This document shows, piece after piece, positions 1 through 64,000 of a stretch of 64,000 bases of DNA (position 1 is its first letter; the number at the start of each line of letters is the position of its first letter). The notes beneath the pieces were generated by a model. It was given only the letters and a program-made list of their open reading frames with translations. It was not told the origin of the DNA and did not search any database. Location of the stretch: NCBI GenBank assembly GCA_026225215.1, contig JAMFSI010000167.1, forward strand, positions 1-64,000, given 5' to 3'. A program made the position numbers and the translations under genes. Origin of the DNA: Sphingomonas palustris (GTDB lineage: Bacteria; Pseudomonadota; Alphaproteobacteria; Sphingomonadales; Sphingomonadaceae).

Positions 1-921
1 AGCGGCCTTCTTCGCGACAACCTTCTTCGCGACTGCCTTCTTGGCTACGACCTTCTTTGCGACTGCCTTCTTTGCGGGGACTGCTGCTTTCTTGGTTGCC
101 AAGGTAATACCTCTCGTGGTGGTTTTTTTACTGCTCGCAGTGCTCTTGTTGCCGGCTACCTTTTTAGGGGCAGCCTTCCCGCCGCGTAGAGCACTGGAGT
201 ACTTCGCGGCAGATGTCGAAATCGTTTTGACGACCGTCTTCTTCGCTGCCGCCTTCTTCGCGGGCACGGCCTTCTTGGAGGGTGCTGCCTTCTTCGCTAC
301 AGCCTTCTTGGCCGGGGCCGCCTTCTTCGCAACCTTCTTGGCGACGACCTTCTTCGCCGGTGCGGCCTTCTTGGCGACGGTCTTCTTCGCTACGGTCTTC
401 TTGGCAACCACCTTCTTCGCGACAACCTTCTTCGCTGCGACGGGTGCTGCCTTCTTTGCGGGTACGGCCTTCTTCACAGTCACTGCTTTCTTCGCGGCTA
501 CGGGTGGGGGTGTTGGAGTTGGAGTCGGTGTGGGAGGCGGCGTTGCTGCCTTCTTCGCAGGCGCTTTCTTGGCGACTGCCTTCTTGGCAGCCTTCTTCGC
601 TACGGTCTTCTTCGCGGCGATGCTGGTGAGGACCGCGCCGACATCGGGCGTGCTCTCATTCGCAACCGGAAGAACCGACTCTGCCTCTGCGGGGGTGTAG
701 GGCTCGGCCGGGGTGCTGGGGCTTGCGAGCAGGACAGCGTCCTCTGCATGCGAGGTCGCAGGCTCGTGATCGTCGTCGTCCGAGGTCAGGGTGACCTCTT
801 CCTCTTCGTCGTCTTCGTCATCCTCGAAGGAGTGGCTGGTGGGAAGGCCCTGCGCCTCTTCGTCATCGGCAGATGCGCTGAGCTTGTAGGTCTTGTCGAG
901 GTCTTCGTCGTGGAACGTCAT
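1..921 (-). CDS. Lys/Ala/Pro-rich histone H1-like protein with acidic N-terminus; 3' end runs off the window
   Basis: Minus-strand reading from ATG at 921-919 (MTFHDEDLDKTYKLSASADDEEAQGLPTSHSFEDDEDDEEEEVTL...) stays open for 307 codons to position 1; C-terminal part is AAKKTVAKKAAKKAVAKKAPAKK repeats. Absent from the ORF track because no stop lies in the window. Confidence 0.8.
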   Translation of the reverse strand, partial: MTFHDEDLDKTYKLSASADDEEAQGLPTSHSFEDDEDDEEEEVTLTSDDDDHEPATSHAEDAVLLASPSTPAEPYTPAEAESVLPVANESTPDVGAVLTSIAAKKTVAKKAAKKAVAKKAPAKKAATPPPTPTPTPTPPPVAAKKAVTVKKAVPAKKAAPVAAKKVVAKKVVAKKTVAKKTVAKKAAPAKKVVAKKVAKKAAPAKKAVAKKAAPSKKAVPAKKAAAKKTVVKTISTSAAKYSSALRGGKAAPKKVAGNKSTASSKKTTTRGITLATKKAAVPAKKAVAKKVVAKKAVAKKVVAKKAA

Positions 922-1098
922 CGTGTTGTATCCCTCTGCGGTGATCCTGTTTGCCGCGTGCTGTTTGATGTGATGCGCACTTCGCTTACCGGGCCGCAAT
1001 CACATCGTACACATACATCTGCGGGACGGATTCTAGCAACAGGATGCAACGGTGCGCCAGCGATGGCAAGTGTTCTTTTTAAGAATGAAGTCGAAGGC

Positions 1099-2928
1099 CT
1101 AATGTTTCTTCTTCTTCTTCGCAGCCGTAGAGCCCGCAGACCCTTGTGTAGAGCGGCTTTGCGCGCTCTTGCCTCTTGAGGAACCAGAAGAGGAACCATG
1201 TGAAGAATGACCGCGCGTACTGCGTGTGCGAGCACGCATGCGCGTCGCAGGTCCAAGCTTCACAGGCTCCGCGACATACAACGAACGGCCCGGCTTCATG
1301 GTGCTTGCGGTGAGATTGTTCCAGCGCCTGAGCTCTTCGACCGATACGTTGAAGCGATCGGCCACGGTTACAAGTGTGTCTCCGCGGGCCACCGTGTAGC
1401 GCTGCGGACGCGACACTGCGGAGATCGACTGCACCGGCACGACAAGCTCATCGCCTGGGCTCATGGGGTCGTTGGACGTGATGCCGTTGGTGCTTGCAAT
1501 GTCCGCGGCCTTCGCATGCAGCGCGGTCGCAATCTCTTCGACGCTCTCGCCCGGCTTCACCACGTGGAAGCGCCAACTCACGCGACGGTCTTCGGGGATG
1601 TCCTTCAAGCGCTCTTCGTACAAACTCTTCGTGCCGGCGGGGATGTGCAGGTCGAAGCTCGCATCGCGCGGCGTGGCCATGCGCAGCATGCTTGGGTTCA
1701 GCGCCACCATCTCCTGCAACGACGCGCCCGTGACATCGGCCACCAGACGCAGGTCGATGCTGTAGCTGGTGTTGATGGTGTCGTAGATGACCGGCGGGCT
1801 GGGCGTCAGCTTGTCGAGGCCATACTTCTCCGGGTTCTTCGCCATGATGACCGCGGCAAGAATCTGCGGCACGTAGGCGCGCGTCTCCGCAGGCATCATG
1901 CCACGACGATACAGCTCCCAGAAGTCCGCATAGCCGGTGCGTTGTACGACACGCTGGATGTTGCCCGGACCCCAGTTGTACGCGGCCATCGCCAGGTACC
2001 AGTCGCCGAACTGGTTGTAGAGCGCCTTGATGTAACGCGCATAGGCACGCGAGCTCTTCTCCGGATCGAAGCGATCGTCGAAGTAGCCGTTGCGCTGCAG
2101 CCCGTAGTTGACGCCGGTCGCGGGCATGAACTGCCACATGCCGCCGGCGCCCGAGCGCGCGTTCAACGCCTGCGGCTGAAAGCCCGACTCCGCCACGGCG
2201 AGATAGATGAGGTCCTGCGGCACGCCCTCTTCGGTCAGCACCTTCTGGATGAGCCCGCGGTACTTGCCCACGCGCTGCAACGACGCGCCCATGTGATTGC
2301 GGAAGCTGTTCGAGCTGGAGAAGACGCCGATGTATCCCGCGACCTGATCGTTGATGACGAGCGGCAGGTCGGACGAGAGGTTCAACTCGGCCTTCAGCTT
2401 CGCGGTCAGCTCCGGGTTCGCGGGGAAGGTGATGTCGTCGGCCGCTTCGAGCGGTGCGGCTTCAAGCTTGGGCGAGAGTCCATTGCCCTGCTTCAGCGCC
2501 GCGATCTCAAGCGAGTTGATGGCATCGACCAGCCGCTCGAACGAGTCAGAAAGCTGCGGATCGTTCTTCAGATCCAGACCGCTGGTCAGCATCATGTCCA
2601 CCGCAAAGTCGAAGTCCAGCCGCGCTGCGTCCAGCCGGTTGGCGCGATAGTTCTCGACGCCGCTGCGATAGCTCTGGTCCACGTGGTTGATGAGCGCCTG
2701 CGCCTTCTGCTGCTGCACGTTGACCTGCGCCGCCGCCTGCGCTGCGGCTGCGACGGCCTGCGCCTGTGCGCTCGTAGGCGACAGCGTTGGAGCGGTGGCG
2801 TTTGCAGGCAACGCGATGGCGGCGGTCTGGTCGGCCAGTGGGTCTCCCGGGCAACCCGCCAGCAGCAGCAGGGGCGCGCAGAGCAACGTCAGGGCGAGGC
2901 GGCGGGTATAGGGGTTTGTGTGTGCCAT
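1099..2928 (-). CDS. LysM-containing lytic murein transglycosylase (MltD-like), predicted lipoprotein
   Basis: SLT signature (YLAVAESGFQPQALNARSGAGGMWQFMPATGVNYGL), C-terminal LysM repeats (YTVARGDTLVTVADRFNVSVEELRRWN), lipobox LLLAGC after MAHTNPYTRR. ORF extends to 3051 but ATG at 2928 fits the signal peptide. Confidence 0.9.
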   Translation of the reverse strand: MAHTNPYTRRLALTLLCAPLLLLAGCPGDPLADQTAAIALPANATAPTLSPTSAQAQAVAAAAQAAAQVNVQQQKAQALINHVDQSYRSGVENYRANRLDAARLDFDFAVDMMLTSGLDLKNDPQLSDSFERLVDAINSLEIAALKQGNGLSPKLEAAPLEAADDITFPANPELTAKLKAELNLSSDLPLVINDQVAGYIGVFSSSNSFRNHMGASLQRVGKYRGLIQKVLTEEGVPQDLIYLAVAESGFQPQALNARSGAGGMWQFMPATGVNYGLQRNGYFDDRFDPEKSSRAYARYIKALYNQFGDWYLAMAAYNWGPGNIQRVVQRTGYADFWELYRRGMMPAETRAYVPQILAAVIMAKNPEKYGLDKLTPSPPVIYDTINTSYSIDLRLVADVTGASLQEMVALNPSMLRMATPRDASFDLHIPAGTKSLYEERLKDIPEDRRVSWRFHVVKPGESVEEIATALHAKAADIASTNGITSNDPMSPGDELVVPVQSISAVSRPQRYTVARGDTLVTVADRFNVSVEELRRWNNLTASTMKPGRSLYVAEPVKLGPATRMRARTRSTRGHSSHGSSSGSSRGKSAQSRSTQGSAGSTAAKKKKKH

Positions 2929-2959
2929 CGAGACTCGTCTGATTGTAAGACGAAAAGAA

Positions 2960-3112
2960 TAGGGACGAGGGACCGCAGAAGCAGGGAATAGGGACGAAGG
3001 AATAGGGAATGGGGTTGTGCAAAGATTGAGTGCTCTTCCCCAGGCACCCACTTCACTGAACCGAAACGGACTATTCCCTATTCCCTACTTCCCTATTCCC
3101 TGCCCTCTGCGG
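2960..3112. repeat. Imperfect inverted repeat built from CCCTATTCCCTATTCCC-type units
   Basis: ccgcagaagcagggaatagggacgaaggaatagggaat (left) against the reverse complement of attccctattccctacttccctattccctgccctctgcgg (right), in the intergenic region upstream of lepA. Confidence 0.6.
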
Positions 3113-3131
3113 TGTTAGCCTAGAGATTGCA

Positions 3132-4934
3132 ATGGACCCTAAACACATACGCAACTTCGCGATCATCGCGCACATCGATCACGGCAAGAGCACGCTGTCC
3201 GACCGCCTGCTGGAGCTCACCGGCTCCCTCACCCAGCGCGAGATGCAGGCGCAGGTGCTTGATGCCATGGACCTCGAACGCGAGCGCGGCATCACCATCA
3301 AGGCCCACACCGTACGCATGGTCTACCAGGCCAACGACGGCGAGACCTATCAGCTCAACCTCATCGACACCCCCGGCCACGTGGACTTCAGCTACGAGGT
3401 CTCGCGCTCGCTTGCCTCCTGCGAAGGCGCGCTGCTGGTCGTCGACGCGACCCAGGGCGTCGAGGCGCAGACCCTCGCCAACGCCTATCTCGCCATCTCG
3501 AACGGGCTTGAGATCATCCCCATCATCAACAAGATCGACCTGCCGTCCGCCGACATCGAGCGCACGAAGGAGATGATCGAGAAGACCGTCGGGCTGCCCG
3601 CGGACGACGCTGTTGCCGTGAGCGCCAAGACCGGCCTCAACGTCGCGTCTATTTTGGAGGCGGTGGTCACGCTGCTGCCGCCGCCCAAGGGCGATGTCGA
3701 CGCGCCGTTGCAGGCGCTCATCTTCGACTCATGGTTCGACGCATACCGCGGCGTCATCGTGCTGGCCCGCATCATCAACGGCAAGCTCCGCAAGGGCATG
3801 AAGATCAAGATCATGTCCAACGGCCGCCAGTTCGAGGTCGACTCGCTCGGCGTGATGACGCCGAAGCCAGTGCCGCTCGACGAGCTCTCCGCGGGCGAGG
3901 TCGGCTTCTTCGTCGCGACCATCAAGAACGTTGCCGACACCAAGGTCGGCGACACCATCACCGAGGTCGACCGCCCCTGCGCCGAGGCGCTGCCGGGATT
4001 CGAAGACATCAAGAGCATGGTCTTCGCCGGCCTCTACACGGTCGACTCACACGAGCACGCGATGCTGCGCGACGCGCTCGAAAAACTTCGCCTCAACGAT
4101 GCTTCTTTCTCGTTTGAACCGGAAAGCTCCGCCGCCCTCGGCTTCGGCTTCCGTTGCGGCTTCCTCGGCCTGCTGCATCTCGAAATTATTCAGGAACGAC
4201 TGGAGCGCGAGTACGACCTCGACCTCATCACGACCGCGCCCGGCGTGCGCTACAAGATCACGCTGACCAACGGCGAGGTGCTGGAGGTCGACAACCCCTC
4301 GCGCTGGCCCGAAACGACCGAGATCGAGACGATCGAAGAGCCCGTCATCATTGCCAAGATCCTGACGAATGAAGAGTACGTCGGCGGCATCCTGAAGCTG
4401 GTCGAGGAGAAGCGCGGACGCCAGCAGAACATGGAGTATGTCTCGGACACCCGCGTGCTCATCACCTATGAGCTGCCGCTGAACGAGATCGTGCTCGACT
4501 TCTACGACCGCCTGAAGACCGTCTCGCGCGGCTACGCGTCGCTCGACTATCAGCTCGCCGGCTCGTGGATCTCCCCGATGGTGAAGATGGACATCCTCAT
4601 CGGCGGCGATCCGGTGGACGCGCTCTCGATCATCATCCACAAGGACTTCGCCGTCACGCGCGGTCGCCTGCTGGTCTCGAAGATGCGTGAGTTGATCCCG
4701 CGCCAGATGTTCGAGGTCGCCATCCAGGCCGCCGTCGGCTCGAAGATCATCGCACGCGAGACCGTCACCGCCATCCGCAAGAACGTCATCGCGAAGTGCT
4801 ACGGCGGCGACATCAGCCGCAAGAAGAAGCTGCTCGACAAGCAGAAGGAAGGCAAGAAGCGGATGCGCGAGTATGGGAATGTGTCGATCCCGCAGGAGGC
4901 ATTTATTGCCGCGTTGCGGATGGGAGAAGAGTAG
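3132..4934 (+). CDS. lepA: Elongation factor 4 (LepA)
   Basis: 600 aa, [58 protein letters not shown]-terminal [40 protein letters not shown]. Confidence 0.98.
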
Positions 4935-4984
4935 CGTTTTAAGTCAAGGCGAGGAGACGTGAGCGACAGGCTCTCGACTCTCAT

Positions 4985-6103
4985 TCAAACCGTTGGCTGG
5001 AAGCTCGCGTGGTTCTGAAGCGAGCCGCTGCTGGCGGGCTCATGCCTTGCGTAGAACTGCCGGATTACCCGGCGGGCTGGCGTCTCAAGCCAACGGCTGG
5101 ATGCCTCGCTCAGTAGGAGGATGGCGCCGCCGCTTAGGGCCAGTACCCCTGCCTGTGACCAGCCAGACAGCCGTTCCACCGGCAGGCATGCATCTACCCC
5201 GCGGATCACACCCATGTTGATGAGATAGATCCCGTAACTACGTTCGCCGAGCCAAATCATCGCACGGCTCTCCAGCCCTTGCCAACGCAATGCCAACAAC
5301 AGGGTTGCTGGCCAGACCATTAGCCCGAGCGGTAGCAGGGGGCTATAATGCCCCGTCTGTATCACAAAGCCGGTCACGATTGCCGCGGCCAGCAGCCCGA
5401 TGGGCACACGGGCCAGTCGCGCGCGCTGCCGCCACAGGATTTGTCCTAGAAAAAAACCGATCAAACCCCGCGGCAGCGCATCCTCGACCCAAGGCCCCCC
5501 TGGCGTGCCAAGCAGCATTAGCAACCATGCTGGTACCAGTACGAGCAGCACGCTACCTCGCGCCAGCACCTTGTCACCGAGCGCCGCTCCGCTCGCAAAC
5601 AAAACGTAGCACACGACCTCCATCGTCAGTGACCAACTGGCGTTATCGAATGTGTGCGCCATAGGTGCGACAAAGCCCTGCATCATCACCAGATGCGCGG
5701 CAAAGGCGTATAGCGTGTTGGCCGGGTCTCTCCCCGCAAAAATCGCAAAGCCTATGAGCGTTACCAGATGCAGCGGATAGAGCCTTGCGATCCGCGCCAC
5801 CCAGAAGCTTTTTTGCCCGCTTATCCCGCGCAGCGGTCTACCGCCCGAACCAAGATATACATGTGCAAAAACATAACCCGACAGCAAGAAGAACAGATCA
5901 ACAAGCGTCCAACCCCAATGCCAGATCCAATTGGTCAACCAGCCGATCACGACAGGTGGGTTGTGCCATGGCGCTATGTGGTAAAATAGGTGGTGAACAG
6001 CGACACCGGCCGCCGCCAGCCCGCGCAAGGCATCGAGCCGGACCAGTCTGGCGGATGGGGCACTGACCCGATCTGGTTTTTGCTGACCGATATCAGCCGC
6101 CAT
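4985..6103 (-). CDS. Acyltransferase 3 family membrane protein
   Basis: LVRLDALRGLAAAGVAVHHLFYH motif and multiple TM segments; ATG at 6103 preceded by AAAGGAGA. Confidence 0.85.
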   Translation of the reverse strand: MAADIGQQKPDRVSAPSARLVRLDALRGLAAAGVAVHHLFYHIAPWHNPPVVIGWLTNWIWHWGWTLVDLFFLLSGYVFAHVYLGSGGRPLRGISGQKSFWVARIARLYPLHLVTLIGFAIFAGRDPANTLYAFAAHLVMMQGFVAPMAHTFDNASWSLTMEVVCYVLFASGAALGDKVLARGSVLLVLVPAWLLMLLGTPGGPWVEDALPRGLIGFFLGQILWRQRARLARVPIGLLAAAIVTGFVIQTGHYSPLLPLGLMVWPATLLLALRWQGLESRAMIWLGERSYGIYLINMGVIRGVDACLPVERLSGWSQAGVLALSGGAILLLSEASSRWLETPARRVIRQFYARHEPASSGSLQNHASFQPTV

Positions 6104-6249
6104 GGTTTCTCCTTTGCAGCGAGAGTTCTGGGGCCGAATGCTTGCAATATGATTAGCGCTCGATCGTTGGCTGATTTTCAAGGGTGTAGCGAAAGACTCG
6201 TATCGTCCATCAGAATACGATTTAGGTTACGGTTGAAATGAAAGGAAGC

Positions 6250-7707
6250 TCAGGCGTTCTTAGCGATCCCGGTGATCGCCGTGCGCTGCTGGCGAACCCA
6301 GTTTTCCCGCCCGGACAGGAATGCAATCCAGCCCCACACCGCGCCGGCGTGGCGCAACAGCTGGAAGCAGAACGGCTCAGCGATGGAGACAAGCAATGCC
6401 GGGCCCAGCCGCAGACCGTCGTGCTGTCCAGTCCAGCGTTTGTAAATGCCGATCGACCAGAGGTGGAAGGTCAGGTCGATCAGGATCTTGGCGACCATAA
6501 TGGCGAGAATGATCAGGATCGGATAAAGCCGTCCGGTCGCGAGCAGCCAAAGCAGGATAGCAAAGGCGGTAAGGCCATAGATCGGCTGCAGCGTATCGAG
6601 CGCTTTCACCGGCAACATGCGGGTGCCGAGCCGCCCGAAATGGGCATTGCCGACCATGTCGCGATTCCAGTGCTGGGTCTGGAGGAAGCCGCCGAACCAG
6701 CGCCGCCGCTGACGCAGGAACGCCATGACGCTGGCCGGGGCATCGGTGCTGGCCAGTGCGGCGCCCACCACCCGCACTCGCCAGTCCTGCCCGGTATTGG
6801 CGGCGTGGCGATGCAGGCGGTGAATCACCTCGTAGTCCTCGACCATGCAATCGGGATCGAATCCGCCGACCTCGATCAGGGCCCGCCGCCGAAAACCGGC
6901 AAAGGCGCCCGAAATCAGCAGCAAGCCATTCTGCCCCATCCAGGCATAGCGCGACAGGAAGTTGCGGACATATTCATAGCTCTGGAACCATTGGAACAGC
7001 CGCTCCTTGAGGCTTTTGCCGCAAATCGGGGCGAGCACCCCGGTTGCCGCCACCAGTTCGGGTTCCGCCGTGAAGGCACTGCGCATGGCCGCCAGCGCGC
7101 CGGGGGCCAGCAGCGTATCGGCGTCGACCGTCAGCACGATCTCACTGTCGAGATGGAGGATCGCCGCATTGAGCGCCCGCGCCTTGCCGCCACGCGGCAA
7201 TCGCAACCAGCGCAGGCTGGGCAGGCCCGGAGCGGGTGGGCTGATCTCGCCAAGGGCGGGGGTGTCGAGGCCGTAGAGGCGCTTCAACGTGGCGGCGCTG
7301 TCATCGCTGGAGCCGTCGTCGGCCAGCAGAATCAAATCGGGCGGATCGCTCTGCTGGGCCAGCGTATCGATCGTAACGCCAAGGACCGGCGCTTCATTAT
7401 GCGCGGCAACGATGACTGCAAGGGTCGGGGGTTGCCTGGATTCGGAAGCAGGCGCGGTAGGTCGAGAGGGGGCAGGATGCCGCAGCGGCCAGATTGCCCA
7501 TGCGGTAAAAACCAGCAGCGCCGTATCATAGAGGATATAGACGATCCCCACGGCCCATCCCGCCACGCTGGTGCGATAAAAAGTCTGTGCCGTCAGCGCC
7601 AGGAACAGCAGGGGGGCGATCAGCCCGATCAGCCGACTGGCCAGCGGCACCCGCCGGGGTGAAAGCCGGGGTGATTGTACTTCGAAAGCGTGAAGCATCA
7701 TGTGCAT
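6250..7707 (-). CDS. Glycosyltransferase family 2, membrane-associated
   Basis: VIVAAHNEAPVLGVTIDTL, LLADDGSSDDS, TVDADTLLAPGALAAM, RQRRRWFGGF (QxxRW), TM segments. The 533-aa ORF reaches 7851, but its N-terminus (VVGPGERAGTDYPKRSF) is translated repeat element; start placed at 7707. Confidence 0.85.
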   Translation of the reverse strand: MHMMLHAFEVQSPRLSPRRVPLASRLIGLIAPLLFLALTAQTFYRTSVAGWAVGIVYILYDTALLVFTAWAIWPLRHPAPSRPTAPASESRQPPTLAVIVAAHNEAPVLGVTIDTLAQQSDPPDLILLADDGSSDDSAATLKRLYGLDTPALGEISPPAPGLPSLRWLRLPRGGKARALNAAILHLDSEIVLTVDADTLLAPGALAAMRSAFTAEPELVAATGVLAPICGKSLKERLFQWFQSYEYVRNFLSRYAWMGQNGLLLISGAFAGFRRRALIEVGGFDPDCMVEDYEVIHRLHRHAANTGQDWRVRVVGAALASTDAPASVMAFLRQRRRWFGGFLQTQHWNRDMVGNAHFGRLGTRMLPVKALDTLQPIYGLTAFAILLWLLATGRLYPILIILAIMVAKILIDLTFHLWSIGIYKRWTGQHDGLRLGPALLVSIAEPFCFQLLRHAGAVWGWIAFLSGRENWVRQQRTAITGIAKNA

Positions 7708-7763
7708 TGTAGGGCCATGGTCGATCTGAAATGAACGTCGGATTATTGCGAGTGCGTTGGTGC

Positions 7764-7932
7764 CTGATCCGAAACTTCGTTTCGGATAGTCGGTACCGGC
7801 CCGCTCCCCCGGCCCAACCACCCACAGGGTACCTGTAACGGGTGGTACCAACCCGGGGGAGCGGGCCGGTACCGACTTCGAAATTTGCTCTTTCGCGAAT
7901 TTCGATTATCCGAAACGAAGTTTCGGGTCAGA
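7764..7932. repeat. Palindromic intergenic element, copy 1
   Basis: First 61 nt (7764-7824) identical to copy 2 at 19266-19326; nested hairpins CCGAAACttCGTTTCGG and GTCGGTACCGGCCCGCTCCCCCGG...CCGGGGGAGCGGGCCGGTACCGAC. Confidence 0.9.
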
Positions 7933-7935
7933 CCC

Positions 7936-8349
7936 TCAGTCACCATAGCGAAGCTCTACATGCGTGGCTTCGCCGTTCGGCCCCATCGGGGAATCATAGT
8001 CGACGACCGAGCAGACCGGGTTGGCATGGCTGGCGAACAATCGCTTCTCGTCGGCCATCGTCATCGGCAGGCGCTCGGGATCGCTGATGATCCGCTGCGA
8101 AATTTCGAAATCCTCACGGCTGTTCCACCAGATTTCCATGATGCAGTCGTATCCGGAATCGTGAAACTCACCCGTGACGGGATTGCGCTCCGGTGTCAGA
8201 TAGCGGCGCACATAGCGCACCGCGTTAGGCAGGGCGGGCTTGGCTCCCATCTTCTTGGCGAGTTGCGAGTGCTGGTTTTCGTAATAGTCGAGAAACTCGT
8301 CCATCGACATGTCCGGCCGCTTCCGGAAGAAGCAGAGTTGTTTGAACAT
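7936..8349 (-). CDS. EthD domain-containing protein
   Basis: MFKQLCFFRKRPDMSMDEFLDYYENQHSQLAKKMGAKPALPNAVRYVRRYL, typical EthD/dimeric alpha-beta barrel pattern. Confidence 0.8.
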   Translation of the reverse strand: MFKQLCFFRKRPDMSMDEFLDYYENQHSQLAKKMGAKPALPNAVRYVRRYLTPERNPVTGEFHDSGYDCIMEIWWNSREDFEISQRIISDPERLPMTMADEKRLFASHANPVCSVVDYDSPMGPNGEATHVELRYGD

Positions 8350-8436
8350 CGCGGTATCCTTCCCAATTTTAGCCGGCTGATCTTGCTGCACGGCTATTAT
8401 AAGGTCTAATGCTGAATTCGTGGATCTCTATGCGGA

Positions 8437-9330
8437 TTGGTTATGGAGCTTTCGGTCGCCAAACTTCAACATCTGCTTGCGGTTTCAGCTTGCGGCAGCT
8501 TCTCACGGGCAGCGGCGGCATTGCACCTCAGCCAGCCTGCCTTGAGTCGGAGCATCGCGGCTATCGAGGAGCACTACGGCTTTGCGATCTTCAATCGTCT
8601 GGGGCACGGGGTCGAGGCCACGGCAGCGGGGCTACAACTGCTGGAGCAGGCTGAGCCCATTCTACAGAGCCTGCGGGTCTTCGAAGCCAATATGCACCTC
8701 CTCGCCAAAGGCAGTCGCGGCAGGCTGGCGGTGGGCATCGCGCCCTTATTGGCCAGCCAGCTGGTTTCCCATTTCGCCGCCCGGTTTTTTGGCGCGACCG
8801 ACGAAGCGCAATTGCGGGTCATGGTTCGACCGGGTTTGGAATTGCTCCAGGCGCTGAGAGACGACGAGATCGAGCTGATGTTTTTTCCTGAAAGCCATCT
8901 GCCTGAAAGCCATATGGCAGAAACCGATGAAATCGAGGCAGAACCAGTCGGCCATATCCGTCCGGTTTGTGTGGTGCGTCAGGGGCATCCCATTCTTGAT
9001 CGCGGCCACCTTTCCTTCGACGATCTGGCTGGTTTTCCCTGGGCCAGTTCACTGGAATCCTTGATCGGTTCGAAAATGCCGAGCCGATCCAGAATGATCT
9101 GCGACAACTATCATATCCTTCGCGACACGCTGCTGACGACCAATCTCATCTGCATATGTTCGGAGGCTTTCGTTTCTGCGGAGCTGCGTGATCGCGCTCT
9201 TGTCGAAATCATCGTGCAAGGTTTGCCGCTACCGCCCACAACTATCTATGTCGCCAAACTCAGGGGCAGGATATTCTCACCGCTGGCCATGCAGGCTCTC
9301 GACACCATACGTGAGTATCTTGCCCCGTAG
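8437..9330 (+). CDS. LysR family transcriptional regulator
   Basis: LQHLLAVSACGSFSRAAAALHLSQPALSRSIAAIEEHYGFAIFNRLGHGVEATAAG winged HTH. Confidence 0.92.
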   Translation: MVMELSVAKLQHLLAVSACGSFSRAAAALHLSQPALSRSIAAIEEHYGFAIFNRLGHGVEATAAGLQLLEQAEPILQSLRVFEANMHLLAKGSRGRLAVGIAPLLASQLVSHFAARFFGATDEAQLRVMVRPGLELLQALRDDEIELMFFPESHLPESHMAETDEIEAEPVGHIRPVCVVRQGHPILDRGHLSFDDLAGFPWASSLESLIGSKMPSRSRMICDNYHILRDTLLTTNLICICSEAFVSAELRDRALVEIIVQGLPLPPTTIYVAKLRGRIFSPLAMQALDTIREYLAP

Positions 9331-9434
9331 CTTGCACGAATTGGTCGAAATGATTTCGCATCTATTGTTGCTGACAGACCGACAGAATGCCTTGGCCAAC
9401 TAGCGCTGGCGCGAGAATCGAATAGAAAGCGCCG

Positions 9435-10439
9435 ATGAGCAGAGCATCAAAGCCTTCATCCGATAGCCCACGCCTCACGATGGAGGATCTCGCGCGGGAG
9501 GCGGGCGTCTCTAAGATTACGGTTTCGCGCGCGCTGTCCGGTCATCCCCTGGTAAAGGAGGCTACCCGCGCGCGCATCCGCGATCTCGCCGAGAGGCATG
9601 GTTACCGGATCAATGTCGCCGCCCGCAATCTGCGGCAGCAGCGGACCCGGACGATCGCGGTAGTGATCGAAATGACTCCTTCGCACGATCGTTCGATGAG
9701 CGAGCCCTACCCGCTCTCGCTGCTCGGTGGCATCATGCAGGAGTTGACGAGTAGTGCTTACAACATGGTCCTGACGACCATGCCATTGTTCGTGGCCTCC
9801 CCCCCGGCGGTGGATGGGGTCATTCTCCTGGGGCAGGGCGTTCGCGAGGACGCGGTGGAGATCGTGCAGCGCACGGGTCTGCCCTATGTCATCTGGGGGT
9901 CGGTAGACGGTAACGAGGACCACATTACCGTCGGCTCGGACAATGTTCAGGGCGGCAGGATCGCAGCCGAGCATCTGCTGTTTCACGGACGCAAGCGCTT
10001 CGTTTTCGTCGGCGATGGCACGCACCTCGAAATCGCCGACCGGTTTCTCGGATTTCGCGAAAGTATCGAGCAGAATAGCGGCGTGCTGGTGACCACCGTC
10101 TCCAGTCCATTCACCCGGGAAGGCGGCTATTCCGGCCTCGCCGGTCTGCTGGCCGGTGAGGTGGGCACATTCGACGCGGTGTTCGCCGCCAGCGACGGCA
10201 TTGCCATGGGGGTAGTCGACGCGCTGGTCGATGCCGGCCTCAATGTTCCCGAAGACATCTCCGTGATCGGCTTCGACGACGCGCCCGGCGCGGCCCTGTT
10301 CACCCCGGCCATCACTTCGATCGGCCAGAACTGGGACCGCGGCGGCACCTTGCTGGCCCAGAAAATCCTGGCGCTGACCTCCGGCGGGAAACCGGTCTCG
10401 GAGACGATGCCGGTGCAACTCAAACCACGCAGCACCTGA
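9435..10439 (+). CDS. LacI family transcriptional regulator
   Basis: MEDLAREAGVSKITVSRALSGHPLVKEATRARIRDLAERHGYRINVAARNLRQQRTRTIAVV; periplasmic-binding-like effector domain. Confidence 0.93.
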   Translation: MSRASKPSSDSPRLTMEDLAREAGVSKITVSRALSGHPLVKEATRARIRDLAERHGYRINVAARNLRQQRTRTIAVVIEMTPSHDRSMSEPYPLSLLGGIMQELTSSAYNMVLTTMPLFVASPPAVDGVILLGQGVREDAVEIVQRTGLPYVIWGSVDGNEDHITVGSDNVQGGRIAAEHLLFHGRKRFVFVGDGTHLEIADRFLGFRESIEQNSGVLVTTVSSPFTREGGYSGLAGLLAGEVGTFDAVFAASDGIAMGVVDALVDAGLNVPEDISVIGFDDAPGAALFTPAITSIGQNWDRGGTLLAQKILALTSGGKPVSETMPVQLKPRST

Positions 10440-10484
10440 GCTGACGAGGCAGGCATCTGCCCAAATTTCCAACGCCCTTAAAAA

Positions 10485-10512
10485 TGATATCGATATCTTG
10501 ACATCGATATCA
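10485..10512. promoter_or_regulatory. Two abutting LacI-type operator palindromes
   Basis: TGATATCGATATCT (10485-10498) immediately followed by TGACATCGATATCA (10499-10512), between the LacI gene and the GH65 gene. Confidence 0.7.
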
Positions 10513-10582
10513 TTAGCCAACTATTGCACAGGATAAGGAGTTAGCGCCCGAGGTGAGGCGCGGCCCAGGAGAGGAATCGTCG

Positions 10583-13498
10583 GTGCTGGCTGTGCAACCG
10601 ATTCAGAATGTACAGTGTGTTTACCAGGCCGCTGGAGACGATCCGCGCGCCGAACATCACGCCACGCTGTTCGCGTTGGCCAACGGTCTCATCGGCATAA
10701 GGGGCTCGTTCGACGAGTTGGCGGCCCGGCCCGACGTCATTCTGCCAGCCGCCTACGTCACCCGCCCGATCACTTATCACGAAGCTTTCCCCGGCTATGC
10801 CGACGCTACCGAAACCAGGGTGTTGTGTCCGAGCCCGGTGTTCGTGCGCATCCTGATCGACGGTCGCGAAATCGACCTGGCCGAGGCGGTGATCGAGCGC
10901 TTCAGTCGGTGGCTCGACTTGGATACCGGCATGCTTCACCGGCTCACCCGCTGGCGGCTGGCCGATGGCCGGGAGTTCGAGATCACCGCAATGCGGCTGG
11001 TGCCGCTGGAGGGCGGCCCCGTCATCGCTTCGCGGCTGCGCTTCATGGCCATCAACTTTACCGGCGAGGTGGCCCTGGTGCCATCCTATGGGCGTGGCTC
11101 GGGCAGTCCCGATGGCGATAGCCACGATCCGCGCATATCGGCGCGGCTGGTGCGGTTCTGGACGGCTGAGGCATCGGTTACTGCTGGCGCCGATCGCTTT
11201 ATCAGCGGCGACATCGCGCTCGATTATCGCTGCGAAATTTCTCCAACGATCGGCCAATGGCGGAGCGAGATCGCCGGTGGAGCGGTGGTCGCTCGGCTCG
11301 CCCCCAGCGACTCGCTTGCCTACGACCGCGTGGTGGAGATCGGCATCGCTGGCGCCACCAGCCAGGCGCCGCTGCCGGCCTTCAACACGCTGGCACATCA
11401 GCAGCACGATGCCCTGAGCCGTTTCTGGGAACGCGCGGGTTGCACGGTCGATGGCGACGAGCGCTTGACCCAGGCGCTGCGTTTCAACCAGTTTCAGCTT
11501 TTCCAATCCGCCTCGCGCAGCAACCACTACGGCACTGCGGCCAAGGGCCTGTCGGGCGATGGCTACGAGGGCCATTGCTTCTGGGATGCCGAGGCCTTCA
11601 TGCTGCCCGTGCTCGCGCTGACCGCGCCGGATCGCGCCAGGGTGCTGATTGGTTATCGCGTCGCCACGCTCGATGCCGCGCGCAAGAATGCGCGTCTGCT
11701 GGGGCATGAAAGCGGTGCGCTTTATCCGTGGCGCACGATCTCCGGGCGCGAATGTTCCTCGCATTACCCTACCGGCGCCGCGCAATATCACATCAACGCC
11801 GATATAGCCCAGGCTCTCAAGCTCTACGTCGAAGCCACCGGCGACGAGACTTGCCTCGCCGACGCCGCCGAGATGCTATTCGAGACGGCGCGGATCTGGA
11901 TCGACATTGGCCGGTTCGATCCCGCGCGTGCTGGCGCATTCTGCATTTATGGCGTGACTGGCCCCGACGAATACACCGCGCTCGTCGATAACGACTTCTA
12001 CACCAACGCCGCCGCCCGACTGCATCTGGCCTTCGCGGCGGAAACGGCGGCGTGGCTCGGGCGCAACGACCCCGCCGGATTTGCCGAGATGGCCGGGCGT
12101 TTGCAGTTGAGCGACGGCGAGACCTGTGTCTGGGCCTGCGCGGCGAGAACGATGTGGCTTCCCGTCGACGCAGCGCGCGGCGTCAATCCGCAGGACGATA
12201 GCTTTCTGGCAAAGCCGGCGTTCAACGCGCCGCTGCGGGTGCCCGGCCGCCCGCTGTTGCTCGACCACCATCCGATGACGCTGTTCCGCCATCAGGTGTG
12301 CAAGCAGGGCGACGTCATCCAGGCCATGGCGATGGGGCTGGTCGATGTGCCGCTGGCCCGCGCCAGCCAAAACTATGCCTATTACGAACCGATCACCTCG
12401 CATGATTCGACGCTCTCCGCGCCCGCCTTCGGCATCGTCGCGGCCCAGATCGGCGCCTTTGCCGACGCACGTCGTTTCCTCGAAGAGGCGGTCTTCGTCG
12501 ATCTCGAAAACCGGCATCACAATACCGATCACGGTTTGCACATGGCGGCGCTGGCGGGCGGCTGGCTGACGCTGGTGCGCGGCTGGGCCGGTCTAATGCT
12601 GCGCGAGGACGGGCTTCACTTCCGTCCCCGCTCGGCACCGGGGTTTTCACATTACCATTTCCGCCTGGAATGGCGCGGCAGCGTGCTGTCGGTGAGCGTC
12701 GATCCCGATGGCGCGACTTATGTCGTCAAGCAGGGGCCGGCGATCACTCTCCACGATCATGGCCGCGCCTGCGAGACCGGCTCGCGGCCGGTGACGATGC
12801 CCCGCCCGCTGACCTGCGGCATCATTTTCGATCTCGACGGCGTGCTCACCGACACCGCCGAAGACCATTACCACGCCTGGGCCGAACTGTCCCGTCGCCA
12901 CGGCTTCCGCTTCGACCGCGCTTTCAACGACAATCTCAAGGGGGTCGATCGCGCGGCCTCTTTGCGGCTTATTCTCGACCATTCGCAAGTCAGCCTGCCG
13001 GACGATCTGTTCGACACCTGCCTCGCCGAGAAGAACGCGCTCTACCGCGAGCGGCTGGCGGCTTACACGCCCGCCAATCTGTTTCCGGGCGTGAAGGCGC
13101 TGTTCGCGGCTTGTCGCGATGCCGGCCTACGGATCGCGCTCGCCTCGGCCAGTCGCAACGCCCCTGAAGTGCTCGCCCGGCTCGGCATAGCGGAGCAGTT
13201 CGATTTCATCGCCGATGCCGCTGCGATCGCCCGGCCCAAGCCGGCGCCCGATATATTCCTCGCCTGCGCGGCGGCGATGGGTCTCGCGCCCGCAGCCTGC
13301 ATCGGGGTCGAGGACGCGCAGGCCGGGGTCGATGCGATCCGCGCGGCGGGCATGCCCGCGATCGGCATCGACGGAACCGGGCGCCTGGCTGGCACGGATC
13401 GAACCGTATCGAATGTGTCGGACCTGTCGATCGCGGAAATTTTGGTGGTCGGGGCGCAGCCTCGGCAGCCGAATGATATTGTTACCCAAAAACACTGA
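10583..13498 (+). CDS. Fusion protein: GH65 glycoside phosphorylase (N-terminal) plus beta-phosphoglucomutase HAD domain (C-terminal)
   Basis: GH65 motifs GYEGHCFWDAEAFMLP, GVTGPDEYTALVDNDFYTNAA, KQGDVIQAMAMG, HDSTLSAPAFGIVAAQIG; then IIFDLDGVLTDTAEDHYHAWAELSRRHG ... PKPAPDIFLACAAAMGLAPAACIGVEDAQAGVDAIRAAGM. One frame from 10553; GTG at 10583 has an upstream GGAGAGGA. Confidence 0.9.
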   Translation: MLAVQPIQNVQCVYQAAGDDPRAEHHATLFALANGLIGIRGSFDELAARPDVILPAAYVTRPITYHEAFPGYADATETRVLCPSPVFVRILIDGREIDLAEAVIERFSRWLDLDTGMLHRLTRWRLADGREFEITAMRLVPLEGGPVIASRLRFMAINFTGEVALVPSYGRGSGSPDGDSHDPRISARLVRFWTAEASVTAGADRFISGDIALDYRCEISPTIGQWRSEIAGGAVVARLAPSDSLAYDRVVEIGIAGATSQAPLPAFNTLAHQQHDALSRFWERAGCTVDGDERLTQALRFNQFQLFQSASRSNHYGTAAKGLSGDGYEGHCFWDAEAFMLPVLALTAPDRARVLIGYRVATLDAARKNARLLGHESGALYPWRTISGRECSSHYPTGAAQYHINADIAQALKLYVEATGDETCLADAAEMLFETARIWIDIGRFDPARAGAFCIYGVTGPDEYTALVDNDFYTNAAARLHLAFAAETAAWLGRNDPAGFAEMAGRLQLSDGETCVWACAARTMWLPVDAARGVNPQDDSFLAKPAFNAPLRVPGRPLLLDHHPMTLFRHQVCKQGDVIQAMAMGLVDVPLARASQNYAYYEPITSHDSTLSAPAFGIVAAQIGAFADARRFLEEAVFVDLENRHHNTDHGLHMAALAGGWLTLVRGWAGLMLREDGLHFRPRSAPGFSHYHFRLEWRGSVLSVSVDPDGATYVVKQGPAITLHDHGRACETGSRPVTMPRPLTCGIIFDLDGVLTDTAEDHYHAWAELSRRHGFRFDRAFNDNLKGVDRAASLRLILDHSQVSLPDDLFDTCLAEKNALYRERLAAYTPANLFPGVKALFAACRDAGLRIALASASRNAPEVLARLGIAEQFDFIADAAAIARPKPAPDIFLACAAAMGLAPAACIGVEDAQAGVDAIRAAGMPAIGIDGTGRLAGTDRTVSNVSDLSIAEILVVGAQPRQPNDIVTQKH

Positions 13499-13513
13499 GA
13501 GGGAGGAAGTCTC

Positions 13514-15844
13514 ATGAAAATGCGTTATATGCTCTTGTCGACGATCGCCATGGTGGCAGCGCCCGCGGCGACTTACGCCCAAGCGGCGCCCACAGCCCCG
13601 ACCGGGCCCGCCGCTGCGCCTGCGGCTGGCGAGCCGGCTGCTGCGGAAATCGTCGTCACCGGCCGCGCCGGCGGCAATGGTATCAAGAAGCTCGAAGCGG
13701 GCTATTCGATCACCACGATCTCCTCGGCCGATATCGCCATTCAGAACCCCAAAAGCACCGGTGATTTGCTGAAATCGGTTCCCGGCGTCTGGGTCGAAAG
13801 TTCTGGCGGCATCGGCACATCGAACGTCTTTGTGCGGGGTATCCCGACCACGGGCGATGCCCCCTTCGTGACGATGCAGTTCGACAGCATCCCGGTGTTT
13901 GGCGTTAACAGCCCCTCGTTCATGGACCAGACCGCGCTGGTGCGCATCGATGAGACGGTGCAGGGCGTAGAAGCGGTCAATGGCGGCCCCGCCTCGCTGT
14001 TTTCGGACGGTCAGCCGGGCTTGACCACCAACCTCATCCTGCGCGAAGGTCATGAGCAGACTGCTGGCTCGATCAAGGCTTCGGCTACCAATTACGGCGC
14101 ACCCCGCATCGATGGCTATCTGAGCGGCAAACTAGCTGAAGACACCTACTATATGATCGGCGGCTATTATCAGCGGGGCGACACCGTGCGCCGCGCCGGC
14201 TTCGCCACCGAAAAGGGCGGTCAGATCACCGCCAATATCACGCACAAGTTCGACAACGGCAAGTTTAACATCTTTGCCCGCTACACTGACGATCATGGCG
14301 AATGGTTCCTGCCCTTCGCCGCCAATGTCCCTGGCATCAACCTTAGAACCTACAACCAGCTCAACAACTACAACCGGAACGAAACGATCGTTAAGCCTGG
14401 CACCGGACCCAACGGTCCGACCGAGAATTTCGATCTGGGGGCGGGACGCGGCTGGAAGGGCGTGATCGCCGGCACCAACCTTAATCTCGATCTCACACCA
14501 CATCTCGCTTTGGTCAACCGCTTTGGCTTCACCAAGGGTACATTGCAGACTGCCGGCCTGGTACCCCAGGGCGCCGGTGCGATCACCGTGCAGCAAGCGA
14601 TAAATGGTGGAGATGGTACGCCGGGTCAGACCGTTAACCAAGTCGCAGGCATCCACACCGGCCAGGCCCTCGCCTCGTCTGACTACGTCCAGCAGTTCGG
14701 CGCCTGGGTGATCGAAAAAGACCTCACCTCGGTTACCGATGAGGCGGCATTGACGCTGAATGTCGGCGGCAACAAGCTGACCGGCGGTTATTACTACAAC
14801 CACTTCACCTCGAACGACCAATGGAGCCTTGGCAACAATTACTGGATGCAAGTGGGCGGATCGGGCGATGTCGTTAATCTCGACAATTCGCTCGCCACAG
14901 CCAATGGTTTCAACATCTCCGATTACGGCACCGGGGACGAGAATGCCTTTTATCTGGCCGACTCGTACAACATAACCGACGCATTGCGTATCGATGCCGG
15001 CATCCGTTACGAGATCGAGACCATCAAATTTGTCATGTTCAATGGCCCTGCTTCAAGGATCCAGGATAACATCAAGCGACATGCGGCGCCGTGGACGCTG
15101 GGCGTCGACTACAAGGCAACCGAGCACCTCAACTTCTATGCCCGCGGCTCGCAAGGCTACCACTTCCCCAGCTTCGATGATGTGCGTTCGCAGCTCGGCA
15201 GCACCAGTGGGCCGTCACTTGATGACAATTTGAAAGTCTTGTCCTTCGAGGGCGGCGCGAAATACCATATGCATGGTTTCGACGCATCGCTCGCCGTTTT
15301 TTGGGACAAGGTTACCGGCGAAGTATATTGCGATGTGGGCTCGAACGCACAATGCGTCGTCGCCGGATCCAAGACCCCGGGTATCGAATTCGCCGGCGCC
15401 TGGACCAGTGACTTTGGGCTGAGCATCAGCACGGACGCTACGCTGGAAAAGCCCAAGACATGGGCTCCCGGCGTCATCCAGAACGGCATCTCGATCGATG
15501 GCCTGCAGGCAGAGCGTATTCCCAAATATCAGGCCCGCATCACCCCCGCTTACAAATTTGGTATCGCCGACACCAAGGCGACGATCTACGGAACCTTCGA
15601 GGCGCTGGGCAAGCGTTACAGCGATCTCGGCAATACCCAGCCACTGGCAGCTTACACGACGCTCAGCGCCGGTATTCTGGTCGAACACAATGGCCTCAGC
15701 TTCCAGGCAGCGGGTGACAATCTCACCAACTCGCACGGCCTGACCGAGGGCAACCCGCGCTTCGTCGGCGCCAATCCCGCACTGCCCGATGTGCGCCCGA
15801 TCTTCGGTCGCTCGTTCAAGTTCACGGTCGGCTACAAGTTCTGA
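13514..15844 (+). CDS. TonB-dependent receptor
   Basis: Signal peptide, EIVVTG TonB-box-like segment, plug domain with VFVRGIPTTGDAPFVTMQFDSIPV, C-terminal FGRSFKFTVGYKF. Confidence 0.93.
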   Translation: MKMRYMLLSTIAMVAAPAATYAQAAPTAPTGPAAAPAAGEPAAAEIVVTGRAGGNGIKKLEAGYSITTISSADIAIQNPKSTGDLLKSVPGVWVESSGGIGTSNVFVRGIPTTGDAPFVTMQFDSIPVFGVNSPSFMDQTALVRIDETVQGVEAVNGGPASLFSDGQPGLTTNLILREGHEQTAGSIKASATNYGAPRIDGYLSGKLAEDTYYMIGGYYQRGDTVRRAGFATEKGGQITANITHKFDNGKFNIFARYTDDHGEWFLPFAANVPGINLRTYNQLNNYNRNETIVKPGTGPNGPTENFDLGAGRGWKGVIAGTNLNLDLTPHLALVNRFGFTKGTLQTAGLVPQGAGAITVQQAINGGDGTPGQTVNQVAGIHTGQALASSDYVQQFGAWVIEKDLTSVTDEAALTLNVGGNKLTGGYYYNHFTSNDQWSLGNNYWMQVGGSGDVVNLDNSLATANGFNISDYGTGDENAFYLADSYNITDALRIDAGIRYEIETIKFVMFNGPASRIQDNIKRHAAPWTLGVDYKATEHLNFYARGSQGYHFPSFDDVRSQLGSTSGPSLDDNLKVLSFEGGAKYHMHGFDASLAVFWDKVTGEVYCDVGSNAQCVVAGSKTPGIEFAGAWTSDFGLSISTDATLEKPKTWAPGVIQNGISIDGLQAERIPKYQARITPAYKFGIADTKATIYGTFEALGKRYSDLGNTQPLAAYTTLSAGILVEHNGLSFQAAGDNLTNSHGLTEGNPRFVGANPALPDVRPIFGRSFKFTVGYKF

Positions 15845-15871
15845 TTTTCATGTATTAGCTCCCCCACCCTG

Positions 15872-15908
15872 GGGGCGGCTGCCTTTCCGGCAGCCGCCCC
15901 GCTTTTGT
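15872..15908 (+). terminator. Rho-independent terminator downstream of the TonB receptor
   Basis: GGGGCGGCTGCC-TTTCC-GGCAGCCGCCCC followed by GCTTTTGTTT. Confidence 0.85.
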
Positions 15909-15936
15909 TTAGGCTGCTTTCGTTCAGGATACGCCT

Positions 15937-17184
15937 ATGACTCAGCGCTCCCGACTTATTGCCGCGATGCTCCTGACCTATTTCACTTATGGGATGCTGC
16001 TGAACACCGTGGGCACGGTTATTCTGCAGTCGATGGCGAGCCTCGGCGTCACCAAGGGGCAGGCGGGCTGGTTCGACGGCTTCAAGGATATCAGCATCGC
16101 GGGGGTGTCGTTCCTCACCGCAAGCTACCTGCCTCGCCTCGGCCTCAAGCGCGCGCTGCAGGTCGGGCTGGCATTGTCGGCCTTGGCCTGCGTGGCAGTG
16201 CGCATGGTGCCGTCCTATGCGGCGCTCTGCCTGCATTTCATGCTGATCGGCACGTCCTTCGCCTTCGTCAAAGTCGCCATATATACGCTGATCGGCCATG
16301 TTACCGAGGACGGGAGATCGCACGCCAGCCTCGCTTCGATCATCGAGGGCGGCTTCATGATCGGGGTGCTATCGGTCACCTTGCTGCTCAGCCTGTTTGT
16401 CGGGCATTCGCTCATCGACACTAGCCGCACCTGGCTCAACGCCTATTGGATCATGGCGGGGCTATGCCTGTTGTGTCTGGCGCTGCTGAGCACCGTTTCG
16501 ATCGAGCGCCAGACATTGGAGCCTAGCCGCGATCAGGCCTCCATCGCCGAGATGCTGCGATTGGCGCGGTTGCCGCTGGTCCTGGTCTTCATCTTCTGCG
16601 CCTTCACTTATGTGTTCATCGAGCAGGGCATCGGGACCTGGCTGCCGACCTTCAACAATGAGGTGCTCAAGCTACCGCAATCGATGAGCGTGATCGCCGG
16701 CAGCTTCTACGCCGCCTCGATCGCCATGGGCAGGCTGGCGGGCGGCGGGTTGATCCGCCGTTTTGGCTGGTATCCGGTGATCAATGCCTGCCTGGTGTTG
16801 GTCGCCGGCACCATCCTGCTGATCGCGCCGCTGAGCGCGCATGGGCCACAGGCGCCGGTGACCGATTGGCTGCATGCCCCGCTCGCGGCCTATCTGTTCC
16901 TCGCGGTGGGCGCGTTTCTCGCGCCGATCTATCCCACCATCGTCTCGGTGCTGCTCTCGGCCAGTCCCAGGGCGCGCCATGCCGAGCTGATGGGGCTGGT
17001 GGTGATCTTTTCGGCGCTCGGCGGCACCACCGGGTCGCGCCTGACGGCGATGCTGTTCGCCAGCCTCAGCGGCGCCACGGCCTTCGGCTGCATGGTGATC
17101 CCGGCGGTGATTCTCATTGGCGGAGTGTTCCAGCTACGCCGGCATCAGCTGCTGGCAGAGAATCTCAAGCCGGTAGAGCATTGA
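15937..17184 (+). CDS. MFS transporter (sugar-type)
   Basis: 415 aa, 12-TM pattern, immediately downstream of the GH65 / TonB receptor genes. Confidence 0.85.
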   Translation: MTQRSRLIAAMLLTYFTYGMLLNTVGTVILQSMASLGVTKGQAGWFDGFKDISIAGVSFLTASYLPRLGLKRALQVGLALSALACVAVRMVPSYAALCLHFMLIGTSFAFVKVAIYTLIGHVTEDGRSHASLASIIEGGFMIGVLSVTLLLSLFVGHSLIDTSRTWLNAYWIMAGLCLLCLALLSTVSIERQTLEPSRDQASIAEMLRLARLPLVLVFIFCAFTYVFIEQGIGTWLPTFNNEVLKLPQSMSVIAGSFYAASIAMGRLAGGGLIRRFGWYPVINACLVLVAGTILLIAPLSAHGPQAPVTDWLHAPLAAYLFLAVGAFLAPIYPTIVSVLLSASPRARHAELMGLVVIFSALGGTTGSRLTAMLFASLSGATAFGCMVIPAVILIGGVFQLRRHQLLAENLKPVEH

Positions 17185-17839
17185 TCGCGATAGTAATGCG
17201 CGTCTCATCGCTATCATGCGGCTCGACATAATGCTCCAGCCAATGCGGAAACAGCACTAGCAGGCCAGCATGCGGAGCCAGCCGTACCTCCTTGCAGGCA
17301 TTGGCGCCGTTGCCTTTGTATGGCGAGTTCAGCACGCCGGGACGCGGATCGCGAAACACCAGCGGGCCCGAGCCTTCGGGAACCTGGATATAGAAGCAGC
17401 CGCTGAGCAGGACATTGTCGTGCATGTGGAGAAAATTGAATCCGCCCCGGTCATGCATGTTAACCCAGGACTGGAGTCCGAAAGGACACGGCCCGCCCGC
17501 CATCTCCTCCAGGACGCCGGCAACCAGGCGCCTGATTTCGGGTGCCAGAGCCGCAAAACCGGCCATGTCGAGTATCGCGTTGTCCTGGCTGTTCCAGCCG
17601 GAACGGTTGGTACGTCCTGCTAGCTGGGGCTGCTGCTCGCGCAGGCGTTCGATCTCGCGCACCCAGCCGGCCAACCGGTCCTCGAACTGGGGCAGCCGAG
17701 CTTGCCAAATCTCGGTCGGAAACAACGTGTGCCGAGTGATCCGGGCAGGGCTCTGCCCGCCGACAGCGCCAGCGATCTTAAAGTTGGGGCTAAACGAACT
17801 GGCCATCGAAATGCTCGCCCCTCCTGGGTTTCTATTCAT
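17165..17839 (-). CDS. Putative 2OG-Fe(II) oxygenase (TIGR02466-like)
   Basis: HTLFPTEIWQARLP..., WVNMHDRGGFNFLHMHDNVLLSGCFYIQVPEGSGPLVFRDPR, LVLFPHWLEHYVEPHDSDETRITIAIN; 20-bp convergent overlap with the MFS gene. Confidence 0.75.
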   Translation of the reverse strand: MNRNPGGASISMASSFSPNFKIAGAVGGQSPARITRHTLFPTEIWQARLPQFEDRLAGWVREIERLREQQPQLAGRTNRSGWNSQDNAILDMAGFAALAPEIRRLVAGVLEEMAGGPCPFGLQSWVNMHDRGGFNFLHMHDNVLLSGCFYIQVPEGSGPLVFRDPRPGVLNSPYKGNGANACKEVRLAPHAGLLVLFPHWLEHYVEPHDSDETRITIAINALPA

Positions 17840-17958
17840 CTTCGCGTTTCTCTTGCCTTCCCTCTGCTTGGTGGCAAGTGCAGATGCGGGTAAATTCCAC
17901 GGGCCGATCCTGGAAAGTGGTATTTTGGCAGACCGAGGCCATCGGGGCGTTCACCCCA

Positions 17959-19212
17959 TCAGACACTGCCGATCGGCGTTGCCGCAGGCGAAGCCATCCG
18001 TCGCGCGCTCAGCAGCAGCGCGGCGCCGAGCGCCAGGAAGGCAGCCTCGCCGACGATGGCGCCCGCATAGGAGCCGGTTCGCGCGAAGACCAGCGCCGCT
18101 GCCGGCACGCAGAGCACGCTGAACGGCAAATTGACTAGGTTCATCAGGCCGTAGCTGCGGCTGAAGTTCCGAGCGCCGAAAGCCCGGCTCAGCATGACCC
18201 CCAGCACCGGCATGACACCCGCCCCGTGGAAACCGATCAGGCCGATCAATACCGCCGTGATCGGGAACGGCGGTCGCAAGAGCAGGAGCAGCCACAAGCC
18301 TATGCTATCGATCACCACCAGCAGCATCGCCGTTGCCCCGCCCAGCCGGTCGGCCAGCCAGCCAAAGAACACCGTGCCGAACATGCCCACGAAGGATTGC
18401 AGAGATAGCAAACTCGCCGCCAGCGCGAGCGAAAAGCCCCAGGACTGAAACATCGGCACCATATGCGCGGTCAGGATGATCGAGCCGATGAGCGAAGCGA
18501 TCGCCGGCAGGATCGTGGCCCAGAACCGAAAGCTGCCCAGCAATTGCATCATCGCGATCGGCTGAGCAGGGCCGGCCCCTGACACCGTTCCCTCGGCCAC
18601 TGCGGCATCGCGGCTGCCAAACTCCGGCGGCTGGTCGACGATAAACAGGCAGGACACGGCGGCGATTGCCGCCAATGCCGCTAGGATACGATAGGCCCCC
18701 GCCAGCCCCAGCGCGTGGAGCGCCCAGGTCGAAATCAAGGGCACGATCACGATGACGATCGGCGCCGATACAAACCCCAGAACGCGACCGCTGTTAACCC
18801 GGAACCATCGTGTCACCAATGTCGGCGGCAGCACCACGGCGGTGGCGAATCCCGGCCCGAGCAGCAAGCCAAACGCGATCATGTACATCGTGTAGCTCGA
18901 CGCCACCGAGAGCAGGAGATAGCCGGCAACGGTGAGCAGCGCGCCCAGCAGCATGATCGTGCGCAGCGACAAGCGCGTTGCCAGCAGGCCGGTGACCGGC
19001 GCCAGCAGCGAGGTTGCCAGCAACACCGCCGGCGTGCCCAGCGTGCTGAAGGCCCGGCCGATGCCATAGCGCGCCTCATTGGCGGCCAGCAGCACGCTGA
19101 ACGATCCCCAAACGCAGCCGAAGGTAATGTTCTGGTGAAGGAAAGCGATCACCGCCATGCGCCGGGCCAGCGGATGGTTCGACTCGCTCGTAGCTGCGGA
19201 CAATGGCTTCAC
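17959..19212 (-). CDS. MFS transporter
   Basis: 417 aa, 12-TM pattern. Confidence 0.85.
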   Translation of the reverse strand: MKPLSAATSESNHPLARRMAVIAFLHQNITFGCVWGSFSVLLAANEARYGIGRAFSTLGTPAVLLATSLLAPVTGLLATRLSLRTIMLLGALLTVAGYLLLSVASSYTMYMIAFGLLLGPGFATAVVLPPTLVTRWFRVNSGRVLGFVSAPIVIVIVPLISTWALHALGLAGAYRILAALAAIAAVSCLFIVDQPPEFGSRDAAVAEGTVSGAGPAQPIAMMQLLGSFRFWATILPAIASLIGSIILTAHMVPMFQSWGFSLALAASLLSLQSFVGMFGTVFFGWLADRLGGATAMLLVVIDSIGLWLLLLLRPPFPITAVLIGLIGFHGAGVMPVLGVMLSRAFGARNFSRSYGLMNLVNLPFSVLCVPAAALVFARTGSYAGAIVGEAAFLALGAALLLSARRMASPAATPIGSV

Positions 19213-19264
19213 CTTTCCCGTTCAATCATCGCGCGGGGTTACCGCGCGGAGTAACATTTTAGTG

Positions 19265-19413
19265 TCTGATCCGAAACTTCGTTTCGGATAGTCGGTACCG
19301 GCCCGCTCCCCCGGCCCAACCACCCATATAGAGTACCCTCGGGGTGGTTGGGCCGGGGGAGCGGGCCGGTACCGACTTCTAAATCCGCTCTTTCGCGGAT
19401 TTAGAAGTCGGTT
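19265..19413. repeat. Palindromic intergenic element, copy 2
   Basis: Perfect 35-bp arms GTCGGTACCGGCCCGCTCCCCCGGCCCAACCACCC (19291-19325) and its reverse complement (19342-19376) with a 16-nt loop; flanking hairpins CCGAAACttCGTTTCGG and TAAATCCGCtctttcGCGGATTTA. Confidence 0.92.
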
Positions 19414-20599
19414 CTTCCGTCCGCCACCGTCCGGGCAGCGCAATATCCGTCCGGTCCAGTTCGCGCACCGAGGCGCGGCCCAGCGAACGCAGGGTCGCCA
19501 GCATCTCTGCATGGAAAACCTCGAAGATCCGGCGCACGCCCGGCTCGCCGGCACCCGCGAAGGCGTAAAGATAGGCACGGCCGATCAAAACGGCGCGAGC
19601 GCCGATCGCGAGCGCCTTGATGACATCGGAGCCCCGCCGGATGCCGCCGTCGACATAGACCTCGAGATCCTGGCCGACGGCATCGACGATCCCCGGCAAG
19701 ACGCTGATCGGAACCGGACTGCCATCGACATTTCGGGCCGCGTGATTGGACACGACGATCGCATCGAACCCGGCATCGACGGCGCGGCGGGCATCATCTG
19801 CGCGAAGTACGCCCTTCATGACGATCGGCCCTTGCCACCGGCCGCGAATCCACGGCAGATCATCCCATGTCGCGCAGGTATCGCCGCCGCCGAAGGCCTG
19901 GATGACGTCGCCAAAGGAGGCGACCTTGCCATCTGGTTTCACCCACATCGGACAATCGAAGCGCATGCCATCGCGCATGAAATCGAGCGTCCAGCCGAGT
20001 TTGGTGACAAGCTGCGGCATATAGCTGAGCGCGGTGGCGAGGTTGCGTCCGATCGCCGAGCGATCACCGGCCGCCTGGGGTTTCTCGACGCCATGCGTGG
20101 CCATCATGTCCATCGTCAGCACCAGCGCCTCACAGCCGGCCCGCTGTGCGGCGTCGATCATCGCTTCGGTGACGGCGCGCCCGCCGATGGTGTAGAGATT
20201 GAAAAACACCGGCGCCTGTGCCTGCGCCATGGTGTCCGCCAGCGGATAGCCGGTGAGGCAGCTCGTCACATAGACAGCGCCCAATTTACCCGCCGCCGTG
20301 GCCAACGCCGGTTCGCCCTCCTGGCGGAACATGCGGTTGGACCCGGTTGGCGCGATCATAATCGGCGTGGCGACATCATGGCCGAGAATGCGGCTCGACA
20401 GATCGTAGCTCGAGTGGCGGATGGCGGCACGCGGGCGGAACTCGACATCGCCGAACGCCTCGACATTGCGGCGCAGGGTCAGTTCCTGGCCGGCGCCGCT
20501 GGCGATACTGTCGAACAGGGCCTTGGGCAGACGTCGCCGCGCCAACCGCTCGGCATCGGCAAAGCCGTTTATCGCCGGTACGCTCCTGCCTTGCCCCAT
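19379..20599 (-). CDS. FMN-dependent alpha-hydroxy acid dehydrogenase/oxidase (LldD / lactate 2-monooxygenase-like)
   Basis: PIMIAPTGSNRMFRQEGEPALATAAGKLGAVYVTS, IVMKGVLRADDARRAVDAGFDAIVVSNHAARNVDGSPV, VYVDGGIRRGSDVIKALAIGARAVLIGRAYLYAF; C-terminal TSKSAKERI is encoded by the repeat element. Confidence 0.9.
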   Translation of the reverse strand: MGQGRSVPAINGFADAERLARRRLPKALFDSIASGAGQELTLRRNVEAFGDVEFRPRAAIRHSSYDLSSRILGHDVATPIMIAPTGSNRMFRQEGEPALATAAGKLGAVYVTSCLTGYPLADTMAQAQAPVFFNLYTIGGRAVTEAMIDAAQRAGCEALVLTMDMMATHGVEKPQAAGDRSAIGRNLATALSYMPQLVTKLGWTLDFMRDGMRFDCPMWVKPDGKVASFGDVIQAFGGGDTCATWDDLPWIRGRWQGPIVMKGVLRADDARRAVDAGFDAIVVSNHAARNVDGSPVPISVLPGIVDAVGQDLEVYVDGGIRRGSDVIKALAIGARAVLIGRAYLYAFAGAGEPGVRRIFEVFHAEMLATLRSLGRASVRELDRTDIALPGRWRTEEPTSKSAKERI

Positions 20600-20600
20600 C

Positions 20601-21188
20601 TTACGCGCTGACGGCGTGAGTATCGCCGTCCGCATCCCACACCCTGGGCTGCCGAGGCGCGCGCGGGCGCAACGGCCGTTGATAGCTTGCGTCGTGCCTG
20701 TCACGGGTTGATGGCTGGTCTTGCGCTGCGGGATAGGAAGCGGGGCCGATTGCGAGATTGGACAGATCATCGACCCCGAGCTGGCTCTCGACCAGGGTGA
20801 TGCGGTTGGCGAAGCGCCATTCGCCATCGCGGCGCTGGAAATGATCGATATAGCGGCCGGTGGATATGAAATGCGGCGGTTCTGCGGCTACCCCGACGAA
20901 CAGATAATAGGTTTCGGCATGCGCATCATCGCCATCCACGGTGCAGAAGTGGTTGAGCAGCCCGTGAGAGGTTTTCTCGAAGCTCAGCGTCATGGCGTCG
21001 GCATAATCGAGGAACTGATCGGGAGCGCCGACAAAGCGACCGTGGTCCTCGACCGTATCGTCGAAATAGCAGGATCGCACCAGCGCGCGATCGACGCGAT
21101 CGAGACCGCGTGCATACCGCTGAAGAACTTGCCATATTGCATCGCGATCGATGATATCGCGGAGCTTTCTCTCCATGGCTTCGTCCAT
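20601..21188 (-). CDS. SnoaL-like / NTF2-fold protein
   Basis: MDEAMERKLRDIIDRDAIWQVLQRYARGLDRVDRALVRSCYFDDTVEDHG..., typical SnoaL_4 N-terminus. Confidence 0.8.
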   Translation of the reverse strand: MDEAMERKLRDIIDRDAIWQVLQRYARGLDRVDRALVRSCYFDDTVEDHGRFVGAPDQFLDYADAMTLSFEKTSHGLLNHFCTVDGDDAHAETYYLFVGVAAEPPHFISTGRYIDHFQRRDGEWRFANRITLVESQLGVDDLSNLAIGPASYPAAQDQPSTRDRHDASYQRPLRPRAPRQPRVWDADGDTHAVSA

Positions 21189-21243
21189 ATTTCGCCTCCA
21201 AAAAGAATAGAGCAGATGAGCGGAGTTTCGCCGTTGGCGAGGC

Positions 21244-21948
21244 CTATCGAATGATTTTGCGGTTTCGCGATGACTGGCGATGAATGGGAGCGGAAAGGGC
21301 TCCGATCGACATATCGATGATCGGCTCGATGTCGTAGCTTTCGCGATTGCTGCCGAGTGCCGTCTGTGCGTTGTCATATTCGATCACGGAGGACAAAAAC
21401 ATCATGCTGAGTATCGAAATGCGCCGATAGTAGACCCTCTGGCTTAGGTCGCCGAAGTGCGATCGCAGCATGTTTCCTGCAGAAAAAAGCGTCGATTGCC
21501 GGCCCTCGATGTTGATCCGTGACAGCCCGGTCCTGGGATCCCCGCTATAATAGGGATGGGTGCCGACCTCGGGGTTGAGATAATATTGCAGTGAAAACCG
21601 GCAGAAGGCGTGGCGACCGTCCGGCATGGCCATCGTCAGATCGGGAAGCCACATGATCTTCAGCAGATCTCGCGCGTCGATGCCGGCCGGGTTGGCGTCT
21701 TTCAGAGCCTCGAACTGCTTCATCCGCACGGCATCGACGCGAAACACCCGGTCGGCGAGAATGGCGCTGACGAAGCCGTGCTTGCTGCCGAAATGATATT
21801 GGACGGCGCTGCGGTTGCGTTGGCCCGCCGCTTCGGCAACCTCCTTCAAGGAAATGCGCTCGAACCCGAAAGCGCCGAACAAATGCTCCCCCGTCTCGAT
21901 CAGGCGCTGCTTGGTTGAAATGTTCTCGGTCTGCGGGTCTTGATCCAC
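21244..21948 (-). CDS. TetR family transcriptional regulator
   Basis: STKQRLIETGEHLFGAFGFERISLKEVAEAAGQRNRSAVQYHFGSKHGFVSAIL; GTG at 21948 preceded by AAGGAAG. Confidence 0.88.
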   Translation of the reverse strand: MDQDPQTENISTKQRLIETGEHLFGAFGFERISLKEVAEAAGQRNRSAVQYHFGSKHGFVSAILADRVFRVDAVRMKQFEALKDANPAGIDARDLLKIMWLPDLTMAMPDGRHAFCRFSLQYYLNPEVGTHPYYSGDPRTGLSRINIEGRQSTLFSAGNMLRSHFGDLSQRVYYRRISILSMMFLSSVIEYDNAQTALGSNRESYDIEPIIDMSIGALSAPIHRQSSRNRKIIR

Positions 21949-22061
21949 GGCTTCCTTACCTATGGTTGGGCGCGCGAGCGGGAAGGCGACTCGCGGTGCC
22001 CGGGGTATCCATAGATGGGCCACCGGCACAACCTGTTGTTCCGGAACTGCAATGGCGCGCG

Positions 22062-24134
22062 TCAGCATCTCAAGAGCGCCCGGGTCGCCATCGAGCCGCC
22101 GTCCTTCGCCTTGTGCCCGGTCAGGACGGCTCGCGCGCCGGAGCGGATATAGGCATGCACGGCCTTCACTTGATCCCGCGAGAGATTGTCGAACCGGGGC
22201 ATGCCGTTCTGCATCAGCGCGCCGTCATGCAGCACGCTCCACAGCGTATCTAGGTTGAGCGCCAGCGCGGACTCGCGAAGATCCGGGGCGTTGCCGCCCG
22301 ACACCAGATTGATGCCGTGGCACACCAGGCAATTCATGTAGACTTGCCGTCCAGTCGCGACATCGCTGTCGCTGATCTTGATCGACGGATCGTCGATGGG
22401 ATGGACCGCCAGATCGGGCGGCGCCGGTCGCGGCAGATGCTTGTTCCCGTCGAGGGTAAACGTCAGCAGGCGGCGCATCTGCGCCCCGAACTTCCAGCCC
22501 GTCCGCATCAAATCATTACCGACGCCGGCCGATCCGCCGTAGCCGACCAGCACCGAGACATATTGCTTGCCACCGACCGCATAGCTGATCGGCGCAGCCT
22601 GGATGCCGAGCCCGGCGTCGAAGCGCCACAACCGCTTGCCGGTGCTAGTATCATAGGCGGAGAACAAGCCGTCCGCGGTTCCCTGGAACACCAGGCTGCC
22701 CGCGGTGGCGAGCGTGCCGCCGTTCCAGAAGGTGGGCAGACGGACTTTCCAGGCCGCTTGCTGGCGCACCGGATCCCACGCCAGGAGCGAGGCCGTGCCA
22801 TCCTCGGCGTCGCTTTTCGCCTCGCTGATCTGGATGCCGCCGAAGGAGGATTCGCCGGGTTTAGGCACTACTTTGCTGAACTTGGCGCCGGCCTGGGTGT
22901 AGGGAATGAAGGCAAGCCCGGCTTTGGGGCTGTAGGCCATCGCCTGCCAATTATGGGTGCCCAGCGAACTCGGCCACATCGAGGTCTCGCCGGTCTCGTA
23001 GCGGATGTTCGGCGCCTCGACCGGTCGACCGGTTTTGAGATCGATATGATCCGCCCAGCTTATCTTCCCGGTCTTGCCGGCCGAGAGCAGCTTGCCGGTC
23101 TCTCGGTCGAGCACATAGAAGAAGCCGTTAGTGGGGGCCTGCATCAGCACTTTGCGCGGGTGCCCATCGACCGCAATCGTTGCCATAACGATGTTGGCGG
23201 TGGCCTTGTAATCCCAGGCCTCGCGCGGATTGACTTGATAATGCCAAAGATATTTGCCGGTCTCCGCGTCGAGCGCGACGATCGAGGCGAGATAGAGATT
23301 GTCGCCGCCGCCGGGGCTGCGCACGCTCGGATCATATGGCCCCGAATTGCCGGTGCCGATATAGACCCGTTTCAGCTCCGGGTCGTAAGTCATGCCATTC
23401 CAGACCGTGCCGCCGGTGCCGGTTTTCCAATATTCGCCGCCCCAGGTCTTGGCGGCGGCTTCCATCGCGGGATCGCCCTTATTTTCCTCGGGCGATCCGG
23501 GGGCCGTGTAGAAGCGCCAGGCCCGCTGCCCGGTCGCGGCGTCATAAGCGGTGACGTAACCGCGCGCGCCATAATCCGCGCCGGCATTGCCGATGATCAC
23601 CTTGTCGCCGATCACGCGCGGCGCGCCCGTGCTGTAGCGGACGCCATCGCCCTCGATCGTCTCGGCGCTCCACAGCGGTTTGCCGGTCTTGGCGTCGACC
23701 GCGATCAGCCGTCCGTCGAGGGTGCAGATATAGACTCGCCCCGCTGAATAAGCCGCGCCGCGGTTGACCCCGAAATTGTAGCGCATCCGCTCCGGATGAT
23801 GGTTCCAGATCTCGGGGTCATAGCGCCACAGCACGCGGCCGGTTCGTCCATCGACGGCGTAAACCGCCGAGTAGCTGCCGGTGAAATACAGCGTACCATC
23901 GACGGCGATCGGCGTTCCCTCGAGCGTCACTTCGGCTGGTAGATCGGTGTACCAGGCCAATCCGAGCCTGCCAATATTCGCTCGGTCGATGGCCGCAAGT
24001 CGACTGTAGTCGCTCTCGTCCGGCGCGCCCCCCGGCCCTGGCCAGTTGGCGTTCGCGCCAATCTCTTCCTGCCCGCGCGCAAAACCCGCGAGCAGCAGCA
24101 ACGAGAGCGCAGCCGGTACCGAGATCCCCTTCAT
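22062..24134 (-). CDS. PQQ-dependent quinohemoprotein alcohol dehydrogenase with C-terminal cytochrome c domain
   Basis: Signal peptide; WYTDLPAEVTLEGTPIAVDGTLYFTGSYSAVYAVDGRTGRVLWRYDPE propeller; CLVCH heme motif near the C-terminus. Confidence 0.92.
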   Translation of the reverse strand: MKGISVPAALSLLLLAGFARGQEEIGANANWPGPGGAPDESDYSRLAAIDRANIGRLGLAWYTDLPAEVTLEGTPIAVDGTLYFTGSYSAVYAVDGRTGRVLWRYDPEIWNHHPERMRYNFGVNRGAAYSAGRVYICTLDGRLIAVDAKTGKPLWSAETIEGDGVRYSTGAPRVIGDKVIIGNAGADYGARGYVTAYDAATGQRAWRFYTAPGSPEENKGDPAMEAAAKTWGGEYWKTGTGGTVWNGMTYDPELKRVYIGTGNSGPYDPSVRSPGGGDNLYLASIVALDAETGKYLWHYQVNPREAWDYKATANIVMATIAVDGHPRKVLMQAPTNGFFYVLDRETGKLLSAGKTGKISWADHIDLKTGRPVEAPNIRYETGETSMWPSSLGTHNWQAMAYSPKAGLAFIPYTQAGAKFSKVVPKPGESSFGGIQISEAKSDAEDGTASLLAWDPVRQQAAWKVRLPTFWNGGTLATAGSLVFQGTADGLFSAYDTSTGKRLWRFDAGLGIQAAPISYAVGGKQYVSVLVGYGGSAGVGNDLMRTGWKFGAQMRRLLTFTLDGNKHLPRPAPPDLAVHPIDDPSIKISDSDVATGRQVYMNCLVCHGINLVSGGNAPDLRESALALNLDTLWSVLHDGALMQNGMPRFDNLSRDQVKAVHAYIRSGARAVLTGHKAKDGGSMATRALLRC

Positions 24135-24148
24135 GGCAAAGGGCCTCC

Positions 24149-26590
24149 TCAGCGACCGAACCGAACGCGCAGCCGGGCGCCGACCATGCGCGGTTCGCCG
24201 AGCTGGGCGTTTTCCAGACCGACGGATGTGTAAGTCCCGGCGACGTAGCTGAAATACTGCTTGTTCGTGAGGTTGGTGACAAAGACGCTGAGATCGAATG
24301 GTTTGCCCATCACCGAGGCCCAGGTGATATTCGCGTTTACCAGCCCGATCGGCGCAATCGTGCCATAGGGGCTGGCCAGGGTGATAAGCTGGCGGGATTT
24401 GTAGGAATAAGTCGCGCTGACCGAAATATGGCCATCGTCGTCCGGCAGCGGCAGTGTATATGTCGCGGTCGCGCTGAGCTGGTTCGTGGCAGCGAGCGGG
24501 AGCACACCGCCGACCGAGGTTGTCGGAGCGAAGGTGTCGTAGCGGCTGCCTGGGACCGTCGGCGGGAAGGAGATCGAGAGCAGTTTGGTATTCAGATAGG
24601 TATAGGCGCCATCGAGGGTGAGGCCGGCGAACGGCGTGACGGTCGCCTCGACCTCTCCGCCCCAGATGCGCGACTTGCCAGCGTTAGTAATACCCTCGGT
24701 CGGCTCCGCAAGATTCAACGATGAACTGAAGCCGATATTGAGCTGCTGGTTGTCGAATTTATTGTAGAAGCCGGCGACATCGAAGGTTCCACGCACCGGA
24801 GCGGCGAAGGTGGTCTTCAGGCCGGCCTCGAAGCTGTCGAGCTTTTCCGGTTTGAAGGTGTTGTAACCCTCGGGCGCATTCTGGACGACATCGCCTTGAC
24901 GGTAGCCGCGCGCATATTTGGCGTAGAGCAGCACATTCTCGTCGGGCTTGTAATCGAGGTCGATCAGCCAGGTCGGCGCGCTCGATTTCTCGGTGTAGCG
25001 TGCATTGCAATCGGTCGGCGAGGTGATCGGCAAAGCCGGATTGCGGATGAAGGTGTTCTGGCAGTATCCGACTGGATTGTTGGGCGTCGGGAAATTATAA
25101 TCGACATAGAAACCTTCGCTCGTAGAATAGTCGGAGGTAAAACGAATGCCGGCGGTCAGTTTGAGCTGATCGGTCAGCTTGTAATTGGCTTGCGCATAGA
25201 CGGCGAGATCGGTGCTTTTCTTCGACACGGTGTCATCGACCACGAAACCTGTCGGACGACCGGCGAGGGCTCCGAGGTAGTCGGTGCATTGGAAGGCATT
25301 GACGTTGGTGCAGCTGATAAGCGTCGGCACGCGCGCGCCCGATGGTCCGTTGGGTTCCGACAATTCGAAGTAAGCGCCGGCCTGGTACGTCAGCCGCCGG
25401 TCGAAGGCATTGCCCTGGATCTGGAACTCTTCGGTCAGCAGCGATGACTGGCCGATGGCCGCGCCTGGCCGCGAATTGACTTCGGTAAAGGGAAAAGATG
25501 GATTGCCGGGCGCCGGAAAGGTCCAGTTGACCCCGAACAGATCGTTGAACAGATAATCCTGGAAGGCGCCGTAGCTGAGGATGTTCTTGATCGTAAACCG
25601 ATCGCTGGCATGCCAGGTGGTGGTGTTGATCACTTGCCATTCCCTGAAGCGTGAAGCGGCATCCGGGTTGTCGTTCTGAACCGAATAGAAGCCGCGATTG
25701 GCGTTGGCGGCGAGTTGCGGCGCGCAGAGAAAGTTGAATGCATTGTTCGGGTTGCAAGCAAAGAGCTTGGGCACGGTGCCATTGGTATCCGACTTGGAAT
25801 AATAGCCGACCGTGTAATTTTCGAGATTGGGTAATAAGTCGACGACCATGCTGGCCCGCAGCGCGAGATAATTGACATCGTCGAAATTGGTGGGCCCGAT
25901 GCCGGAGGTGTTGATAACGTAGCCGTCACGCGTTTGGTGGTCGATGCCGAAGCGGAGGCGCACCGTTTGACTGACGGGAATGTTGATGACAGCCTGAGTG
26001 CGGACCATGTTATAATTGCCGACCGAGCCTTCGACATAACCTTCGAACTTGTCGGTCGGCCGTTGCGGCACCAGCAGAATATCGCCGCCCGTCGTATTGC
26101 GCCCGAACAGCGTGCCCTGCGGGCCCTTCAGGACCTGAACGTTCTGGAGATCGAAGAACAGGCCGGGACCGGCTCCGTCGCCCGAAGGTACCGCGCCGAC
26201 GCCGCCATGCGGCGCCACCACGTCGGCGAAATAAACGCCCACGGAGGGTGCTGTATTACCGTCCTGCGTGAAACCGCGGATCGAGAAGGTCGTGTTCTGC
26301 GCGCCGAACTGCTGGCTCGCCGTCAACGACGGGACATAGGCGGCGAGATCCTGCGGGTTGAAGATATTGCGGGTGGTCAACTGGGCTTGATTAAGCACCG
26401 AAACCGAGATGGGAACGTCTTGCAACCGTTCCTCGATGCGCCGCGCTGTTACCACGATATCGCCCGGATTTGCTGCGGCATTACTATTACCACCGTCGGC
26501 GCTCGGGGAAGACTGCGCGAAGGCTGGTATGGCCATCCCACATGTCAATGACGTTGTGATGCACAGCGAGAGGAAAGCTTTCTTGTTCAT
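24149..26590 (-). CDS. TonB-dependent receptor
   Basis: Signal peptide MNKKAFLSLCITTSLTCGMAIPAFAQ; DIVVTARRIEERLQDVPISVSVL; NVQVLKGPQGTLFGRNTTGGDILLV. Confidence 0.95.
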   Translation of the reverse strand: MNKKAFLSLCITTSLTCGMAIPAFAQSSPSADGGNSNAAANPGDIVVTARRIEERLQDVPISVSVLNQAQLTTRNIFNPQDLAAYVPSLTASQQFGAQNTTFSIRGFTQDGNTAPSVGVYFADVVAPHGGVGAVPSGDGAGPGLFFDLQNVQVLKGPQGTLFGRNTTGGDILLVPQRPTDKFEGYVEGSVGNYNMVRTQAVINIPVSQTVRLRFGIDHQTRDGYVINTSGIGPTNFDDVNYLALRASMVVDLLPNLENYTVGYYSKSDTNGTVPKLFACNPNNAFNFLCAPQLAANANRGFYSVQNDNPDAASRFREWQVINTTTWHASDRFTIKNILSYGAFQDYLFNDLFGVNWTFPAPGNPSFPFTEVNSRPGAAIGQSSLLTEEFQIQGNAFDRRLTYQAGAYFELSEPNGPSGARVPTLISCTNVNAFQCTDYLGALAGRPTGFVVDDTVSKKSTDLAVYAQANYKLTDQLKLTAGIRFTSDYSTSEGFYVDYNFPTPNNPVGYCQNTFIRNPALPITSPTDCNARYTEKSSAPTWLIDLDYKPDENVLLYAKYARGYRQGDVVQNAPEGYNTFKPEKLDSFEAGLKTTFAAPVRGTFDVAGFYNKFDNQQLNIGFSSSLNLAEPTEGITNAGKSRIWGGEVEATVTPFAGLTLDGAYTYLNTKLLSISFPPTVPGSRYDTFAPTTSVGGVLPLAATNQLSATATYTLPLPDDDGHISVSATYSYKSRQLITLASPYGTIAPIGLVNANITWASVMGKPFDLSVFVTNLTNKQYFSYVAGTYTSVGLENAQLGEPRMVGARLRVRFGR

Positions 26591-26612
26591 TATACCCGCT
26601 CCCAATTTGATT

Positions 26613-27350
26613 TTATGGTTGATTTACAATTATTTGAATTCCATATGCGAAGGTGATCGCTATGATTTGCTCCCGCCGAGCTGCGGCGACGCGCGGCGCG
26701 AAGGATTTTTCGAAGAAGGCCTCATATTCCGCGCGGCCGCCGGCCGGCATGCCGTTGTGGCTGCGTTCGCGCTCGGCGGTGGCGCGCAACAGTGGCAGCA
26801 GGCGTTCAAGATGCCGCGCGGGAATGACGATCACCCCCTCGCGATCGGCGACGACGATGTCGCCGGGAATGACGCAGACGCCGCCGCAGCTGACCGGCAC
26901 GTTGATCTCGCCATGGCCGCCGATCGTCGGCTTGCGTGGTATGGTCGCACGGGCGAAGACCGGGAAACCCAGGGCTTCGATCCCCTCGACATCGCGCGAA
27001 GCGCCGTCGATCACGATCGCGGCGACGCCGAGGCCCTGTGCCCATCCGCTGAAATATTCCCCCCACACCGCGCGCGACATGTCGCCGCGGGCATCGACGA
27101 CGAGGACGTCACCCGGCCGCGCCGTCTTCAGCGCCGCCGAGATCATCACGAAGTCGCCGGGCGGTACCGTCACCGTGACCGCCGGGCCGACGATGCGGGA
27201 CAGGCGCGGATGGATCGGCCGGATGCGGTGATCCATCAGATGCAGCTCCATGGTATCGCTGATCCAGGCGATCTCGTAACCGCGCAGTTCCTCGATGACC
27301 TCGGGCGAGGGCGGCGGCGGCAGTTCGCCGAAGGTGAAGGAGCCGCTCAT
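26613..27350 (-). CDS. RraA-like / 4-hydroxy-4-methyl-2-oxoglutarate aldolase family protein
   Basis: GPAVTVTVPPGDFVMISAALKTARPGDVLVVDARGD, GVAAIVIDGASRDVEGIEALGFPVFAR, CVIPGDIVVADREGVIVIP. Confidence 0.88.
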   Translation of the reverse strand: MSGSFTFGELPPPPSPEVIEELRGYEIAWISDTMELHLMDHRIRPIHPRLSRIVGPAVTVTVPPGDFVMISAALKTARPGDVLVVDARGDMSRAVWGEYFSGWAQGLGVAAIVIDGASRDVEGIEALGFPVFARATIPRKPTIGGHGEINVPVSCGGVCVIPGDIVVADREGVIVIPARHLERLLPLLRATAERERSHNGMPAGGRAEYEAFFEKSFAPRVAAARREQIIAITFAYGIQIIVNQP

Positions 27351-27396
27351 CGCCGGCACGCCCGTTCGATCGAAAATTTCATCCCCATTCCCCCGT

Positions 27397-29013
27397 TTAG
27401 AAAAACGCTGCCGCCCGCTCACCGATCATGATGGCGGTCGCATTGGGACAGCGCCGGACCACCTTCGGCATGATCGAAGTATCGACGATGCGAAGATTGG
27501 CGATGCCGTGAACGCGGCAGTGCTGGTCCACCACCGAGTTGTCGATCGAGGTGCCGATCCGACAACTGCTCGCCATGTGCAGCGACGTGCCGACATGGGC
27601 GCGCAGATGCTCGTCGAGCAGCGCGTCGGACCCCAAAGTCTCGTCATGTATCGCTACCCGGCGGGCGCCGATCGCGCGATAGGAATCGCTGCCGATCAGC
27701 CGCGCCGAAAGCCGCATCCCTTCGCGCAGCCGGCGCAGATCTTCGGCATCCTCCAGATAATGATAATCGACGATCGGCGCGCCGAACGGCTCCGCCGAAG
27801 CCAGCCGGATCTCGCCGCGACTGCGCCCCTGCATCAGGATCACCGTGATCGACAGGTTCCATTGGGTGGTGAGCTGGTCATTGAGTTTGGACCAGGACAG
27901 CTGCCGCGCGCCGAGCGCGAGGCCACGCAGGCGTTGCCCGAGCGTGGCGGTCTGCAAGATCGCCGCATTGAGCGGGGTGACGCCCGCCATTAGCATCATG
28001 TCGCTGTGATCGTCCGAGCCGGGCGTGGTGTAGTGCAGACCGGCCTCGGCCATCGCCCGCTTGGTCGGATCGACATGCATCCGCTTGGTGCCGGGCACCG
28101 AGAGCGGCATCTGCAGCGTGCAGTGATCGGTGAAGTTGCGGCCGACATGCGGCGACTCGAGCGCGACCGGAATGCCGAACGTCGTGAGTTCCTCGGCCGG
28201 CCCAATTCCCGAGAGCATGAGCAGATGCGGCGATTTGATCGCGCCGGCGCTCAAGACGATCTCGCCACCATGAATTTCGATCGTCTCACCGGCGCGCTCG
28301 GCCAGGATGCCGATCGCCTGGCCGCCGGACAACAGGATGCGGCGGACATTGGTGTCCGGCAGCACGTCGAGGTTGGTGCGGCCGTCGGCGGGATCGAGAT
28401 AAGCGAGCGCCGCATTGTAGCGCAAACCATCGACATTGTTGAGCGGCAGCGCACCGTAACCGATCGAGGCGGGCGCATTCATGTCCGCGTCGTGCGAAAA
28501 GCCGGCCTGCGCGCATGCCGTAGCAAAAGCATGCGACGCCGGCGACCACTGCGCCTCCCGGACGCGATGCACCGGGATCGGCCCCGCCTTGCCGTGGTGG
28601 TTGCCGCTCATGTCGGCATCGCGCTCGAGCTTGTTGAAATAGGGCAGCACCGCCTCATAGGACCAGGCGCTGGCGCCGCCCTGTGCCCAGCCGTCGAAAT
28701 CTTCGGCCAGGCCGCGCGTGAAAACGGTACCGTTGATCGCGCTCGATCCGCCGACGACGCGGCCGCGTGACAGCGGCTGCTGCACCCCCTGCCGCAGATT
28801 GGCGACGAAACCCCAATTGTTGGGATGGCCCGGTACGCTGGCGCCGAACAGTGCGCCGTAACGCAGCTCGGGCGGATAGCTGTCGATGCCGATATAGCGT
28901 GGCCCGGCCTCGACCAGCAGGACCGAGCGCCGGGAGTCCTCGGACAATCGCGCCGCGAGCGCGCAGCCGGAAGAGCCCGCCCCGATAATGATGACATCGT
29001 AGTGCTTACGCAC
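27397..29013 (-). CDS. GMC family FAD-dependent oxidoreductase (choline dehydrogenase-like)
   Basis: YDVIIIGAGSSGCALAARLSEDSRRSVLLVEAG, RGRVVGGSSAINGTVFTRGLAEDFDGWAQ, C-terminal HMASSCRIGT...NLRIVDTSIMP. Confidence 0.93.
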   Translation of the reverse strand: MRKHYDVIIIGAGSSGCALAARLSEDSRRSVLLVEAGPRYIGIDSYPPELRYGALFGASVPGHPNNWGFVANLRQGVQQPLSRGRVVGGSSAINGTVFTRGLAEDFDGWAQGGASAWSYEAVLPYFNKLERDADMSGNHHGKAGPIPVHRVREAQWSPASHAFATACAQAGFSHDADMNAPASIGYGALPLNNVDGLRYNAALAYLDPADGRTNLDVLPDTNVRRILLSGGQAIGILAERAGETIEIHGGEIVLSAGAIKSPHLLMLSGIGPAEELTTFGIPVALESPHVGRNFTDHCTLQMPLSVPGTKRMHVDPTKRAMAEAGLHYTTPGSDDHSDMMLMAGVTPLNAAILQTATLGQRLRGLALGARQLSWSKLNDQLTTQWNLSITVILMQGRSRGEIRLASAEPFGAPIVDYHYLEDAEDLRRLREGMRLSARLIGSDSYRAIGARRVAIHDETLGSDALLDEHLRAHVGTSLHMASSCRIGTSIDNSVVDQHCRVHGIANLRIVDTSIMPKVVRRCPNATAIMIGERAAAFF

Positions 29014-29890
29014 GGCGGCCCCAGCCGAGCACACGGCGCACCGTGCCGCCCAATAGCGCTTCCTTCTCCGATGCAGTCAGGACGTCGCTGTCGCGGATGA
29101 AATGGAACGAGTCGGCGTAGCGGTGTTTGCCGGGATAATCACCGAGGGTGACCGGATTCTGATGGCGTCCGATGCCGATCCGCCCGAAGAAACGGCTGGT
29201 GTCGCTCGCCCACATCAACCGCTCCGCGCCGAAGGCATCGCAGATCGCACGCAACGGCTGGGCGACATCGGCATAGGGATAGGGTTGAGCCGAGAGTGCC
29301 GGCAGACCGCAGAGCTTGACGAAGACATTCGGGAAGCGCGCCAGGGCGAGCAAATCGGGCAGCGACTTGAACGGGGGCTGCTCGGGCATGTCCAGCGGCG
29401 GCTGGCGCAGGCCGAGATGATCGATGATCAGGATCAGCTCCGGGAAGCGCTCGGCGATTTGCGTTGCCGCGGGCAGCCAGCCGGTGATGAACAGGAACAC
29501 CGGTACGCGATGTCGTTCGCAGGCCGCGAAAATCGGATCCCACGCTCCCGCTTCAAGCCGCCGCACCTCGGCGCCATCGAGTGGCCAGCCGATCAGCACG
29601 CGAAATCCGACCAGACCCGCCTGCTGCCGCGCCTCGGTGATGACCCGGTCGAGATCGGGCGTTTCCGGCGTGATCGGGGGGACGAAGGCGAAGCGATCGG
29701 GCAGCGCCGCCGCCGCCCAGGCCGCCGTCGCATAATCACCGCCCGGAAAGATGATGCTGCCATCGACGCCGACCGCATCCATGTAGGCGACCATCACCTC
29801 GGTGAGGATGCGGTGCTGACTCTCTTCGCTCTCACCCGTCCAGTCTGCCCATGGACCGATTTCGTGGAGCTGTGCATCGATGATCTGCAC
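29006..29890 (-). CDS. Amidohydrolase family 2 metal-dependent hydrolase/decarboxylase
   Basis: MQIIDAQLHEIGPWADW, LILIIDHLGLRQPP, LMWASDTSRFFG; TIM-barrel metal ligand pattern. Confidence 0.85.
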   Translation of the reverse strand: MQIIDAQLHEIGPWADWTGESEESQHRILTEVMVAYMDAVGVDGSIIFPGGDYATAAWAAAALPDRFAFVPPITPETPDLDRVITEARQQAGLVGFRVLIGWPLDGAEVRRLEAGAWDPIFAACERHRVPVFLFITGWLPAATQIAERFPELILIIDHLGLRQPPLDMPEQPPFKSLPDLLALARFPNVFVKLCGLPALSAQPYPYADVAQPLRAICDAFGAERLMWASDTSRFFGRIGIGRHQNPVTLGDYPGKHRYADSFHFIRDSDVLTASEKEALLGGTVRRVLGWGRRA

Positions 29891-29919
29891 GCCATTCCTC
29901 CCCTGCTTCTTATGAACGC

Positions 29920-29970
29920 CAATCTAATCGAGTCGATTAAACTGTCAAGGGAGATAATCGATTCGATTAA
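29920..29970 (-). promoter_or_regulatory. Promoter with two 15-bp palindromic operators upstream of the amidohydrolase operon
   Basis: TAATCGAGTCGATTA (29925-29939) and TAATCGATTCGATTA (29955-29969), centres exactly 30 bp apart; TTGACA on the minus strand (29948-29943) between them with TAGATT 16 nt downstream. Confidence 0.7.
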
Positions 29971-30209
29971 TGGTGTCGTGTTGAGCGGGCTAACGGCGCT
30001 GTCAGTCAATGCTATCAACGCTTGCCAGGTGGCACCACATCGCCGTTGGTCGCAACACACATCGAGCAACCGGATTCGCGCCATTGACGTTTCCCAGCGC
30101 GATGAGGTGCTGACGGGATGGAGCAGGAAAAAACAGACATGAGTTGGCAAAGCTCGCGGGCCTGGTGATGCCCTGTATGGAAGCTCACAAAACCTTTTCG
30201 CACGAACCT

Positions 30210-31265
30210 CTACAGGGGGGCATGGTCCAATTTGGGCAACACATGCCGCGCAAACAGATCGGCCTCTGCCGCATGGGGATAGCCGGACAGGATGAAGGCA
30301 TCGATGCCCATGGCGCGGTACATGATGAGCTTGGCCAGCACTTGATCGGGGTCTCCGACTATGGCCGCACCACAGCCGGAGCGGGCCTGCCCAATGCCCG
30401 TCCAGAGATTATCCTCCACATAGCCATCAATGGCGCGTTGGCGCAGCGCCGTCTGAGCCTGAACGCCGACGGATTGTGAATCCAGCGAGCTGGCGCGGAT
30501 CGCAGCGCCCTGCGCAAGGTCGAGTTTTGACAGCAGGCGGCTGGCGGCGGCCCGCGCTTCCGTTTCCGTTTCGCGCACGACCACATGCACGCGGTACCCG
30601 AAGCGGAGCGTCCGGCCGTGACGGGCTGCGCGGGCCTTCATGTCCGCGATGATGGCCCCGATCTCCTCGCGTGTGTCGGGCCACATCAGATAGACATCGC
30701 AGCCTTGCGCCGCCGCTTCCCGCGCATCCGGCGAGAGGCCACCGAAATAGAACAGCGGTGCCTTGCCCGATACGGTGGCGATCCTGGGGGGATCGACCTT
30801 GATCTGCCAATATTCCCCCTGATGATCGAGCGGCTGTCCGTCGAGTAGGGTTCTGAGCATGGAAATCGCCTCGACCGTGCGGCCATAGCGGGCAGCGGAG
30901 CCAAGCATCTCCCCCGGCATTTCGGACGAGATGATATTCACCTTGAGGCGACCACCGAGCATTCGGTCGATCGTGGCGATCTGCCGGGCCAGTTGGGGCG
31001 GCCAGCTTTCTCCAATACGGACCGCCATCAGCAGAGCCAGACGGCGCAACATCGGCGCTATGCCTGCCGCGAAAGCCGTCGTGTCGATCCCCAGCGTATA
31101 GCCTGATGGCAACAGGATATTGTCAAAACCGACGTTTTCTGCCTGCAGGACAATATCGCGGCAATGCTCCCAGCTTGACCGCAGCCGTTGGTCAGGCACA
31201 CCGAGAAATTCATAATCATCGTCACACAGCGCCGAAAACCAGCTGACTTCACAAGGGCCGGTCAC
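30210..31265 (-). CDS. LLM-class flavin-dependent oxidoreductase (SsuD-like)
   Basis: ENVGFDNILLPSGYTLGIDTTAFAAGIAPM, RLALLMAVRIGESWPPQLARQIATIDRMLGGRLKVNIISSEMPGE, PLFYFGGLSPDAREAAA. Confidence 0.9.
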   Translation of the reverse strand: MTGPCEVSWFSALCDDDYEFLGVPDQRLRSSWEHCRDIVLQAENVGFDNILLPSGYTLGIDTTAFAAGIAPMLRRLALLMAVRIGESWPPQLARQIATIDRMLGGRLKVNIISSEMPGEMLGSAARYGRTVEAISMLRTLLDGQPLDHQGEYWQIKVDPPRIATVSGKAPLFYFGGLSPDAREAAAQGCDVYLMWPDTREEIGAIIADMKARAARHGRTLRFGYRVHVVVRETETEARAAASRLLSKLDLAQGAAIRASSLDSQSVGVQAQTALRQRAIDGYVEDNLWTGIGQARSGCGAAIVGDPDQVLAKLIMYRAMGIDAFILSGYPHAAEADLFARHVLPKLDHAPL

Positions 31266-32866
31266 CGCCCATTCTCAGTCGCGGTGCGGGAATCGGGTAT
31301 GCCGAGCGCGGCCAGCGCATCCATCCGATCCCGGTCAGGCCAGTGCAGTATGCGTATCGTTTCACCAAAGGCGATCATGCGCTCTGTGCGCTTGTCATAG
31401 CGCGGCCATGCCAGGCCGAGCGCCGGGGTTGCCGGATCGCCAGTCGCAGCGAAGGCAATGAGCGCGGCTTGCATACGGTCGGAAAGGGTACGATCCGCCG
31501 CCGTCCAGTCGCGCGTGCGACGCGGCCCGTTCAGACTGTCAAAAGTGCCGAGCCAATAGGGCACATCGTCGGTGTGATTGATACCCGTCGTCCGGGGATC
31601 GAGGTCGGAGAAACGCACGCCCGCGTTGTAGGGATGACGGCGATCGAACCAATAGGCATAAACGGGCGCTTTGCCATTCGCGACCTGCGCCTGCGCCCAG
31701 CTTCGCATCATGGTGGAAAAGCCGATGTCATGCGCGAGCGCCCGCGCCGCGCCCGGCACCTGGAGGTCGGTCTGGGTGGGATAAAGCCGCAGCACCGCCT
31801 CTGCATTCTTCCCGAACTGGGCCGCGACCGCCGTGCGATAAGCCGCCAGGTCGGCGGCGGATGCCAGCGGTATCAGCGCCTCGTCGCGCACCGTGCCCAA
31901 CAGGATCGGCACATCGGCTGCGGCATGGGCGGCATAAAGTGCAGCGGGGGAACGGGGCAGGATCTGCCCATCGACGATAGGACGCGCGATGGGGCCTTGC
32001 ACCGCGACAAAGCGATCCGCGGGAATGCGTCGCAGGGCCGCAAGATCGGCTGCGCCCAAGGCTGCCTGCAATGCCTTGCCTTGTTTTTCGGCGGCATCCA
32101 GCGTGGTCAGCTGATCGGTGGTGGCCGAGCTATAGACGGATCCGCTCAGTGCCGCGATCCGCTGAAACAGGCCGTGCGCTTGCGGGCTGACTTGCAACAG
32201 CGCAATAGCCATGGCCCCTGCCGACTGGCCCATGATCGTCACTCGCCCCGGATCGCCGCCAAAGCTCGCGATATTGTCCCGCACCCACCGCAGCGCGGCA
32301 ATCTGGTCCATCAGGCCGAAATTGCCGGATGCGTGACCGGGCGCTTCGGCGGAGAGTTCCGGCAGGGCGAGAAAACCCAATGCGCCGAGACGATAATGGA
32401 TGCCGACGACAACCGCGCCTTTCGCCGCCAGCGCGTCGCCCCGATACAGCGGCTTGCGCGCCGATCCCGCAACGAAAGACCCGCCGTGGATATAGACGAT
32501 GACCGGCAGTTTCACGTCGCGTGCGGCCCCCGGCGGCGCCCAGATGTTGAGCGTCAGGCAATCTTCGGCGATCGGGTCGTCCCCGACATAATAGGCGATG
32601 CCATGGTCGCGCAGGGGCTGCATGCAAGCGGGGCCGAACTGCGTCGCGGAGAGGGTGGCATGCCGAACGGCTGGCGGCTGCGGCGGCTGCCATCGCAAGT
32701 CGCCAACCGGCGGCGCGGCGAACGGCAAGCCGAGCCATGCCTGAACGCCACTGTCCAGCACTGTGCCTGCGACTGGACCCTGCGCTGTCGGCACCGGTTG
32801 GGCCGCCAGCGGACCGGCGATTAAAGCCAGGGCAATAGCCAATGCGAAAGCCGGCGCGCGCGCCAT
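31262..32866 (-). CDS. Carboxylesterase type B (secreted)
   Basis: Signal peptide MARAPAFALAIALALIAGPLAAQ; EDCLTLNIWAPPG; VTIMGQSAGAMAIALL (GxSxG); ATGA overlap with the upstream gene. Confidence 0.93.
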   Translation of the reverse strand: MARAPAFALAIALALIAGPLAAQPVPTAQGPVAGTVLDSGVQAWLGLPFAAPPVGDLRWQPPQPPAVRHATLSATQFGPACMQPLRDHGIAYYVGDDPIAEDCLTLNIWAPPGAARDVKLPVIVYIHGGSFVAGSARKPLYRGDALAAKGAVVVGIHYRLGALGFLALPELSAEAPGHASGNFGLMDQIAALRWVRDNIASFGGDPGRVTIMGQSAGAMAIALLQVSPQAHGLFQRIAALSGSVYSSATTDQLTTLDAAEKQGKALQAALGAADLAALRRIPADRFVAVQGPIARPIVDGQILPRSPAALYAAHAAADVPILLGTVRDEALIPLASAADLAAYRTAVAAQFGKNAEAVLRLYPTQTDLQVPGAARALAHDIGFSTMMRSWAQAQVANGKAPVYAYWFDRRHPYNAGVRFSDLDPRTTGINHTDDVPYWLGTFDSLNGPRRTRDWTAADRTLSDRMQAALIAFAATGDPATPALGLAWPRYDKRTERMIAFGETIRILHWPDRDRMDALAALGIPDSRTATENGR

Positions 32867-33774
32867 CACGGCAGCTTCTCCCCCCGCGCCGCGACCAGCA
32901 CATCGTACCATTGCTGCCGCGTCCAGATGAGCGAACGGGCGGCGCCGATCTCCGTCACGCGGGCGACATTCTGCGTGCCGACGATGGGGATAGGCCGCGC
33001 CGGATGCGCCATGATCCAGCTATAGGCGGCGGCAGCGCGGCTCGCCCCCGTTTCTTCTGCTTTGAGGTCGAGCGCCGCCGCCACACGCCGGCTGCGGGCA
33101 TCCTGCGGTGCTGCGATGCGCCCGCCACCGAGCGGTGACCAGGCCAGCAGGGCCATGCCCGTCGCCATGGCTTGATCGAACAGGCCGTTTTCCAGCGGCT
33201 CCAGGTGGAGCGGTGAAAATTCCGGCTGGTGGCTGGCGAGGGGCGTGTCGAGGAAGACGCTGAGCGCGCTGATCTGCGCTGCCGTATAATTGGACACGCC
33301 GATGGCGCGGATTTTGCCCGCCTGGACCGCATCCGCCAGCGCGCGGGCGACTTCCTGCGGATGGGTGAGGATGTCGGGACGGTGGATCTGGTACAGGTCG
33401 ATCTGCTCTACACCGAGCCGGGCCAGCGAATCGTCCAGCGCCTGGGCTAGATAGGCGGGGCTGCTGTCATAGGGCAGCGGGGGCAGGATGCCGCCCTTGG
33501 TTGCCAGCACCATTCGTTCCCGCAAACCGGGAGTTTGGGCGAACAGGCGGCCCAGCAGAGCCTCCGCATCGCCAAAGCCGTTCGCGCCGTCGAAGCCATA
33601 GATATCGGCGGTATCGAACAAAGTAACCCCGGCATCCAGCGCCGCCTCGACTAAGCGCCGGGCATCCGCGACGGTAGATTGGCCAAAGCGCCACATCCCC
33701 CATGCGATCGGGCCGACCGCAATTCCAGACTTGCCGAGATGGACGGATTCAGTGGTATGATTTAGGTGCGACAT
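32866..33774 (-). CDS. Aldo/keto reductase
   Basis: AALDAGVTLFDTADIYGFDGANGFGDAEALLGRLF, LVLATKGGI-type strand, GVSNYTAAQI, LLAWSPLGGGRI. Confidence 0.9.
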   Translation of the reverse strand: MSHLNHTTESVHLGKSGIAVGPIAWGMWRFGQSTVADARRLVEAALDAGVTLFDTADIYGFDGANGFGDAEALLGRLFAQTPGLRERMVLATKGGILPPLPYDSSPAYLAQALDDSLARLGVEQIDLYQIHRPDILTHPQEVARALADAVQAGKIRAIGVSNYTAAQISALSVFLDTPLASHQPEFSPLHLEPLENGLFDQAMATGMALLAWSPLGGGRIAAPQDARSRRVAAALDLKAEETGASRAAAAYSWIMAHPARPIPIVGTQNVARVTEIGAARSLIWTRQQWYDVLVAARGEKLP

Positions 33775-33782
33775 CGTTGTCA
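33769..33782. promoter_or_regulatory. Candidate LacI-family operator site A (CGACATCGTTGTCA)
   Basis: 14-mer identical to the reverse complement of 40471-40484; lies between the divergent AKR and Gfo/Idh/MocA genes. Confidence 0.65.
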
Positions 33783-33800
33783 CCCATAGGATCAAGCATA

Positions 33801-34889
33801 GTGGTAGAGCAAGTACGTTACGGCCTGGTCGGCACCGGCATGATGGCCGCCGAACATATCAATAATCTCGCACTCACCCCGGGAGCGATCGTCACGGCGA
33901 TCGCCGATCCGGCGGAAACCTCGCTCGACTGGGCGCGGATGACGCTGGGCGAAAGGGCGCACGGCGTTCAGTCCTTTGCGGACGGCGCGGAGCTGGCGAA
34001 AAGCGGGCTTGTCGATGCGGTGATCGTCGCCAGTCCCAATTTTACGCACCGTAGCGTCCTCGAACCGCTGTTCGATGCGGAGCTGGCGATCCTGTGCGAA
34101 AAACCGCTTGCCACCACTCTCGACGATGCACGCTGGATCGTGGAACAGGCCGATAAATCCTCCCGCCCCTTTTGGACGGCGATGGAATATCGCTACATGC
34201 CGCCCGCCGTCGAATTCGTCGCACAAGTGCATGGCGGCCGTATCGGCAAGCTTCGCATGCTGACGCTGCGCGAGCATCGCTTTCCCTTCCTGCCCAAGGT
34301 CGGCGACTGGAACCGCTTCAACCGCAACACGGGCGGCACCATGGTCGAGAAATGCTGCCATTTCTTCGACCTGATGCGGCTGGTTGTGCAGTCGGAGGCG
34401 GTGCGCGTCTATTGCTCCGGCGCGATGGACGTGAACCACCGCGATGAGCGCTATGACGGTGAGACGCCGGACATCATCGACAACAGCTTCACCACCGTCG
34501 ATTTCGCCAACGGGGTGCGCGCGATGCTCGACTTGTCGATGTTCGCGGACGGGGCGGAGAATCAGGAGGAAATCACGGCGGTTGGCGACAAGGCGCGCCT
34601 CGACGTGCTGATCCCGGAGGGCGCGTTGGTTTTCAGCCCGCGCATGGGATATCATCGGCCCAAGAATGTCGAGCGCCGGGTCGTTGCCGTTGACCAGACG
34701 ATACTCGACGCTGGCCATCATCATGGTTCGACCTTCTATCAGCACCAGAAGTTCATCGCCGCCGTGCGCGGCGAGGGCCCGGTCGAGGTGACGGCGCGCG
34801 ACGGCCTGCTGGCGGTTGCGATCGGCACGGCAGCGGAGATCAGCGCGCGCGAACATCGCGTCGTGGAAATGGCCGAACTGGGGTTTTGA
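33801..34889 (+). CDS. Gfo/Idh/MocA family oxidoreductase
   Basis: VRYGLVGTGMMAAEHINNLALTPGAIVTAIADP, CEKPLATTLDDARWIVEQAD; GTG start at 33801. Confidence 0.9.
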   Translation: MVEQVRYGLVGTGMMAAEHINNLALTPGAIVTAIADPAETSLDWARMTLGERAHGVQSFADGAELAKSGLVDAVIVASPNFTHRSVLEPLFDAELAILCEKPLATTLDDARWIVEQADKSSRPFWTAMEYRYMPPAVEFVAQVHGGRIGKLRMLTLREHRFPFLPKVGDWNRFNRNTGGTMVEKCCHFFDLMRLVVQSEAVRVYCSGAMDVNHRDERYDGETPDIIDNSFTTVDFANGVRAMLDLSMFADGAENQEEITAVGDKARLDVLIPEGALVFSPRMGYHRPKNVERRVVAVDQTILDAGHHHGSTFYQHQKFIAAVRGEGPVEVTARDGLLAVAIGTAAEISAREHRVVEMAELGF

Positions 34890-34911
34890 TGCTTTCGCCA
34901 GCCTGTGCGGA

Positions 34912-35940
34912 TCAGCGGCGCAAAACACCACCGGTAGATTCGCGGCGGATGAGTTCGAAGGGGACTTCCCGCGAGGCCTTCTCCGCAGAGGGTGCGAGCA
35001 GCAGATCGGCGGCCTGAAAACCCAGCTCGCGGGTCGGCTGGCGGATGGTGGTGAGCGGCGGCCACACGAAACTGGCCAGCGCATCGTCACCGAAACCCGC
35101 GACGGACAGCGCGCCGGGCACCGCCAGCCCGCGTCTGTGGGCAACGCTGAGCACGCCCGCCGCCATTTCGTCGTTGGATGCGAATATAGCGGTCGGCGGC
35201 TCGGCCAACGCCAGCAGCGCCTCCGCCGCCGCCGCTCCTGAGGCAAAGTCGTAGCTTCCCTGGCGGATAAGCCTGGGATCGGGCGTGCGGCCGGCGTCGG
35301 TCAGCGCGGCCACGAACCCGGCATGCCGCGATGCGCTGGCGGCGTAGCTGGGGTGGCCGATGACAAAGCCGATACGTTCATGCCCCAATGCGAGCAGATG
35401 GCGCGTCATGGCATCTGCGGCAGCATGATTGTCGATAAATACCGCCGAGGAACGAACGACATCCGACGGTGTGACCCGGACAAAAGGAACGCCGCGCCGT
35501 TCCAGCAGTTCGAGCACATCGTGCCGGTCCGACGCGGGCGGGGTCAGGATCAATCCGTCGATGCCTGTGGTGTCGATCAGGCTTTCTATTTCCTCGATCA
35601 GGTGTGCGGAGCGATGATCATAGGGCTGCGCAATCATGCGGACGCTGTCCTGACGGCAGCGGTCGTGAATGCCCGATTGCATTTCGTAGACATAAAAGGG
35701 GCTGGGATTGTCACAAGCCAGCGCAATCTGAAACGTGCGATGGCCCACCAGGCTGCGGGCGGCGGCGCTGGGACGAAAATTGAGCTGCTTGATCGCGGCT
35801 AATACGCGACTGCGCGCATCGTCGGACACGCGCGGCTGGTTGTTGAGGACGCGGGATACTGTTTTGATCGACACCCCAGATTCGCGGGATACATCCTTGA
35901 TCGTAGCGCGCAAACGGGTGTCCTCAGCTGCGATCGGCAT
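34912..35940 (-). CDS. LacI family transcriptional regulator
   Basis: ATIKDVSRESGVSIKTVSRVLNNQPRVSDDARSRVLAAIKQLNFRPSAAARSL. Confidence 0.94.
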   Translation of the reverse strand: MPIAAEDTRLRATIKDVSRESGVSIKTVSRVLNNQPRVSDDARSRVLAAIKQLNFRPSAAARSLVGHRTFQIALACDNPSPFYVYEMQSGIHDRCRQDSVRMIAQPYDHRSAHLIEEIESLIDTTGIDGLILTPPASDRHDVLELLERRGVPFVRVTPSDVVRSSAVFIDNHAAADAMTRHLLALGHERIGFVIGHPSYAASASRHAGFVAALTDAGRTPDPRLIRQGSYDFASGAAAAEALLALAEPPTAIFASNDEMAAGVLSVAHRRGLAVPGALSVAGFGDDALASFVWPPLTTIRQPTRELGFQAADLLLAPSAEKASREVPFELIRRESTGGVLRR

Positions 35941-36088
35941 CGTCTCGTCCTTTGGGGTCATTCTTTGGCATGAGCAATGGCCATCCGCCCTGGCCATCCG
36001 CAATGAGTAGCACGCATTCTCCGCCATGTGACAGCGTACATCGATCGCATCACGTTTGGGTCGGGTTAGACGGCCCCGCCATCTAAAA

Positions 36089-36102
36089 TACGAACGTTGT
36101 CA
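36089..36102. promoter_or_regulatory. Candidate LacI-family operator site B (TACGAACGTTGTCA)
   Basis: Shares the half-site CGTTGTCA with sites A and C; lies between the LacI and TonB receptor genes. Confidence 0.45.
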
Positions 36103-36178
36103 TGTTTCATGCAAAAAATGTCTTCTCTATAATAACAGTAGAGATTATAGCGGCTCTGCCATTACAGGGAGGCTTACG

Positions 36179-38434
36179 GTGAACAGGATATTTTCTACCC
36201 TCACGCTGCTGGGAGGAACGGCATTAGCTACCGGTGTTTTTGGGGCCGGAATCGCCCATGCACAAGCAGCGAACGCGCCGGAGCAGGTGGCGCCGAACGA
36301 TGCAGCCTCTTCACCAACTGGCGGTGACATCGTTGTCACAGCGCGATTCCGTAGTGAAAAACTCCAGAATGTTCCTATCGCGATTTCGGTGGTCAACGGG
36401 GACACGGCAGAATCGCGTAACCTGAATACAATCCAGGACATTGCCGCTACCGTACCCACCCTCGATTTCCGGAACGGCGCGTCCAACAAGGATCGCAACA
36501 TCTTCATCCGCGGCATCGGCACCATCACCACCTCGCCGGGCGTCGAATCGTCCGTCTCCACCGTGGTCGATGGCGTGGTGCTGGTTCGGCCGGGGCAGGC
36601 GACTTTCGATCTGGTCGATCTGGAGCGCATCGAGGTTCTGCGTGGGCCGCAGGGTACGTTGTTCGGCAAGAACGCATCGGCAGGTGTGGTCAACATCATC
36701 ACCAAGGCGCCTTCCGATCATCAGACCGGTGTGATCGACCTTGGCTATTATCAGGGCAATGAGGAGCGCCTGCGCGCCGGCCTCTCCGGTCCGATCAACG
36801 ACTGGCTCGGCTATTCGATCAGCGGCCTTTATGGCAAATTCGACGGCAACGTCCGCAATCTCGGCACCGGTGACGAGGTCAATGGCTACGAGCGCTGGGG
36901 TGGACGCGGTAAGCTGGTCGCCAAGCCGACCAGCAACCTGACCATCACCCTGGCCGGTGATTATCTGCATAACAAAGACACGACGCCGACCGGCGTCTAT
37001 TCCAGCACCGCCGGCAGCGCGCCGCTGGCCGGGCTCCTCGCGCTGGAAGGTGTTACCGCAAGCGCCGACAACAGAATCGTGAACACCAACTTTGATACGC
37101 ATGTGTTCGACGATAATTATGGCGGTGCGGTGACGGCGGAATGGCGACCGGGCGACTATACCGTGACCTCCATCACCGCCTATCGCCAATGGAAAAACTA
37201 TCAGACGCAGGACTGGGATCAACGGTCACTTCTTGCGATCGGCGTCCCACAGGGTGTCGACAATGGCCATGTCAGCTTCGACCAGTTCAGTCAGGAACTG
37301 CGCCTCGCTTCCCCGCAGGGCCGTCTGATCGACTATGTCGTCGGCGCTTATTATTTACACGCCAACACCGATGAGCGTTACCAGCGCACGGTGACGCAGC
37401 TTTTCGCAGGCAATACCACCCAGACCAACACGGGCATCGCTTATTACGGCACCAAAGCCGACAATCTGGCGCTGTTCGGCGAAGCGAACCTGCATGCGAC
37501 GGACAAGTTGACCTTCATCCTCGGCGGGCGCCTGATCTATGACAAGCTGTCCTATTATGACCAGCGCAACTCCGACACGGCGACGGGCGTAGCGGGCATC
37601 CGCCCTTCCATCGGGTTCAATACCGGCAGCACTGACCGGGTGGATGGAAGTGGCCGCGTCGGCGTGCAATATAAGGTGGTCCCGCAGGCAACGATCTATG
37701 CGACCTATTCGCGCGGATACAAGGGGCCGGCCTATAACGCCTTCTTCAACATGCAGGTGTTCGACCAGCACGCTCTCGCACCCGAAACCTCGAACAGCTA
37801 TGAAGTCGGCCTGAAGGGCAGCGCACTGAATGGGCAGATCTCGGGCAGCATCGCGGGCTATTGGACGGATATTTCCGGCTATCAGGCGAATTATCAGGAC
37901 AGCTTTTTGGGAGCGCCCGTCACCCGCCTGATCAACGCCGGATCAGTACGGACGCGGGGCATCGAGGTGGACCTGGCCGCTCGTCCGAGCAGCCAGCTGA
38001 CGCTGAACTTCGCGGGTGTATATAGCAACGCGCGGATCAAGCACTTCCTGTGCCCGGCTGCGACCGTTTGCCCCGATTATGACGGCGATACCCTGCCTTT
38101 CGCGCCTGACTGGAAGCTGAGCGGCGGCGGCGCCTATCGCATCCCGGTCGGCGATGCATTGGGTGTCGAATTGCAGAGCGACTGGACGTTCCGCAGCGAC
38201 ACCCAGTTCTCCCTGACCCAGACGCCGGGCACCATCCAGCCGTCCTACGGGATATGGAATGCCAGCATTGCTCTCCTCAGCGAAGGCAAATGGGAAGTCA
38301 GAGGCCTGGTGAAAAACCTTCTGAACACCCATTACTCCGACGGGCTGGGCAGTGGCACAGCGGCAGGTCTGGTGCGCTTCGTCCCGCGCGATGATGATCG
38401 CTATTTCGGCGTCAACGCGCGCTATAACTTCTGA
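36179..38434 (+). CDS. TonB-dependent receptor
   Basis: DIVVTARFRSEKLQNVPIAISVVNG, RIEVLRGPQGTLFGKNASAGVVNIITKAP; GTG at 36179 with AGGGAGG upstream. Confidence 0.95.
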   Translation: MNRIFSTLTLLGGTALATGVFGAGIAHAQAANAPEQVAPNDAASSPTGGDIVVTARFRSEKLQNVPIAISVVNGDTAESRNLNTIQDIAATVPTLDFRNGASNKDRNIFIRGIGTITTSPGVESSVSTVVDGVVLVRPGQATFDLVDLERIEVLRGPQGTLFGKNASAGVVNIITKAPSDHQTGVIDLGYYQGNEERLRAGLSGPINDWLGYSISGLYGKFDGNVRNLGTGDEVNGYERWGGRGKLVAKPTSNLTITLAGDYLHNKDTTPTGVYSSTAGSAPLAGLLALEGVTASADNRIVNTNFDTHVFDDNYGGAVTAEWRPGDYTVTSITAYRQWKNYQTQDWDQRSLLAIGVPQGVDNGHVSFDQFSQELRLASPQGRLIDYVVGAYYLHANTDERYQRTVTQLFAGNTTQTNTGIAYYGTKADNLALFGEANLHATDKLTFILGGRLIYDKLSYYDQRNSDTATGVAGIRPSIGFNTGSTDRVDGSGRVGVQYKVVPQATIYATYSRGYKGPAYNAFFNMQVFDQHALAPETSNSYEVGLKGSALNGQISGSIAGYWTDISGYQANYQDSFLGAPVTRLINAGSVRTRGIEVDLAARPSSQLTLNFAGVYSNARIKHFLCPAATVCPDYDGDTLPFAPDWKLSGGGAYRIPVGDALGVELQSDWTFRSDTQFSLTQTPGTIQPSYGIWNASIALLSEGKWEVRGLVKNLLNTHYSDGLGSGTAAGLVRFVPRDDDRYFGVNARYNF

Positions 38435-38481
38435 GGAAAGCAAGCGGGCGGTGGTCTCACGGGACTACCGCCTGTATTTGT

Positions 38482-39693
38482 TCAATCTGCCGATAGCCTG
38501 CGCGGCAGCATGAGGTTCAGCCAGCCCCACGCGAGGAAGTAGGAGGAAACCCCGAACACAAACAGTGGCGCATAGCCAAGCCCTGCCGTGAGAACCAGTC
38601 CGGCGCTTTTGGTCAGTACCATGCCGCCGAGATTGCCGCAGAAAGCACCAAAGCTGGTTACGCGGCCAATCTCGCGCGAGGGCACGATATCGGCGATCAG
38701 GGCGAACAGGCTGGTCGAGAAACCCTGGTGCCCCGCCAGTGTCAGCGCCAGCAGCGCCACCGCCCACCAATAGCTGTGCACCGTCAGCGCCAATGGCAGG
38801 GGCAGCACGCAGAAAGCCGAAACGAGCATGATCGTCTTGCGCGTGCGCTCGCCGCTCCATCCCCGGCGCATCAAGGCGGTGCCCACCAGGCCGGACAGGA
38901 GCGAACCGGCGGCCGAACCGCAATAGGCTACCGCCAGCGGCGGCCCGAGATGGAGACCGCTCAAGCCAAACTGCCGGCTGAAATAGTCGGGCATCCAGAA
39001 TAGCAGGAGCCACCAGGTCGCGTCGGACAGGACCTTGGCGATAGCGATAGCCCAGGTTCGCCTTTGCCGAAGGATCGAGCGGCGCGGTGCATTTTCCGGC
39101 ACCACTTCGTCGAGACGCTCCGGGAAAGTCAGGCCCCGCGTCACGGCGAGCCACAGCACGGACCAGACCAGACCCACCAGCCCGGCGGCCACGAATGTAC
39201 CTCGCCAGCCCCAGGCGGCGGCGGCGAAAGGAATAGCGAGCGGGGCCAGGATCGCTCCCAGGCTGGTGAAGGCATTGGTCATCCCGATCGCGGTCGAGCG
39301 CTGGTGTGGGGCAAAGATCGTGGTCAGCGTTTTCATGCCTGACGGCGTGCCCATCGCTTCCGTGGCGCCCAGCGTTATCCGGCTTAGCAGAAACTGCGCC
39401 ATGCTCCGCGACCAGCCATGCGTCAGCGCAGCCAGCGACCAGGACGCGACACCTACCGCATTGGCCCATTTCCAGCCGAGCCGATCCACGATCCATCCGG
39501 CCACCAGCAGGCCGCCGGCGACGCCCGCCTGAAACCAGGCCGCCAGCGTGCCATAATCATTGTCGGTCCAGTGCAGATCGGCGGAGATTATCGGCTTGAG
39601 CACCGAAATAATCTGCCGGTCCACGAGATTGAGTATCCCTGCCGTCAGGGCAAAGCCGAACAGCAGATTGCGACGACGCGAGGTCAGTTCCAC
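38482..39693 (-). CDS. MFS transporter (anion:cation symporter / hexuronate-type)
   Basis: NLVDRQIISVLKPIISADLHWTDNDYGTLAAWFQAG; 12 TM. Confidence 0.88.
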   Translation of the reverse strand: MELTSRRRNLLFGFALTAGILNLVDRQIISVLKPIISADLHWTDNDYGTLAAWFQAGVAGGLLVAGWIVDRLGWKWANAVGVASWSLAALTHGWSRSMAQFLLSRITLGATEAMGTPSGMKTLTTIFAPHQRSTAIGMTNAFTSLGAILAPLAIPFAAAAWGWRGTFVAAGLVGLVWSVLWLAVTRGLTFPERLDEVVPENAPRRSILRQRRTWAIAIAKVLSDATWWLLLFWMPDYFSRQFGLSGLHLGPPLAVAYCGSAAGSLLSGLVGTALMRRGWSGERTRKTIMLVSAFCVLPLPLALTVHSYWWAVALLALTLAGHQGFSTSLFALIADIVPSREIGRVTSFGAFCGNLGGMVLTKSAGLVLTAGLGYAPLFVFGVSSYFLAWGWLNLMLPRRLSAD

Positions 39694-39704
39694 CTATAAT
39701 GCGA

Positions 39705-40463
39705 TCAGGCGAAAGTTGCCTGCCGTCCGCCTTGAAGCAGGCGAATTGCATTGCGGCGCAGATGCCCCGTGGTCTGGTCGACCAGAGGTTCCGGGGTATA
39801 TTGCGCCAGATAGACGCGCCGGGCGCTGTCACTGACATTGGCGCCGGTCGCGTGCAGCAGCAGGCTGGAAAAGGCGACGACGCTCCCGGCTGGAGCGATC
39901 AAAGGAATGCCTTCCTCCCGGACCTGCACGGCAAGGTCGCTGTTCTGTGCATCCCAGTCATGCCTCTGCAATCCCTGCAAGTGACTACCCGGAATGACAT
40001 GGACCGTACCGTTCTCGACCGTAGCATCGTCGAGCGGACACCAGCAGGTGAGATAAGGCTTGTGCGCGATGGGACCATCCCGGCCGATCACATAACCCGA
40101 GTCCTGATGCCAGCTGAACGGCAAACCGCCGTCCGGCGCTTTCAATACGAACTGGTCGTGGAAGAAATAGGCGTCGTCACCGAGGGTGCGCTGGCAGATT
40201 TCGGTCATGGTCGAACCGAACAGCATGGACCGCAGCTTCGGCTGTTCCCGCTGGCATTCATTGGCGAAATAGCGTTTCCCGCGCACGCTGATCCCGATCG
40301 AGTCGACACCTGCTGCATCCATCCGGGCGTCTTCCTTAGCGACGAAATCGCCACAAGCCTCCCGTAGCATGGCCAGGTGTTCGGTTAGTACTCCTTCGAA
40401 GACGGCATAGCCGTGAGTAGCGAAGGTTTTGGCGGTGTCGGCAATGGTCATAGGGCTCTGCAT
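39705..40463 (-). CDS. Phytanoyl-CoA dioxygenase (PhyH) family protein
   Basis: FHDQFVLKAPDGGLPFSWHQDSGYV (HxD), TVHVIPGSHLQGLQRHDW, HATGANVSDSARRVYLAQY. Confidence 0.9.
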   Translation of the reverse strand: MQSPMTIADTAKTFATHGYAVFEGVLTEHLAMLREACGDFVAKEDARMDAAGVDSIGISVRGKRYFANECQREQPKLRSMLFGSTMTEICQRTLGDDAYFFHDQFVLKAPDGGLPFSWHQDSGYVIGRDGPIAHKPYLTCWCPLDDATVENGTVHVIPGSHLQGLQRHDWDAQNSDLAVQVREEGIPLIAPAGSVVAFSSLLLHATGANVSDSARRVYLAQYTPEPLVDQTTGHLRRNAIRLLQGGRQATFA

Positions 40464-40470
40464 TTATCGA

Positions 40471-40484
40471 TGACAACGATGTCG
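40471..40484. promoter_or_regulatory. Candidate LacI-family operator site C (TGACAACGATGTCG)
   Basis: Exact reverse complement of site A; 7 nt upstream of the PhyH ORF start. Confidence 0.6.
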
Positions 40485-40625
40485 CATTACCATCATTCTA
40501 CCAATTTAGTAGAAAATTTTTGTGCTGCAGTCAGTCTGATCGCAACGCGTGTCCGTGTGGCAGATTCGGGTCAAACGGTGAGCAGTCGACCGGCGCAGCT
40601 TGCAGGGTCTGACGGCCGATGAGGT

Positions 40626-40709
40626 GAACCGCATTGTCTCGTGGCAGATGTCGCTGCCGCGTTCGAACAACAAGTCCTCGACATTGCGTAGGGATAGCGG
40701 GAAGTCGCC
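40626..40709 (-). pseudogene. Short remnant of an IS6-type DDE transposase N-terminus
   Basis: Minus-strand GDFPLSLRNVEDLLFERGSDICHETMRF resembles the conserved IS6-family segment (YPLSYRDVEEMLAERGIDVCYETVRRW); no complete transposase around it. Confidence 0.6.
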
Positions 40710-40723
40710 CTGCGATGCAACCC

Positions 40724-41314
40724 TTAGCGCGTAATGGATTTGCTCTGACAGAGCGCCTCTGTGACATTGCCCATATCGACGATTGCCTGCAATGATTCCG
40801 CTAACCACTTCAGGGAGTGCGGCGAAACCCGTTCCGTTGACAGTCCATGTCTCTGGATTGCGAAGCCGGTCAGTAAGGAAAACAGGTCCATTGCCCGCTG
40901 GTCGGCATGAGGTGGACCGAGCCACTCGGCAAGTTGGCCAATCATATGCTCTCGAGAGACCCGCCTGGCAATTTCCTTTGCCTCTGGGTGGGCGAGCGCG
41001 AGCACCAGCATGCTGGTAACATTGGTCGTGGCGCGCTCCGACATCAGTTGGGACATCTTGACGCCAAAATCGTCCTTTTCCCAGACGAACACGCCGCTGA
41101 CATCCTCAACATGAAGCAATGCTTGTTCGAATAGCAGGGCCTTTGTCCCGAAGTGCTTGCTTACCAGTGAGGGCGCGACGTCCGCGCGAATGGCAATCTC
41201 GCGCAGGCTCGTCTGCGCATAGCCAAATTCGGTAAATGAAGCTGCGGCTGCCGAAAGTATCCTTATTTTCGTCTGCTCGAGGTTGCGGCGTTTCGGAGAC
41301 AGATTTGTCAGCAT
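40724..41314 (-). CDS. TetR family transcriptional regulator
   Basis: EQTKIRILSAAAASFTEFGYAQTSLREIAIRADVAPSLVSKHFGTKALLFEQAL. Confidence 0.9.
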   Translation of the reverse strand: MLTNLSPKRRNLEQTKIRILSAAAASFTEFGYAQTSLREIAIRADVAPSLVSKHFGTKALLFEQALLHVEDVSGVFVWEKDDFGVKMSQLMSERATTNVTSMLVLALAHPEAKEIARRVSREHMIGQLAEWLGPPHADQRAMDLFSLLTGFAIQRHGLSTERVSPHSLKWLAESLQAIVDMGNVTEALCQSKSITR

Positions 41315-41349
41315 GCTATAGCGTTAAGCGCAGGAATCGCTGTTGACAA

Positions 41350-41385
41350 GCAACCACAAGTGGCCGAATGGCCACTTGTGGTTGC
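41350..41385. promoter_or_regulatory. Perfect 16-bp inverted repeat; candidate regulator site or cruciform
   Basis: GCAACCACAAGTGGCC-GAAT-GGCCACTTGTGGTTGC, between divergent TetR and acyl-CoA synthetase genes; TTGACA at 41343-41348. Confidence 0.75.
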
Positions 41386-41604
41386 TGCGATATCGAAGAA
41401 AAATAGGGCTGCTTTTTTGGTCAGAGCACCCAGCGCGCCGACAGTGGCCCCACCAACTTTCGATTCAAATTACACGGATGTCATTAGGCCATCCTCCGTA
41501 ATTTCGGGTAATGAGTCAAAGGACAAACGCATGACCCCGATAGTCTCTCCAAAGCCGTCGATCGCGGGGGAGAGGGCTATCCAATCGGCGATGATGATCA
41601 AGCA

Positions 41605-43305
41605 GTGGTAGAACACACCGTATCGAGCCTGGATCCGATCGTCTATGGCCCACCCTTGTCGGAGGAGCCGGGGCTGGGGGCGTTGACGCTCGGCGGCTAT
41701 TTACGAGAAGTTACCGAGCGGTTTGCAGAGCGGGAGGCGCTGGTCATGCATGAGCAAGGCCGGGTGATTCGCTGGTCCTATGCCGAGCTTTGGGAGCAGG
41801 CGATGCAGGTCGCGCGGGCGCTCCGCGCTCAGGGTGTCGGCAAGGACAGTCGGGTAGGCGTCATGATGACGAACCGCCCGGAATGGCTTGCCAGCCTGTT
41901 CGGCGTTTCTCTGGCTGGCGGGGTCGCAGTCGCACTCAGCACCTTCTCGACGGCAGCCGAGCTGGAATATCTGCTGCAAAGTTCAGCCTGTTCGCTGCTG
42001 CTGTTCGAGCGCCAGGTTCTCAAGAAGGACTTTGCGGAGCTGCTCACAGGTTTGGAGCCGGCGATTGGCAGCAGCGCGCCCGGTGCCCTGGTATCCACCA
42101 AATTTCCCTTCCTACGCCGTATCTTTGCCGTAGGATCGGTTTCCGAAGCCGGGGCGATCGAGCCTTGGCATGCGCTGCTCGAAAGTGGCGAAACCATTCC
42201 TCCTGCGGTGATCGAAGCCACAGCCGCCGCCGCAAAGCCGCACGAACTGGGCGCGATACTCTTTTCGTCTGGCTCCACGGCGCTCCCCAAGGGGATACTT
42301 AACACGCATCGCGGTATCTGCATCCATCTCTGGCGGTGGCCGCGGATGTATGGGCTTGCCCAAGACGTTCGGAGTTGGGCGCCGAACGGGTTCTTCTGGT
42401 CGGGCAATTTTGCAACCGTGATGGGCGCAACGCTGTCGTCGGGCGGCTGCCTGGTCCTGCAATCGACCTTCGAGCCGGCAAGCGCGCTCGAACTGCTCGA
42501 GAAGGAGCGAGTGAACTATCCGGTCGTCTGGCCACACCAGGCGAAGCAGCTGCAGGAGGCGGCGAACTGGGCGACAGTCGACCTTTCGGCGATGAAATAT
42601 GTCGATTTTGCCCTGCCGCTCGGCCAGCATCCGACGATTCGCAGCACCTGGTCGGACCCGGTGTGCAATTACGGTAGCACTGAAACCTTCACGGTTACGA
42701 CCTGTTACCCAAACTCTTCGCCCGAGAACGTCCGTGGGCGGAGCTGGGGTGAGGTTCTGGCCGGCAACGCGATGAAAATCGTCGAATTCGACAGTGACGA
42801 GGCGCTGCCCCGTGGAAGTCGCGGAGAAATCGCCGTGAAGGGGCCGACGCTGATGCTTGGCTATCTTGGCATCGATCCCGAAAAAACCTTCGATGCCGAC
42901 GGCTTCTTCCGCACGGGCGACGGCGGTTATCTCGATGAGTTCGGCCGGCTCCAGTGGGAAGGGCGACTGTCCGACATCATCAAGACCGGCGGTGCCAATG
43001 TCTCGCCGGTCGAGATCGACGCGGTGCTGGCGCAATTTCCCGGGGTCAAGGTAGCGCGCACGGTCGGCGTCCCGCACGAGACGCTCGGCGAGATCGTCGT
43101 TGCCTGCATCGTTCCCGAGGAAGGTGCTGAGCTTGATGATGCCGCGATCCAGCACTTCGCCCGGCAGTCGCTGGCGAGTTACAAGGTGCCGAGGCAAATA
43201 CTGTTCCTGCGTGAAGAGGAACTGGTGCTGACCGGGAGCGCCAAGATCAAATCTTCGGAATTGCGCAAATGGGCGTCCAGCAAACTCGCACGCGTGTCCC
43301 CGTGA
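41605..43305 (+). CDS. AMP-dependent synthetase/ligase (acyl-CoA synthetase family)
   Basis: LFSSGSTALPKGILNTHRG, NYGSTETFTVTTCYPNS, GYLDEFGRLQWEGRLSDIIKTGGANVSPVEID. Confidence 0.93.
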   Translation: MVEHTVSSLDPIVYGPPLSEEPGLGALTLGGYLREVTERFAEREALVMHEQGRVIRWSYAELWEQAMQVARALRAQGVGKDSRVGVMMTNRPEWLASLFGVSLAGGVAVALSTFSTAAELEYLLQSSACSLLLFERQVLKKDFAELLTGLEPAIGSSAPGALVSTKFPFLRRIFAVGSVSEAGAIEPWHALLESGETIPPAVIEATAAAAKPHELGAILFSSGSTALPKGILNTHRGICIHLWRWPRMYGLAQDVRSWAPNGFFWSGNFATVMGATLSSGGCLVLQSTFEPASALELLEKERVNYPVVWPHQAKQLQEAANWATVDLSAMKYVDFALPLGQHPTIRSTWSDPVCNYGSTETFTVTTCYPNSSPENVRGRSWGEVLAGNAMKIVEFDSDEALPRGSRGEIAVKGPTLMLGYLGIDPEKTFDADGFFRTGDGGYLDEFGRLQWEGRLSDIIKTGGANVSPVEIDAVLAQFPGVKVARTVGVPHETLGEIVVACIVPEEGAELDDAAIQHFARQSLASYKVPRQILFLREEELVLTGSAKIKSSELRKWASSKLARVSP

Positions 43306-43378
43306 GCGGCCTGCGCGTCCCGAATTGCCGCAGCGCGCCACGCGTGTTGGCTGCGGTTATATATGGTGAGAAGCACTG

Positions 43379-44788
43379 ATGACGGAGAGTAATACGGCTT
43401 CCCACCGGCCAGTGCCATTTCCGATCACCAATCCGGCCCGAATTCCGGCCAAGCGCTATTACGACGAAGATTTCTTCCAGATGGAAGTCGACCATCTCTG
43501 GCCGCATGTCTGGCAGCTGGCTTGCCGGCTCGAGCAGATTCCCAAGATCGGCGACTGGATCGAATACGCCAATCTCGGCAAATCGGTCATCATCGTGCGG
43601 ACCCGGGATGGGGTGAAGGCCTATCGCAATGCCTGCCGCCATCGCGGGGTGCCGATCGCCGGTGGAGACGGCAACGGACACGGCAATTGTGCCGCCACCG
43701 GCTTCATCTGCCCGTTCCATGGCTGGCGCTGGAATATGGATGGCAAGAACACCTTCGTCTACAGCCGCCAGATGTTCGGGGAAGACCAGCTGGACCCCGA
43801 CGATATCGCGCTGCGGCCGTGCCGGGTCGAGTTCTGGGGCGGCTGCGCCTTCGTCAACTTCGACGACGATGCCCCGCCGCTGCGCGATTGCCTGGGCCCG
43901 ATCGCGGATCGGCTGGAGAAATACGGCGTCGATCGGCTACGCGCCGAATGGTGCTATGCCACGGTGCTGCCGGCCAATTGGAAAGTCGCGATGGAGGCCT
44001 TCATGGAAGGCTTCCATACGGCGCGCACGCATCCCCAGCTGCAGAAGTCCGCGCCTGCCGTCTTCCACGCCCTGTACGGTCAGAACACGCAAGGGATCGG
44101 CGTGCCGGTCAATGTCAACGCCACGCCCCGCGAAAACATCCAGGATCAGTTCAGGCTGATGGAGCTGCTGAGCGAGGGCATGGCCGGCATGTGCCATGCC
44201 AAGGATCTCGAGACCGCGCGCGGCCTATTGGATGTCGATCTGCCCGAAGACCCGGCGGAAGCCGTCATGGCCTGGTATGGCATGCTCAACGCCGAGGTGA
44301 CCAGGCAGGGGCGGGCACGGGGCGAGGCCACCCCCGATTTCAACGCGCTGATGGCGACCGAGCCGCTGAAGGGTGTCGAATTTCTGTTCCCGCATTATTT
44401 TCTGCTGCCCTATCTCTCCAGCTTTTCCGCTTACCGCGTCCGGCCGCTGAGCCCCACAAGCTGCTTGTTCGAGCTATGGTCGCTGACCCAGTTTCCCGAA
44501 GGCGAGGAGCCCGAGCCCATAATGGAGGCGATCATGCTGCCGCACGACAGCGTGGAATTCCCGCCCATTCCCCGCCAGGATTACGCCAATATTCCGATCC
44601 AGCAGATCGGCCTGGCGTCAGACGGCTTCGAATTCATGCGGCTGGCCAAGGATGTCGAAGGCCTGATCAGCAATTATCAGCAAGTGATCGACGGCTTCCT
44701 CAAGGGGGCCCCTGCCGACCGGCTGGCAGCCGCGACCGCCTCGCTCGGCGGCAATTTCGATGGGCCGATCCGGAATGTCGATGTTTGA
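43379..44788 (+). CDS. Rieske non-heme iron aromatic ring-hydroxylating oxygenase, alpha subunit
   Basis: CRHRGVPIAGG...CAATGFICPFHGWRW Rieske motif; EAFMEGFHTARTHPQL catalytic iron ligands. Confidence 0.95.
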   Translation: MTESNTASHRPVPFPITNPARIPAKRYYDEDFFQMEVDHLWPHVWQLACRLEQIPKIGDWIEYANLGKSVIIVRTRDGVKAYRNACRHRGVPIAGGDGNGHGNCAATGFICPFHGWRWNMDGKNTFVYSRQMFGEDQLDPDDIALRPCRVEFWGGCAFVNFDDDAPPLRDCLGPIADRLEKYGVDRLRAEWCYATVLPANWKVAMEAFMEGFHTARTHPQLQKSAPAVFHALYGQNTQGIGVPVNVNATPRENIQDQFRLMELLSEGMAGMCHAKDLETARGLLDVDLPEDPAEAVMAWYGMLNAEVTRQGRARGEATPDFNALMATEPLKGVEFLFPHYFLLPYLSSFSAYRVRPLSPTSCLFELWSLTQFPEGEEPEPIMEAIMLPHDSVEFPPIPRQDYANIPIQQIGLASDGFEFMRLAKDVEGLISNYQQVIDGFLKGAPADRLAAATASLGGNFDGPIRNVDV

Positions 44789-44838
44789 CCAAAGCTTCGC
44801 CATATCTCACTCCCAGATTTGAAAGGATATATGTCGCG

Positions 44839-46020
44839 ATGGCGATACACAGCAAATTCGAGGGACTTTTTCAGCCCTTCCAGCTCGGTAATTTGACCCT
44901 GCCGAACCGTATCATATTCCCGCCGATGGGCCTCGAGGTTTGCGAGGGCGGGGTGCCGGGCGAGGAAGCTGCGGATTACTATGCACGGCGCGCGCAGGGC
45001 GGAGCCAGCCTGGTCATTACCGAGGGCGTCTACATCGACCACATGTCTTCGGGCGATAACCCGCTGCTGGGTCGTTTCCACGGCGAGGATGCCTATGAAG
45101 GCTGGCGCAATGTCGCCACCAAGGTGCACGCGGCGGGAGGCTTTACCGTTCCCGAGCTGTGGCATGTCGGCCTGATCTTCAGCGGACCGGACCTGCTGGC
45201 GGGCGGCGACATCAAGTTCCGCCCCGAACTCGGACAAGTCAGCCCTTCCGGCTTTATCGCGCCGGGCAAGAAGGTCTGCGACGGGATGACTCAGGCCCAG
45301 ATCGACGAGGTGATCGAGGCCTATGGGCGCGGCTGCGACAAGGCCCTCGAACTCGGCTTCGACGGGGTCGAGGTGCACGGCGCCCACGGCTATCTGCCCG
45401 ATCAGTTTCTGTGGAAGGAAACCAACCACCGCACCGACAAATACGGCGGCAGCCCGCGGGCGCGCGGGCAATTTGCCGCTGAAGTCGTGGCTGAATGCAA
45501 GCGCCGGCTGAAGCCTGGGATGCCGGTGATCTTCCGCACCTCGTTCTGGAAGATGGTGAACTATGACGCGATGCTCGCCGATACGCCGCAGGAGCTGGAA
45601 GAACTGCTCGGCCCTCTGGTCGATGCCGGGGTGGATATGTTCGACTGTTCGCAGCGCCGTTTCTGGGAGCCGACCTTCGCAGGCAGCGATCTCAACCTGG
45701 CTGGCTGGGTCAAGAAAGTGACGGGAGTTCCGACGATGACGGTGGGCTCGATCGGGCTGGACTGCGATTTGCTGGCAAGCCTCGGCGACCAGCAGACCGC
45801 TAATTGTAACCTCGAAAGCCTCGATCAATTGATGGAGCGCTTCGATCGCGGTGACTTCGATCTGGTCGGTGTCGGCCGTTCGATGATCGCTGAGCCCGAT
45901 TGGCCGCAGTATGTGCGGCGCGGCGAACTTGACCAGCTCAAACCCTTTTCGGTGAACGTGATGGCCAATGCCTTGCTCCCTGAGACGATCGTCACGGAAC
46001 GGGCCAAGACGAAGGCCTGA
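44839..46020 (+). CDS. NADH:flavin oxidoreductase / Old Yellow Enzyme family
   Basis: LFQPFQLGNLTLPNRIIFPPMGLEV, GFDGVEVHGAHGYLPDQFLWKETNHRTDKYGGS; ATG at 44839. Confidence 0.93.
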   Translation: MAIHSKFEGLFQPFQLGNLTLPNRIIFPPMGLEVCEGGVPGEEAADYYARRAQGGASLVITEGVYIDHMSSGDNPLLGRFHGEDAYEGWRNVATKVHAAGGFTVPELWHVGLIFSGPDLLAGGDIKFRPELGQVSPSGFIAPGKKVCDGMTQAQIDEVIEAYGRGCDKALELGFDGVEVHGAHGYLPDQFLWKETNHRTDKYGGSPRARGQFAAEVVAECKRRLKPGMPVIFRTSFWKMVNYDAMLADTPQELEELLGPLVDAGVDMFDCSQRRFWEPTFAGSDLNLAGWVKKVTGVPTMTVGSIGLDCDLLASLGDQQTANCNLESLDQLMERFDRGDFDLVGVGRSMIAEPDWPQYVRRGELDQLKPFSVNVMANALLPETIVTERAKTKA

Positions 46021-46071
46021 CGGCTGACGACAGCATAGAATCATCAAGTAATCGGCAACAAGGATTGGGAT

Positions 46072-46962
46072 ATGGGACTGCTGGAAGCACACGCCGGCTT
46101 GGCCGGCAAGGTTGCCGTGATCGTTGGCGGCTGCGGGGAAATTCAGGGACGGGCCTATACGCTGGCTCTGGCCAGGGCCGGCGTTCACATTGCCGCTTGC
46201 GATAATCACGAGGATGAGGTCGCCTCGATCGTGCCCGAAGTCGAAGCGCTCGGCGTGCGGATCATGGCTTACCATGCCGATGTCGCCGATTCGGTAGCGC
46301 TCGATGCATTCTATGACCGCGTCGAGGAGGAATTCGATCACGTCGATATCGTCGTCAACGTGCCTGCCAACTGCAAACGATCGCTGTTCGTGAATTCCAC
46401 ACGCGAAGACAATGCGCGCGATATCCGCATGAATTACGGGTATATAATCGACAGTTGCCGGCGCGCGATCCCGCTACTGCGCAAGAGCGGTCGCGGCGGC
46501 AGCATCATCAACTTCACGACGATCGAGGCGCATCGCGGCGCCGCGACTTTCGCGGTCTATGCCGGCGCCAAGGCGGCGACGACCAATTTCAGCAAAGCGC
46601 TGGCGGTGGAACTCGGCGTGGATCAGATCCGCATCAATCTGATTGCTCCCGATACCTCTCCCGCCAAGACGTCGAATGCTTCGCTCTATCCCGAAGATTT
46701 CGAACGGATCCAACAGCTCGGCGCCGATACGCTTTCAGAAGCATCGAAGATCTATGTTCCACTGAAGCGCGATCCAACGGTCGACGATCTCGCCAACGGC
46801 GTGCTCTTCCTGGCAAGCGACTTATCGCGATCGATCACCGGTACGACGCTGCACATCGACGGCGGCACAAGCGCGGCCGGCGGATGGCTCGACTGGCCGC
46901 TCGACAGCTTCATGCCTGCCCCGCTCGGGGGCTCGATGGGCAAGCTCTTTCCCAAAGGCTGA
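46072..46962 (+). CDS. Short-chain dehydrogenase/reductase
   Basis: KVAVIVGGCGEIQGRAYTLALARAG, NFTTIEAHRGAATFAVYAGAKAATTNFSKALAVELG (YxxxK). Confidence 0.9.
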   Translation: MGLLEAHAGLAGKVAVIVGGCGEIQGRAYTLALARAGVHIAACDNHEDEVASIVPEVEALGVRIMAYHADVADSVALDAFYDRVEEEFDHVDIVVNVPANCKRSLFVNSTREDNARDIRMNYGYIIDSCRRAIPLLRKSGRGGSIINFTTIEAHRGAATFAVYAGAKAATTNFSKALAVELGVDQIRINLIAPDTSPAKTSNASLYPEDFERIQQLGADTLSEASKIYVPLKRDPTVDDLANGVLFLASDLSRSITGTTLHIDGGTSAAGGWLDWPLDSFMPAPLGGSMGKLFPKG

Positions 46963-46968
46963 TGGAAG

Positions 46969-47716
46969 ATGACCGAACATACCCCGATTACGCTTCACGG
47001 CGTGATGAGCCCAAACGTGGTCAAAGTGGCGATCATGCTCGAGGAGTTGGCGCTTCCCTACGTTCTCAAGCATGTCGCGCTGTTCAACGGCGAGCAGTTC
47101 ACGCCTGAATTCCGCAAACTCAATCCCGTGGGCAAGGTGCCGGTGATCGAGGATCCGGCGCTCGGGTAGCCGCTCGGGGAGTCCGGGGCGATCCTGATCT
47201 GGCTGGCCGAACGGCATGGCCAATTTCTCCCGCAGGAATCCCTCGATCGTTACGAGGTCTTCCAATGGCTGATGGTGCAAATGGCCGGGATCGGACCGAT
47301 GCTGGGCCAGTATACCCATTTCCGGCTCGCTGCCCGAGGGCAGCGAGCCTTACAGCTTCGGACGCTACGGCGCGATGGCCAAGCGTCTCTATCAGCTTAT
47401 CAACGATCGTGTGGCCGATCGGGAATGGATTGCCGGCGACGCCTATTCGATCGCTGACATCGCTACCTTCCCATGGGCGGAATATCTTGAGCGGCATGAT
47501 CTTTCGATCGACGCCTATCCTGCGATGCAACGCTGGCGCGAGAAAATCGCCGCTCGCCCGGCCGTCATCCGCGCCAAGGCCAGAATTCTGGCGGAGTTTT
47601 CAGCCCCATCGATGACCACCATGACCGCCGCAACTTCGACCGATCTCGACAAGTTCTTTAGCCGGACCGATGAGGTGCCGGCGCAGGACTTCACATCCGT
47701 AAAGCGGATGAGCTGA
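46969..47716 (+). pseudogene. Glutathione S-transferase pseudogene (in-frame TAG plus frameshift)
   Basis: MTEHTPITLHGVMSPNVVKVAIMLEELALPYVLKHVALFNGEQFTPEFRKLNPVGKVPVIEDPALG-TAG-PLGESGAILIWLAERHGQFLPQ...; frame then changes near 47320-47340 and continues as PEGSEPYSFGRYGAMAKRLYQLINDRVADREWIAGDAYSIADIATFPWAEYL. Confidence 0.85.
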
Positions 47717-47760
47717 CGGGCGATGCCGGCTGTGCAAGGCATTCGCGAGTAACTTCTTTA

Positions 47761-47924
47761 GGGCGTGTTGATATTCAGCCCATGCCGGGCTGCAAATGGC
47801 GCTTTTCCGTGCTTCCGGTGCTCACGTACTTTGAGTACGCTGCGCTCCGGGTCACGAAAAAACACGATTTTGACCTGCGGTCGTCTTCGGCTCGCAGCAG
47901 CCTGAGCTAAATCTCAACACGCCC
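47761..47924. mobile_element. MITE-like non-autonomous element with terminal inverted repeats
   Basis: Ends AGGGCGTGTTGATATTCAG and CTAAATCTCAACACGCCCT (12/12 outer bases, 17/19 overall); TA dinucleotide at both flanks; no ORF. Confidence 0.7.
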
Positions 47925-48649
47925 TAGCGAACGCGGGGTCCACCGAAAGGCAGCGGCGGCGGCGGCCGGCGATGGCCACGCGGCAGCTGCGCCTGATAGG
48001 CCCGGCCGCAATGTTCCACGCAATAGGGGAACCCCGGATTGACCTTGTCGCCGCAGAAATGGAAATCGGGCTCGCCAGGATGGCCCATCGGCCAGCGGCA
48101 AATCCGGTCATTGAGGTCGAGCAGACTGGTCTTGCCGCTGATCTCGGGGCTGGGCTTGGCCGGTACGAGGCGGCGCGGCGGCGCCGGCGGGATCGGGGCC
48201 TGCTGGTCGCCGGGGCCTTGGCGCAGGAAGCCACCGGGGCCGACAGAGACGATCCGTGGCGGCGGCGGCGGGGCTTGTCCTTCAACGGCGACCGGCGCAG
48301 CGGGAGCCGTCGGGGCGACCGGCGTTGCGACCACGGGGCGTGTTACCGGCGGGGCCACCGGGCGCGGGTCGGGTTCGGGCGCAGCGGTGACGGTCGCTTC
48401 GGGGCGCGGCGGCTTGGCCACGACCGGCGCGCTGGCGGGCGTGACATCGCCGACGTTGGCGCCTGTCGCTGGCTCGGGACGCTCATTGGCTTTGACCGGA
48501 GATGGGCGCGCTTTCAGCCCGAGGCGATGCGCCTTGCCGATCACGGCATTGCGGCTGACGCCGCCCAAATCGTCGGCAATCTGGCTGGCGGTCGCGCCGC
48601 TTTCCCACATCTTGGTCAGTTTCTCGATGCGTTCGTCAGTCCAGCTCAT
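47924..48649 (-). CDS. gcrA: GcrA cell cycle regulator
   Basis: MSWTDERIEKLTKMWESGATASQIADDLGGVSRNAVIGKAHRLGLKAR; C-terminal CRWPMGHPGEPDFHFCGDKVNPGFPYCVEHCGRAYQ. Confidence 0.95.
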   Translation of the reverse strand: MSWTDERIEKLTKMWESGATASQIADDLGGVSRNAVIGKAHRLGLKARPSPVKANERPEPATGANVGDVTPASAPVVAKPPRPEATVTAAPEPDPRPVAPPVTRPVVATPVAPTAPAAPVAVEGQAPPPPPRIVSVGPGGFLRQGPGDQQAPIPPAPPRRLVPAKPSPEISGKTSLLDLNDRICRWPMGHPGEPDFHFCGDKVNPGFPYCVEHCGRAYQAQLPRGHRRPPPPLPFGGPRVR

Positions 48650-48735
48650 TGCGTATCCATCATCTTGCGAGGCATCTGTGCCTCATCTGCCAAGGTTGCT
48701 TGCCTTGCCCTGCGCCACCCGATAGGCGGCAGCCT

Positions 48736-49632
48736 ATGGCTGAGCAACCCTATACTAATACTGCCGCCAGCACGGGCACGAGTGCGCCCGCCGCAGGCAA
48801 CAAACCACGCCGTGACTTTCCGGCCCAAGGCGTTCCGGTCATCCAGCGGGTGAACTGGCTGGGGCTGTGGACGCTCTATATGAAGGAGGTGCGCCGATTC
48901 TTCAAGGTGCAGACCCAGACAATCTGGGCGCCGGCCATCACCACCTTGCTGTTTCTGGTGATCTTCACCGTCGCCATGGGCCGTGGCAATCGCATGGTGC
49001 TGGGGGTCAACTTCGCGACTTTCGTGGCGCCGGGACTGATCGCCATGGGGATGATGCAGAACAGCTTTGCCAATGCCAGCTTTGCCTTCCTGTCAGGCAA
49101 GATGCAGGGCACGATCATCGATTATCTGATGCCGCCATTGTCCGAAGGCGAGCTGATGCTGGCCTTGATCGGTGCGGCGGTCTCGCGAGCCGTGCTGGTG
49201 GGTTTGGCGCTGGCGCTGGTGATGCTGCTGTGGCCGGGGTTGAGCTTGGCCATGGCGCATCCCTGGGCGGTGCTGTGGTTTGGTCTTAACGGGGCCACGC
49301 TGCTGGCGCTGTTGGGGATGATATCCTCGATCTGGGCGGAAAAGTTCGATCACAACGCGGCGGTGACCAATTTCATCATCCAGCCGCTGTCGCTGTTGTC
49401 GGGCACGTTTTACGTCGTCGATAACATGGCCCCGGTCTTTCAGACGATCAGCCGGCTCAACCCGTTCTTCTATGTGATCAGCGGCTTTCGCTTCGGCTTT
49501 CTCGGGCGCAGCGATCTGGGCACGACCAATGCGGCGGTTATCCAAGGCGCGCTGGCGCTGGGCGTGCTCAACGGCGTGCTGGCACTGGCGTGTTATCTGA
49601 TGCTGAAATCGGGATGGAAGCTGAAAAGCTGA
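48736..49632 (+). CDS. ABC-2 type transporter permease
   Basis: VNWLGLWTLYMKEVRRFFKVQTQTIWAPAITTLLFLVIF; six TM; PLSLLSGTFYVVDNMAPVFQTISRLNPFFY. Confidence 0.9.
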   Translation: MAEQPYTNTAASTGTSAPAAGNKPRRDFPAQGVPVIQRVNWLGLWTLYMKEVRRFFKVQTQTIWAPAITTLLFLVIFTVAMGRGNRMVLGVNFATFVAPGLIAMGMMQNSFANASFAFLSGKMQGTIIDYLMPPLSEGELMLALIGAAVSRAVLVGLALALVMLLWPGLSLAMAHPWAVLWFGLNGATLLALLGMISSIWAEKFDHNAAVTNFIIQPLSLLSGTFYVVDNMAPVFQTISRLNPFFYVISGFRFGFLGRSDLGTTNAAVIQGALALGVLNGVLALACYLMLKSGWKLKS

Positions 49633-49656
49633 CGCCCGGGGGCGTTAGGAGGGAGT

Positions 49657-50037
49657 CTAGTGGCTGAGCCCGTGGCGCAAGCGATAACGTCCGCCGGCAA
49701 AATCCTCGAACACTTCGGCGAGCGAAGGGTGCTCGATCGGCCCGCTCGCGCTGTCGTCCATCAGGTTTTGCTGGCTGACATAGGCGATATAGCTCGATTC
49801 ATCATTCTCCGCGAAGAGATGATAATAGGGCTGTTCGCGGGTCGGGCGGATTTCGCTGGGGATGGCTTCGTACCATTCCTCGCTATTGGCGAAGACGGGA
49901 TCGATGTCGAAGACCACACCGCGAAAGTCGAACATGCGGTGACGCACGACATCGCCGATCGCAAAACGCGCCTTCGATGCGCGCGGTGCTTCGATCCGTC
50001 GGCCTGCCTGGGGGGAAAAGAAACTGGCTTTGTCCAT
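49657..50037 (-). CDS. hspQ: Heat shock protein HspQ (hemimethylated DNA-binding YccV-like domain)
   Basis: KARFAIGDVVRHRMFDFRGVVFDIDPVFANSEEWYEAIPSEIRPTREQPYYHLFAENDESSYIAYVSQQNL. Confidence 0.93.
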   Translation of the reverse strand: MDKASFFSPQAGRRIEAPRASKARFAIGDVVRHRMFDFRGVVFDIDPVFANSEEWYEAIPSEIRPTREQPYYHLFAENDESSYIAYVSQQNLMDDSASGPIEHPSLAEVFEDFAGGRYRLRHGLSH

Positions 50038-50194
50038 GGCACGACATATAGGAAGGATGTCCGGCTGAAACAAGCAAGTCGGCTGGCTTATCCCCCCGCG
50101 CGGCATTTTCGGACTTGGCAAGGCTGCCCTCGTAAGCTAACCGCGCGCTTCTTCGACCGGGCGCGGCCAGTGGCAACGCTCAATGGCGCTTCAT

Positions 50195-50284
50195 GGAGAG
50201 GTGGCAGAGTGGTCGAATGCACCGCACTCGAAATGCGGCATGCTCGCAAGGGCATCCAGGGTTCGAATCCCTGCCTCTCCGCCA
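50195..50284 (+). tRNA. tRNA-Ser (anticodon CGA), CCA encoded
   Basis: GGAGAGG...CCTCTCC acceptor stem, anticodon loop ACTCGAAAT, long variable arm, GGTTCGAATCC T-loop, 3' GCCA. Confidence 0.95.
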
Positions 50285-50380
50285 ACCACCACTGATTCCA
50301 TTGCCTAATATTGCTGAAATTGGTCAGCGCTCGTATAAACCATCTCTAATAAAGCTAATGCTTGAGGCGCGATTGTGCTT

Positions 50381-50465
50381 AGAGCATCGTGCGAAAATGT
50401 GGGTACCGGTTTTCGCATTAAACGATGTGACAACAAAAGCTTAGAGCGGGCTGCGTGATTCACAT
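50381..50465. repeat. Candidate dispersed alphaproteobacterial intergenic repeat with hairpin
   Basis: agagcatcgtGCGAAAAtgtgggtaccggTTTTCGCattaaacgatgtgacaacaaaagcttagagcgggctgcgtgattca; resembles repeats remembered from alphaproteobacterial intergenic regions. Confidence 0.5.
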
Positions 50466-50605
50466 TTCATGCTGCCCGTTCAAGGTGCTCTACTTGCCGA
50501 GTGCTCTACTTACTTGCGGATGACCGTGGTTAATCATAAGTTGTAACCAGCCCGAGCGTAGCGCGCGGTCCATGCGTGTGCAGGGCTACGATGGGGAGAG
50601 AACCC

Positions 50606-50923
50606 ATGAAGCAACTTATGTTAGCGGTTCTTGCAATATTGGCAGCCACAGTGCCGGCAGCGGCCGACAACCACCATAATCACTCGCCCGTCATCCATAA
50701 AGCCGGGCTCCATCACCACGCTGCCCCGGCGAAGGGAAGGCGCGGACCTGGAAGGGCGAAGCACTCGCGTCGGCACCGCATCACCGCCAAAGGCGATTCA
50801 CCTAATAGGCTCATCCATGCCGAGAGCCCGACTGCGGGCGTAATTGCGCGCCCCGGATGGAAGCCGATGAACGATGCGGAGATGGGGCAAGTGTCGCAGC
50901 ACAACCGGGACAAAAAGAACTGA
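50606..50923 (+). CDS. Small secreted His-rich basic protein
   Basis: MKQLMLAVLAILAATVPAAADNHHNHSPVIHKAGLHHHAAP...; signal peptide followed by His clusters. Confidence 0.55.
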   Translation: MKQLMLAVLAILAATVPAAADNHHNHSPVIHKAGLHHHAAPAKGRRGPGRAKHSRRHRITAKGDSPNRLIHAESPTAGVIARPGWKPMNDAEMGQVSQHNRDKKN

Positions 50924-50959
50924 CTGGACGGTTTCCGGCAATTTGGTCCCGCTCTGCTA

Positions 50960-51210
50960 GGTCTTTTCCACTTACGTGGAGTCGGCACCGGGCGGCGGGC
51001 TAACCAGACAACCGCCACCATCGCCAGAGACAATCATCCGCAGAACCAGAACAGTTTCGGTCGATGACAGCAGGTAGGACTGTCCAATCACCCGGCGATA
51101 GATCGAGCCCGAAGCTTGCAACGGGCTCATGCCCTGCGCTTGCCACTGTCCCAGCGCGCTGCGGTAAGCGGGGGCGTCGGCATTCGTGGACTCCGTCAGC
51201 CGTACCTGGT
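50960..51210 (-). pseudogene. Decayed C-terminal fragment of a DHA2/EmrB-type MFS transporter
   Basis: AYRSALGQWQAQGMSPLQASGSIYRRVIGQSYLLSSTETVLVL in one frame, then SLAMVAVVWLARRPVPTPR in another; no upstream transporter body. Confidence 0.65.
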
Positions 51211-51394
51211 GGAGCGATTCCCACCGATGCCGATGGCGGAAACCTTCAGGCCGTGGCCAAGGGTGCGATATTGCACCTGCGACTGCATCGATGCTGAAAC
51301 CGGCCGCTATCACGATTCCGTCCGTTCCCATGAGCACGCTTGCGGCGAACGCCAACGCCTGGACGCCAGTATGATCGGTTTCGACCTCTGATCG

Positions 51395-52753
51395 TTAAAC
51401 TTCGCTCGCGATGGGTGCTTCCCCGCGCGGAGTGCTCGAACGGAATTGGCCGGAAAGCGCGTGGTAGAGTTTCTGCGGGCAGATCAATCCGCTGACCGCA
51501 TCCGCGATCAGGGCCGTGGCGAACAGCGGCAGGATCATCGTGCGGTCGGCGGTCATTTCCATCATGATGATAACAGCCGTCATCGGTGCGCGCACCACCC
51601 CGGTAAAATAGCCGGCCATGCCCAGCAGGATGATGGCGCCGGCGGGGTCATGCGGGAAAAAGATCGCGAACAGCTGGCCAAGTCCGGCGCCGACCGACAA
51701 GGACGGCGCGAAGATGCCACCCGGCGCGCCGCTTAGAGCAGTTGCGAGAGTGGCGACGAACTTTGCGGGGCCAAAACTCATTGGCGCCGCCTGTCCGGCC
51801 AGCAGCATCCTGGTGGTCTCGTAGCCGGTGCCCCAACTTGATCCGCTGGTCGCCCACCCGGTCGCCGCGACAATCAAGCCGCAGCCGGCTGCAAACCAGA
51901 TAGGGCGCGCTTGGAGGTGCCTGAGCCACGCATGATCCGGTCGCGCCATTGCAATCAGGAGGCGCGAGAAAAGCCCCCCCAAAAGACCACCGACAACCCC
52001 GGCGATCGGCGAGATCAGCAGCATTGCGGAGACGGGCAATGTGCCGTTGACCACGCCGAAGTAGACGTAATCGCCGGAAAGTCCGAGACTTACCAGGCCC
52101 GCGATCATCACCGTGGCCATAATCAGCACGGCGACGCGTTGCTCGAATGCCGAAGCCAATTCCTCGATAGCGAAGGCCACGCCTGCCAGCGGGGTATTGA
52201 AGGCGGCGGCTACACCGGCTGCTCCACCAGCGATAATGATGCCGGCGGAAACGGGCACGCGCAGCCAGCGATGTACCGCGACCATCAGCGCCGCGCTGAT
52301 CTGCACCGTCGGGCCTTCGCGACCGACCGAACCCCCGACGAGCAGCATGGCGATCGTGCCGACCAGTTTGGCCCATGCCGTCCGCATCGATAGCAAATCG
52401 CCATCCGCATGCCGGTCGGGATTATGGCCGGCGGCCATGACCTGCGGGATGCCCGAGCCACGGGCCGCAGGGAAAAACCTCCGCGTGGCATAGACGATGA
52501 CGGCGAAGGCGAGGGGGGTGAGCAGGAACGGCGCCCATGGCTGCGCTCTGACGAGTTGCAGGAACAGTTTTTGGGCCAGCTCGCCCATCCGCGCAAAGAC
52601 GATAGCCGCGAGGCCGAGGGCGACCGCGCCGGAAAATGCTGCAAGGCGGGTGTGGACGGCGGCGACATGCTTACGTGCCGCAGATTTATTCGGGGAAGGC
52701 ATCGAGGCCTCATAGTCGGTCATTGGCGGGTTGCACAACGATGCCGGACTCAA
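51395..52753 (-). CDS. ClC-type chloride channel / transporter
   Basis: GSGIPQV, GGSVGREGPTVQISAAL, GAAGVAAAFNTPLAGVAFAIEEL, GAPGGIFAPSLSVGAGLG. Confidence 0.94.
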   Translation of the reverse strand: MSPASLCNPPMTDYEASMPSPNKSAARKHVAAVHTRLAAFSGAVALGLAAIVFARMGELAQKLFLQLVRAQPWAPFLLTPLAFAVIVYATRRFFPAARGSGIPQVMAAGHNPDRHADGDLLSMRTAWAKLVGTIAMLLVGGSVGREGPTVQISAALMVAVHRWLRVPVSAGIIIAGGAAGVAAAFNTPLAGVAFAIEELASAFEQRVAVLIMATVMIAGLVSLGLSGDYVYFGVVNGTLPVSAMLLISPIAGVVGGLLGGLFSRLLIAMARPDHAWLRHLQARPIWFAAGCGLIVAATGWATSGSSWGTGYETTRMLLAGQAAPMSFGPAKFVATLATALSGAPGGIFAPSLSVGAGLGQLFAIFFPHDPAGAIILLGMAGYFTGVVRAPMTAVIIMMEMTADRTMILPLFATALIADAVSGLICPQKLYHALSGQFRSSTPRGEAPIASEV

Positions 52754-52787
52754 TCGTCCGGACGTCGATTAATTTCTACCAGACGTT

Positions 52788-52813
52788 GGAAACTTTGCGC
52801 GCAGCTGACCGTT
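52788..52813 (+). promoter_or_regulatory. Candidate EcfG-type (general stress response) promoter upstream of katE
   Basis: GGAAAC - 16 nt - CGTT, close to the alphaproteobacterial GGAAC-N16/17-CGTT consensus, ~84 bp upstream of the katE ATG. Confidence 0.45.
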
Positions 52814-52896
52814 CACTCGTCACGCTTCCCCAATCGGCTCCAACTGGCTCGTCGGCCTGAAATCTCCTCAACCCGCGCGCTGACAAAGGACATCTT

Positions 52897-55140
<2,244 letters not shown>

Positions 55141-55154
55141 CGATCCAGGTTCTG

Positions 55155-55189
55155 CTCTCGCCAGGCACACTCGTTGTGCTTGGCGAGAG
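55155..55189. terminator. Hairpin between convergent katE and GGDEF genes
   Basis: CTCTCGCCAGGCACA-ctcgt-TGTGCTTGGCGAGAG (one mismatch); no strong T tract. Confidence 0.55.
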
Positions 55190-55211
55190 CGGCGAGGGTT
55201 CAGCGCTTCCC

Positions 55212-56333
55212 TCAGACTATGAGAATCTGATTGCGACCCTGCTGCTTGGCGCGATAGAGCGCTTCATCGGCGGCTTGCAGCGCAGCCCGGCAATCGGGAT
55301 AGCCGAACACATCGGCGATTCCGCCTGAGAATGTGATCCCACCGATTGGCTCATCGGTTTTGCGATTGATGAAATTGCGAGCCGCCAATTGTTGCCGAGC
55401 CTTGTCGAGGCAGATGTGCGCCTCGCCTTTGCTCATGCCGCGGAACAGCATGACGAATTCCTCGCCGCCATGGCGAGCGACATGGCATTTTTCGTTGGAG
55501 ATACGAGCCAGCACCTGCCCGATCGCCTGAATGACCCGGTCGCCAGTGTCATGGCCATGGCTGTCGTTGATTTTCTTGAAGTGGTCGATGTCGCAGAAGG
55601 CGACGCACAGAGGTTCGAGCGCAGCCTGTGCATCGCGATATTCTCGCTCGAGCACGCCTTCGAAGGCCCGGCGGTTGGGCAGGCCGGTAAGATGATCGAT
55701 CTCTGCATCGCGCTGGGCGCTGGCAAGGCTTTTGCGCAGCGACGAAGCTTCGTCCTCGCTGCGGCGCATGTCTTCTTCCACCTGGCGGGTGCGGTCGAGC
55801 ATGGTCTTGGCGATGTCAGCGAGACTGGCCAGCGCGAGGCCGGTGGCATCAACTTTCTCCATCTCGCCGACTTGCTTTTCCAGGGCGGTTTTATAGCTGC
55901 CCTGAGCCTTGCGCGCCGATTTGGTGGCCGAAGTAAAAACATCGAGGCCAGATTGCAGACGCGAGATCAGCTCTTCGTATTCGTCCTTGCGGTTCGCTTC
56001 GCTGCCGTCGCTGGCGACCAGCTCATCCAGCCATTGCTGGGAAATGAGCGCGCCATCGAGACGCTTTTCCTCAAGCTTGCGCTGCAGCCTGCGGTCTGAG
56101 CCTGAAAATGCGGCGTGCGCGATAAGAAGATTGGTTTCGGATACCACAAGTTTATTGGACAGCAGGAACTCGGTAATCTGCGCCAGCAAATCGCGCCGGG
56201 CGATTTCCTCCAGAGAGTTGTGCTCTGCCCCTGCGGTGGGGGCCATCGGGGCGCTAGAATATATCGCGCCTGCCGCCGTATCATTGCGCCGCCCAAACCA
56301 CCTCAATATCGACCTATCCACAGGCGCGTTCAT
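55212..56333 (-). CDS. Diguanylate cyclase (GGDEF domain)
   Basis: DHLTGLPNRRAFEGVLEREY, CDIDHFKKINDSHGHDTGDRVIQ, RHGGEEFVML. Confidence 0.94.
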   Translation of the reverse strand: MNAPVDRSILRWFGRRNDTAAGAIYSSAPMAPTAGAEHNSLEEIARRDLLAQITEFLLSNKLVVSETNLLIAHAAFSGSDRRLQRKLEEKRLDGALISQQWLDELVASDGSEANRKDEYEELISRLQSGLDVFTSATKSARKAQGSYKTALEKQVGEMEKVDATGLALASLADIAKTMLDRTRQVEEDMRRSEDEASSLRKSLASAQRDAEIDHLTGLPNRRAFEGVLEREYRDAQAALEPLCVAFCDIDHFKKINDSHGHDTGDRVIQAIGQVLARISNEKCHVARHGGEEFVMLFRGMSKGEAHICLDKARQQLAARNFINRKTDEPIGGITFSGGIADVFGYPDCRAALQAADEALYRAKQQGRNQILIV

Positions 56334-56619
56334 CTAACATTCCCCACTTCAAATGCGCTGCTAAATGATTACGCTTAATATGACGTAAATTCCGAATAAT
56401 ACTTAACCCATGCAGTTGACGAATATTGATCGAGGTTGCGCTGCGGTCGGCAATGCGAAGCTTATAGCGATTAGCCAATCTCACTCTTTGCTTCGTTGCA
56501 GCATTTGCCTGCACGGGCCGTGTCGTGGTCCGGCAAAGCGCGCCGCGATTTGACCTTGATTTTCTACGTGCGATCCCCGAACCGCCTTCAACGTATCACC
56601 GGAGGGGACCGGACGAAAA

Positions 56620-58092
56620 ATGGTAGCGAGTAGGATCACTTCGTTGCCGACTAGATATATGGCGCCGTGGGTAGCTGCACTGTTCGTGCTGGTCGCGTTG
56701 GCGCTGCGCTGTTCGACTTTCGGCAACCCCAATCTGGGCATCGACGAGCAATTCTACCTATTGGTCGGAGAGCGGATGCATCAGGGCGCGCTGGTCTATG
56801 TCGATGTGTGGGACCGCAAACCGCTGGGCCTTTTCATCATCTACTGGCTGTTCGCATTTTTCTCCGATCCGGTAGTCGCTTATCAGGTCGGTGCCTGCCT
56901 GAGTGCCGCTGCGACCGGGTGGATTATCTGGCGCTTGTTGTCGGGACTCGTGGCGCCCCAGGGGGCGCTATTGGGCGGGCTGGGCTATCTGATCCTGCTG
57001 GGGCCATTCGATGGTTTCGGTGGGCAGGCACCGGTGTTCTACAACCTAATAATTATAGCCGCTGTGGCATTGGTCTGGCGCGGGAATGCGGCCCTGCGAA
57101 CAGGACAGTCGCCATATTCGATCGATTTAGCCATGGCGCTGTGCGGTCTGGCGATTGCAATCAAGCCGACCACTTTATTCGAAAGCGCTTTCCTCGGCAT
57201 ATGGTGTGGCTGGAGCCTGTGGCGCGGCGGCCGGCGTGGCATGGCATTGGCCGTGCCCCTCATGCGCTGGGCGCTGCTGGGCGCGGCGCCGATGGCATTG
57301 ATCGGCGCATGGTATGTTGCCATCGGTCATGGCGGCGAATGGTGGCACGCGATGGTTACGTCCTCCCTGATAAAGCAAGCGCGGCCACCGGAGCAATTAT
57401 CGTTCCTCGGCTATGCATTGGTGCTACGCGCCGCGCCAATATTGGTACTGGCGCTGTGGGGTTTGATCGGTATCCGGCAGAACCGGTGTCTGCTTGCCTT
57501 TCTCGGCGGATGGCTACTGGCAGCGTTTGTAGGGTTGTTTGCGCTATTCACTTTCTTTGCCCATTATGCGCTGCCGCTGCTCGTGCCACTTAGCGTGGCG
57601 GCGGGGCTGGCTTTTGCGCGGGGAGGGGCAGGGCGCATCAGCTTTGCTGCTTTCGTAGCAATTTATGCGCTATGGTACGATCCCACCGATTTCGCCTGGC
57701 AACGGCAAGCCCGCGCCGATATGGGGCAATTGGCGCAACTGGCGCGAGCACATGATGGCGGCGGCGGAATGCTGGTGTTCGATGGCCCCCCGTGGCTCTA
57801 TGCGATGACGGGGGAACCCTTTCTATCGCCTCTGGTGTTCCCGCTTCATCTCAATCACCAGATCGAGCACAACGTCAGTCATCTTGATACCGATCGCGAA
57901 ATCGACCGTATTGTGGCTCGCCGGCCGGGGGTGGTGGTTATGGCGCTGTCGCCACGTAATGCGCCAGTCAATTGGTATGCTACTGATCACGTGCGTGCCT
58001 ATATCGCCGCTCATTGCTACCCGAACGGCGTCATTGCCTTGCATGAGCAGGTGAAGAGGGTACCCATCGGCGTATTTGGCGATTGCCGCTAG
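56620..58092 (+). CDS. Polytopic membrane protein, ArnT/PMT (GT39/83)-like
   Basis: LGIDEQFYLLVGERMHQGALVYVDVWDRKPLGLFIIYWLFAFF; many TM segments. Confidence 0.7.
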   Translation: MVASRITSLPTRYMAPWVAALFVLVALALRCSTFGNPNLGIDEQFYLLVGERMHQGALVYVDVWDRKPLGLFIIYWLFAFFSDPVVAYQVGACLSAAATGWIIWRLLSGLVAPQGALLGGLGYLILLGPFDGFGGQAPVFYNLIIIAAVALVWRGNAALRTGQSPYSIDLAMALCGLAIAIKPTTLFESAFLGIWCGWSLWRGGRRGMALAVPLMRWALLGAAPMALIGAWYVAIGHGGEWWHAMVTSSLIKQARPPEQLSFLGYALVLRAAPILVLALWGLIGIRQNRCLLAFLGGWLLAAFVGLFALFTFFAHYALPLLVPLSVAAGLAFARGGAGRISFAAFVAIYALWYDPTDFAWQRQARADMGQLAQLARAHDGGGGMLVFDGPPWLYAMTGEPFLSPLVFPLHLNHQIEHNVSHLDTDREIDRIVARRPGVVVMALSPRNAPVNWYATDHVRAYIAAHCYPNGVIALHEQVKRVPIGVFGDCR

Positions 58093-58209
58093 GTCAGCTG
58101 GTACCGGGATGCGGGTATATTGGGTGATATCGGCAAAAACTCTGGCGTGCTCTTGTCATGCGGTCTGACTGATGATTACGCGCGAGGCTGCATCAGCCAG
58201 GAGTTGCGT

Positions 58210-59712
58210 ATGAAAGAAACCACGCTCATCGCATCGCCAAAAGCCACTGCGAATTTGTCCCTCTTTGGACAGTTGCGGAATTGGGGTAGAAAAGAACTAA
58301 GCAAGGATAAGCTACCTGTCATCGGTGAGTCGGTCCCCGGTGCGGCTCGGGTATTCACTTTAAGGTGGCGGCTTGCGCTGTTAGCGGGTTTTGCGCTTTT
58401 GCTCATTCTGCGGATACCGCAAGCTTGGTCGCATGGCCGCTTCCTCGATGAGGAAGGCACAATTTTCGCGGCCTATGCCTGGCATCAGCCTGCCGGCGCG
58501 GCATTATGGCGTTCATTCGCAGGCTACCTCAACTTAGCAGCCAATGCGTCCACGTTGCTTATGGTCAAGATGGTCCGCGCTGGCGTGTTGCCGCTCGAAC
58601 TGGCGCCGTATTTCACGATGATCGTCGCCTCATTGTTCCAGATGCTTCCCGCCGTACTTATCCTTACCGGTCGTGGACGGTGGCTGGCAAATAGGTGGTC
58701 GGTTATTGCTTGCTTGCTGATAATCGCCATAAGCCCGAAGACCGAGGAGGTGTTTGCCAACGTGCTGCACATCCAGTTTCATCTGGCCTTATGTTCGGCA
58801 CTGATCCTCGTGCTTGATATCCCCAATTCACGCAAAGCGCGGCTCGCCTACTTAGCGCTGTTGCTCCTGGCTCCATTGTGTGGGCCTGGAGCGATTGTGC
58901 TCTTACCAATTTTTGCACTGCGAACTCTGGTCGACAGAGACAAATTGAGGTTGACGCAAACATTCGTTCTCGCAGGGGGCTCTGTGCTACAAATGTTGCT
59001 GTTCTACACCAATAGCGTGGCACGTGGACACTTGCTTGATCTGGCCACGCTTGCGAATGTCATGTTCGTGCGGTTGGCAGCGATGCCCTATTTCTCCGCT
59101 CCACCTGCTCAGTTTCTTGGCCGAACCATCCATGCCGCCTACCTGAGTGGCGGCGTTGGCTGGTGGTGCGCGACGGCAGTTTCGCTGGCATATTTTGCCT
59201 TGCTGATCGCGACGGCTTTGCGGGGCGGAATGGACTCAGCTTTCTGGCTTATCTTGTCAGGTCTCGCGTTGGCAGTGGCGTCCTTTGGTGCGGGAATGTT
59301 GTCTGTCGATTCTGGCGGATGGTTCAGTATTGATCTAGCTGAGCGCTATAATTTTCTGCCCTTGACGCTGTTCGGCATGGGGTTAGTTGCGCTCGTCATG
59401 CGCGACGATGGACGCTATCGCCTTATCTGCCAGATACTATGCGCTTTAACCTTGTTATCGGGCGCCTCTACTTTTTCTTTTCCGATCCGGGACATGCGCC
59501 AGGGGGCTGATTGGCGCGCTGAGGTCGATAAGTGGAAGAAAAATCACAATTATAAACTCGTATCATGGCCCGACAGATGGCGTATAGATTTATCGGACCA
59601 AGATTTACCCTGTTCCCGTCCCATTGCAGGCAGATCTGATATTGGCGATCCGAGTTATTGTGAGAGTAGCTGGCTGAATTTTGTCTTGCCCGATAACGAT
59701 AAGAAAAGGTGA
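58210..59712 (+). CDS. Polytopic membrane protein of unknown function
   Basis: Multi-TM ORF; HGRFLDEEGTIFAAYAWHQP soluble loop; ATG at 58210 more likely than 58120. Confidence 0.6.
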   Translation: MKETTLIASPKATANLSLFGQLRNWGRKELSKDKLPVIGESVPGAARVFTLRWRLALLAGFALLLILRIPQAWSHGRFLDEEGTIFAAYAWHQPAGAALWRSFAGYLNLAANASTLLMVKMVRAGVLPLELAPYFTMIVASLFQMLPAVLILTGRGRWLANRWSVIACLLIIAISPKTEEVFANVLHIQFHLALCSALILVLDIPNSRKARLAYLALLLLAPLCGPGAIVLLPIFALRTLVDRDKLRLTQTFVLAGGSVLQMLLFYTNSVARGHLLDLATLANVMFVRLAAMPYFSAPPAQFLGRTIHAAYLSGGVGWWCATAVSLAYFALLIATALRGGMDSAFWLILSGLALAVASFGAGMLSVDSGGWFSIDLAERYNFLPLTLFGMGLVALVMRDDGRYRLICQILCALTLLSGASTFSFPIRDMRQGADWRAEVDKWKKNHNYKLVSWPDRWRIDLSDQDLPCSRPIAGRSDIGDPSYCESSWLNFVLPDNDKKR

Positions 59713-59885
59713 TCGGACAGGCTTTGATGAGGCGGGCGGGTCACGCTTAAATCCGGCATTTCGTTTAAGCGAAGGCGGAAAATCCAAAAAAAGAGCCGCC
59801 AGTCAGAAAATTCCGGCCAAAGATGGTAAGAGGCTCCGCTGTAGGGATGCCGCTGGCGGATCAACCGAGAATTTATGACGTTTTG

Positions 59886-60200
59886 CTAATCGACATTATT
59901 CAGCGCGATCAGGCGCGCCAACTGTGTCAAAGCTTCGGACTGCTCGCGCAATTTTATATGAAGGCGCAGGATAAAGAGCAGGTTCAGCACGATCCATATA
60001 TACATGATCAGGTCTGCACCGCGCCCCACGCCGACCATCCGTGCGATGCTATTGGTGATATCGGGTATCCAGACAAAAACGAAGCCGACCGCGATGACGG
60101 AAAACAGGATTATCCGCATGGATCGATAAGCTTTGCCCAGGCTGATGACGTAAAAAAGGCAGCCTGCCAAACCTAGTGACAATATGATTTGAATGATCAT
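59886..60200 (-). CDS. DUF2304 family membrane protein
   Basis: Three-TM 104-aa protein, 4-bp overlap with the upstream GT2 gene, the usual DUF2304/GT2 pairing. Confidence 0.8.
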   Translation of the reverse strand: MIIQIILSLGLAGCLFYVISLGKAYRSMRIILFSVIAVGFVFVWIPDITNSIARMVGVGRGADLIMYIWIVLNLLFILRLHIKLREQSEALTQLARLIALNNVD

Positions 60201-60886
60201 GCTGAAATCTTTGCGGCGATCAGATCGCGGCAGATGACGAAGGCATCGCCGAACGTCTGCCCCTTCTCTCGAGAATAGTCGGTGTAGGATATGGTCACTG
60301 GCACCTCGATATAATTTAATCGATGTGTTCGGATGCCGTTGAGAATTTCGGATGCATGCGCCATCCTGTTCTGGCGCAGGCTTAACGTTCTGGCTGCCTT
60401 GGCGGTCAGAACACGCAGGCCGTTATGACAATCGCTGAGCGACAAGCCGGTTGTGATTTTTGTAAAAAGGGTGGCGAGCTTTAGCAGTCCGCGCCGCCCC
60501 CGGCTGATCCCGATTGCCTTGCCGAGAAACCGGCTGCCTAACGCCAAGTCCGCCCTGCTTGCAATCAGATGATCGAGCATTACGGAAACATCTTCAACAT
60601 GGTGCTGCCCGTCAGCATCGAAGGTGACGATATATGAAGCTCCTGCCAGCAATGCATAGTTAAAGCCGGTTTGCAGAGCCGCTCCTTGGCCCAGATTTAT
60701 CGGATGCTGGACAATACGGGCGCCGGCGCTTTTTGCTTCAAGAGCCGTGGAATCGGTCGAGGCGTCGTCAACGACGATCACATTCGGGAAGTGCCGTTTG
60801 ACGTCTTCGACAACCCGGCCGATCATCCTCTCTTCATTGTAAGCGGGGATGACCAGCCACACCGCGTCAGGATCAACCGACATCAT
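60197..60886 (-). CDS. Glycosyltransferase family 2 (dolichol-phosphate mannosyltransferase-like)
   Basis: VWLVIPAYNEERMIGRVVEDV, VIVVDDASTDST, GQGAALQTGFNYAL, VTFDADGQH. Confidence 0.93.
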   Translation of the reverse strand: MMSVDPDAVWLVIPAYNEERMIGRVVEDVKRHFPNVIVVDDASTDSTALEAKSAGARIVQHPINLGQGAALQTGFNYALLAGASYIVTFDADGQHHVEDVSVMLDHLIASRADLALGSRFLGKAIGISRGRRGLLKLATLFTKITTGLSLSDCHNGLRVLTAKAARTLSLRQNRMAHASEILNGIRTHRLNYIEVPVTISYTDYSREKGQTFGDAFVICRDLIAAKISA

Positions 60887-61290
60887 GCTCTCCGAGGTAT
60901 GAAGACAAGGACCAGCTTGGGAGTTGAGCGGAAGAGACTCCTTGCCATTTTCCAGAAAGCGATAGCGCTCGCCATAAAATCAGGCCCCAACGCCAAGCGC
61001 GGGCCCCGTCGCAAACTTGGGAAGAAAAGTGATCTGAGCGCAATTTTGGAGGCCTGTCTCATGGGTTGGCACTAGTAGGAAATGATTAATATGGGATTTC
61101 ACCAGGTGATGGAGCACCCGGCCGTTCGATCCCGGCATGCGCACTAATGGACGCAAGCGTCATATTCGCGCAGATAACCATGAGGCTCATCAGGCGAGTT
61201 CATCATCACGACGCTATGGTTAATTTATTGTTGAATGTTTGGCTGCACAGGGATTGAAGCGAGAGCATCAGCAGACAACGGGATCGAACG

Positions 61291-61650
61291 ATGACAAATG
61301 GCCAAGTGGGCGGACTCGTCGGATTCTCGCTGATGCTGGCGACGGGGCAGGTATTGTTCAAAATGGCTGCGCTGGCCTCAACACGGCCGGGAGGCGCCGG
61401 ATTCAGTCTCCCCGTGTTGCTTCTGGTGCCGAGCTTCTGGATAGCGCTGTTGCTTTACGGCATGGCGACTTTGCTATGGATCTACCTGCTTCAGTCGATT
61501 CCGCTCAGCCGCGCTTACCCGTTCGCCGCGCTGGGCTTTCTATTCGTGCCGCTGATGGCGGTGATGATATTCGGAGAAAAATTGTCGGCGTCTTATGGTG
61601 CAGGCGTCGTCTTGATTGTGGCGGGCATTCTCGTCACGACTTTTGTCTGA
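61291..61650 (+). CDS. SMR/EamA-like small transporter (ArnE/ArnF-like)
   Basis: 119 aa, four TM, SRAYPFAALGFLFVPLMAVMIFGEKLSASYGAGVVLIVAGILVT. Confidence 0.8.
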   Translation: MTNGQVGGLVGFSLMLATGQVLFKMAALASTRPGGAGFSLPVLLLVPSFWIALLLYGMATLLWIYLLQSIPLSRAYPFAALGFLFVPLMAVMIFGEKLSASYGAGVVLIVAGILVTTFV

Positions 61651-61653
61651 CCG

Positions 61654-63114
61654 ATGCGACAGGCAGACTACCCCATGTTGGACGGGTCCACCCTTGTAAA
61701 TGGGTCTTGCGCGTTGGCGCCTGGCGCTGGGCCTCCCGACTCTACCGATGGCAAATCATTGCCGCAATCGACCGTTGCCATGCGGTTGTTTGCCTGGATC
61801 GCGCCATTCCTTTATCTTGGCTTTGCCTTGATAACGCCCCCGTTCCAGACGCCGGACGAGCACCAGCACTTGTTCCGGGCCTGGCAATTGTCGTCCGGGC
61901 ACTTGCTCGGCAAGCGCGAGGGGAATGAATCCGGTGGCGACCTGCCACCAGCGCTAGCTCGCGCGGCCGCTCGTGAACTCGGCTCGGCTGTGCCCCATGC
62001 CGAAAGCCGACCGCTCACCAAAACGCGGTTCGTGGCAAGGTTCGAACACGGGACGATCATCGCGCCGAACGAAGTGCCCCGCTTCACCAATTTTCTTGGA
62101 TCGGTCTATTATTCCCCGGCTGGATATGGGCCCCAGATAATCGCGGTTGAAGTCGGCCGGGGCTTTAGCCTTTCGGTCGAGGCGATCGTCCGGCTTGGCC
62201 GCGTGCTCAACGCGTTACTCGCCTTATTGCTTTTTTGGGCAGCGTTTCGCGTGCTTCCAGTGGGCAGGCTGGTCCTGCTCGTCGTTGCCTTGTTGCCGAT
62301 GACCGCCGCCTGCGCCGGGTCTTTCGGTCAGGATGGCCTGATCATCGCCGGGACGGCGTGGCTGATCGCCCTGTGCATGCGGGCGATGGCCGAAGGCGAA
62401 TGGAGCCGGTCGAGCGCAGCCGTTTTAATCGCACTCGCCGTTACCGTGACGTTGGCCAAGATGGTCTATCTGCCGCTGGTCCTGTTGCCGCTGCTGGCCA
62501 GAAAAATTCGCGTCGATCGGCTCCGGTGGTGGCTGCCGCCAGTGCTGGCCGGGATCGTGGCGGCAGTGCTACTGGCAGGTTGGCTGCGCATGAATGCCGG
62601 AATCTCGGTGCCGATGCATGCTGGAATGCCGGAGCCGCGCGCGCAGGTGGATTTACTCGTTCATCACCCTCTCAAATTCGTAACTGCCTTAGCCCATACT
62701 TATACCAACTGGAGGTTCCTGATTGGCCAGATTTTCACGTTCGGCTGGCTTAACGTCGGGCCGGTCGTGGCTGCCTTGTGGTTGAGCTTGGCAGCGCTTA
62801 TCCTGGCCGTCATCTCGGGTGACCCGCGCGGCAGGCTGTTGAGCCCGATCGACCGCGCCTGGACGATGCTCATGCTGGCAGCAATCGTGATCCTGCTGTC
62901 GCTGGCGCTTTACATCGCGGGAACGCCGCTCGGCGCTGATAGGATCGCGGGACTACAGGGTCGCTATTTCATACCGCTGATACTGCCGCTTCTTCTGGTC
63001 TGCCTGCCGATGCGGTCCGATACCAGGTATATGGTACCGCTGGTGATTGCCGGCCTGCTGGTGTGCGCCGACGTCGCTGCGCTGCAAGCTATTGTCCGTG
63101 CCTATTACGTGTGA
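61654..63114 (+). CDS. DUF2142 family membrane protein
   Basis: LITPPFQTPDEHQHLFRAWQLSSG near the N-terminus; GSFGQDGLIIAGTAWLIAL; multi-TM. Confidence 0.8.
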   Translation: MRQADYPMLDGSTLVNGSCALAPGAGPPDSTDGKSLPQSTVAMRLFAWIAPFLYLGFALITPPFQTPDEHQHLFRAWQLSSGHLLGKREGNESGGDLPPALARAAARELGSAVPHAESRPLTKTRFVARFEHGTIIAPNEVPRFTNFLGSVYYSPAGYGPQIIAVEVGRGFSLSVEAIVRLGRVLNALLALLLFWAAFRVLPVGRLVLLVVALLPMTAACAGSFGQDGLIIAGTAWLIALCMRAMAEGEWSRSSAAVLIALAVTVTLAKMVYLPLVLLPLLARKIRVDRLRWWLPPVLAGIVAAVLLAGWLRMNAGISVPMHAGMPEPRAQVDLLVHHPLKFVTALAHTYTNWRFLIGQIFTFGWLNVGPVVAALWLSLAALILAVISGDPRGRLLSPIDRAWTMLMLAAIVILLSLALYIAGTPLGADRIAGLQGRYFIPLILPLLLVCLPMRSDTRYMVPLVIAGLLVCADVAALQAIVRAYYV

Positions 63115-63153
63115 AGTTATACTGCCGGGTGCCAGGATGACAGGGGCCCGCAG

Positions 63154-63826
63154 TTAGTTCGTCGCTACGCTGCACTCAAGGGCCTGCTTGATCCTCAGCA
63201 TGGCGTAGAGCACGACCACGATGCCACCCGCCGCCAGCAACAAGCGCCAACCGCCAGCACCGCTAGTCGCCGTAAGCAGTTCCTGCTCGCCAAGCGCGCC
63301 GATCGCGACATAACCGATGAGCGCGGGCAGGGATGCCAGGGACCCCAGCAGGAAATCGCGCTGGGAGATCCGGGTCAGACCTAGTCCGTAGCTGGTCAGG
63401 GCAAAGGGCATCACCGGCGATACCCGTAGCAAAACGACCGTCCGCCAGCCGTCACTCGTCATAGCTTCATCGATGCGGGTGATAGCCGGGTGACGTTGCA
63501 GATAGCGCGATATCCAGTGGCGCAGCACGGAACGGCTCAGGGAAAAGGCCAGCCAGCCGCCGAGCAGCCGACAGCAGCAAACCTTTGCCGAAGCCCAAGG
63601 TTGCGCCCGCCATCACCGCGATCATCGAGGCGGGCAATACTCCGCTCGCCGAAACCAGAGTCTGACCAAGCCCGAAGGCGAGCCAGTTCGATGCCATGAG
63701 TGCAGGAAACGTGAGCACCCAATTATGGAGGAGCCCTGATAGCTCAGATAATTGGCGCTGAAAGCGCAGAAGAATGCCTACGCCGATGATGGCAAGTGCC
63801 AGGAGCAGAGCTTTTGCGCGTGGCAT
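63154..63826 (-). pseudogene. TVP38/TMEM64 (DedA/SNARE-associated-like) membrane protein interrupted by a frameshift
   Basis: N-terminal part ...LVSASGVLPASMIAVMAGATLGFGKGLLLSA in one frame; LGGWLAFSLSRSVLRHWISRYLQRHPAITRIDEAMTSDGWRTVVLLRVSPVMPFALTSYGLG in another; switch near 63570. Confidence 0.75.
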
Positions 63827-63834
63827 GGAAATGC

Positions 63835-64000
63835 TCAGGCTTGTGCTTGGGCTTCGACCAAGGGCACAGCACGCTGCAGCTTCGCCGATACATCATAAAA
63901 CAGGCTTGGCTTGGTCAGCTTCCACCGCGCCAGGCGATAGGCAAGCGCCGTCTTCAGCACCCCGAGACCATAGATGCAGCTACGGCGGAAATTGATGCTC
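63835..64000 (-). CDS. C-terminal fragment of a CDS truncated by the window edge (product uncertain)
   Basis: Open minus frame from 64000 to stop at 63837-63835: SINFRRSCIYGLGVLKTALAYRLARWKLTKPSLFYDVSAKLQRAVPLVEAQAQA; not in the ORF track. Confidence 0.55.
   Translation of the reverse strand, partial: SINFRRSCIYGLGVLKTALAYRLARWKLTKPSLFYDVSAKLQRAVPLVEAQAQA

Follow-up and report, generated by a model that had tools for sequence, protein, structure and literature searches.

Here, we relate a pair of palindromes in Sphingomonas palustris to the control of a catabolic operon. From the 64,000-nucleotide stretch of DNA analysed (the window), we consider it fairly probable that a dimeric repressor, likeliest the TetR-family protein encoded within the operon itself, occludes the operon promoter by binding at both palindromes. 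In line with the first-pass annotation, which had described two near-identical 15-bp palindromes with centres 30 bp apart, we found both to be exact: the promoter-proximal copy, operator 1 (TAATCGAGTCGATTA), occupies 29925–29939 (centre 29932), and the upstream copy, operator 2 (TAATCGATTCGATTA), occupies 29955–29969 (centre 29962), leaving 15 bp between their inner edges. Each is an odd palindrome with a single free central base, and this base varies. Read along the minus strand, the order is ATTAATCGAATCGATTAT-CTCCC-TTGACA-GTTTAATCGACTCGAT-TAGATT-GGCGTTCATAAGAAGCAGGGGAGGAATGGC-GTG. By promoter scan, TTGACA (29943–29948, minus strand) forms the -35 hexamer and, after a 16-base spacer, TAGATT (29921–29926, minus strand) forms the -10 hexamer. 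The earlier description of a minus-strand TTGACA between the palindromes, with one of them in the spacer, is thereby confirmed, and we extend it by noting that operator 1 fills the spacer and reaches over the first two bases of the -10 hexamer. Relative to the likely transcription start, operator 1 would be centred at about -18, and operator 2, which lies 6 bp upstream of the -35 hexamer, at about -48.

Within 29850–30230, TTGACA-N16-TAGATT is the sole promoter-like site (10 of 12 matches; 0.2 expected), and across 17150–30230 it ties for the top promoter score. Transcription would start near 29914, giving a short leader before the GTG start codon of the first gene at 29890, which stands behind GGGGAGG. 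The gene upstream of the intergenic region encodes a luciferase-like monooxygenase on the same strand as the operon, so the region drives one direction only. Downstream, all on the minus strand, are genes for an Amidohydro_2 family hydrolase (29009–29890), a GMC oxidoreductase (27400–29034), an RraA-like (aldolase-type) protein (26616–27425, true start probably near 27350), a TonB-dependent receptor (24152–26605), a PQQ-dependent alcohol dehydrogenase with a cytochrome c domain (22065–24134), the TetR-family regulator that is our candidate cognate repressor (21247–21948), a SnoaL-like protein (20604–21193) and an FMN-dependent dehydrogenase (19382–20827), probably the last gene of the transcript. 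These genes overlap or are separated by gaps of at most ~115 bp, and no promoter-like match above chance was found between them. Judged by this arrangement, the eight genes from the amidohydrolase to the FMN dehydrogenase would be co-transcribed as one operon.

Two of the enzymes resemble mycofactocin proteins. With its score, the GMC protein exceeds the NCBIfam cut-off for mycofactocin dehydrogenase MftG, and the FMN dehydrogenase shows a resemblance to MftD that stays below the cut-off. No radical-SAM MftC gene above cut-off was found in the genome, and both proteins are probably no more than ordinary dehydrogenases of the GMC and FMN types. In a Novosphingobium metagenome-assembled genome, a related cluster encodes enzymes 63–70% identical to those of the operon; over its 14.4 kb we found neither the TetR of the operon nor the twin-site motif, and conservation of the operator in this cluster was rejected; this joint absence counts in favour of TetR as the cognate.

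We propose that both palindromes are operators of one homodimeric repressor. Dimers bound at operator 1, in the spacer and at the edge of the -10 hexamer, and at operator 2, 6 bp ahead of the -35 hexamer, would flank and occlude TTGACA-N16-TAGATT, such that RNA polymerase would be kept from the one promoter that serves the catabolic operon. The likeliest repressor would be the TetR encoded by the sixth gene, which would control its own abundance from this promoter (autoregulation), and which a substrate or intermediate of the pathway may release. That the layout serves repression of the operon below had been suggested in the first-pass annotation, and we find good support for this part: the sites and the core promoter overlap, the genome has no further exact copies of them, and a run of closely packed operon genes follows.

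The protein carries the TetR_N helix-turn-helix domain (PF00440; 27.3 bits against a cut-off of 24). Its gene may begin at GTG 21948, behind AAGGAAG, or at ATG 22068, overlapping the stop codon of the PQQ-dependent alcohol dehydrogenase gene; with either start, no promoter for this gene alone is apparent, and the start overlaps the upstream stop or follows it within ~115 bp. As tetR lies inside the compact gene run whose upstream promoter the twin sites overlap, this promoter would also control TetR. It counts against TetR that repressor genes more usually diverge from their operator than lie 8 kb downstream of it. In the 3.82-Mb genome, the motif has two exact matches, both at this promoter, where ~0.006 would be expected. 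Allowing up to two mismatches adds a single site, in contig C5 and upstream of a gene for a methyltransferase-like protein, for which chance could account. A genome-wide scan of this kind had been put forward earlier as a route to the rest of the regulon or the true cognate regulator; it uncovered neither a wider regulon nor another cognate gene, and since the assembly is 93% complete, it may lack a regulator or additional sites. Because the motif is absent elsewhere, a different regulator would have no copy through which to regulate itself. Nothing relevant to the operator sequence was found in the literature.

Relatives of the operon TetR provide a further line of evidence. Among 196 genus, 400 family and 289 class genomes we found no ortholog above ~43% identity; the wider relatives are ~30–43% identical, and as even the closest reach just 40–43%, their recognition rule cannot be carried over to the operon TetR. 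In sphingomonads, these relatives adjoin TonB receptors or catabolic genes. Upstream of 24 of them, TTAA-N10-TTAA is enriched (mean 1.88 mismatches versus 2.57 ± 0.12 (SD) in shuffles), an enrichment that is weaker than the number suggests, since the 24 regions include several close relatives of one another, and that is not an independent test, since this form was picked after viewing the same regions. Other gaps between TTAA ends gave means of 2.1–2.5 mismatches, and a gap of 9 was not enriched. Clear cases are TTAAGTCATATGCGTTAA (locus L116) and TTAAGGTGATCGCCTTAA (locus L101); such dyads lie upstream of TetR relatives at L101 (9552–9571), L116 (5996–6013), L102, L117–L123 and L135, often in the intergenic region between TetR and TonB receptor genes. 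One subgroup of the sphingomonad relatives carries a strongly conserved TAACGCACCTGACTTTT element upstream.

The window sites, of the form TTAA-N9-TTA(A), have the TTAA ends in common with the dyads of these relatives, but are 1 bp shorter and differ in their inner bases. The inner CA-NN-TG of some relatives is missing from them, and with two mismatches or fewer allowed, we found the full motif of the relatives, TTAANNCANNTGNNTTAA, nowhere in the window. The sphingomonad subfamily in question (L097, L101, L102, L115–L118 and L120–L136) resembles the system described here in its helix-turn-helix of the AGQxNxxAVQYHFGSK type, in its catabolic or TonB neighbours and in the TTAA-ended dyads upstream; it differs in placing its TTAA-N10-TTAA near its own gene, whereas the N9 sites of the window are 8 kb away at the operon promoter. 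At the level of sequence, the dyads of the relatives lend weak to moderate backing to the operon TetR as the protein acting at the twin sites. The first-pass annotation had named this TetR as the obvious candidate, and we find the assignment plausible: its place inside the operon, a motif found nowhere else and the TTAA ends common to its relatives speak for it, while the one-base difference in spacing and the want of a closer ortholog speak against it.

The same spacing mismatch (N9 versus N10) leaves room for a different protein. The operators could be real and repressing, with a different dimeric protein as their cognate (of the MarR, IclR or GntR type, or a further TetR) whose gene lies elsewhere in the genome, a possibility we take seriously but regard as less probable than the operon TetR. 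An odd 15-bp palindrome at a core promoter also suits the MarR type, as illustrated by DesR of Sphingobium sp. SYK-6, a MarR-type regulator with 15-bp inverted repeats (PMC6888825). Both systems place odd 15-bp inverted repeats at promoters, in the case of DesR those of aromatic catabolism, with repression that is released by an effector and would be so here. In DesR, however, the sequence is unrelated (GTTTGTGTCACATAC), and there is one site per promoter at three targets including desR, as opposed to two sites at one target in the window. Candidates are available, as the genome has 29 MarR-like domain matches, 17 of them above cut-off and some from other winged-helix families, and the contig encodes two LacI and two LysR proteins as well as three TetR proteins besides that of the operon. 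Yet a regulator encoded elsewhere would have no second site near its own gene, given that the sole match at up to two mismatches is the one at the methyltransferase-like gene, and the other regulators of the contig adjoin other genes, with none tied to the motif. The contig regulators examined included no MarR gene. Operators of the LacI type are even palindromes with a central CG, a form that the window sites, odd with a variable central base, do not fit. As a separate observation, palindromes precede the PhyH gene (TTCTACcaatttaGTAGAA) and the second TetR gene (40727–41314; CAAGTGgccgaatggcCACTTG), at window positions 40496–40514 and 41357–41378, and these are candidate operators for the second TetR.

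A second alternative keeps one protein at both sites and divides their roles according to occupancy or ligand state, the upstream site activating and the spacer site repressing. In its favour, the centre of operator 2 near -48 would allow a bound activator to contact polymerase, and operator 1 lies in the spacer; against this, near-perfect hexamers need little activation, equally perfect sites would fill together, and the figure of -48 is approximate because the start is itself estimated. We consider such mixed control improbable.

It is less probable still that the palindromes arose by chance, or as part of a dispersed repeat, and have no regulatory role. Single odd palindromes of this size do arise several times per window; indeed, we observed 5 perfect odd 15-bp palindromes in the window versus 7.3 expected from first-order simulations, and a single one here is not special. 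A near-identical pair within 200 bp, however, appeared in 0 of 60 simulated windows, the two genomic copies compare with the small fraction of an exact match expected genome-wide, and the sites overlap the best promoter match exactly. On the twin-pair simulation and the genome-wide expectation, chance origin is statistically refuted. The window contains one further such palindrome pair, which is part of a dispersed repeat.

Assignment of the sites to a BlaI/MecI-type repressor can be practically dismissed: among 401 family genomes (our own and 400 others) the exact 15-mer has one match outside our genome, in G240, immediately upstream of a BlaI–BlaR1 pair, but the boxes of that genus read TACA-NN-TGTA and the 15-mer there arises by coincidence where two such boxes adjoin; the window sites are free of TACA-NN-TGTA and our genome (93% complete in assembly) has no PF03965 gene, so that BlaI as cognate is largely refuted. 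In the genus of G240 itself, one or two TACA-NN-TGTA boxes lie immediately upstream of BlaI-type genes at most of 25 loci (L143–L167), in two sequence classes.

The surroundings of the operon hold two further elements. A dispersed repeat occurs at 7760–7930 and 19260–19400 of the window as flanking hairpins around a very long near-perfect stem, and the copy at 19255–19400 has a predicted fold of -112.5 kcal/mol (z -14.6). Its core, CCGAAACNNNGTTTCGG, has 107 genomic copies at up to one mismatch, compared with 1 for the reversed control; no Rfam match was found over 17000–31000, and weak relatives occur on two sphingomonad plasmids. The three-hairpin copy at 19260–19400 stands just past the FMN dehydrogenase gene and could plausibly end or stabilise the transcript. 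On the minus strand at 30016–30085, close upstream of the operators, lies a relic of a LeuC/aconitase-family gene (EWRESGCSMCVATNGDVVPPGKR), which matches positions 408–428 of the Aconitase profile (E 0.0019, below the cut-off) and is perhaps the scar of a rearrangement. When plasmid DNA homologous to the operator intergenic region was sought, this relic alone was matched.

To place the preferred reading, occlusion of the promoter by repressor dimers at both sites, in a wider context, it is useful to compare it with known systems. In Tn10, the centres of tetO1 and tetO2 are 30 bp apart. There, as proposed here, two neighbouring palindromes each take one TetR dimer, overlap promoters and provide for autoregulation; the difference is that tetR and tetA diverge from the Tn10 operators, whereas the window TetR is the sixth gene of the operon it would repress, with no divergent gene. 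Since the two tet operators of the Tn10 region are reported to lack cooperativity (PMC3037858), cooperation between the window sites should not be assumed. Closer in layout are synthetic promoters of the PLtetO-1 or L type, which are repressed by TetR through two tetO2 sites (PMC3724501), one upstream of the -35 hexamer and one in the spacer, thus flanking the -35 hexamer as in the window. Their operator cores span -52 to -40 and -27 to -15, and the window operators would span roughly -55 to -41 and -25 to -11. The window promoter is nonetheless natural, its operator sequence is another one (15 bp and odd), its centre distance of 30 bp is larger and its repressor is putative. By this analogy of mechanism, the twin-site promoter would be a repressor–operator switch of a familiar kind, with a layout like that of a widely used synthetic promoter.

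More tentatively, we suggest a broader picture in which the sphingomonad TetR subfamily reads TTAA-ended dyads whose spacing shifts between 10 and 9 bp. The two dyads described here would then be a natural counterpart of the two-tetO promoters, and the position of the repressor gene in mid-operon would provide delayed negative feedback.

No long-standing question depends on the twin-site switch. For a catabolic operon that is uncharacterised and belongs to a lineage of degraders, it offers a switch that is precise and open to test. With two exact copies in its own genome and almost none in 400 relatives, the operator is likely orthogonal, and could serve as a tight inducible promoter for sphingomonads. 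Beyond this operon, TTAA-N10-TTAA is a candidate operator rule for a common subfamily of sphingomonad TetR proteins encoded near TonB receptors.
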